Source: Sedimenticola hydrogenitrophicus (GTDB lineage Bacteria; Pseudomonadota; Gammaproteobacteria; Chromatiales; Chromatiaceae). Taken from it: a DNA stretch of 38,041 nucleotides. Each line of letters opens with the position of its first letter. The first letter of the stretch is position 1. The translations under genes and the position numbers were made by a program. The stretch is taken from NCBI RefSeq assembly GCF_029017505.1, contig NZ_JAQGEI010000045.1, positions 1 through 38,041 on the forward strand. The letters run 5' to 3'. Of this stretch, positions 1 through 38,041 are shown one piece after another. The notes under the pieces are model-generated. The model was not told the DNA's origin, searched no databases, and saw only the letters and a list, made by a program, of their open reading frames with translations.

Positions 1-35
1 GTCGCCGGTGAGTACCGTAGTCTGGATGAAGTTTC

Positions 36-70
36 GTAGGGTGGATAAGCCGGTAGGCGCATCCACCATT
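36..70. repeat. Fragment of repeat family A
   Basis: The arm GTAGGGTGGATAAGCC followed by GGTAGGCGCATCCACC matches the left end of the family A inverted repeat that is complete at 33396-33505. The hairpin core of the family is missing here. Bases 1-35 hold nothing I can recognise. Confidence 0.75.
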
Positions 71-102
71 ACTGCTAGGAGCCTGGTGGGTGATCAGACG
101 CC

Positions 103-474
103 TTATTCCTCACCGTACTCGTCGGCCCGCCGGGCGTCGCCCCTCACCTTGTCGGCGGGATAACGCGACTCGTTGATGGCGATCTTGCGGTAGGCGGCGG
201 CGATCAGGTCGATGTCCAGGCGCTCCGCGGCGCGGATCAGGTAGATCAGGATATCCGCCATCTCCAGCGCCACCTGCTCGCGCTTTTCCGCCGGGAGCTG
301 GCGGCTCTGCTCCTCGCTCAGCCACTGGAAGTGCTCCACCAGCTCGGCACACTCGGCGATCAGCGCCATGGCCAGGTTCTTGGGCGAGTGGAACTGCTCC
401 CAGTCGCGCGCCCGGGCGAAGGCCAGCAGCTTGGCGTTCAGCTGCGCCAGTGAATCCGTGGATTGTTCATTCAT
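103..474 (-). CDS. MazG-like nucleotide pyrophosphohydrolase
   Basis: A 123-residue all-helical protein of the MazG/RS21-C6 (dCTP pyrophosphatase-like) superfamily, expected to hydrolyse non-canonical or excess NTPs to NMP and pyrophosphate in the cytoplasm. The metal-binding acidic pattern is visible: E41 and E44 in AECAELVE, then E71 and D74 in EMADILIYL. The length fits the single-domain house-cleaning type rather than two-domain MazG. It is last in a three-gene minus-strand operon. Its ATG overlaps the end of the HIT gene by 8 bases (ATGAATGA), which suggests translational coupling. The exact nucleotide substrate cannot be read from sequence. Confidence 0.85.
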   Translation of the reverse strand: MNEQSTDSLAQLNAKLLAFARARDWEQFHSPKNLAMALIAECAELVEHFQWLSEEQSRQLPAEKREQVALEMADILIYLIRAAERLDIDLIAAAYRKIAINESRYPADKVRGDARRADEYGEE

Positions 475-874
475 CGGTAAACCACACCTGTAGTTCCGCT
501 ATACGCTGTTGCAGTTCGGCTTCCGCGTAGGGCAGCGGCTCGCCACAGCCCCACACCGGTCCGGGCCAGCAGGGATCATCCGTGCGCCGGGCCACCACAT
601 GCCAGTGCAGTTGGGGCACCAGGTTGCCCAGGGCGCCCAGATTGATCTTGTCCGGCGCGTAGCACTGCTCCAGGACCCGCGCGGCATGACTGCTCTCGAC
701 CATCAGCAGGCGCTGGTCGCTCTGTTCCAGTTGGTGGACTTCGGTCACCCCGGGCCGCCTGGGAACCAGGATCAGCCAGGGGAAGCGCCGGTCGTTCATC
801 AGCCGCACTTCGCACAGGATCAGCTCGCAGAGCTGCCGGGTATCCGCTTCGAGCCGGGGATGGAGCCGGAACAT
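467..874 (-). CDS. HIT-family hydrolase
   Basis: A 135-residue histidine-triad protein. The active-site motif reads Q88-L-H90-W-H92-V-V, so the first triad histidine is Gln, as in many bacterial HIT proteins of the diadenosine-polyphosphate hydrolase-like subgroup. The N-terminal half contains the usual strand LILVPRRPG and the DKINLGALGN segment. It probably splits a nucleotide phosphoanhydride or phosphoramidate bond. It lies 7 bases after the crotonase-like gene and overlaps the MazG-like gene, so two nucleotide-cleaning enzymes are co-transcribed. The natural substrate is unknown. Confidence 0.88.
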   Translation of the reverse strand: MFRLHPRLEADTRQLCELILCEVRLMNDRRFPWLILVPRRPGVTEVHQLEQSDQRLLMVESSHAARVLEQCYAPDKINLGALGNLVPQLHWHVVARRTDDPCWPGPVWGCGEPLPYAEAELQQRIAELQVWFTDE

Positions 875-881
875 GGCTGGC

Positions 882-1685
882 CTACCGGTCCCGCCAATGG
901 GGCGGGCGCTTCCCGGTGAAGGCGTCGATACCTTCCGCCACGTCCTCGAGCATCATGTTGTCGGCCATCGCCTCGCTGGCGAACTGGTAGGCCTGTTCCA
1001 CCCCCATCTCCAGCTGCTTGTAGTACATCGCCTTGCCGAGCGCCACCGAGGCGCTGGATTTGCCGCAGATGGTGCGCGCCAGTTTCAGCACCTCCTCGTC
1101 CAGCTGCTCTGCCGGCACGGCGCGGTTGATGAGGCCGCGGTTAGCGGCCTGCGCGGCGGAGATGAAGCCGCCGGTGAGCAGCATCTCCATCGCCTGCTTG
1201 CGTCCCACGTTGCGCGACAGGGGAATGCTCGGGGTGCCGCAGAACAGCCCCACGTTGATCCCGGAGACGGCAAACCGCGCCCCCTCCTCGGCAATGGCCA
1301 GGTCGCAGGAGGCGACCAGCTGGCAGCCGGCCGCGGTGGCGATGCCGTGCACCCGGGCGATCACCGGCTGCGGCAGGCGCATGATGCGGGTCATGATCTC
1401 GCCACAGCGGCGGAACAGCTGCTGGAAGTAGGCGCGCTCGCTGCGGCCGCGCATCTGTTTCAGGTCATGGCCGGCGCAAAAGGCGCGGCCGGTGCCGGCC
1501 AGCACCACCACCCGTACGCCGCGGTCCTCGGCGATGGCGTCGAGGCTCGTCTGCAGGGCATCCAGCAGCTCCTCGGAGAGGGCGTTGAACTGGTTGGGCC
1601 GGTTCAGCGTCAGGTAGGCGATACCGTCGCGGTCCTCGCGCAGTACCAGCGCCTCGCCAGCGGCGGTCGGGTGGGTTTCGGTCAT
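882..1685 (-). CDS. ECHDC3-like crotonase-fold protein
   Basis: A 267-residue crotonase-superfamily protein. The CoA-pocket motifs are present: LNRPNQFNALS near 27-37, CAGHDLKQM at 70-78 and the oxyanion-hole turn AAGCQL near 118-123. The two glutamates that catalyse hydration in classical enoyl-CoA hydratase (GGCEL and xPExxLG) are Q122 and G142 here, the pattern I associate with ECHDC3 proteins. The name enoyl-CoA hydratase is therefore doubtful; an isomerase, thioesterase or non-catalytic acyl-CoA role is possible. AGGAGAGGAGCCC before the ATG is a strong ribosome site. It is first in an operon with the HIT and MazG-like genes. Confidence 0.85.
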   Translation of the reverse strand: MTETHPTAAGEALVLREDRDGIAYLTLNRPNQFNALSEELLDALQTSLDAIAEDRGVRVVVLAGTGRAFCAGHDLKQMRGRSERAYFQQLFRRCGEIMTRIMRLPQPVIARVHGIATAAGCQLVASCDLAIAEEGARFAVSGINVGLFCGTPSIPLSRNVGRKQAMEMLLTGGFISAAQAANRGLINRAVPAEQLDEEVLKLARTICGKSSASVALGKAMYYKQLEMGVEQAYQFASEAMADNMMLEDVAEGIDAFTGKRPPHWRDR

Positions 1686-1702
1686 GGGCTCCTCTCCTGT
1701 TG

Positions 1703-1720
1703 GTTACTGCAGTAACTATA
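1703..1720 (-). promoter_or_regulatory. Palindromic operator over a likely -10 box
   Basis: GTTACTGCAGTAAC at 1703-1716 is a perfect 14-bp palindrome, 17 bases upstream of the crotonase-like start codon. On the minus strand TATAGT (1715-1720) resembles a -10 box and overlaps the palindrome edge. This is the geometry of a repressor site over the transcription start. No good -35 box is evident. The regulator is unknown; a TetR/AcrR-type dimer would fit the size. Confidence 0.5.
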
Positions 1721-1781
1721 CATGCAACGGCCGGGAAAATGCAGGCGGGACATCATGGGGACGAGTGATCCACTCGCGGAT

Positions 1782-2262
1782 CATAGGGCGCCCCGTGGGC
1801 GCCGTCGCGCAGGGTGCCCCTGCCTCATGACGCTCACCAGCCGCTACGGCGGGCACGGCCCGCTCTCTGGACCGACCTCTTTGGAAATGCGGGAACAGCG
1901 CGACCGCCCCTGTCCGAACCACGGATTCACACCGATGGACACAGAGGAGTCACCCTCCGGTTTGTAGCCTGGATGGAGCCCGCCCAATGGGCGCGTAACA
2001 GGGCACAGCCCCGGACGGGCGGAATCCGGGGTGGTGTCGGGTCGAAGCCTGCTCCCCGGATTCCGCCGTTGCTGGCGCATGCGATTCTTCTGTTTGGGGG
2101 GTAGCGGCTTCATCCAGGCTACGGTGCTTCCCTATCCAGAATCCGTGTGTATCCGTGTCCATCCGTGGTTCTTCCTCCGCCATAGGGCGCCCCGTGGGCG
2201 CCGTCGCGCAGGGTGCCCCTGCCCCATGACCCCACCAGCCGCTACGGCGGGCGCGGCCCGCC
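1782..2262. repeat. Cluster of three repeat families
   Basis: This non-coding gap holds an 82-bp direct repeat (1782-1863 and 2181-2262, starting CATAGGGCGCCCCGTGGGCG). Between the copies is an inverted pair built on AACCACGGATTCACACCGAT (about 1917-1946 and, inverted, 2139-2172). At the centre is a GTAGCCTGGATGGAGC...GGCTAC element (1964-2122) with a second copy at 24090-24247. The frames open across it have no recognisable protein content. I see no gene between 1686 and 2298. Confidence 0.75.
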
Positions 2263-2298
2263 CTACGGGTGCGGGCTTATCCGCAGGCTAGTAAGCGC

Positions 2299-3684
2299 CT
2301 ACTGACCGGCGAGACGCGCACGGGCGCGGCCGATGGCGGCGCGCACCTGGGCCGGCGCGGTGCCGCCGATGTGATCGCGCGCGGCTACCGAGCCCTCCAG
2401 GGTCAGCACCGAATACACATCGGCGTCGATGCGCTCGGAAAAGCCGCGCAGCTCCTCCAGGCTGAGTTCGGCCAGGTCGCAGCCCTTGCTGACCCCCAGC
2501 GCCACAGCCTTGCCCACCACCTCGTGGGCATCGCGGAACGGGGTGCCCTTGCGCACCAGGTAGTCGGCCAGGTCGGTGGCGGTGGCGAAGCCCTTGAGCG
2601 CCGCCTCGCGCATGCTCTCGGGTTTGCAGGTGATGGCCGGGATCATGTCGGCGAACACCTTGAGCGAGCCCTTCAGGTTGTCCACGGTGTCGAACAGCGG
2701 CTCCTTGTCCTCCTGGTTGTCCTTGTTGTAGGCCAGCGGCTGGCCCTTCATCAGGGTCAGCAGGCCGATCAGGTGGCCGAAGATGCGCCCGGTCTTGCCG
2801 CGCACCAGCTCGGGCACGTCGGGGTTCTTCTTCTGCGGCATGATGGAGGAGCCGGTGCAGAAGCTGTCGGAGAGGTTGATGAAGTTGAACTGGGCCGAGG
2901 ACCAGATGATCAGCTCCTCGGACATGCGCGACAGGTGCATCATGATCAGGGCGGCGGCGGCGCTGAACTCGATGGCGAAGTCGCGATCGCTGACCGCGTC
3001 CAGGGAGTTCTCGCTCGGCCGCTCGAAACCCAGCAGCTCGGCGGTGTAGTGGCGGTCGATGGGGTAGGTGGTACCGGCCAGGGCGGCGGAGCCGAGCGGC
3101 ATGATGTTGACCCGCTTGTTGCAGTCGGCCAGGCGCTCGCGGTCCCGCTCCAGCATCTCGAACCAGGCCATCAGGTGATGGCCGAAGGTGACCGGCTGGG
3201 CGGTCTGCAGGTGGGTGAAGCCGGGCAGGATGGTCTCCGCCTCCTGTTCCGCCTTGTCCAGCAGGGCGCGCTGCAGGCGCAGGATTTCGGCGCGGATGAT
3301 CTCGATCTCGTCGCGCAGGTAGAGGCGCACATCGGTGGCCACCTGGTCGTTGCGCGAGCGCCCGGTATGCAGCTTCTTGCCGGCATCGCCGATGGCGCTG
3401 GTGAGGCGTGCCTCCACATTCATGTGGACATCCTCCAGCTCCACCGACCAGTCGAACTGCCCGGACTCGATCTGCTCGCGGATCCGCTCCAGTCCGGCGA
3501 TGATGCTGTCACGCTCTGCCACGCTGAGGATGCCGGCCCGCGCCAGCATGGTGGCGTGGGCGATGGAGCCCTGGATATCATAGCGGTAGAGACGCTGATC
3601 GAACTCCACCGAGGCGGTGAAGGCCTCGACGAAGGCGTCGGTGGGTTCGCTGAAACGGCCGGACCAGAGTTTTTTATCGCTCAT
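2299..3684 (-). CDS. argH: Argininosuccinate lyase
   Basis: Last step of arginine synthesis: argininosuccinate to arginine plus fumarate. The 461-residue protein has the fumarase/aspartase superfamily signature [11 protein letters not shown] at about 278-288, plus TGRSRNDQV and HLQTAQPV. The frame is open to 3771, but the family N-terminus [11 protein letters not shown] begins at 3684, with AGGA about 11 bases upstream, so I place the start there. The gene diverges from algZ with 158 bp between them. This argH next to algZR-hemCD order is the same as in Pseudomonas. Confidence 0.97.
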
Positions 3685-3842
3685 GAGATAGATATTCCTG
3701 CGTGAGTGTGAAGCATTGGATAGATCGCCCGTTAAGAGAGTGTAAGATACCGGTTTGTGCCCGTGGACCATCCGCCGAAGCGGTGCAATTGTATCAGGAT
3801 TCCGGGCAGCGTTAAGTCGAACAGGGGGGAGATTCCAGGACG

Positions 3843-4892
3843 ATGACCCAGAAAGGGACCAAGGGGAGGGCGCCGGAGCGGGGCCGGGCGGCCTATCTGC
3901 CCAACTTTTGCAGCGTACGCATGGTGTTCGGGGTGGTGATCTCGGCGGAACTGTTGGCGGTGATCATCACCCTGGTGTCGATCGACTCGTTTCAGGAGTT
4001 TGCCGGCGAACTGAGCCTGCGTTCCCTCTATATCCAGTGGATCGCCCTGATGGGGAGTGCCCTGATCTGCCTGTCGCGACCGTGGATCAGCCAGCTGCGC
4101 ACCTGGCAGGTGGCCGTGATCAGCTGGTGCCTGCTGATGCTGGCGAGCCTGGCCATTTCACTGCTGGCGATCTGGTTCCTCGATCTGGCCGGGGGCCGCC
4201 ACTTCCTGTTCAAGAGCCTGGTGATCAGCGCCATTGTCTGCGCGGTGCTGATGCACTATCTCTCCATCCAGTACCGCTGGCGGCTCCAGGTGGAGGCGGA
4301 ATCCCGCGCCCACCTGCAGGCCCTGCAGTCGCGCATCCGGCCCCATTTCCTGTTCAACAGCATGAACACCATCGCCAGCCTGACCCGCACCGACCCGGCC
4401 CTGGCGGAAGAGGTGGTCTATGATCTGTCTGACCTGTTCCGCGCCTCCCTGGCGGATGCTCAGCGCATGTCCAGCCTGGGCGAGGAGATCGAGCTGTGTC
4501 GCGGCTATCTGCGCATCGAGGGGCAGCGGCTGGGTGAGCGGCTGCAGGTGAAATGGGATCTGGAGGCGCTGCCGCTGGATGCCGAACTGCCGGCGCTGAT
4601 CCTGCAGCCGCTACTGGAGAATGCCATCTATCACGGCATTGAACCGTCCACCGAACCGGGCCGGATCCAGATCACCGGACGCTACCGGCGCAAGCGGGTC
4701 AACATCAGTATCCGCAACAGCCTGCCGGTGGATGGCGGCCAGGCGCGGCGTGCCGGCAACCACATGGCGTTGCAGAATATCCGCGAGCGGCTGCAGGGTT
4801 TCTTCGACGAAGAGGCCTCCCTGAGTGTCGGCGAAGTGGATGGCGAACATCAGGTGCGGGTGGTTTTCCCCCACCCATGGAAAGAACAGTGA
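3843..4892 (+). CDS. algZ: AlgZ/FimS-type sensor histidine kinase
   Basis: A 349-residue LytS/YehU-type sensor. Four hydrophobic segments lie within about residues 25-145. A His_kinase domain follows with the box [16 protein letters not shown], where H is the presumed phospho-site, and the N-box [13 protein letters not shown]. The classical HATPase G boxes are degenerate, as usual in this family. Its partner is the LytTR regulator 20 bases downstream. In Pseudomonas the homologous pair controls alginate, type IV pilus twitching and other surface traits; here the regulon is inferred only from homology and synteny. Confidence 0.9.
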
Positions 4893-4912
4893 AACGAACA
4901 TGAAAAATTGGC

Positions 4913-5650
4913 ATGAAAATCCTGATAGTCGATGACGAGGCCCATGCCCGCACGCGCCTGCGCCACCTGGTCGAGGAGATCGGGCCACCCTGCCGGGTGG
5001 TGGGGGAGGCCGACAATGGGCTGGACGCGTTGCGCCACTGCCGCCAGGACGAGGTGGACCTGGTGCTGCTGGATATCCGCATGCCGGGGATGGACGGCCT
5101 GGAGGCCGCCGCTTCGCTGTCCGGACTGGCAACCCCCCCGGCGGTGATCTTCGTCACCGCCTATGACGAACACGCCCTGGCGGCGTTCGAGCGCCACGCC
5201 GTGGATTATCTGCTGAAGCCGATCCGCCGCGAGCGCCTGCAGCGGGCCATCGAGAAGGCGGGGCGCCTGAACCGGCCCCAGCTGCAGGCGCTGCAGGCAC
5301 TGCGGGGGCAGCAGGATGAGGCCTATATCAGCGTCAGTTTTCGTGGCGGGCTGCGGCGTATCCCGCTCAGCGAGGTGATCTATTTTCAGGCCGACCACAA
5401 ATACGTGACGGCCTGTCATGGTGCCGGTGAGGCGCTGCTGGAGGAGTCGCTGAAGTCACTGGAGGAGCGCTTTCCAAAACGGTTGATCCGCATCCACCGC
5501 AATGCCCTGATCGTGCGCGAGCGGCTGCTCGGCCTCAAGCGCCTCGGCAATGGCACCTGCGCGGTGTCGCTGGCCGGCAGCGGCGCCGAACTGGAGGTGA
5601 GCCGGCGGCACCTGCCCGAGATACGCAAACTGCTGCGCGGCCGTTCCTAA
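4913..5650 (+). CDS. algR: AlgR-type LytTR response regulator
   Basis: A 245-residue response regulator. The N-terminal receiver has acidic pair D7-D8, phospho-acceptor D54 in LLDIRMPGMDG, and the later TAYDEHA and LLKPIRR switch residues. The C-terminal half (about 140-245) is a LytTR DNA-binding domain with EVIYFQADHKYV and RIHRNALIV. It pairs with the upstream kinase and is co-oriented with the haem genes further on. It ends 12 bp from the convergent diguanylate cyclase gene, with no obvious terminator between them, so read-through antisense is possible. Confidence 0.93.
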   Translation: MKILIVDDEAHARTRLRHLVEEIGPPCRVVGEADNGLDALRHCRQDEVDLVLLDIRMPGMDGLEAAASLSGLATPPAVIFVTAYDEHALAAFERHAVDYLLKPIRRERLQRAIEKAGRLNRPQLQALQALRGQQDEAYISVSFRGGLRRIPLSEVIYFQADHKYVTACHGAGEALLEESLKSLEERFPKRLIRIHRNALIVRERLLGLKRLGNGTCAVSLAGSGAELEVSRRHLPEIRKLLRGRS

Positions 5651-5662
5651 GCGGGACGGTCG

Positions 5663-6559
5663 TCACTCCGCCAGGACGGCCAGGCTGCCGGGCTGTTTCT
5701 TGGCCTGATACATGGCCAGGTCGGTGCGCTTGATGAACACCCCGGCCGGCTCGTCGTCCTTGTACTCGGCGACGCCGACGCTGAGGGCCACGGCATTGCC
5801 GTCCTGGGCCAGCTCCACCAGATTACCCGGCATGTGGCGGGTGAAGTAGTCGATCAGCCGCAGGGTGAGGGCATGGGCGCTCTGCTGCGGCGTCTCCGGC
5901 AGCAGCACCATGAATTCGTCGCCGCCGTAACGGAAGCCGTAATCGCTGTTGCGCAGGATGCCGTTGATCGCCTCACCCACATAGCGCAGGGCGAGGTCCC
6001 CCTCCACATGCCCCAGGGTGTCGTTGACCGATTTGAAGTTGTCCAGGTCGATGCAGACCAGGCTGAGCGGATGGCTGTAGCGTTTGCCGCGGGCGATCTC
6101 CTGGTTGAGGACGGTATGAAAGTGGCGCTGGTTGTAGAGCCCGGTGAGGCTGTCGGTCACCGACAGCAGCTTGAGGGAACGCTCCAGCGCCAGGCGTTCG
6201 GTCAGGTCGCGGAAGAAGCCGATACTGCCGATCTCCTTGCCGTGCTTCTCGATCAGGGTGGCGGAGAGCTGGATCGGGATCAGCTCGCCGTTTCTGGATT
6301 GCAGGTGGGTCTTGTGGCCGATGAGCTGGCCCCTGGCGCCGTTGTCCGTCTGGTACATCAGGCGCTTGATCTCCCGGGCGCTCTCCGGGGAGGAATAGAG
6401 TTCCGCGATCTGGAAACGGCCAACCATCTCCTTCCTGGGGTAGCCGAGCAGCTGCTCGGCGGCCGGGTTGAACAGGGTAATGATGCCGTCCCGGTTGATG
6501 CCGATGACCGGGTCGGGGCAGATGAGGGCAAGTTCGTTGTTGATCAAGATGATGGCCAT
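5663..6559 (-). CDS. PAS-GGDEF diguanylate cyclase
   Basis: A 298-residue protein predicted to make cyclic di-GMP. A PAS fold covers about residues 10-120 (PDPVIGINRDGIITLFNPAAE and a PAC-like FFRDLTER end). The GGDEF domain follows, with intact YGGDEFMVLL. An RNSD inhibitory I-site lies five residues before the GGDEF, so product inhibition is likely. No transmembrane helix is seen, so this is a cytosolic sensor. It converges with algR, whose homologue in Pseudomonas is tied to surface behaviour and c-di-GMP, but a functional link here is inference. Confidence 0.93.
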   Translation of the reverse strand: MAIILINNELALICPDPVIGINRDGIITLFNPAAEQLLGYPRKEMVGRFQIAELYSSPESAREIKRLMYQTDNGARGQLIGHKTHLQSRNGELIPIQLSATLIEKHGKEIGSIGFFRDLTERLALERSLKLLSVTDSLTGLYNQRHFHTVLNQEIARGKRYSHPLSLVCIDLDNFKSVNDTLGHVEGDLALRYVGEAINGILRNSDYGFRYGGDEFMVLLPETPQQSAHALTLRLIDYFTRHMPGNLVELAQDGNAVALSVGVAEYKDDEPAGVFIKRTDLAMYQAKKQPGSLAVLAE

Positions 6560-6625
6560 GGCAGTGACAAGTAGAGTGAGTACCGGGACACCCTATCGGC
6601 TGCGCCCGGATAACCTTGAGGTTTA

Positions 6626-6784
6626 GGGCCCGCGCAAGAATAATTCCGTAGTACCGAGGGCGTTCCTGGGCCCCGCTGGCAAGGCACGCTTTGCAGGCAA
6701 TGGCTGTTCCCTTGGCAAAAAGCGTAACGCCGCCAGCGGGGTCCAGGGGCGACCGAATACAGGAACTTATTCTTGCGCGGGTCC
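6626..6784. mobile_element. 159-bp hairpin element (MITE-like)
   Basis: The two halves are complementary nearly throughout. The ends read GGGCCCGCGCAAGAATAA at the left and TTATTCTTGCGCGGGTCC at the right, and GGCCCCGCTGGC pairs with GCCAGCGGGGTCC further in. TTA flanks both ends (6623-6625 and 6785-6787), a possible 3-bp target duplication. It has no coding capacity. It sits 78 bp before hemC, so it may shape that leader or promoter. Confidence 0.65.
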
Positions 6785-6862
6785 TTAGCCGATAAGCGCT
6801 TGCTATTTGCCTGTATCCTTCAGAGGTTATAGCATGCGCTCTTTTCCACCGAGAACACAGTG

Positions 6863-7789
6863 ATGTCCCAGTCCCTACGTATCGCCACCCGCAAATCGCC
6901 CCTCGCCATGTGGCAGGCCGAGCATGTCGCCGAGCTGTTGCGACGCGAGCATCCCGGACTGCAGGTGGAGCTGATCGGCATGAGCACCCAGGGCGACAAG
7001 ATCCTGGACACGCCGCTGGCCAAGATCGGCGGCAAGGGGTTGTTCGTCAAGGAGCTGGAACAGGGGATGCTGGAGGGGCGCGCGGATATCGCCGTGCACT
7101 CGATGAAGGACGTACCGGTGGAGCTGCCCGAGGGGCTGCACCTGGCGGTGATCATGGAGCGCGAGGACCCGCGCGACGCCTTCGTCTCCAACCGCTACAG
7201 TCGGCTGGACGAGCTGCCCCAGGGGGCGGTGGTCGGTACCTCCAGCCTGCGCCGTCAGTGCCAACTGGCCGACCGCCGACCGGACCTGAAGATAGCCGCC
7301 CTGCGCGGCAACGTGAACACCCGTCTGCGCAAGCTGGACGAGGGCGAGTTCGATGCCATCATCCTGGCCACCGCCGGCCTCAAGCGGCTCGGCTTCCAGC
7401 AGCGCATCAGCTCCTATATAGAGACCGAGGAGAGCCTGCCGGCGATCGGCCAGGGGGCCATCGGCATCGAGTGCCGCAGCGACGATGCGCGGGTCAACGC
7501 CCTGATCCAGCCGCTGCACGATGCCGAAACCGCCTGTTGCGTACGCGCGGAACGGGCCATGAATCACCGCCTGATGGGCGGCTGCCAGGTGCCGATCGCC
7601 GGTTTCGCGGTGCTGAACCATGACAAGCTGTTCATGCGTGGCCTGGTGGGCGAGCCGGACGGCAGCTGCATCATGCGCGCCGAGATCAGCGGCCCGGCGG
7701 CCGAGGCCGAGGCCCTGGGCATCGCCGTGGCCGAGGACCTGCTCGGCCAGGGCGCCGATCTGGTACTGAAACACCTTTACGAACGCTGA
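6863..7789 (+). CDS. hemC: Hydroxymethylbilane synthase (PBG deaminase)
   Basis: Joins four porphobilinogen units into hydroxymethylbilane in haem and sirohaem synthesis. The 308-residue protein shows the family markers [38 protein letters not shown] and the dipyrromethane-cofactor cysteine C241 in LMGGCQVPI. The frame opens one codon earlier with GTG at 6860; ATG at 6863 gives the usual N-terminus [10 protein letters not shown]. hemD starts 10 bases after its stop, so hemC and hemD are one unit. Confidence 0.97.
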
Positions 7790-7798
7790 AGCTCATCC

Positions 7799-8587
7799 AT
7801 GGCCTTTCTCTCCACCCCCACCGACTGCAGCCTGGCCGGGATCGGCGTGCTGGTCACCCGGGCCGCGCACCAAGCCGCCACCCTGTGTCGCCTGATCCGT
7901 GCCCGGGACGGCGTGCCGCTGCGTTTTCCCACGGTCGAGATCCGCGACCCCGAGGAGCCGGAGCGGGTCAGCGCGCAGCTGGCGCGACTGAGCGACTACG
8001 ATATCGCCATCTTCATCAGCCCCAATGCGGTGCTCTGGGGCATCAAGCTGGCGCCGCAACAGCAACTGCCGGCCGCTGTTGCCCTGGCGGCAGTGGGCAG
8101 GCGCACCGCCCAGACCCTGGCCGAGAGCGGTTACCCGGTGGACGTGGTGCCGGACTCCTCCTTCGACAGCGAGGGACTGCTGGAGACCCCGGAGCTGAAG
8201 GAGGTGGCGGGCAAGCGAATCCTGATCCTGCGCGGCAATGGCGGCCGCGAGCTGCTGGGCGAGGCGCTGGTGGAACGCGGCGCCATGGTCGATTATGCCG
8301 AAGTCTACCAACGCGCCTGCCCCAGCGTCGATCCGGCACCGCTGCTCTATCGCTGGCGTGACGATGTGGATGTGGTCACGGTCACCAGCAACATCCTGCT
8401 GGACAATCTCTTTACCCTGCTGGGCGAGGTGGGGCGGCCGCTGCTGCAGCAGACGCCGTTGATCGTGGTCAGTGACCGGATGCGCCAGCATGCCCGGGCG
8501 CTGGGCTGCCGCGAGGTCTATCTGGCGCGGGGCGCCGACGAGCAGGAGCTGCTGGAGGCGATCTGCGTCTGGGCCAGCAATCGCTGA
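7799..8587 (+). CDS. hemD: Uroporphyrinogen-III synthase
   Basis: Cyclises hydroxymethylbilane with inversion of ring D. The family is poorly conserved, but position after hemC, length (262 residues) and local motifs support the call: GIGVLVTRAAHQA at the N-terminus, FISPNAVLWG, AAVGRRTAQTL, ILRGNGGRELLGE, YQRACP and VTVTSNILLDNL. Two alternating Rossmann-like lobes are expected. About 440 bp of repeat DNA separates it from hemX, so the usual hemCDXY operon may be interrupted in expression here. Confidence 0.95.
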   Translation: MAFLSTPTDCSLAGIGVLVTRAAHQAATLCRLIRARDGVPLRFPTVEIRDPEEPERVSAQLARLSDYDIAIFISPNAVLWGIKLAPQQQLPAAVALAAVGRRTAQTLAESGYPVDVVPDSSFDSEGLLETPELKEVAGKRILILRGNGGRELLGEALVERGAMVDYAEVYQRACPSVDPAPLLYRWRDDVDVVTVTSNILLDNLFTLLGEVGRPLLQQTPLIVVSDRMRQHARALGCREVYLARGADEQELLEAICVWASNR

Positions 8588-8594
8588 CGGAACG

Positions 8595-8916
8595 CTAGTA
8601 GTCTTCCAATTTAATATTGCCGGGTGGAGTGGTACTTAATTGGGCAGTCTATTCCCGTGAAAGTAAGTGGATCGTCATTCCGGCGCAGGCCGGAATCCAG
8701 TGAAGCGACCACCATTGGTGGATATGGATCCCGGCCTGCGCCGGGATGACGGGAGTTTTAAGCTTAACTAAGTAGCATTGATTGCCGGGTGAAGTTGCAT
8801 CGGTTTCGTAGGGTGGATGCGCGGTCGCTTATGCCATCCTCCGGTCCGTAAACGGTACATCCTTGTACCACTCCTCACCCGATATAAAGTACTTCATCAA
8901 ATTGAAGTGGTACTCG
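8595..8916. mobile_element. Composite element: family A module carrying an insertion
   Basis: The left end CTAGTAGTCTTCCAATTTAAT and the right-end stretch with ATCAAATTGAAG match, in inverse orientation, the two ends of the element at 16334-16522. The family A core lies at 8803-8879. Removing 8627-8780 plus one copy of its direct repeat restores close alignment to the 16-kb copy. The gap between hemD and hemX is thus one old repeat broken by a newer one, and I see no gene in it. Confidence 0.6.
8627..8780. mobile_element. MITE with 11-bp target duplication (copy 1, divergent)
   Basis: A 154-bp non-coding element flanked by an exact 11-bp direct repeat, ATTGCCGGGTG, at 8616-8626 and 8781-8791. 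Ends are imperfect inverted repeats (GAGTGGTACTTA and, reversed, CAATGCTACTTA) related to the GAATGGCACTTA ends at 11.5 and 22.0 kb. Inside are CGTCATTCCGGCGCAGG arms. The part from TACTTAATT through GTAAGTGGATCGTCAT matches the left part of the 22-kb copy, and a stretch around ACCATTGGTGGATATGG is present there in inverted orientation. Confidence 0.7.
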
Positions 8917-9037
8917 CGAGGGATTCCTGGCGCCAGGTGGTGATATAGTCTTACCGGCGGGTCGGCCGCCAGGAGTCGCCCGACAGCCAAATCAACCGGC
9001 CGCGCCGGTTACAACACACAGCTAGATGGAAAAGTGC

Positions 9038-10219
9038 ATGAGTAACAAAGACGTGAAAGACCCGGACAAGGATGAGGCAGCGGCGGCGCTGGAGCAGGGG
9101 TCGCAGATCGAGGATGCCGAAATCATCGCACAAACGCCGGCCAAACGGGCGCCGTCCGGTGGCGCCGCCTCCGCTCTGCCAAAATGGTCCCTGGCGCTCT
9201 CACTGGTGGCGCTGGTGGTGCTGTTCGGGGCGCTGGTGTTCGGCTATCAGTACGGCAGCGCGCTGCAGGCCTCGCTGCTGCAGATGAACGCGGCACTGGG
9301 CAAGGCGGATACGCAACAGCAGGCACTGCAGGAGAGACTGTCGGCGGTGGCCGAGGCGTTCGAACGGCAGAAGCAGGAGATCGAAGGTCAGCGTAGCGCG
9401 CTGCTGGCGCAGGAACAGAAGCTGGCCGATGAGCGCGAGCGCCTGAACCGGCAGGCCGGCGAGATGCAGCAGTCCCTGGAGGCGGTTTACAGTCGGGTCG
9501 GGCGCAGCAGCAACGCCTGGATGGCGGCCGAGGCCGAGTACCTGATCCGGGTGGCCAATCACCGTCTGCAACTGACCGGAGATGTGGAGACTGCCATCCG
9601 CGCCCTGCAGGCGGCGGATGGCCGCCTGCGCGACAGCGGCGATCCGGGCTGGATCGAGGTGCGCGGGCTGCTGGCCAAGGAGATCGCGACCCTGAAGGGG
9701 GTGGAGCGGCTGGATCGGGTGGGGCTGTCGGCCAGACTGAGTGGCCTGAAGGGGCAGGTGGCAGCGCTGAAGATGGTCGGACTCGCGTATACACCCGCAC
9801 AGCCGGCCGCGGACGACGCACAAACGGAGAGCGACGGGCGTAGCCTCGAAAGCCTGCTCAAGGATGGCTGGAAGGGCTTCAAATCGGTCATGGTGATCCG
9901 GCATCGCGACAAACCGGTCAGCGCCATGCTGCCGCCGGAGCAGCAGTTCTTCGTCTACCAGAACCTTGAACTGCAGCTGGAGGCGGCGCGACTGGCGCTG
10001 CTGAAAGGCGATCCGCAACTCTATGCCGACAGCCTCGACCAGGCGGCCGGCTGGCTCGGTGAGTTCTTCGAGGCCGACGCGGCCACCACCCAGGCGGCGC
10101 AGCAGGAGATCGCCGCCCTGCGGGCGGTTGAGCTGCAGCCCCGGCTGCCGGACATCTCCCGCTCCCTGGCGGCGCTGCAGGCGCGCCTGAAGGCGGCCGC
10201 TGAAGAGGGTGGCCAATGA
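9038..10219 (+). CDS. hemX: HemX-type membrane protein
   Basis: A 393-residue protein of the HemX family often mislabelled as uroporphyrinogen-III methyltransferase; no SAM-methyltransferase motif is present. A cytoplasmic acidic N-terminus is followed by one transmembrane helix (WSLALSLVALVVLFGALVF, about 50-70), a long coiled coil (about 85-155) and a conserved C-terminal region. The frame is open from ATG 9026, but ATG 9038 has GGAAA at proper distance, so I use it. Its stop overlaps the hemY start (ATGA). A role in organising or regulating tetrapyrrole synthesis is assumed from context only. Confidence 0.88.
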   Translation: MSNKDVKDPDKDEAAAALEQGSQIEDAEIIAQTPAKRAPSGGAASALPKWSLALSLVALVVLFGALVFGYQYGSALQASLLQMNAALGKADTQQQALQERLSAVAEAFERQKQEIEGQRSALLAQEQKLADERERLNRQAGEMQQSLEAVYSRVGRSSNAWMAAEAEYLIRVANHRLQLTGDVETAIRALQAADGRLRDSGDPGWIEVRGLLAKEIATLKGVERLDRVGLSARLSGLKGQVAALKMVGLAYTPAQPAADDAQTESDGRSLESLLKDGWKGFKSVMVIRHRDKPVSAMLPPEQQFFVYQNLELQLEAARLALLKGDPQLYADSLDQAAGWLGEFFEADAATTQAAQQEIAALRAVELQPRLPDISRSLAALQARLKAAAEEGGQ

Positions 10220-11499
10220 GAATACTGATACTGGGACTGCTCGGCCTGGCCGCCTCCGTGCTGCTGGCGCTGGCGGTGAAAGAGGACAACGGCTATATCC
10301 TGATCGGCTACGGCCAGTGGACCGTCGAAGGGAGTCTGGCCCTTTTCCTGCTGCTGAATCTGCTGCTGTTCGGGGCGCTCTACCTGACCCTGCGGCTGCT
10401 CTCGCGGATCGGCGCAACCCCGCGCAAGCTGCACGACTGGCGTGAACAGCGTGGTGCCCGGCGCGCCCGCAAGGCCCTGACCCAGGGGCTGGTCGAGCTC
10501 TCCGAGGGTAACTGGCGACGGGCGGAGCGGGACCTGGTGCGCTTTGCCGGCAAATCGGAAACCCCGCTGCTCAACTACCTGGCGGCGGCCCGCTCCGCCC
10601 AGCAGCAGGACGCCCATGAGCGGCGCGATCACTACCTGCAGCTGGCCCATGAAAGCATGCCCGCGGCCGACGTGGCGGTGGGCCTGACCCAGGCCGAGCT
10701 GCAGCTCGACCACGCCCAGCTGGAGCAGGCGCTGGCCACCCTGAAGCATCTGCGCGAGATCGCCCCGCGCCATACCCATGTACTGAAACTGCTCAAGGAG
10801 CTATACCAGCGGCTGGATGACTGGCAGGAGCTGGGCCAGCTGCTGCCGGAGCTGAAGAAGCGCAAGGTGATCGAACCCGAGGAACTGAGCGCGCTGGAGC
10901 TGCGGGTGTACCAGCATCAGCTCAGCGGTGCCGCCCAGGATGAGAATCTCATGCTGCTGCAGACGGTGTGGAACCGTATCCCCGGGGTGGTTCGCTTCCG
11001 CGAGGAGATGGTCACCACCTATGTCAATTACCTGATGAACCGGAATGACCATGCTCAGGTCGAGCGCACCCTGCGCGACGCCATCGACCGCCAGTGGAGT
11101 GATGACCTGGTGGAGCTCTATGGCCGGATACCGGCCAACGACAGCGCCCGCAAGTTGTCCGTGGCCGAGGGCTGGCTGAAGGCGCGGCCGCGCAACCCCG
11201 TGCTGCTGCTGACCCTGGGCCGGCTCTGCCTGGGCAACAAGCTGTGGGGCAAGGCACGTACCTACCTGGAGGCGAGCATCGGTATCGAACCGAGCAGCGA
11301 CGCCTACCGGGCGCTGGGCGCGCTGCTGGAGAAGATGGATGAAAAAGAGAAGGCCCTGAGCTGCTTCAAGGCCGGCCTGGAGCTGAGCAGTGCACATGCG
11401 GCGCCATTGGAGCTGCCCGCCTCGCTGAAACTGCCGTCCGGCAAGACGGACAACGGGGAAGCCGAGCGGCCCAAGCTGGAAGTGGTCAACAAGCAGTAA
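10216..11499 (+). CDS. hemY: HemY-type TPR membrane protein
   Basis: A 427-residue HemY_N-family protein. Two N-terminal membrane segments (about 3-20 and 42-62) flank the conserved periplasmic NGYILIGYGQWTVE, and TPR-like helices fill the cytoplasmic remainder. This proteobacterial HemY is not protoporphyrinogen oxidase. The ATG overlaps the hemX stop by 4 bases, so the two are coupled. hemX and hemY regularly follow hemCD in gammaproteobacteria, implying a shared but still undefined role in haem synthesis. Confidence 0.92.
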   Translation: MRILILGLLGLAASVLLALAVKEDNGYILIGYGQWTVEGSLALFLLLNLLLFGALYLTLRLLSRIGATPRKLHDWREQRGARRARKALTQGLVELSEGNWRRAERDLVRFAGKSETPLLNYLAAARSAQQQDAHERRDHYLQLAHESMPAADVAVGLTQAELQLDHAQLEQALATLKHLREIAPRHTHVLKLLKELYQRLDDWQELGQLLPELKKRKVIEPEELSALELRVYQHQLSGAAQDENLMLLQTVWNRIPGVVRFREEMVTTYVNYLMNRNDHAQVERTLRDAIDRQWSDDLVELYGRIPANDSARKLSVAEGWLKARPRNPVLLLTLGRLCLGNKLWGKARTYLEASIGIEPSSDAYRALGALLEKMDEKEKALSCFKAGLELSSAHAAPLELPASLKLPSGKTDNGEAERPKLEVVNKQ

Positions 11500-11534
11500 G
11501 AGGTTTCAGGGGTCATCCGCAAGGGGTCGGAGGT

Positions 11535-11737
11535 GAATGGCACTTACTTAAGCCAAGAACCACCGTCATCCCGGCGCAGGCCGGGATCCAGGCTGCTTAA
11601 CAGTGGCGGTATTCCTGGATTATTCGCTTCGCTCACCCTTCGGGCCGACTTTCAGTCGTTCAACGCGCTTCGCGCTTTTGTCCGGCCTGCGCCGGAATGA
11701 CGAAAATCCTGCAATTCGCCTTAAGTAAGTGCCATTC
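11535..11737. mobile_element. MITE with 11-bp target duplication (copy 2)
   Basis: A 203-bp element with perfect terminal inverted repeats GAATGGCACTTACTTAAG, flanked by an exact 11-bp direct repeat GGGTCGGAGGT (11524-11534 and 11738-11748). The interior carries CGTCATCCCGGCGCAGG / CCTGCGCCGGAATGACG arms around a core with TTCGCTTCGCTCACCCTTC. It has no open frame of note. The 11-bp duplication and short symmetric ends suggest mobilisation by an IS4-like transposase, which is inference. Confidence 0.82.
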
Positions 11738-11777
11738 GGGTCGGAGGTTAACTGAACTATATACCGCTGCGGAGGCC

Positions 11778-11855
11778 GTAGGGTGCCGGTGAGCTTGCGA
11801 ACCGCCCGCTGGCACCCCCCATGCGATGCGGTTCGCTTCACTCACCGCATCCTAC
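11778..11855. repeat. Imperfect inverted repeat
   Basis: GTAGGGTGCCGGTGAGCTTG at the left and CACTCACCGCATCCTAC at the right are complementary with mismatches, with further GC-rich pairing inside. It belongs to the general class of GTAGG...CCTAC intergenic repeats seen throughout this window. The remaining bases to 11913 show nothing recognisable. Confidence 0.55.
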
Positions 11856-11913
11856 AATTCTACAACCGGACTCGCGTCCCGTTGTAGGCACGGCGTCAGC
11901 GTGAATTTCCCGG

Positions 11914-12927
11914 TTACTTGTTCGGATTGTCCTGGGCCCACTCGAAGACGTCGGAGAACATCCGCTCCCGGTCCAGTCCGGCGGCCGCGAAGGCGTCGCG
12001 GGCGGCAAAAATCATTACCGGCGGGCCGCTCATGTAGAGGTCGAACGGGCTCATGTCCGGGTGGTCCCGCAGCACCGCCTCGTGCACGAAGCCCCGCTCC
12101 CCCTGCCAGTCGGGGTCCGGCTCCGAGAGTACCGCCTTGAAGCTGAGCTGGGGGTGTTCCCGGGCCCACCGCTGCGCCAGCCCACCGAGATAGAGGTCCT
12201 GTTCGCTGCGCACCCCCCAATAGAGATGGATGGGGCGCGGGTCGCCGATATGAAAGGCGTGCTCAATCACCGCCTTGAGCGGAGCGAAGCCGGTACCGCC
12301 GGCCATGAAGATCAGCGGTCGCTGTGAATCCTCGCGCAGATAGAAGCCGCCCATGGGCGCGGCGATCTCCTGGCGGTCGCCCACCCGCATCTTGTCGAAC
12401 ACATAGTCGGTGAACTCGCCGCCCGGGACATGGCGGATGTGCAGTTCGATCAGTTCGTCGTGGTGCGGGGCGTTGGCCATGGAGAAGGCGCGGCGCCGGC
12501 CATCCTCGAGGATGAAATCGAGATACTGGCCGGCCAGATACTGCAGCCGCTCGTTCTCCGGCAGGCGCAGGAACACCTGCATCACATCATGGGAGAGCCG
12601 CTCCATCTGTTCCACCGAACAGATCAGGTTGCGGATCTCCTCGTCCGCCTCGCCCTCGATCTCATGGGCGCGCAGGGTGATATCGCTGCCGGGCATCGCC
12701 TGGCAGGTCAGGCAGTAGTCGTCCGGCCGGTTGCTGGTGACCACCTCATCGTCGTCCGGATAGATGACGCTGCCGGATACCAGGGTGCTGGCGCAGCTGC
12801 CGCAGGCGCCGTTGCGGCAGCCGTAGGGCAGGGCGATGCCGTGACGGTCGGCGGCCTCCAGGATGGTTTCCCCCTTTTCTGTGGTAAAAGTGTGTCCACT
12901 GGGTTCTAACGTGACGACAAAACTCAT
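11914..12927 (-). CDS. 2Fe-2S ferredoxin / FAD-NAD(P)H oxidoreductase
   Basis: A 337-residue electron-transfer flavoprotein of the type annotated CDP-6-deoxy-delta-3,4-glucoseen reductase. An N-terminal plant-type ferredoxin domain has C37, C42, C45 and C75. Next come an FAD-binding barrel with RAFSMANAP and an NAD(P) domain with GGTGFAPLKAVIEH. Such genes recur near ubiD in gammaproteobacteria, as here (1.9 kb away), so a role in quinone synthesis or flavin reduction has been suspected for them. The deoxysugar function is unlikely, since no deoxysugar genes are nearby. GAAGGAA precedes the ATG. Confidence 0.9.
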   Translation of the reverse strand: MSFVVTLEPSGHTFTTEKGETILEAADRHGIALPYGCRNGACGSCASTLVSGSVIYPDDDEVVTSNRPDDYCLTCQAMPGSDITLRAHEIEGEADEEIRNLICSVEQMERLSHDVMQVFLRLPENERLQYLAGQYLDFILEDGRRRAFSMANAPHHDELIELHIRHVPGGEFTDYVFDKMRVGDRQEIAAPMGGFYLREDSQRPLIFMAGGTGFAPLKAVIEHAFHIGDPRPIHLYWGVRSEQDLYLGGLAQRWAREHPQLSFKAVLSEPDPDWQGERGFVHEAVLRDHPDMSPFDLYMSGPPVMIFAARDAFAAAGLDRERMFSDVFEWAQDNPNK

Positions 12928-12995
12928 AAAATTCCTTCGGTTTTCATTAGTGTATCGCGAAATTCTCTACTATTTTACTGTGAAATACAAAGGCC

Positions 12996-13859
12996 ATGGC
13001 GCATAAAGTGATTATAGGTTGCGGCTATCTGGGGACGCGGGTGGCGCTGGCCTGCCGGCGACAGGGGGCGCCGGTGACCGGCGTGGTGCGGAGCACGGCC
13101 AGTGCCGAGGGGTTGCGGGCGGCGGGGATCGAGGCCGCTGTCCTCGACTTGGATCAGCCACTGATCGACGCCCCGGCGTTGCAGGATAGCGAGCTGTTCT
13201 ATTTTGCGCCACCGCCTGGAGAAGGGGTGGAGGAGACCCGGGTCCGGCAGCTCATCGCGGGTTTTGAGCAATTCGGCCAGCCGCGGCGCGTCGTCTATCT
13301 GAGTACCACCGGGGTCTACGGCGACTGTGCCGGTGCCTGGGTGGACGAGACGCGGCCGGTCAATCCCCGGGTGGACCGGGCCCGGCGGCGCTGGGATGGC
13401 GAGCAGCGGTTCGCCGCCTGGAGCCGTGCCACCGGCGACGAACTGGTGATTCTGCGGGTGGCGGGCATCTACGGGCCGGGCAAGCTGCCGCTGGCGCGCC
13501 TGCGGCGGGGTGAGCCGACGCTGCGGGAGTCCGAGGCGCCCTATACCAACCGCATCCATATCGATGACCTGGTGGGGGTCTGCCTGGCGGCCCTGGCGCG
13601 CGGCGGCGATGGCGAGGTCTACAACGCGAGCGACGGTGCACCCGGCAATATGACCGACTATTTCAACCAGGTGGCCGACTGGGCCGGGCTGCCGCGTCCG
13701 CCGCAGATTCCGCTGGCCGAAGCCACGAACCGGCTGTCGGTCGGCATGCTCTCCTATCTGCAAGAGTCGCGACGGCTGGACAGCGGCAAGCTGCGGCGCG
13801 AGCTGGGGGTGGAGTTGCGCTACCCGGACCTGGCGAGCGGTCTCGCGGCGTGTCGCTGA
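12996..13859 (+). CDS. NAD-dependent epimerase/SDR protein (YeeZ-like)
   Basis: A 287-residue extended short-chain dehydrogenase. The N-terminal nucleotide motif is GCGYLGTRVAL. The catalytic-region strand RVVYLSTTGVYGD has the tyrosine, but the expected YxxxK is degenerate (VDETRP...RRRWDGE), as in atypical SDRs. RVAGIYGPGKLPL and NRIHIDDLV are typical of the NAD-dependent epimerase group. It diverges from the reductase gene with 68 bp between starts, so they share a promoter region. Substrate unknown. Confidence 0.87.
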   Translation: MAHKVIIGCGYLGTRVALACRRQGAPVTGVVRSTASAEGLRAAGIEAAVLDLDQPLIDAPALQDSELFYFAPPPGEGVEETRVRQLIAGFEQFGQPRRVVYLSTTGVYGDCAGAWVDETRPVNPRVDRARRRWDGEQRFAAWSRATGDELVILRVAGIYGPGKLPLARLRRGEPTLRESEAPYTNRIHIDDLVGVCLAALARGGDGEVYNASDGAPGNMTDYFNQVADWAGLPRPPQIPLAEATNRLSVGMLSYLQESRRLDSGKLRRELGVELRYPDLASGLAACR

Positions 13860-13906
13860 GGCGGGCGGCGCGGTCAGCCGCGAGGAGGGTGATTGCCGCT
13901 CCACCA

Positions 13907-13978
13907 GGGGTCGGAGTCAAATCAGTTACAGTGGCGCCATTCCATTCGACCACGGCCGTTTAATTTGACTCCGACCCC
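13907..13978. repeat. 72-bp inverted repeat, GGGGTCGGAGTCAAAT arms
   Basis: Perfect 16-bp arms GGGGTCGGAGTCAAAT and ATTTGACTCCGACCCC enclose 40 bp. A shorter relative lies at 21942-21991, and single arms border the 11-bp-duplication MITEs. I recall similar GGGGTC-GAGTCAAATT ends beside Y1-type transposase genes in gammaproteobacteria, so this may be a remnant of such an element. No transposase is present here. Confidence 0.65.
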
Positions 13979-13986
13979 GCGGTTTC

Positions 13987-14064
13987 GTAGGGGCAACCCC
14001 CCGTGGTTGCCCGGACGATAGTGATGCCGTTGAAAATGGGCAGGCACAGGGGCCTGCCCCTACC
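13987..14064. repeat. Pair of small GC-rich hairpins
   Basis: GGGGCAACCCCCCGTGGTTGCCC and GGCAGGCACAGGGGCCTGCC are two short inverted repeats of the GTAGGGGCA...TGCCC kind. A relative lies at 19460-19482 upstream of the GIDE-type gene. No gene is visible between 13979 and 14153. Confidence 0.55.
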
Positions 14065-14153
14065 CTGCCCAATTCTGGATCAGCAGGCACCAAACAACTG
14101 TTCGACCAGTGGATCCTGTAAGCCCGGAACACGGGTACGTCATTCGAATCGGC

Positions 14154-14783
14154 CTACTGCTCCTCCAGCCACTCCAGGATCGGATCCCAGAGTTCAATGT
14201 CCTGCCACACCTGGGAGGGGGCCATCTCGAAGATCCCCAGGCCGCGCTCGGCGGCGCGGATGTAGTTCTGGCTCTCCCGCAGGTGGGTCAGGAACGGCAG
14301 TTGCAGGTGCCCCAGGTAGGTCTCCAGCTCCCGGTAGATCAGGGTATTCTCCCGAGACCGGTTGGCGACGATGGCGATGCGGGTCTGTTTGCGGGTGACC
14401 CGGCCACTCTTCAGCAGCTCCTCCAGGAAGCGGCTGCAGGCACGGATGTCGATGGGTGAGGGGAGCACCGGTACAATCAGCGACTGGACCTGTTTCAGCA
14501 TCTGGTTGATGACCGGACCGTGGGTACCGGCGGGGGCGTCCATGACCAGGTAATCGGTGCCCTTGGCCGGCTGTACCCACCCCTGGGTGGCGTCGATCCC
14601 CTCGATGTTGGGTATCCCCACATAGTCCTTGCGCGCTTCCAGCCAGTCCAGCGAAGATCCCTGGGGGTCGAAGTCGGCGAGCGCCACCGTCGCGCCATCA
14701 TCGGCAAACCAGGTGGCGATATTGGTCGCCAGCGTGGTCTTGCCGCAGCCCCCCTTGGCATTCATCAGCATGATGGTGCGCAT
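14154..14783 (-). CDS. Orphan ParA/MinD-family ATPase
   Basis: A 209-residue P-loop ATPase with the deviant Walker A motif KGGCGKTT (K10, K15), switch I region ADFDPQGSSLDWL and Walker B-like DYLVMDAPAG. This is the short ParA type without a DNA-binding domain. I start at ATG 14783 because AGGAG sits 7 bases upstream; the GTG two codons earlier is too close to that site. No parB, parS or cell-division partner is adjacent, so it is probably a positioning or partitioning ATPase for an unknown cargo. It is followed on the same strand only by repeats. Confidence 0.88.
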   Translation of the reverse strand: MRTIMLMNAKGGCGKTTLATNIATWFADDGATVALADFDPQGSSLDWLEARKDYVGIPNIEGIDATQGWVQPAKGTDYLVMDAPAGTHGPVINQMLKQVQSLIVPVLPSPIDIRACSRFLEELLKSGRVTRKQTRIAIVANRSRENTLIYRELETYLGHLQLPFLTHLRESQNYIRAAERGLGIFEMAPSQVWQDIELWDPILEWLEEQ

Positions 14784-14847
14784 CTTCACTCTCCTCTCTT
14801 CTTGTTATCGTTGGTCCGCAATTATAGCCCCAGACCGGTAGGGGGGT

Positions 14848-16326
14848 TCAATCACCCGGAATCGGAATCTCCAGACTCTCCCAGATTTCATCCACCCGTT
14901 GCTTCACCGCCGCGTCCATGGCGATGGGCCGGCCCCATTCGCGCGTGGTCTCCCCCGGCCACTTGTTGGTGGCATCGAAACCGATCTTGGAGCCGAGCCC
15001 GGAGACCGGCGAGGCGAAGTCGAGGTAGTCGATGGGCGTGTTCTCGATCAGGGTGGTGTCGCGGGCCGGGTCCATGCGCGTGGTCATGGCCCAGATCACG
15101 TCGTTCCAGTCGCGCACGTTGACGTCGTCGTCGGTGACGATGACGAACTTGGTGTACATGAACTGGCGCAGGAACGACCAGATCCCCAGCATCACCCGCT
15201 TGGCGTGGCCCGGGTACTGCTTCTTCATCGACACCACCGCCATGCGGTAGGAGCAGCCCTCCGGCGGCAGGTAGAAGTCGACGATCTCCGGGAACTGCTT
15301 CTGCAGGATCGGCACGAACACCTCGTTCAGCGCCACCCCGAGGATGGCCGGCTCGTCCGGCGGCCGGCCGGTGTAGGTGCTGTGGTAGATCGGGTCTTGG
15401 CGCCGGGTGATGCGCTCGATGGTGAATACCGGGAACCGGTCCACCTCGTTGTAGTAGCCGGTGTGGTCGCCGAACGGTCCCTCCGGGGCGAAGTCGTCGG
15501 GATAGAGGTGGCCCTCCAGTACGAACTCGGCCGCGGCCGGCACCTGCAGCTCGTTGCCCAGGCAGCGCGCCACCTCGGTGCGGCTGCCGCGCAGCAGCCC
15601 GGCGAAGGCGTACTCGGAGAGGCTGTCCGGCACCGGGGTGACGGCCGCCAGGATGGTGGCCGGGTCGGCCCCCAGGGCGACGCTGACCGGGAACGGCTCG
15701 CCGGGATGGTGCTGCTGCCAGTCGCGGAAGTCCAGGGCGCCGCCGCGGTGCGACAGCCAGCGCATGATCACCCGGTTGTGGCCGATCACCTGCATGCGGT
15801 AGATACCCAGGTTCTGGCGACTCTTCTCCGGGCCGCGGGTGACCACCAGACCCCAGGTGATGAGCGGGCCTGCGTCGCCGGGCCAGCAGGTCTGCACCGG
15901 CAGCGCCCCCAGGTCGACCGCCTCCCCCTCGATCACCACCGCCTGGCAGGGCGGGTGCTTCACCTCCTTGGGCGCCATGTCCAGCACCTTGCGGAACACC
16001 GGCAGCTTGGACCAGGCGTCCTTCATCCCCTTCGGCGGCTCCGGCTCCTTGAGCATGGCCAGCAGCTTGCCCACCTCGCGTAACGCCTCCACCGACTCCT
16101 CGCCCATGCCGAGGGCGACCCGGCGCGGGGTGCCGAACAGGTTGCCCAGCAGCGGGAAGGTGGAGCCCTTGACCCGCTCGAACAGCAGGGCGGGGCCGCC
16201 GGCGCGCAGGGTGCGGTCGCAGATCTCGGTCACCTCCAGGTGGGGGTCCACCTCGATGCTGATCCGCTTCAGCTCCCCCAGGGTCTCCAGTTTGTCGATA
16301 AAGTCACGCAGATCCGAGTATTTCAT
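14848..16326 (-). CDS. ubiD: UbiD 4-hydroxy-3-polyprenylbenzoate decarboxylase
   Basis: Decarboxylates the polyprenylated aromatic ring in ubiquinone synthesis using prenylated FMN supplied by UbiX. At 492 residues it is close to E. coli UbiD. Family segments include [11 protein letters not shown] at the start, the conserved acid-rich [12 protein letters not shown] near the catalytic Glu/Arg network, and [17 protein letters not shown] with metal-binding residues. Two bases outside it begin the CTAGT end of a mobile repeat (16334), so its promoter or leader was probably altered by that insertion. Confidence 0.96.
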
Positions 16327-16333
16327 TGGGCCC

Positions 16334-16522
16334 CTAGTACTTGTTCAATTTGATAATGTACTTTTGTAGGGTGGATAAGCGACAGCGCATGCCATCCTCA
16401 GGTCCGTAAACGGTACATCCATGTACCACTCCTCACCACAGCAATGTTGGATGCGCCTACCGGCTTATCCACCCTACGAAACTGAAACAGCTTTACCCGC
16501 CAACATTAAATTGGAACACTAG
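16334..16522. mobile_element. 189-bp composite element with CTAG ends and family A core
   Basis: Begins CTAGT and ends ACTAG. The outer arms (CAATTTGATAATGT at left, ACATTAAATTGG at right) are imperfectly inverted. Inside is a full family A inverted repeat, 16366-16477, between GTAGGGTGGATAAGC and GCTTATCCACCCTAC. The right end overlaps the stop codon of the SH3-domain gene and the left end lies 8 bp from the ubiD start codon. The same outer arms occur at 8595-8916. Confidence 0.65.
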
Positions 16523-17331
16523 ACACGGAAGCCGCCGTAGCGTTTGGCCAGGCGGTAATTTTTGAACGCCACACCGCCGATGAAGCTGACCAGCATGGCC
16601 AGCAGCAACAGCGGCAGTTCCCAGGCCTGGAAGTGCCCCGCGGCGGCCTCGCTGGCGCCTGGGTTGGCGGCCGGGTTTGCGATTGGCGTGGCGGTTTCCG
16701 GGCCGCCGGCCAGCCGGGCGATCTGCTCCAGGCGCTGCTGCAGCTGCCGGTTGGCCTGTTGCAGCGCCTCCAGTTCCGGGTTTGCGGCAGCCGCCGCCAG
16801 CTGCTGCTCCAGCTCGGCAATGCGCCGGGTCAGCGGTTCGTTGTCGTCCCCGGGGAGGTCATTGGTCGACTGTTCACGCTTCAGCAGGGCGTTCTCCGCC
16901 CGGGCGTCGGCCAGCTGCCGCTTGAGTTCGCTCAACCCGGGATCCTCTGGATCGGCGGGTTGCCCCGGTCCCTTGAGCTGGCGTTCGGCGGCGTCCAGTT
17001 GTTGCTGCAGCTGGCTGTTCTTCGCCTGCAGCTCCAGGAGCATCACCCGGGCCGGCTTCTCATCGGTGATGAAACGGTTCTCCACCCAGCCCTCGTCTCC
17101 GTCACCCAGGCGCACCCGGGTGAACTCGCCGCGCTGCTCCAGCCGCTCCAGCGGGGTGTCGCTGGGCAGCACCCGGACCGGCTGACCGGCGGAGTCCGGT
17201 TCGGCATAGAGCCCGGCCAGCAGTTTGTCGGTGATGCGCGCGGCCTGTGCTGTTCCCACCAGCAGCGGGCCGGCCACTGCCGCACCGATCAGCAGGCCCA
17301 GTAGCAGGCCCCTCCGGCCCGTTCTCCTCAT
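16519..17331 (-). CDS. SH3-domain membrane-anchored coiled-coil protein
   Basis: A 270-residue protein of the TIGR04211 (YgiM-like) kind. It has a signal sequence ending around AQAARITDK, a bacterial SH3 domain (about 28-85, with LYAEPDSAG and GWVENRF), a long coiled coil (about 95-190) and a C-terminal transmembrane helix (about 238-255) with a short basic tail. It probably sits in the envelope facing the periplasm. The ATG overlaps the prlC stop (ATGA), so they are translationally coupled. The frame is open much further upstream, but only as a shadow inside prlC. Its stop TAG is provided inside the end of the repeat at 16334-16522. Confidence 0.85.
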   Translation of the reverse strand: MRRTGRRGLLLGLLIGAAVAGPLLVGTAQAARITDKLLAGLYAEPDSAGQPVRVLPSDTPLERLEQRGEFTRVRLGDGDEGWVENRFITDEKPARVMLLELQAKNSQLQQQLDAAERQLKGPGQPADPEDPGLSELKRQLADARAENALLKREQSTNDLPGDDNEPLTRRIAELEQQLAAAAANPELEALQQANRQLQQRLEQIARLAGGPETATPIANPAANPGASEAAAGHFQAWELPLLLLAMLVSFIGGVAFKNYRLAKRYGGFRV

Positions 17332-19361
17332 GCGCTGATCCCGCTGTGGCGCAGCAGGGCGTCGATCTGCGGCTCGCGGCCGCGGAAGGCGACGAACAGC
17401 TCCATGGCGTCCCTGGAGCCCCCCTGCTCCAGGATGTTGTGCAGGAACGACTGGCCGGTCTCGCGATCGAAAATGCCGCGCTCCTCGAACAGCGAGAAGG
17501 CGTCGGCGGAGAGCACCTCGGCCCACTTGTAGCTGTAGTAGCCGGCTGCGTAACCGCCGGCAAAGATGTGCGAGAAGCCATGGGCGAAGCGGTTGAAGTC
17601 TGGCGGGATGATCACCGCCACCTGGTTGCGCACCTCGCCGAGGATCTGGTAGATCCGGCCACCCTGTTGCGGGTCGTACTCGCGGTGCATGCGGAAGTCG
17701 AACAGGCTGAACTCCAGCTGCCGCACCATCTGCATCCCGGACTGGAAGTTCTTGGCCGCCATCATCTTCTCGTACAGCGCCTGCGGCAGCGGCTCGCCGC
17801 TCTGGTAGTGGGCGGCGAACAGGTCCAGCGCCGCGCGCTCCCAACACCAGTTCTCCATGAACTGGCTGGGCAGTTCCACCGCGTCCCAGGCCACGCCGTT
17901 GATGCCGGACACCCCCGGGTAGTCGACCCGGGTCAGCAGGTGGTGCAGGCCGTGGCCGAACTCGTGGAACAGGGTCTCCACCTCGTCATGGGTGAACAGG
18001 GCCGGCTTGTCGCCCACCGGGGGCGAGAAGTTGCACACCAGGTAGGCGACCGGGATCTGGTCGCAACTGGGGGTGAACATGCGCACGATGCACTCGTCCA
18101 TCCAGGCGCCGCCGCGCTTGTTCTGGCGCGCGTACAGGTCGAGGTAGAACTGGCCCTGCAGGTGACCGGCGGCGTCGCGGATCTCGAAAAAACGCACCGT
18201 GGGGTGCCAGCGCTCGAAATCGCTGATCTCGCTGATGCGGATACCGTACAGTTTCTCCACCACGGCGAACATGCCGGAGACCACCTGGGCCTCCGGGAAA
18301 TAGGGTTTCAGCTCCTCCTGGGTGATGGCGTAGCGGTGCTGGCGCAGCTTCTCCCCGTAATAGCCGATGTCCCACGCCTCCAGTTCGGTGACGCCGTGCT
18401 GTTCGCGGGCAAAGGCGGTCAGCTCCTCCAGCTCCTTCTGCGCCTGGGGGCGGGAGCGCTCCGCCAGGTCGGTGAGAAACTCGATCACCCGGTCGGTGCC
18501 GGGGGCCATCTTGCGCGCCATGGAGCGTTCGGCGAAGTTGTCGAAGCCGAGGATCAGCGACTGCTCGTGGCGCAGCCGCAGGATCTGCTCCATGACCTCG
18601 CTGTTGTCCCACTGGCCGGCAAGCGGTCCCTGGTCCGAGGCGCGGGTGGCGTAGGCCTCGTACAGCTCGCGGCGCAGCGCCCGGTTGTCGGCATAGGTCA
18701 TCACCGGCATGTAGGAGGGAAAGTCGAGGGTCAGCATCCAGCCGCTCTCGCCGCGCTGTTCGGCGGTCTGCCGGGCCAGTCCCAGGGCGCTCTCCGGCAG
18801 CCCCACCAGCTCGGCCGGGTCGCCGATCAGCTTGCTCCAGGCGTTGGTGGCGTCCAGTACGTTTTCGCTGTACTTGCTGGTGAGGCCGGAGAGTTCCTGG
18901 CTGATCTCCTTGAAACGCTGCTTTTTCTCCGCCGGCAGGTCGACGCCGGAGAGGTGGAAGTCGCGCAGGGCGTTCTCCAGCAGCTTGCGCTGCGCCCCGT
19001 CCAGCGTGCTGTCGTTCTCGTACACGGATTTGTAGGCGGCGCAGAGTTCCGCGTTCTGGCCCATCTCGGTGCCGTAGTCGGAGAGTTTCGGCAGGCAGGC
19101 GTTGTAGGCCTGGCGCAGCGCCTCGCTGTTGAGCACCGAGTTGAGGTGGCTGACCGGGGACCAGGCGCGGTTGATGCGGTCCTCCATGATCTCCAGCGGC
19201 TCAACCAGATTGGCCCAGGTGAAGGGCGGGTTCTGGGCCAGCAGTTTTGCGGTCAGGGTGCGGCTCTGTGCCAACAACTGATCGATGGCCGGTTCCACAT
19301 GTTCGGCGCGTATTTGGCTGAAGGGCGGCAGGCCCTCCAGATGCAGCAGGGGGTTATCCAT
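17328..19361 (-). CDS. prlC: Oligopeptidase A (M3 metallopeptidase)
   Basis: A cytosolic zinc endopeptidase that degrades oligopeptides and cleaved signal peptides. The 677-residue length matches E. coli PrlC. The gluzincin motif HEFGH is at 466-470, in LFHEFGHGLHHLLT. The N-terminus MDNPLLHLEGLPPF and the C-terminal YKWAEVLSADAFSLFEE are typical. It is the first gene of a two-gene unit with the SH3 protein. The opposite strand is open for over 700 codons, which is a GC-rich shadow. Confidence 0.96.
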   Translation of the reverse strand: MDNPLLHLEGLPPFSQIRAEHVEPAIDQLLAQSRTLTAKLLAQNPPFTWANLVEPLEIMEDRINRAWSPVSHLNSVLNSEALRQAYNACLPKLSDYGTEMGQNAELCAAYKSVYENDSTLDGAQRKLLENALRDFHLSGVDLPAEKKQRFKEISQELSGLTSKYSENVLDATNAWSKLIGDPAELVGLPESALGLARQTAEQRGESGWMLTLDFPSYMPVMTYADNRALRRELYEAYATRASDQGPLAGQWDNSEVMEQILRLRHEQSLILGFDNFAERSMARKMAPGTDRVIEFLTDLAERSRPQAQKELEELTAFAREQHGVTELEAWDIGYYGEKLRQHRYAITQEELKPYFPEAQVVSGMFAVVEKLYGIRISEISDFERWHPTVRFFEIRDAAGHLQGQFYLDLYARQNKRGGAWMDECIVRMFTPSCDQIPVAYLVCNFSPPVGDKPALFTHDEVETLFHEFGHGLHHLLTRVDYPGVSGINGVAWDAVELPSQFMENWCWERAALDLFAAHYQSGEPLPQALYEKMMAAKNFQSGMQMVRQLEFSLFDFRMHREYDPQQGGRIYQILGEVRNQVAVIIPPDFNRFAHGFSHIFAGGYAAGYYSYKWAEVLSADAFSLFEERGIFDRETGQSFLHNILEQGGSRDAMELFVAFRGREPQIDALLRHSGISA

Positions 19362-19459
19362 GGTGTACAGGTTCTCCGATGGGGTACGGCATTGATCGCC
19401 TATTCTTACATAAATCGAATCCCGGGGTGAGTGGCCCTTACCGGTTCAGTAGGGGCGTA

Positions 19460-19482
19460 GGGGCAGGCCCGCGTGCCTGCCC
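19460..19482. repeat. Small GGGGCAGGC hairpin
   Basis: GGGGCAGGC and GCCTGCCC enclose CCGCGT. It lies between the GIDE-type gene and prlC and is related to the hairpins at 13987-14064. It may act as a transcription barrier between the two minus-strand units, though no T-tract follows. Confidence 0.45.
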
Positions 19483-19523
19483 GTGGTCAGATGCCGTTCA
19501 GCGGCAGGGCAACCATGGGACTT

Positions 19524-20480
19524 CTACTGGCTCAGGCGCAGGCCCAGCAGCCAGACCGCGGCGCTGCCACCGAGAAAAAACAGGGCGATGGCGGCGGAGG
19601 CCTTGAGCCGGTAGCGCCGTACCAGTTCGAAATCGGCCAGGGTGGAGAGCAGGAAGGGGTGACGGCTGGAGGCGGGTGCGCTCAGGGTGTGCGGGACCAG
19701 GTGGCGCTGCTGCTCAGCGTGGGCCAGGCGTGCCTGGGTCTCGGCCGCCCGGCGCGCCATCTCCCACTCCCGGTGATCGATGGTCCCGTCGCGGTTCAGG
19801 TCGAAACGGGCCAGCAACAGCGCCCGGTCCCGCTTCCATTCGCCCAGCAGTCCGCGCCTCAGCTCCGCCCGGGTCTGCCGGTGATCCAGGTCGTCCAGGC
19901 TCTTGAACAGGCCGATGGCGTAGAGCCGGTCGCCGGGGTAGATGCGCTCCTCGGTGTAGCGGTAGCGGCCCTGGCCGATCTGCTGGTTGAGGAAGCGCGC
20001 CAGCTGCAGCAACGGTGTGCGCTGTACCCGCTGCCGCAGGGGTGAGCGATCCGGCGGGTAGCGCTCGGCCCCGTACCAGATGCTGCGGTCGCTGGGGGTC
20101 ACCTCGGCCCCCTCCGGGTCGATCAGGCAGTGCCCGGTGCCGTCGTCCAGCAGGAACAGGTGGTCGCTGGTATCGCTCTCCAGGGTGCGCCAATGCTTGT
20201 CGCCGCGCTTCTCGATGCGGTAGCGGTACCAGCAGCAGTCGATCCCGGTCAGGGGGGCCAGAATCGGTTCCCCCGCCATCAGGCGGGCATCGCCGGTCAG
20301 TTCCACGTAGCCCTGGTGGGCGGAGCGGATCCGGGCGGTTGGGGCGTCCTCGATCAGGCGGGCGCGGCCCAGCCAGCGAAAGGCGAAAAAGAGGCCGGTC
20401 AGGGCCGTGCCGGCACAGGCCAGCAGCAGGGCCCAGAACTCGAACTGCGAGAGGTGGAGGAGCTGTTCGCTCAGGCTCAT
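19524..20480 (-). CDS. GIDE-domain membrane protein with EF-hand
   Basis: A 318-residue protein. One N-terminal transmembrane helix (about 15-35) is followed by a soluble region resembling the GIDE domain of eukaryotic MUL1/MAPL (TGIDCCWYRYRIEK, FLLDDGTGHCLIDPEGAEV). A canonical EF-hand loop at 227-238 (D227, N229, D231, D235, E238) follows, then a C-terminal membrane segment. No RING finger is present. Its ATG overlaps the lemA stop (ATGA). LemA plus GIDE-type proteins recur as neighbours in bacteria; their function is not settled, and calcium binding here is a prediction. Confidence 0.8.
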   Translation of the reverse strand: MSLSEQLLHLSQFEFWALLLACAGTALTGLFFAFRWLGRARLIEDAPTARIRSAHQGYVELTGDARLMAGEPILAPLTGIDCCWYRYRIEKRGDKHWRTLESDTSDHLFLLDDGTGHCLIDPEGAEVTPSDRSIWYGAERYPPDRSPLRQRVQRTPLLQLARFLNQQIGQGRYRYTEERIYPGDRLYAIGLFKSLDDLDHRQTRAELRRGLLGEWKRDRALLLARFDLNRDGTIDHREWEMARRAAETQARLAHAEQQRHLVPHTLSAPASSRHPFLLSTLADFELVRRYRLKASAAIALFFLGGSAAVWLLGLRLSQ

Positions 20481-21052
20481 CCGTTGAACAGCGATTTCAG
20501 GTCCACGTCCTGCTTCTCCTCGGCGGAGAACTCCAGCAGCTCGGCGGCCTTGAAATTGAACAGCCGGGCGACGATCAGGTCGGGAAACTGCTCGATGCGC
20601 ACATTATTGTTGTTGACGCTCTCGTTGTAGTACTCGCGGCGGTCGGCGATGCTGTTCTCCAGGCCGGAGATGCGGCCCTGCAGGTGCTGGAAGGTCTCGT
20701 TGGCCTTGAGGTCGGGGTAGGCCTCGGCCACCGCGAACAGATTGCCCAGGCCCAGCCGCAGCTGGTTCTCGGCCCCGCCCAGGGCGCCGATGTCGCCGCG
20801 CTCGCGGGCGCTGGAGACGGCGGCGCGCGCCTGCATCACCCGCTCCAGGGTCTCCTGCTCGTACTGCATGTACTGCTTGCAGGTCTCCACCAGCTTGGGC
20901 AGCTCGTCGTGGCGTTGCTTCATCAGCACATCGATATTGGCCCACGCCTTGCTGACGCCGTGTTTCAGGTTGACCAGGCCGTTGTAGATGGCGATGGTGT
21001 AGAAGGCGACGACGGCCAGAATGCCCAGGGTGACGAAGGTACCTATCTCCAT
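20477..21052 (-). CDS. lemA: LemA family protein
   Basis: A 191-residue LemA protein: short N-terminus, one transmembrane helix (about 5-23), then a long helical bundle outside with the family segments YNGLVNLKHGVSKAWANID and YNESVNNNNVRIEQFPD. GGAG lies 7 bases before the ATG. It is the first gene of a pair with the GIDE-type protein. This LemA is not the Pseudomonas sensor kinase once given the same name. The molecular role is unknown. Confidence 0.93.
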   Translation of the reverse strand: MEIGTFVTLGILAVVAFYTIAIYNGLVNLKHGVSKAWANIDVLMKQRHDELPKLVETCKQYMQYEQETLERVMQARAAVSSARERGDIGALGGAENQLRLGLGNLFAVAEAYPDLKANETFQHLQGRISGLENSIADRREYYNESVNNNNVRIEQFPDLIVARLFNFKAAELLEFSAEEKQDVDLKSLFNG

Positions 21053-21154
21053 AGCGGCTCTCCAGGTGAGCGGTTTTTGTTATGGAGTCACTATACCACC
21101 AGGATGGTGTTGCGAAACGTGCACGGTTATCGGGGAGGTATTGGTTGCGAGGGG

Positions 21155-21235
21155 TAGTGCGAGAGGAGTGGTACAGGGGTGTACCGTTTACGGAGCCGAG
21201 GATGCCATGCACCGTTTGCGGACCCAAGGATGGAA
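21155..21235. repeat. Degenerate family A copy
   Basis: GAGGAGTGGTACAGGGGTGTACC followed by GTTTACGGAGCCGAGGATGCC matches the family A core with several changes, then repeats part of itself (CCGTTTGCGGACCCAAGGATGG). The terminal arms are gone. It is likely the oldest family A copy in the window. Confidence 0.6.
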
Positions 21236-21321
21236 TGAACGCAAATTCACACGCATTTCGATATTGCCGGGAGAGCGGACGCGGCTGATGCGGCGTATGA
21301 ATGCCGGGCGTAGGGAGTAGG

Positions 21322-21346
21322 TTGGGGTTCGCTCCGCTCACCCCAA
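21322..21346. repeat. TTGGGGT hairpin
   Basis: TTGGGGT and ACCCCAA enclose TCGCTCCGCTC. The same design (GTTGGGGT ... ACCCCAAC) occurs at 28219-28244. It is a short intergenic hairpin 37 bp beyond the 3' end of the next minus-strand gene and may serve as a transcript end. Confidence 0.45.
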
Positions 21347-21383
21347 TCTGCATTCATTTTATGTCACCCTCAACTTCAGGGCT

Positions 21384-21860
21384 TCACTCCCCGGTCAGCT
21401 GCTTGTCCGGCCGTTTACCCAGGAAACGGCCCAGCAGCAGCTTGGAGCGCTCGGCGATGGCCGTCTCGCTGAGGCGGCGCTCGCGCAGCAGCAGGCGCTG
21501 CATCAGGAACGATTCCTGATAAAGAATATTTTCAGCCGGGGGGCTGTAGGGGGTGTCGATGGTGATGCGGGCGAGGCGCCCCAGGTTGATGCCGCGGCCG
21601 TCGTCCAGCAGGATCAGGTGGGGGGCCAGTCCGTGGGCCGGGTCGGGTCTGGGGAAGTCGAGCACGGCAAGCAGTTCAAATGGGGTATCGGAGAAGCGGA
21701 TGCCCAGGTTGATCGCCTCCGGCTTCAGCTCGACCAGGTAGATCTCGCGGCCGATCGCCTGCTTCAGCCGCTCCACCTGGCGGCTGTAGTCGGCCGAGGG
21801 CCAGATCCGTTCCCCCTGCCACGCCTCGCATGCCAGTTCCAGGCAGTCGTCTTGCTCCAT
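21384..21860 (-). CDS. Hypothetical protein, 158 residues
   Basis: I do not recognise a family. The protein is soluble and acidic at the start (MEQDDCLELACEAW), with a central beta-rich part (LGIRFSDTPFELLAVLDFPRPD, HLILLDDGRGINLGRLARITID) and a helical C-terminus (LMQRLLLRERRLSETAIAER). Codon use and GC match its neighbours, so it is probably real. It stands alone on the minus strand. The start ATG at 21860 is preceded by a G-run rather than a clean ribosome site. Confidence 0.7.
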   Translation of the reverse strand: MEQDDCLELACEAWQGERIWPSADYSRQVERLKQAIGREIYLVELKPEAINLGIRFSDTPFELLAVLDFPRPDPAHGLAPHLILLDDGRGINLGRLARITIDTPYSPPAENILYQESFLMQRLLLRERRLSETAIAERSKLLLGRFLGKRPDKQLTGE

Positions 21861-21941
21861 TCAACCCCCCCGTTTCAAGTGGAAACCCGCGCAACCGGCC
21901 CCAGCATAGCCGGTTTGCCCCTCCCATTTCCAATAGTTGTC

Positions 21942-21991
21942 GGGGTCGGAGTCAAGCCGCCCCGGGCACTCTGCAAAAAGGACTCCGACCC
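21942..21991. repeat. 50-bp inverted repeat, GGGGTCGGAGTC arms
   Basis: GGGGTCGGAGTC and GACTCCGACCC enclose 27-28 bp. It is a short relative of the 72-bp element at 13907-13978. Its right arm is the left copy of the 11-bp duplication flanking the adjacent MITE, so the MITE inserted at the end of this repeat. Confidence 0.65.
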
Positions 21992-22203
21992 GAATGGCAC
22001 TTAATTAGCAGTCTATTCCCGTGAAAGTAAGTGGATCGTCATCCCGGCGCAGGCCGGGATCCATATCCACCAATGGTGGTCGCTTCTCTGGATTATTCGC
22101 TCCGCTCACCCTTCGGGCCGACTTTCAGTCGTTCAACGCGCTTCGCGCTTTAGTCCGGCCTGCGCCGGAATGACGGTGGTTCTGGCTTAAGTAAGTGCCA
22201 TTC
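21992..22203. mobile_element. MITE with 11-bp target duplication (copy 3)
   Basis: A 212-bp element beginning GAATGGCACTTAATTAG and ending CTTAAGTAAGTGCCATTC. It is flanked by GACTCCGACCC (21981-21991) and GACTCCAACCC (22204-22214), an 11-bp duplication with one mismatch. The right two-thirds match the 11.5-kb copy (core TTCGCTCACCCTTCGGGCC region). The left part, CAGTCTATTCCCGTGAAAG, matches the 8.6-kb copy, so it links the two. Confidence 0.8.
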
Positions 22204-22316
22204 GACTCCAACCCCTCAACCCCCCATCAAAGAAGGGCCGCCGCCGGTTTTGTTCCGATGCCCGAGCCAGTAGACTACCCTCTCTGTTCAATCGTGGTCC
22301 GCAACAGGAGATCCGC

Positions 22317-22850
22317 ATGTCCAACATCCGCACCTTCGACGGCATGCTGCCCAAGCTGGGTGACTCGGTCTGGGTCGACCCGAGCGCGGTGATCATCGGC
22401 AATGTGGAGATCGGCGACCATACCTCGATCTGGCCCACGACGGTGATCCGCGGCGATGTGAACCGCATCCGCATCGGCAGCCGCAGCAATATCCAGGATG
22501 GCAGCGTGCTGCATGTCACCCACGCCAATCCCGCCTCGCCGGGTGGGCATGGCCTGACTGTCGGCGACGATGTCACCGCCGGCCACAAGGTGCTGTTGCA
22601 TGGCTGCACCATCGGTGACCGCTGCCTGATCGGCATGGGTTCCATCGTCATGGACGGGGCGGTGCTGGAGTCGGATCTCATCCTGGCGGCCGGCAGCCTG
22701 GTGACCGAGGGCAAGGTGCTGGAGAGCGGCTATCTCTGGTGCGGCTCGCCGGCCAAGCGGCTGCGCAAGCTCACCGAGGAGGAGCTGGCCTTCCTCCCCT
22801 ATGTGGCGGGCCACTATGTGAAGCTGGCGGAGAAGTATCGCAGCGGCTGA
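22317..22850 (+). CDS. Gamma-class carbonic anhydrase family protein
   Basis: A 177-residue left-handed beta-helix protein of the YrdA/CamH kind. Hexapeptide repeats run from about residue 18 to 135. The zinc ligands H66, H90 and H95 are present, as are R45 and D61. It lacks the acidic proton-shuttle loop of archaeal Cam, so activity is uncertain; many YrdA-type proteins are only weakly or not active. AGGAG lies 7 bases before the ATG. It converges with aroE, echoing the aroE-yrdA neighbourhood of enterobacteria. Confidence 0.92.
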   Translation: MSNIRTFDGMLPKLGDSVWVDPSAVIIGNVEIGDHTSIWPTTVIRGDVNRIRIGSRSNIQDGSVLHVTHANPASPGGHGLTVGDDVTAGHKVLLHGCTIGDRCLIGMGSIVMDGAVLESDLILAAGSLVTEGKVLESGYLWCGSPAKRLRKLTEEELAFLPYVAGHYVKLAEKYRSG

Positions 22851-22934
22851 TTTTTCGCCGATGAGGTAATTTTTTCCGGAGCGGCTTTTTTTACTCTCGC
22901 CAAGAACGCCAAGGGCGCAAAGAAGGCAAGTTTC

Positions 22935-23098
22935 GTAGGGTGGGTTAGCGGCGCATGGGTACGATACTTCCAGACTGCACCAACTCCCGGGCGCCGCGTA
23001 ACCCACCGATTTCCAGCCTCCAGATGGTGGGTTACGGCGCGCGCGTGGTGCAATGTAAACGGCCATCTCCAGCGCAAGGCGCACCTAACCCACCCTAC
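22935..23098. repeat. Repeat family B (GTAGGGTGGGTTAGC)
   Basis: The ends GTAGGGTGGGTTAGC and CCTAACCCACCCTAC are inverted, with GCGTAACCCACCG and GGTGGGTTACGGCGC making a second inner hairpin. The second copy is at 33158-33322. The design is common in gammaproteobacterial intergenic regions. I see no gene between 22851 and 23207. Confidence 0.75.
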
Positions 23099-23207
23099 AG
23101 ATCTCCGAAACTTGAGTTAACTTGAGTTGGTAAATGGAGATGACCTTCCATCCGCCTCCGCTGGTTCCGCGGTCGAGCCGTTTCCCGAGGTCGGCCACCG
23201 GACGGAT

Positions 23208-24020
23208 TTATCGCAGGCTGGCGATCACCGGTGCAGTGTCGGGACGCACCCCACGCCACAGGAAAAACGCCTCGGCCGCCTGTTCCACCAGCATGCCCAG
23301 GCCGTCCAGCGCCGTGACGGCGCGCTGCTGCCGCCCCCAGCGCACGAAGGCGGTGGGCTCGCTGGCGTACATCATGTCATAGGTCCAGCCGCCGCCGGCC
23401 AGTATCCCGTCCGGCAGCGGCGGTACCTCGCCCTGCAGTCCGGCTGCCGTACCGTTGATGATCAGGTCGAACTGATCCCCTTCCAGCTCGTCCAGGCCAC
23501 CACCGTGCACCGGTCCCAGGGTCTGCAGCGTCGCCGCCAGTTGGCGCGCCTTGGCGGCGGTGCGGTTGGCGATCACCAGCCGTTCCGGGCCGCACTCCAG
23601 CAGCGGCCGCACCACCCCCTTGGAGGCGCCGCCGGCGCCCAGCAGCAGGATGCGGCAGCCGGCCAGCAGGCAGCCGTGATTGAGGCTCAGGTCGCGCACC
23701 AGCCCGGCGCCGTCGGTGTTGTCGCCGCGCAGGCGCCCGTCGGCCAGCGGGATCAGGGTATTCACGGCACCGGCGCTCTCCGCCCGGGGGCTGCGCTCGT
23801 CAACCAGCGCCCAGGCCTGCTCCTTGAACGGCGTGGTGACGTTGAGTCCGCGCCCGCCGGCGGCGAAGAACGCCTGCACATCGGCCGCGAAGCCGTCTAG
23901 GCGACCGAGCAGCCGTTCATAGGTCAACGCCTCGCCGGTCTGTGCGGCGAAGGCCTGGTGGATCAGTGGCGACTTGCTGTGTTCGATGGGATTGCCGATG
24001 ACGGCGTATCTGTCGGTCAT
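23208..24020 (-). CDS. aroE: Shikimate dehydrogenase
   Basis: NADPH-dependent reduction of 3-dehydroshikimate to shikimate. The 270-residue protein has the substrate motif NPIEHSKSP (10-18), catalytic K66 in NVTTPFK and D103 in GDNTDG. The nucleotide loop [10 protein letters not shown] and NRTAAKA, typical for NADP preference, follow. It sits downstream of hemB on the same strand, but 264 bp of repeat separate them, so it is likely its own unit. Confidence 0.97.
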
Positions 24021-24089
24021 GGTCTGTCACTTCTGTTGGAAAGGGAGCGATGCGGTTCGTGCCTCACCGGCATCCTGAGCGTCTGGTTT

Positions 24090-24247
24090 GTAGCCTGGAT
24101 GGAGCCCGCCCCACGGAAACCCGGTTGGCACACAACCCAAGCGGGCGGAATCCGGGGTGCCTTTAGGTCGCGCCTGTTTCCCGGATTCCGCCGCCAAGGG
24201 GCGTGGGGCACATCCGGTTTGGCGGGTAGCGGCTACATCCGGGCTAC
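24090..24247. repeat. Repeat family C (GTAGCCTGGATGGAGC)
   Basis: It begins GTAGCCTGGATGGAGCCCGCC and ends GGCTACATCCGGGCTAC, with an inner GGCGGAATCCGGGG / CCCGGATTCCGCCG hairpin. It matches the copy at 1964-2122. It fills the gap between hemB and aroE. Confidence 0.75.
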
Positions 24248-24284
24248 GCTATGTTTATTCAAACTTGACTCCGAACCCTGGCAA

Positions 24285-25319
<1,035 letters not shown>

Positions 25320-25454
25320 CTATTGAAAGATTTGGGTTCACTAAACGGTCTCCTAAGATACCGCACCACCCTGCGCGGCTCCACTCAAGATATAGCCGGA
25401 TATGGTATCTTTGCCCGGTTTTGATCGGCAAGCAGTGTATGGAGTCGGTGGAGT

Positions 25455-25796
25455 ATGCAAAAGTCACCCTATATTTTTGACGTGGATGTGGATGGGTTCG
25501 AACAGCAGGTACTGGCGGCCTCGGAGCAGGGACCGGTGCTGGTGGATTTCTGGGCCGAGTGGTGCTCCCCCTGCCTGGCCCTGGCGCCAGCCCTGGAGCG
25601 GGTGGTCGGGGAGCGGGCAGGGGAGGTTCGGCTGGCCAAGGTGGAGGTGGATGACAACATGAAACTGGCCGGCCATTACCGCCTGCGTGGATTCCCCACG
25701 GTGATCCTGTTTCACCGCCAACAGGAGATGGGGCGGTTTAGCGGAGCGCGCGCCGTGCACTGGATCGATGAGTGGATCGATCAGCATCTGGGTTGA
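25455..25796 (+). CDS. Thioredoxin-like protein with CSPC active site
   Basis: A 113-residue single thioredoxin domain, no signal peptide, so cytosolic. Active site W36-C37-S38-P39-C40 differs from the classical WCGPC by Ser for Gly; the buried D31 and the cis-proline loop RGFPTVILF are present. GGTGGAGT precedes the ATG. It resembles the thioredoxin domain of CnoX/YbbN co-chaperones, but the TPR part is absent. Divergent from hemB. Redox partner unknown. Confidence 0.9.
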   Translation: MQKSPYIFDVDVDGFEQQVLAASEQGPVLVDFWAEWCSPCLALAPALERVVGERAGEVRLAKVEVDDNMKLAGHYRLRGFPTVILFHRQQEMGRFSGARAVHWIDEWIDQHLG

Positions 25797-25884
25797 GCGG
25801 AGATGGTGGTAAGGGATGTTTTCTGAAAAATCCTACAGCCCCCTCGGGATAGTGGGGTAGGGGAGCGCCCCGCCTCGGTTTAGA

Positions 25885-26011
25885 ATCCGTCGCTTGCGAC
25901 AGGGCGGCGCCCCATGCCGGGGGACGAAGCCGGATCTTTTTTCGGGATTTCGCCTGCTGGCTATCAAGAAAAGCCCCGGGCTGTCCGCTACTGATAACGT
26001 GGCCCGGCTTT
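25885..26011 (+). ncRNA. Structured leader upstream of mlaC, unknown class
   Basis: ATCCG (25885-25889) pairs with CGGAT (25931-25935). Between them are GTCGCTTGCGAC (25889-25900) and a CCCC/GGGG hairpin around 25910-25922, giving a compact three-way junction followed at once by CTTTTTT. Further on, AAAGCCCCGGGC (25970-25981) pairs with GCCCGGCTTT (26002-26011) ahead of ATTTTATTT. It could be two terminators of the thioredoxin-like gene or a regulatory leader of mlaC. No known riboswitch consensus fits. Confidence 0.35.
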
Positions 26012-26071
26012 CGGGTCAGATTTTATTTACCCCTGGAGAGGGATCAACAGGGCTTACGGAGATAAACAGAA

Positions 26072-26725
26072 ATGGGAATATCAGCTCTGAGTTCAATTAC
26101 ACGCCGGCAGTGCATGTTGCTGCTGTTGCTTGTCTGCCTGCCCTTGACGGCCCCAGCGGAAGAGCTGGCCGGGCCACAGCAGGTGGTGCAGCGGATTTCG
26201 GATCAGCTGCAGCAGATTCTGCAGAATAACCAGGAGCGGATGCGGGAGGATCCGGCCTTTGTCTATCAGCTGGCCAATGAGGTGCTGGTTCCCCACGTGG
26301 ATTTCGTTCATGTCTCCAGCCTGGTGCTGGGTAAGCACTGGCGCCGCGCCACGGCTGAGCAGAAACAGGCGTTTTCCGAGCAGTTCCAGCGTCTGCTGGT
26401 GAGGACCTACTCCACCGCCTTCAAGGAGTTCCAGGGCTGGGAGATTAGCTATACCCCGCTGCGCATGAACGACGGGGACAGCGATGTGGCGGTGCATACC
26501 CTGATCAATCGCACGGGTGCCCCACCGGTGGCGGTGGTCTATCGCATGCACATCCAGGACGGTGACTGGAAGGCGTATGACGTCAAGATCGAGGGGATCA
26601 GCCTGGTCACCAACTACCGCAGCAGCTTTGCCAGGGAGGTGCGGCGCAGCGGCATGAGCGGGCTGATCGAGCGGATAACCGAACTCAACGACAGCCGGAT
26701 CAAGCGGGTGGCCGGCAAGAGCTAG
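26072..26725 (+). CDS. MlaC-family phospholipid-binding protein
   Basis: A 217-residue exported protein of the MlaC/Ttg2D family, which carries phospholipids across the periplasm between outer-membrane and inner-membrane Mla complexes. The signal peptide has basic RRQ, a hydrophobic LLLLLVCLPL core and cleavage after TAPA. The mature part keeps LGKHWRRATAEQKQAFSEQF and IEGISLVTNYRSSF, both family hallmarks. CGGAGA lies 9 bases before the ATG. It is an orphan: no mlaEFDB genes lie nearby, so it may serve another MCE system. Confidence 0.92.
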   Translation: MGISALSSITRRQCMLLLLLVCLPLTAPAEELAGPQQVVQRISDQLQQILQNNQERMREDPAFVYQLANEVLVPHVDFVHVSSLVLGKHWRRATAEQKQAFSEQFQRLLVRTYSTAFKEFQGWEISYTPLRMNDGDSDVAVHTLINRTGAPPVAVVYRMHIQDGDWKAYDVKIEGISLVTNYRSSFAREVRRSGMSGLIERITELNDSRIKRVAGKS

Positions 26726-26822
26726 ACCCGATCCGTGAGTACGCTGTAAAAACTGCAGAATGTCAAAAAATCGTCTAAAGTTTTATCAGGGACGGTCGAA
26801 GATAGTAGTGAAGGTTGAAGTG

Positions 26823-26918
26823 ATGTTTTCCACGATGAACCGCATATGGCAAAGGGTACATCGTCGCATTCGGGGGGCTGTGGTTACAGTTCCCCAATGC
26901 AACTCCTCCGGCGCTTAA
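26823..26918 (+). CDS. Possible 31-residue small ORF
   Basis: ATG with AAGG 8 bases upstream opens a 31-codon frame ending in TAA, just before a strong terminator. The peptide (MFSTMNRIWQRVHRRIRGAV, then a short tail) is basic and amphipathic. The same bases fold into a long hairpin (GCATT at 26866 to AATGC at 26900), so this may instead be a small RNA or the 3' UTR of mlaC. No family is recognised. Confidence 0.25.
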   Translation: MFSTMNRIWQRVHRRIRGAVVTVPQCNSSGA

Positions 26919-26928
26919 ACGGCGCTTT

Positions 26929-26964
26929 CGGGCTCATCCCCTCCCCAGATGAGTCCGTTTTTTT
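26929..26964 (+). terminator. Rho-independent terminator
   Basis: CGGGCTCAT (26929-26937) pairs with ATGAGTCCG (26949-26957), a 9-bp stem with one G-U pair, followed by seven T. It ends either the mlaC transcript, 207 bp past its stop, or a separate short transcript from this gap. Confidence 0.8.
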
Positions 26965-27002
26965 ATCTCCCCCGAATAGCGATCGCCCCAGTAGGATATC
27001 CG

Positions 27003-27569
27003 TCAACCCCGAATCACCCGGCCGCTGGCGCCGTCGCGAATGGTGGAGGGGGCGCGGCGGCCGCCCAGCGGCGCATTGAGGAGGCAGTCGACCCGGCTGC
27101 CCAGGCGCAGACGCACCTGCAGCGCGGAGCGGGCCGGGTGCTGGCCGCTGCGGTTGGCGCTGGTGGAGACGAGGGGGGAGTCGCAGGCGCGGCAGAGGGC
27201 GGCGGCCGGCGGATGGGCGGTGACCCGTACGGCGAGGCTGGCGTGCACCCCGGTGAGCCAGAACGGTAGCCAGTCGGCGGCCGGCAACAGCCAGGTGTGG
27301 GGTCCCGGCCAGCTGGCCAGGATCCGCTGCATCAACGGCTCCGCCAGGGGTTTCACAAAGGGCCGCAGCTGCTCGAAATCGGCGGCGATCAGGATCACGC
27401 CCTTTTCCACCGGACGTTGCTTGAGTGCCAGCAGCGCCTCCATGGCGGATTCATTCAGGGGGTCGCAACCGAGGCCGTAGACCGCCTCGGTGGGGTAGGC
27501 AATGAGGCCGCCGTGATGAAAACAGCGCGCGGCCTCACGCAGTTTCCAGGGGATAACCGGGTGACGCAT
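27003..27569 (-). CDS. tsaC: Threonylcarbamoyl-AMP synthase TsaC
   Basis: Makes threonylcarbamoyl-AMP from threonine, bicarbonate and ATP for the t6A37 modification of ANN-decoding tRNAs. The 188-residue protein is the short YrdC/TsaC form without the Sua5 domain. Motifs: GGLIAYPTEAVYGLGCDP, ALKQRP, SWPGPHTWLLP and SPLVSTSANRSG. It starts 12 bases after purE and is almost certainly co-transcribed with it. The end lies 38 bp from the T-tract of the convergent terminator. Confidence 0.95.
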   Translation of the reverse strand: MRHPVIPWKLREAARCFHHGGLIAYPTEAVYGLGCDPLNESAMEALLALKQRPVEKGVILIAADFEQLRPFVKPLAEPLMQRILASWPGPHTWLLPAADWLPFWLTGVHASLAVRVTAHPPAAALCRACDSPLVSTSANRSGQHPARSALQVRLRLGSRVDCLLNAPLGGRRAPSTIRDGASGRVIRG

Positions 27570-27581
27570 CCGTTCCCGGGC

Positions 27582-28082
27582 TCAGAGGGATGCCTGCAGT
27601 TTGGCATCCTTCTCCTTGACCTCGTTGGCGTTTCTCTCCCGGTCCGCGCGGATCCTGGCCGCCAGGTCGGGGTCCGACAGGGCCAGGATCTGTGCGGCCA
27701 GATAGCCGGCGTTCTTGGCGCCGGCCTTGCCCACTGCCACGGTGGCCACGGGGATGCCGCCCGGCATCTGCACGGTGGAGAGCAGTGCATCCATCCCCTG
27801 CAGGGGACCGCTGTCCAGCGGGATGCCGATAACCGGTTTCAGGGTCAGACCGGCCACGGTGCCGGCCAGATGCGCCGCCAGCCCGGCGGCGCAGATAAAG
27901 GCGGCGCAGCCACGGGCATCGGCATCCTTCACATAACTGTGGGTCGCATCCGGGGTGCGGTGCGCGGAGGTGATCTTCGCCTCAAACGGGATACCGAGGG
28001 AGTTGAGAACATCCATCGTAGACTGAAGTACCGGCAGGTCCGAGTCGGATCCCATCAGAACTGCGATAAAAGGTTTGCTCAT
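27582..28082 (-). CDS. purE: N5-carboxyaminoimidazole ribonucleotide mutase
   Basis: Class I PurE, converting N5-CAIR to CAIR in purine synthesis. 166 residues with GSDSD (11-15), SAHRTP (39-44) and AGLAAHLAG. PurE of this class depends on PurK, but no purK is adjacent: tsaC takes the place where purK commonly follows. PurK must therefore be encoded elsewhere. Confidence 0.96.
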
Positions 28083-28218
28083 GGCTCACTACCCAAAATC
28101 GATTAAAAAATGAGCAGGCAACGATACCGGAATTTTTTTGGCACGGCTATGCCTTGCTGCTATCCACATACACCGCACCTTGCCAGTTTCCCACTCCCCG
28201 GACGGGGTGTGGGCCGTA

Positions 28219-28244
28219 GTTGGGGTGAGCTTGCGAACCCCAAC
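28219..28244. repeat. GTTGGGGT hairpin
   Basis: GTTGGGGT (28219-28226) and ACCCCAAC (28237-28244) enclose GAGCTTGCGA. It is related to the hairpin at 21322-21346 and lies between purE and the VOC gene. The rest of 28083-28313 shows nothing recognisable. Confidence 0.5.
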
Positions 28245-28313
28245 GCGCTGATCCGGAGCGCCAGAAAGGGCTATGCTACTATGGGTCAGGTTTTTCGTTT
28301 CAGGGTGATGGTG

Positions 28314-28688
28314 ATGGGCAACACAGATCAGCGGCCTCCGCTATGGGTGGGGCATATTTTTCTGGCGACCAACCGGCTGGAGCAGTCCGCCGACTTCATG
28401 CGCCGGATGGGTATGCGCCCGGTGGACCTGGGGGAAGACTACGCGATTTTCGAAATGCGCGGCGGCACCCACCTGATCCTCTCCAAGGTGACCCAGTTCA
28501 CCCCGGGGGAGGCGGATTTCGATCTGATGGTGGATGACCTGGAGGCAACCCATCGGCGATTTGCCACCCTGGAGCTCAACCCCTCGCCCATCGAACCGGG
28601 CAGCATCCACTCCAGCTTCAATCTCAGGGAGCCGGGCGGGAACCTGATCCGGGTACTCTCCAGCCATGTGGGCAATGAGCCGGTCTAG
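28314..28688 (+). CDS. VOC-superfamily (glyoxalase-like) protein
   Basis: A 124-residue single VOC domain. It starts GHIFLATNRLEQSADFMRRMGMRPVDLG and ends NLREPGGNLIRVLSSH, the paired beta-alpha-beta-beta-beta units of the glyoxalase/bleomycin-resistance/dioxygenase fold. Possible metal ligands are H near the start and the late E in REPGG. The frame is open from 28110, but the extra 68 residues run through a repeat hairpin and lack VOC character. ATG 28314 has CAGGG at correct spacing. Function unknown. Confidence 0.82.
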   Translation: MGNTDQRPPLWVGHIFLATNRLEQSADFMRRMGMRPVDLGEDYAIFEMRGGTHLILSKVTQFTPGEADFDLMVDDLEATHRRFATLELNPSPIEPGSIHSSFNLREPGGNLIRVLSSHVGNEPV

Positions 28689-28711
28689 GAGCCAGTCGGG
28701 CTTGACCGATC

Positions 28712-28817
28712 GTAGCGAAGGAAAGCGCATGCCATCCTCAGGTCCGTAAACGGTACATCCATGTACCACTCCTCACCGCAACAATGGTGGATGCGCCTAC
28801 CGGCTTATCCACCCTAC
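28712..28817. repeat. Family A repeat, inverted orientation
   Basis: The core from GCGCATGCCATCCTCAGGTC through GGTACATCCATGTACC to GCTTATCCACCCTAC matches the complete copies. The left arm is eroded (CGTAGCGAAGGAAAGC). CTAGT follows at 28823, as at the ends of the 16334-16522 element. Confidence 0.7.
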
Positions 28818-28863
28818 GAAACTAGTTTATTAGAATGATGAACTACAAGGAGGACGATGGATC

Positions 28864-29505
28864 ATGAACGGCCAGCCGGTGTGGATGGAGAAGGTGGAAC
28901 AGCTCGGCCTGTTCCCGACCCCGGTCTGGACATTCCATCTGACAGCGGCGGCGCGCGCCCGGGTGCAGGGTGAGATGGTGCCCCTGCTCGACCGCCTCCG
29001 CCCGGTTGCCGAGGCGCGGCCAGCGGGCCAGGGCTGGCAGTCGCCGCGGGATCTGCACCGGCACCCCGAGTGCGCCACCCTGGTCGGCTATATCGATGAG
29101 AGTATCGGCAACATCCTGCGCTATCTGAAGATCGGCTACGAGGCGTTCGAGATCACCGGCTGCTGGGCCAACGTCAACCCACCGGGGGTGGCCCACCGCA
29201 GCCACAGCCACCCCAACAACTACCTCAGCGGGGTCTACTACCTGCAGACGCCGGCGGGCGCCGATAGCATCAACTTCCACGACCCCCGGGTGCAGGCCGC
29301 CATCATTCGCCCGCCGGTCACGGAGCTGACCGCGGCCAATACCGACCAGGTGGTGGTGCGGGTCGAGCCCGGCACCCTGTTGCTGTTTCCCGCCTGGCTG
29401 CAGCACTCGGTCGAGGCCAACGGCAGCGACGCTGAACGCATCAGCATCAGCTTCAACATGATGTTTTCCGCCTATGCCGAGCAGCTGGGCAAGCCCCTGT
29501 GGTGA
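28864..29505 (+). CDS. TIGR02466-type putative 2OG-Fe(II) oxygenase
   Basis: A 213-residue protein resembling the TIGR02466 family, related to phytanoyl/prolyl hydroxylase-like 2-oxoglutarate Fe(II) dioxygenases. The double-stranded beta-helix core reads HRSHSHPNNYLSGVYYL, INFHDPR, GTLLLFPAWLQHSVEAN and RISISFNMMF. The H in the first segment and H in LQHS are likely iron ligands. AAGGAGG at 28847-28853 is a very strong ribosome site, 10 bases before the ATG used. An out-of-frame ATG lies between. Substrate unknown; phage and cyanophage carry similar genes, but nothing else here is phage-like. Confidence 0.83.
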   Translation: MNGQPVWMEKVEQLGLFPTPVWTFHLTAAARARVQGEMVPLLDRLRPVAEARPAGQGWQSPRDLHRHPECATLVGYIDESIGNILRYLKIGYEAFEITGCWANVNPPGVAHRSHSHPNNYLSGVYYLQTPAGADSINFHDPRVQAAIIRPPVTELTAANTDQVVVRVEPGTLLLFPAWLQHSVEANGSDAERISISFNMMFSAYAEQLGKPLW

Positions 29506-29542
29506 ACGGCGAAAGCGTATGGGTTCAGGGCATCGTTCAGGG

Positions 29543-29749
29543 GTAACTACTCACGGAGTGATTGGCCTGCCTTGTTGGCCGATCTTGATGGCGCCTCGAA
29601 TCCGGCCCTTTTTTCAGATTCAAGCCTGCCCTTGTTTGAGCGAAGCGAGTTTGGGCAGGCGCTGAAAAAGGGGCCGGATTCGAGGAGATAAGCCAACGTG
29701 TGAGGCCGGCAAGGCAGGCCAGTCACTTACAGACCGATTGAGTAGTTAC
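29543..29749. mobile_element. IS66-like MITE with 8-bp target duplication
   Basis: A 207-bp element that can fold on itself almost completely. The ends are GTAACTACTCA and its inverse, with GGCCTGCCTTG/CAAGGCAGGCC and CGAATCCGGCCC/GGGCCGGATTCG pairing further in. Flanks are GTTCAGGG (29535-29542) and ATTCAGGG (29750-29757), an 8-bp duplication with one mismatch. GTAA ends with 8-bp duplications are the hallmark of the IS66 family. The right duplication contains the stop codon of the SNF2 gene, which stays intact. Confidence 0.75.
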
Positions 29750-29751
29750 AT

Positions 29752-32700
29752 TCAGGGGGCGGTATCGGCCGCCAGCAGGGCGCTGATGGTGGCGGCGTCC
29801 AGGAGTAACTCGTCTCCCGCTTTCTCTTTTCCATAGACCCGGTTGGCCAACTGCTGTTTCTTCGCCTGCAGGGCCAGGATCTTCTCCTCGACGGTGCCCT
29901 CGGTGATCAGCTTGTAGACGAACACCGGCTTCTCCTGGCCGATGCGGTGGGCGCGATCGGTGGCCTGCATTTCCACGGCCGGGTTCCACCAGGGATCATA
30001 GTGGATCACGGTGTCGGCCTCGGTGAGGTTGAGCCCGACGCCACCGGTCTTGAGGCTGATGAGAAACAGGTCCACCTCGCCGTGGCGGAAGCTGTCGATC
30101 ACCTGGTCGCGTTTGCGGGTCTGCCCGGTCAGCTTGCAGTAGCGGATCCCCGCCCCCTGCAGCGCCTGCTCAATCAGGCTCAGCATGGAGGTGAACTGGG
30201 AGAACAGCAGGATGCGGCGCCCCTCTTCGAGCAGCTCCGGCAGCAGCTCCATCAGCATCTCCAGTTTCGCTGAACGGGCGTCCCGGCCGCCCCCGGTCCC
30301 CACCGGCAGCAGGCGCGGGTCGCAGCAGACCTGGCGCAACTTGAGCAGGGCGTCGAGTATGGTGATGTGGCTGCGCGCCAGGCCCTTTTTGGCGATGGCG
30401 TCGCGCACCTTTTTCTCCATCGTCAGGCGGATGCTCTCGTAGAGGGCGGCCTGCCTGCCCGCGATGGGCACGGTGCGCAGCAGTTCGCTCTTCGGCGGCA
30501 GCTCGCCGGCGACGACATCCTTGGTACGGCGCAGCATGAAGGGGGCGGTGCGTTGCGCGAGGCGTTGCAGCCGCGCCTGGTCGCCCTGTTTTTCGATCGG
30601 GGTGCGATAGCGGCGGGTGAACTGCTCGTGGCTGCCCAGGAAACCCGGCAGCAGGAAGTCGAACTGGGCCCACAGTTCGCCCAGGTGGTTCTCCATCGGC
30701 GTACCGGTGAGACAGAGGCGATGGTTGGCCTTGATCGCCCGCACCAGTTGCGCCGCCTGGGCGCGGGGGTTCTTGATCTGCTGCGCCTCGTCGAGGATCA
30801 GGTAGTGGCAGGGTTGGGCGAGCAGTACCTCCCGGTCACGCGGCAGCAGCGGATAGGTGGTGAGGATGAGGTCGTACGCGTCCAGGGTGTGGAAATGCTC
30901 GTTCCGTCCGGGGCCGTGCAGCACCAGCACCTTGAGCCGCGGAGTAAAGCGCGTCGCCTCGCGCCGCCAGTTGCCCATCAGGCTGGTGGGGGCGATGATC
31001 AGGCTGGGGTGCTGCATCCGCCCGGCACGCTTTTCCACCGCCAGGTGGGCCAGGGTCTGCACCGTCTTGCCCAACCCCATGTCGTCGGCGAGAATGCCGG
31101 CCAGCTCATACTCGCGCAGGAACTGCAGCCAGTTCAGCCCCTGCTGCTGGTAACCGCGCAGTTCGCCCTTGAAGGTGCTGGGCGGCTTGACATGTTTGAT
31201 CCCGGTAAAGCCGCGCAGTTTTTTTGCCAGGCGTTGCAGGGAGCGCGCGCCACGGATCTCGATATCGCCCAGCTCCAGCAGGCGCGGCGCATCGAGGCGT
31301 GACAGGCGCAGTTCACTGCCGCCCCCCAGGCTGTCGAAGAGCTCGATGATGTTCTGCAGGATCGGCTCGATCTGCTCCCGCGCCACCTCGACATAGTGAC
31401 CCGCTGCATAGGGAAGATAGAGGGTCGGTGGCAGGGTGCCGGGGCGATAGTCGTCGATCAGCCCGCTGATCAGCGGCAGCAAGGGATACTTCCGGTCGCC
31501 GATCTGGATATCGAAGCGCAGGCCGAACCAGTCGCTGTCCGACTCCTCCACCTCGGCGCTGATGTCGGTGGCGCGGCTGAGGCTGAGGGTCGACTCCGCT
31601 GCCTGTTCCACCTGCCAGCCCTCGGCCTGCAGGCGCGGCACCACCTCGCCGAGGAAGCGGAACCAGGCGCCCAGGGCGGCCTGGCGCGCGCCCGCGATGG
31701 GTAGTGGCGTGAAGCGACCCGGCCGGGCCGCATCGCGCTGCAGGCCCTCGGCCATCAGCCGTTCGCCGGCCGCGCTCTCGGCGGTTGGGTCACGGTGGAT
31801 GCGCAGCAGCCTGCCGTCCTCCCCCCGGGTGATCGTCGCCGCGCCGGGGGCGGGATCGATCAGCAGCTCGCCCCTCTCGCCCTTTCCACCATAGCGGAAT
31901 TGCAGCGCCAGCATGGAGTTGAGCGGCTCGCTGCCGTCGAGATGCAGGGTGAGCCGCGGCACCGGCGGTACCGCGCCGAGATCGGTGATCTCGACCGGCT
32001 CGGGGGTGGGCAGTTGCGGGTGGTGTAGCGCCAGCAGGCGGCTGATCCGTCCGGCCTCGCCGCGCGGGACCGGCGGGGCCGAGGCGATAGCATGCAGGTG
32101 ATCGGCATCGATCCCGTCTGGCAGCACCACTGCCCCGGCCTCGTGGCGCGCCGGGTCGATATACAAGGGCGGGGTGACGGGCACCATCAGCGCCGCATCC
32201 GCCAGGCCGAGCACCAGGCGCAGCATGCGGCCTTCGTTTTCCCATTTCAACACGGCGTCGCGGACCGCGCCGCGCCGTAGCGGCCGCTCACGCTGCTCCC
32301 CCCAGAAGGCGCGTCCGCTGTCGAGCATCATGCCCAGCGCGGGGTTGCCGGCGGCTCCGCGCAACAGCGTGCCGCCCCACTGATAGGTGTTGCAGGCATT
32401 CAGCAGGGCGATGATCTCCGCGTCGATCGGCTGCAGGTAGCGCGGTGTCTGGTAGTGATTGCCGAGGGTCGCCAGGGTGACCCGGCGCCCCTTGCCGAAG
32501 CGGCCGTCACGCTTGCGCCGGGCAACGGTGAAGTTGACCTCGATGGCGCCCTTACTGCCCGGCTCGAGGGCATAGAGGAGCTGATCGACCGCGGCTCCAC
32601 CGGTCCGCGCCAGGGGCTGTTCCGGCGACTGAAACCGTTCGAGCCAGTCGGCAAAGGCCGAGGCGTCGCCGGACTGGATCCGGCCGGCTCCCTCGCGTTG

Positions 32701-32967
32701 CCGGCAGGCCAGGCAGGCGGCAACCACATGCTTGCAGTTATACCCCACCGGGCAGTCGCAGAAGCCCTCGATCTCGATGCCCTCGGGCGAGCGGTAGAGT
32801 CCAATATCCTGGTCGTAGAGCCGCTGGCCGCTGCCCCGGGTGGTGGTCAGCAGGCGGATGCCGGCGTCGTCCGAGCGGATCACCTCGATGATCTCGACCC
32901 GCCCCTGGTGAAAATAACTGTTACCGCGCTCGTAGGCGCCGGGGCCGCACTCCCTGCGCAGCAGCAT
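29752..32967 (-). CDS. SWIM zinc finger SNF2-family helicase/translocase
   Basis: A 1071-residue DNA-stimulated ATPase. A SWIM zinc finger (C70, C72, C78, H80 in CDCPVGYNCKH) is followed by a long variable region and a C-terminal SNF2 core: DDMGLGKTVQTL, ILDEAQQIKNP, LTGTPMENHLGELW, LFSQFTSM, LKTGGVGLNL and ATDRAHRIGQ. The family resembles RapA/HepA-like remodelers of bacterial nucleoprotein or RNA polymerase. The frame continues to 33108, but AGGAG lies 9 bases before ATG 32967 and the extension crosses non-coding DNA. It is next to a RecQ helicase and a DNA ligase; joint repair function is inference. Confidence 0.92.
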   Translation of the reverse strand: MLLRRECGPGAYERGNSYFHQGRVEIIEVIRSDDAGIRLLTTTRGSGQRLYDQDIGLYRSPEGIEIEGFCDCPVGYNCKHVVAACLACRQREGAGRIQSGDASAFADWLERFQSPEQPLARTGGAAVDQLLYALEPGSKGAIEVNFTVARRKRDGRFGKGRRVTLATLGNHYQTPRYLQPIDAEIIALLNACNTYQWGGTLLRGAAGNPALGMMLDSGRAFWGEQRERPLRRGAVRDAVLKWENEGRMLRLVLGLADAALMVPVTPPLYIDPARHEAGAVVLPDGIDADHLHAIASAPPVPRGEAGRISRLLALHHPQLPTPEPVEITDLGAVPPVPRLTLHLDGSEPLNSMLALQFRYGGKGERGELLIDPAPGAATITRGEDGRLLRIHRDPTAESAAGERLMAEGLQRDAARPGRFTPLPIAGARQAALGAWFRFLGEVVPRLQAEGWQVEQAAESTLSLSRATDISAEVEESDSDWFGLRFDIQIGDRKYPLLPLISGLIDDYRPGTLPPTLYLPYAAGHYVEVAREQIEPILQNIIELFDSLGGGSELRLSRLDAPRLLELGDIEIRGARSLQRLAKKLRGFTGIKHVKPPSTFKGELRGYQQQGLNWLQFLREYELAGILADDMGLGKTVQTLAHLAVEKRAGRMQHPSLIIAPTSLMGNWRREATRFTPRLKVLVLHGPGRNEHFHTLDAYDLILTTYPLLPRDREVLLAQPCHYLILDEAQQIKNPRAQAAQLVRAIKANHRLCLTGTPMENHLGELWAQFDFLLPGFLGSHEQFTRRYRTPIEKQGDQARLQRLAQRTAPFMLRRTKDVVAGELPPKSELLRTVPIAGRQAALYESIRLTMEKKVRDAIAKKGLARSHITILDALLKLRQVCCDPRLLPVGTGGGRDARSAKLEMLMELLPELLEEGRRILLFSQFTSMLSLIEQALQGAGIRYCKLTGQTRKRDQVIDSFRHGEVDLFLISLKTGGVGLNLTEADTVIHYDPWWNPAVEMQATDRAHRIGQEKPVFVYKLITEGTVEEKILALQAKKQQLANRVYGKEKAGDELLLDAATISALLAADTAP

Positions 32968-33157
32968 GGCGGTTATCTCCTGGATCTCGATGTTCAATGG
33001 CGTGCTCGTTGCGGGTTTGTCATCAGTGGGCTTAGGCAAAGTCGGCCATGTTACTCCAGGGCGACGGCAGCGAGAACACCCTCCATTGATCCAGGGCGCC
33101 CCGAACATACATCCATGGCCCGGACTGGTAACTCGTGTATCGGAGCTCGCAGTACTT

Positions 33158-33322
33158 GTAGGGTGGGTTAGGCGCGCCCTGCGCCGGGGTTGGTCGTTTG
33201 CATTGCATCGTGCGCGCGCCGTAACCCACCGTTTGGCGGTTGAGAAATCGGTGGGTTACGCGGCGCCCGGGTGTGGTAGTGGCCGGGAAGCGTGGTGCCT
33301 GTGCGCCGCTAACCCACCCTAC
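33158..33322. repeat. Repeat family B, second copy
   Basis: GTAGGGTGGGTTAGGCGC and GCTAACCCACCCTAC form the ends, with an inner GTAACCCACCG/CGGTGGGTTAC hairpin. Its right end and the bases just outside (CTACGAATT) became the target duplication of the adjacent 210-bp element, which therefore inserted later. Confidence 0.75.
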
Positions 33323-33327
33323 GAATT

Positions 33328-33537
33328 GGGTGCAATCGAAAGTGTTGGTCAGCTTATTTGGCAACCGAAAAAACGGTTATTTACGGATTCAGCCCGTAGG
33401 GTGGATAAGCCGGTAGGCGCATCCACCATTGCTACGGTGAGGAGTGGTACATGGATGTACCGTTTACGGACCTGAGGATGGCATGCGCAAGCTTATCCAC
33501 CCTACAGTACTACTGACCAACACTTTCGATTGCACCC
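33328..33537. mobile_element. 210-bp MITE with 25-bp ends and 9-bp target duplication
   Basis: Perfect 25-bp terminal inverted repeats (33328-33352 and 33513-33537, starting GGGTGCAATCGAAAGTG). An exact 9-bp direct repeat CTACGAATT flanks it at 33319-33327 and 33538-33546. Most of the interior is a complete family A repeat (33396-33505), preceded by a small AACCG/CGGTT hairpin. No reading frame of substance is present. The perfect ends mean it moved recently. The transposase family is not identified. Confidence 0.88.
33396..33505. repeat. Repeat family A, complete copy
   Basis: Ends GTAGGGTGGATAAGC and GCTTATCCACCCTAC are a perfect 15-bp inverted pair. The interior has GGTACATGGATGTACC (a hairpin with 7-bp arms), GTTTACGGACCTGAGG and ATGGCATGCGC. 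Other copies: 36-70, 8803-8879, 16366-16477, 21155-21235, 28712-28817 and 37725-37799. Here it is the cargo of the 210-bp element. Confidence 0.8.
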
Positions 33538-33612
33538 CTACGAATTCAGGGCCATGCATCGCGGCAGCCATGCTGTTAGGATATAGGTTCAGCCACAACA
33601 CGGAGCATTACC

Positions 33613-35535
<1,923 letters not shown>

Positions 35536-35558
35536 TCGGGTCAAACACGGGCGCTGTT

Positions 35559-35579
35559 GGGGAGGCGTAGCGCCTCCCC
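35559..35579. terminator. Perfect hairpin between convergent genes
   Basis: GGGGAGGCG, loop TAG, CGCCTCCCC: nine perfect GC-rich pairs between the 3' ends of the recQ-like gene and the convergent ligase gene. No T-tract follows on either strand, so it is a probable bidirectional transcript boundary rather than a textbook terminator. Confidence 0.6.
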
Positions 35580-35600
35580 ATTCACTCACTCAACCGCCAA

Positions 35601-36449
35601 CTACGGTTTACGAACACGCCAGAAGACCGGAAAGCGCGGCTTGCCGTGGCGGGTCCAGCCGTGGTGCTTGAAGGTGATGGTGCTGCCGATTGGCGGCGGA
35701 TCGCGCCGTTGGGCATCGCTCAGTCCCGAGCCGACGGCAAAGCGGGTGCCGTCGGGCAGCACCACCTGCAGCGATCCCACCAGCCCCGCGTACTTGCCCT
35801 GGCCGGGGTTGTAAGCCACCACCTCCGCCTCACTGTCGTCGAAGCGCTTGTACTTGCGCAGGTGCTCGCTGCGGCCCGGCTGGTAGGGGGAGGCGGCGGC
35901 GCGCAACATCACCCCCTCGCCCCCCTGTGTCTCGATGCCATCCAGCACCTGTTCCAGATGCATCCTTCCGGTGCAGCGGGTCTGGGTCGCCAGGCCGATG
36001 GGGGAGGGCGGCCGTTGCGCCAGCCAGTGTTGCACCACCTGCATACGCGCCTCGAACGGCCCCGCCTGTGTTGGCGCATCGAAAATCAGGTAACGGATCT
36101 CATCCCAGCCCGGCCCGGGTGCATAATCACGCACGCTCGCCAGCGTTTGCGCAAAACGGCCCCGCCCGGCCCATAGCTCGCCGTCGACCGGAAATGGCGG
36201 CAGGGCGGCGCGGAAGGCCGCGGGCAGGTTGATGGCTTCGCCGCCTCGGCTCAGCATGCGCGTGCCGTCCCAGAAGCCACGCACCCCGTCGTACTTCTCG
36301 CTCACCCACCAGCCGGTCGGGTCGTCCCCCGAATGCCACAACGTCGCCAGCATCAGCCGGGGTGCCTCGGCCAGTGCGTGACCGCCGGCCGCGAGCAGCC
36401 AGCACAGGCACAACAGTTTTACCGGGGATAAACGCAGCGGGATTCTCAT
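35601..36449 (-). CDS. Exported ATP-dependent DNA ligase (Lig E type)
   Basis: A 282-residue minimal ATP-dependent DNA ligase. The signal peptide (KLLCLCWLLAAGGHALA) points to the periplasm. The nucleotidyltransferase motif I is K52-Y-D-G-V-R, followed by DGELW, GGEGVMLR and LRKYKRF (motif V lysines), then an OB domain ending GKPRFPVFWRVR. Size and signal match Lig E, a periplasmic ligase in proteobacteria linked to competence or extracellular DNA. Nicked double-stranded DNA is the expected substrate. Confidence 0.9.
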   Translation of the reverse strand: MRIPLRLSPVKLLCLCWLLAAGGHALAEAPRLMLATLWHSGDDPTGWWVSEKYDGVRGFWDGTRMLSRGGEAINLPAAFRAALPPFPVDGELWAGRGRFAQTLASVRDYAPGPGWDEIRYLIFDAPTQAGPFEARMQVVQHWLAQRPPSPIGLATQTRCTGRMHLEQVLDGIETQGGEGVMLRAAASPYQPGRSEHLRKYKRFDDSEAEVVAYNPGQGKYAGLVGSLQVVLPDGTRFAVGSGLSDAQRRDPPPIGSTITFKHHGWTRHGKPRFPVFWRVRKP

Positions 36450-36576
36450 GGCGTAACAAGCTCCTTTTGTTGCGGAAGAGAGAAGGTGTCACTGTATCAG
36501 CCGTGGCTCCAGGTGCAATACCTATCAACTCGATTGGTTGAACTGGGCTGGTCATTCTTGATGATTCGGGCTAACT

Positions 36577-36769
36577 AGTGTCCATCCAGAAACGCACGTA
36601 ATTTAAATTGTCGTCACCCCGGCGGAGGCCGGGGTCCAGGGGATTCAACAGGTTACTGGATTATTCGCTTCGCTCACCCTTCGGGCCGACTTTCAGTCGT
36701 GCAACGCGCTTCGCGCTTTTGTCCGGCATTCGCCGGAATGACGATTTCTGTAGTTTCTGGATAGGCACT
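36577..36769. mobile_element. 193-bp MITE with 4-bp target duplication
   Basis: Ends are AGTGTCCATCCAGAAAC and, inverted, AGTGCCTATCCAGAAAC, flanked by AACT on both sides (36573-36576 and 36770-36773). The interior (GTCACCCCGGCGGAGGCCGG ... CGCCGGAATGACG) shares the core with TTCGCTTCGCTCACCCTTC with the MITEs at 11.5 and 22 kb, although the ends and duplication length differ. The rest of 36450-36906 has no visible gene. Confidence 0.75.
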
Positions 36770-36906
36770 AACTATGAGTCGCGGATTTAACTCGTATGTG
36801 CAACTCAATGTTCGGAATAGAGGGCAAACCGCAGAAGGAAGAAAGCAACTTAACCGGGTGTAACAAAATGGCTGACCACGTCAATTCCCATCAACGTCGG
36901 CCCCCT

Positions 36907-36954
36907 TTGCAATCTGTATCCTATCGGGCTAAAGTAAGAACGCGATCTTACTTT
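36907..36954 (+). promoter_or_regulatory. vapBC promoter and operator
   Basis: TTGCAA (36907-36912), 17 bp, TAAAGT (36930-36935) forms a sigma70-like promoter. AAAGTAAGA (36931-36939) and TCTTACTTT (36946-36954) are a perfect 9-bp inverted repeat with a 6-bp spacer. It overlaps the -10 box and the start point. This is where a VapB or VapBC complex would bind for autorepression. Confidence 0.75.
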
Positions 36955-36976
36955 GTTGTTGCGAGGTACAATCATC

Positions 36977-37237
36977 ATGTCCACCACACGCCTTTCCAGC
37001 AAGGGGCAGGTGATCATTCCCAAAACGGTGCGCGAGTCGCATCACTGGCGCTCGGGCCAGACCCTTGAGGTGATCGATACCCCTGACGGTGTGCTGTTGC
37101 GGAGCAAAGCTCCCTTTGCACCGACCTCCCTCGATGAAGTGGCTGGGTCGCTTCCCTACACAGGGCCGGCGATAAGTCTTGACGAGATGGAAGACGCGAT
37201 TGCCGCCGGGGTGCGTGACCACCATGATCGCGGTTGA
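36977..37237 (+). CDS. vapB: VapB-type antitoxin (AbrB/SpoVT fold)
   Basis: An 86-residue antitoxin. The N-terminal swapped-hairpin DNA-binding domain reads TRLSSKGQVIIPKTVRE; the acidic C-terminal tail (LDEVAGSLPYTGPAISLDEMEDAI) should wrap the toxin. The frame opens at 36953, inside the operator, so I start at ATG 36977 with GAGG 10 bases upstream. It overlaps vapC by 14 bases. Expected to repress its own promoter at the 36931-36954 inverted repeat. Confidence 0.9.
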   Translation: MSTTRLSSKGQVIIPKTVRESHHWRSGQTLEVIDTPDGVLLRSKAPFAPTSLDEVAGSLPYTGPAISLDEMEDAIAAGVRDHHDRG

Positions 37238-37616
37238 TACCAACATCGTGGTGCGCCTGTTGAGCCGTGATGACGAGTCGCAATTCCAACGCGCCTACCA
37301 TCTCTTCAATGACCATAAGATTTTTATCTCCACCACCGTGGCGCTGGAGTGCGAGTGGGTGCTGCGCTATGCCTACAAGTTTTCACCGCGGGAAATAGTT
37401 GCCGTGTTGCGGCGGCTGTTCGGCCTTGAAAACGTGGTGCTGGAAGAGGGCGAGCGGGTCGCCATGGCCCTGGAGTGGCATGAACAAGGACTCGATTTTG
37501 CCGATGCCCTGCACCTTGCTGCGAGTCCTGAGGGTACACCCTTCTACACCTTTGACCGGAAATTGATTAAAGGCGCACGCGGCGTGTCGCGCCAGGACGT
37601 TAGAGAACCCGATTAG
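37224..37616 (+). CDS. vapC: VapC-type PIN-domain ribonuclease toxin
   Basis: A 130-residue PIN domain with all four acidic catalytic residues: D5 (AVDTN), E42 (VALECEWVL), D94 (FADALH) and D111 (TFDRKL). It is a magnesium-dependent endoribonuclease; VapC proteins usually cleave a specific tRNA or rRNA site. The start at 37224 overlaps the antitoxin stop, giving coupled translation. The catalytic set is complete, so the toxin should be functional. Confidence 0.92.
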   Translation: MIAVDTNIVVRLLSRDDESQFQRAYHLFNDHKIFISTTVALECEWVLRYAYKFSPREIVAVLRRLFGLENVVLEEGERVAMALEWHEQGLDFADALHLAASPEGTPFYTFDRKLIKGARGVSRQDVREPD

Positions 37617-37724
37617 GTCCTGCACATAGATGTCACGGAGAGATTTGCCGGCGCCCTGCTTCACTGGTGCCGGTGGTTTCTGCTCCTGGAACTCCGCCCG
37701 GAACCGGTCCTACTGCTTAGTTTC

Positions 37725-37799
37725 GTAGGGTGGATAAGCCGGTAGGCGCATGCCATCCTCAGGTCCGTAAACGGTACATCCATGTACCACTCCTCGCCA
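37725..37799. repeat. Family A repeat, right arm missing
   Basis: GTAGGGTGGATAAGCCGGTAGGCGCATGCC runs straight into CATCCTCAGGTCCGTAAACGG and GGTACATCCATGTACC, then ends at CTCCTCGCC. The closing GCTTATCCACCCTAC arm is absent. It lies between the vapC and mazF-like 3' ends; nothing else is visible between 37617 and 37845. Confidence 0.7.
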
Positions 37800-37845
37800 T
37801 TGCCGCTGACTCCATGAATTCGTCATTTCATCGGCAGTGCCTGAT

Positions 37846-38041
37846 TCAGGCCAGCATTTCCATCAAGACCGGATGCCAGCTTTCCAGCGCGATACTGCCC
37901 ATTTTTTCACCCAGGCGCTGCCGGTCCACCGAGTGGATCTGGTCGAGCAGGATGCGGGCCCGTCTGCCCCGGAATCGAATCTCGGGGCGACAGCCCAACG
38001 GCTGTCCCTTGCTGGTGAGTGGTGCGATAACTATCCGGGGT
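37846..38041 (-). CDS. MazF/PemK-family toxin, 3' part (runs off window)
   Basis: Minus-strand frame with stop at 37846-37848 and open to the window edge, 64 residues visible. It reads IVIAPLTSKGQPLGCRPE, then RARILLDQIHSVDRQRLGEK and LESWHPVLMEMLA. These match the C-terminal half of MazF/PemK mRNA interferases (APLTSK, LLDQIRTVDRRRL, VxxxL). The N-terminal half and any MazE antitoxin, which would lie upstream, are outside the window. Confidence 0.82.
   Translation of the reverse strand, partial: PRIVIAPLTSKGQPLGCRPEIRFRGRRARILLDQIHSVDRQRLGEKMGSIALESWHPVLMEMLA

Follow-up and report, generated by a model that had tools for sequence, protein, structure and literature searches.

A 210-bp element between two genes of Sedimenticola hydrogenitrophicus was found to stack two unrelated transposition systems, with a DDE-type MITE on the outside and a REPIN on the inside. 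The element is located in the window, which is the whole stretch of 38,041 nucleotides that was analysed, between the divergent genes of a Snf2-like helicase (29752-33108, minus strand) and a recQ-family protein (33613-35535, plus strand). A scan for promoters and terminators in 33080-33640 found none. The parts of the element and its surroundings are as follows.

33130-33148, plus strand: left arm of an inverted-repeat shell (S3) that adjoins family B; its right arm was not found at this locus
33158-33322: REPIN-like doublet of family B, 165 bp; the element was inserted at its CTAC end
33319-33327: target duplication, left copy, 9 bp, CTACGAATT
33328-33352, plus strand: left terminal inverted repeat, 25 bp; like ends occur at five further places in the genome
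33353-33395, plus strand: left linker, 43 bp, with a small hairpin (AACCG, A6, CGGTT)
33396-33505: family A REPIN, 110 bp, two inverted GTAG-tagged REPs with exact GTAG...CTAC ends
33506-33512, plus strand: right linker AGTACTA, 7 bp
33513-33537, minus strand: right terminal inverted repeat, 25 bp
33538-33546: target duplication, right copy, 9 bp, CTACGAATT

The perfect 25-bp ends, the exact 9-bp duplication and the size of 210 bp given in the preliminary description were all confirmed, the element occupying 33328-33537 without the duplications and 33319-33546 with them. The 25-nt ends are 100% complementary, and by hand arithmetic, not a program result, about 1e-8 such pairs per window would be expected by chance (38,041 starts x ~225 spacings x 4^-25, the exact 9-mer not being counted). 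The family A doublet within the element (GTAGGGTGGATAAGC...GCTTATCCACCCTAC) is complete at 110 bp, as had been proposed. As a single strand with its duplications (228 nt) the element folds into nested hairpins, with a z of -9.8 against 200 shuffles. The duplicated 9-mer begins with the CTAC terminus of family B, and the element thus landed at the family B end, in agreement with the preliminary description.

The corresponding locus of a congener (G001) was found to be without the element; it carries family B and a single CTACGAAT, and its matched flanks are 95-96% identical to those of the window, with some 14 bases immediately to the right of the site being different. The congener locus indicates that the element in the window is an insertion. 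Recent movement, claimed earlier from the intact ends and duplication, fits the window copy.

A scan of the genome with up to 3 mismatches allowed over 23 bp gave six end pairs. No ORF of at least 100 aa spanned any of the six copies, whose sizes are 165-303 bp, and with several dispersed, intergenic, non-autonomous copies at six loci the element is classed as a MITE. The 9-bp duplications were present in 6/6 copies, exact in C45, C19 and C28 and with one mismatch in C24, C41 and C9. Family A lies at the identical two junctions in five of the six; the window copy has 98-99% identity to the two other long copies, and in two shorter ones, of 169 and 165 bp, the REPIN core is reduced in length. 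The left linker was confined to these five among the 40 of 248 candidates scored in the search of the own genome, and its 14-mers had no other match in an 838-kb sample. Five copies with common junctions and with duplications of their own indicate that the MITE multiplied its REPIN, and there is good support for spread of the REPIN by the MITE. It was also observed that the REPIN of one copy in C28 (L005, 1502-1666) is a near-perfect palindrome, in which the left arm matches the right arm and not the usual family A arm; this looks like hairpin-templated correction.

The sixth copy (C9:127188-127490, 303 bp) has 18 bp of its ends in common with the others and a different linker, and its interior is a family C doublet, GTAGCCTGGATGAAGC...GCTTCATCCAGGCTAC. 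The preliminary description had reasoned that family A would be an integral part and not cargo if every copy with these ends contained it; the family C copy shows that the ends are not tied to family A. Both families are also found free of the ends. In a set of 61 doublets, 12 of the 17 two-ended family A copies are without them, as had been stated for family A earlier, and family C occurs at many places in that form (25/26 two-ended copies); bare copies are at least this numerous, 40 of 248, 40 of 71 and 40 of 376 candidates (G000) having been scored in the DNA searches of the own genome. The family C element (L081) lies 2 kb apart from a bare family C doublet at C9:125051 (L082), and the two have paralogous upstream tracts, with homology that is regained within the MITE before the REPIN is reached. 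The two doublets are 93% alike and L082 is the best-scoring bare match to that of L081; another doublet (L083) is 94% alike, which makes the pair less striking than it appears. A 9-bp duplication (8/9) surrounds the family C element as a whole, which indicates that it arrived as a unit.

The bare family A copies have exact GTAG and CTAC termini and mostly different flanks. A gene for a REP-associated tyrosine transposase (RAYT) in C41 (L074, 1381-2069) matched NF047646 at 204 bits, with a cut-off of 80, and is bordered on each side by family A REPs in the manner of a REPtron. Family A is therefore considered a REPIN with a matching RAYT.

With respect to the outer layer, the paired ends of this MITE kind read GGGTGCAATCGAAAGTGT, and a scan of a genome collection for the exact 18-bp end gave 20 stretches, which include the following groups.

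With an IS or pieces of an IS: L054, L057, L058, L063, L065, L067, L068, L072
Giving end pairs: L055, L059, L060, L061, L062, L070
With a single good end, left out of the pairs: L056, L064, L069, L071

L053, where the match lies inside an open frame, and L066, where no partner end or transposase was seen, were set aside as chance matches of the 18-bp end. In another proteobacterium (L057) a 1489-bp IS was found with both ends, GGGTGCAATCGAAAGTGTTGGA and GGGTGCAAACGAAAGTGTTGGA, near-identical to those of the element over about 20 bp. Its longest frame, of 353 residues, aligned with the ISKra4 model NF033572 over model positions 72-422 (E 1e-50, 173 bits, below the cut-off of 205). The 9-mer AAAGACATA stands directly after the right end of this IS in L057; in L054, a different contig of the same bin, it stands before the left end of the IS. 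Its presence at both ends suggests a 9-bp duplication by that IS. ISKra4 belongs to the prokaryotic Mutator-like group p-MULT 4, for which ends of 18-39 bp and duplications of 8 or 9 bp are reported (PMC3942029). The element agrees with this group in its perfect 25-bp ends, which are like those of an ISKra4 IS, and in its 9-bp duplications (9/9 in three copies and 8/9 in three), and we infer that an ISKra4-type transposase moved the window element.

The proposed search for an IS with the same ends yielded one with near-identical ends in another proteobacterium. The own genome gave no match to the ISKra4 transposase (NF033572, E 0.001), and a candidate for the mobilising enzyme is therefore not in evidence there. 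Plasmids gave no DNA match to the element, and the transposase relatives on them were all below 60% identity. The exact 18-bp end was absent from viral contigs; a sister end, GGGTGCGTTTGAAAGTGT, was found in 3 viral contigs, among which the pair scan gave no end pair. The proposed search for the ends with and without family A yielded five pairs with A and one with C in the own genome, and it gave no empty shell with these ends, either in 210 genomes of the family (up to 3 mismatches; the order-level search covered the identical 210 genomes) or in the 20 exact-match stretches.

Like ends were also found in other species. The pair scan gave 17 pairs, of which one (L051, 1501-1882) was dropped as two different end kinds joined, leaving 16 distinct end pairs in six genomes around five enclosed repeat families, two of which are families A and C of the own genome; the pairs include the sister end or decayed forms at L052, L127, L128 and L133. 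At least 7 of the 9 duplication letters were alike in 13/16 pairs, the exceptions being L051 (3/9), L127 (6/9) and L128 (1/9 at that offset). A 272-bp element in Sulfuricella (L070, 2084-2355) encloses a GTAG REPIN, GTAGGGCGG, with a duplication of 9/9. We also observed three levels of nesting there, the loop of the REPIN inside the MITE itself containing a CTCTCCC hairpin, whereas at least 4 other doublets of that genome have loops of only some 10-26 bp. A TTCGACA repeat is enclosed in three genomes, the best copies having duplications of 8/9, 7/9 and 8/9. Both this repeat and the Sulfuricella REPIN are also present without such ends (e.g., L149, L152, L157, L159, L162, L164, L165, L168 and L173).

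In a betaproteobacterium (L060) a GTAGGAGC repeat is enclosed with a duplication of 9/9. When L124-L134 were inspected by eye, out of 15 further matches, this repeat was found to keep the MITE ends or the linker in most cases: at least one sister end was present at L124, L125, L127, L128 (the same place as L132), L129, L131 and L133, a decayed sister end at L126, and the linker only at L130 and L134. The repeat therefore looks integral to the MITE in that genome. Two neighbours in L060 (3865-4010 and 4119-4251) were observed to have a common interior and linker and different ends (CAATC vs CGTTT), and L060, with the same interior and linker as L124, looks like a case of exchanged ends.

Other inverted-repeat shells surround some of the doublets in the own genome. 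S3 (arms AACTCAAGTTTCGGAGTTC) encloses family A at three loci, and is found with another palindrome at C3:147483. At C18:14041, C2:9620 and C3:143744 it lacks doublets of families A, B and C, although C3:143744 looks like a deletion remnant of family A. A single S3 arm was also seen beside two family B doublets of the window (22935-23118 and 33130-33322). A further shell of the window is the following.

1916-2171: S6 shell, arms GAACCACGGAT...ATCCGTGGTTC, around a roughly central family C doublet (1964-2122)

S6 is a bare 80-bp hairpin at C4:90169-90248 and has other interiors at C4:100839 and C4:112695. Further single shells were found at L083 and L093. As a separate observation, S2 arms in the window (8595-8916) surround two repeats, a degenerate one of family A and a second inverted repeat (CGGCGCAGGCCGG...).

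The general idea that REPINs are preferentially located within inverted-repeat shells was not upheld. In the 838-kb sample 3/21 doublets had strong inverted flanks, against 5/210 mispaired and 4/210 random places (p 0.018), with 2 of the 3 positives coming from the window, which the sample includes, and with controls not matched for intergenic position. Outside the window the count was 1/15 (p 0.29), and 2/15 adjoin a known arm. In the set of 61 doublets 12/61 scored at least 12, against about 2.3% of 488 in the mispaired control, a figure that is inflated because the elements themselves had served as queries in retrieving the loci. When the six MITE copies were left out it became 6/55 (p 0.007 vs 4/210 random); three of these six positives belong to the single shell S3, and one is in the window.

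Taken as the whole explanation, a composite of two mobile systems in which a REPIN entered the loop of a MITE appears fairly probable. The outer layer would be a MITE with ISKra4-like (p-MULT 4) ends, whose transposition, catalysed in trans by a DDE transposase, generates 9-bp duplications, and the inner layer would be a complete REPIN of the kind mobilised by REP-associated tyrosine transposases. The REPIN may have entered the loop region of the palindromic MITE, which would then have copied its passenger, with one entry giving rise to the five family A copies and a separate entry to the family C copy. Against this explanation stand the own genome without an ISKra4 match, the missing empty shell, a loop entry without statistical support and the betaproteobacterial repeat that looks integral to its MITE. 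The main rival concerns the way in which the REPIN was acquired: Mutator-like ends may have formed or closed around a resident REPIN, for which template switching, gap repair and replacement of the interior of an IS are candidate mechanisms. Such capture is possible, if the less probable of the two, and it would account for the lack of an empty shell in the places searched, for the five repeat families enclosed by such ends, for the homology that resumes ahead of the REPIN in the L081/L082 tracts, and for the one genome in which the same interior and linker have two end kinds (L060 vs L124). However, the linker was not seen flanking bare family A (40 of 248 candidates scored, and the 838-kb sample), the family C element came as a unit, and L083 rivals L082 as the relative of L081, weakening that pair. 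As the entry route of the REPIN we lean slightly towards insertion over capture, since shells exist both with and without a REPIN, families A and B lie beside the same S3 sequence, and REP dimers in palindromes have been published. The earlier proposal of capture and spread by MITEs consequently held in its second part, family A having been carried to five places; that family A was picked up did not hold to the same degree, as a mobile RAYT-type family A could have entered an older MITE.

Two further readings were weighed. If the REP-like hairpin were the body of the MITE, the bare copies would be truncated MITEs, as proposed for QMITE2; all five copies with this linker do contain family A, and in the betaproteobacterial genome most inspected copies keep the MITE ends or linker. 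This reading is nevertheless improbable for family A, whose bare copies end exactly at GTAG/CTAC within mostly different flanks and outnumber the enclosed ones by 12 to 5, and whose REPs flank a RAYT gene; moreover, like MITE ends also enclose family C (5/6 copies hold A and one holds C). It is hardly credible that two solo IS ends were inserted independently, one on each side of the REPIN: a congener locus (L043) does have the right end only, beside a family C doublet, but duplications enclose the whole element in 6/6 own copies, and both junctions are common to five.

Among known systems, the window element resembles the ISKra4/p-MULT 4 IS in its 25-bp ends and 9-bp duplications, which fall within the ranges reported for that group (PMC3942029), and differs from an ISKra4 IS in being 210 bp long, in having no transposase gene and in its REPIN interior. 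A MITE with an internal GTAG REP is already a known kind, QMITE2 being the nearest case in print. QMITE2 of Coxiella burnetii is described, in the portion of the report at hand, as a 150-190-bp MITE with inverted ends, 7-11-nt direct repeats and a GTAG REP inside, and its smaller copies are REP elements that were read as truncated MITEs (PMC5896051). The likeness lies in the inverted ends, the direct repeats and the internal GTAG REP; that portion deals with one REP family and mentions no parent IS, whereas several REPINs and ISKra4-like ends are found here. Many GTAG-15 dimers of A. variabilis and all CGTC-1 dimers of H. neapolitanus lie inside longer palindromes; they are described as inserted within these, and transposon ends, target duplication and a parent IS are not named in the accessible part of that work (Di Nocera 2013, PMC3733652). 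The present element offers a testable explanation for such published dimers. In the open-access literature, searched by titles and the starts of abstracts, we found no recognisable description of REPINs inside ISKra4-type MITEs, nor of one kind of IS end around several REPIN families and tied to ISKra4-type transposons.

REPINs are described as being spread by their own RAYT enzymes, and a DDE-type MITE with a REPIN at five places would represent a second route of REPIN dispersal. The like ends around different repeats in six genomes provide a system for testing how MITEs gain their interiors. In plants, Pack-MULEs take up host sequence, which is enclosed by Mutator-type ends and 9-bp duplications, and their cargo consists of gene fragments. 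Unlike in these eukaryotic elements, the cargo here consists of mobile palindromic repeats of varied families, and capture is a candidate route. The view that a bacterial counterpart of Pack-MULEs exists, in which ends of Mutator-superfamily IS repeatedly acquire and spread palindromic repeats of different families, is tentative and rather doubtful at present; if it is true, DDE and HUH/RAYT systems would both amplify one composite, with interiors and ends being interchangeable.
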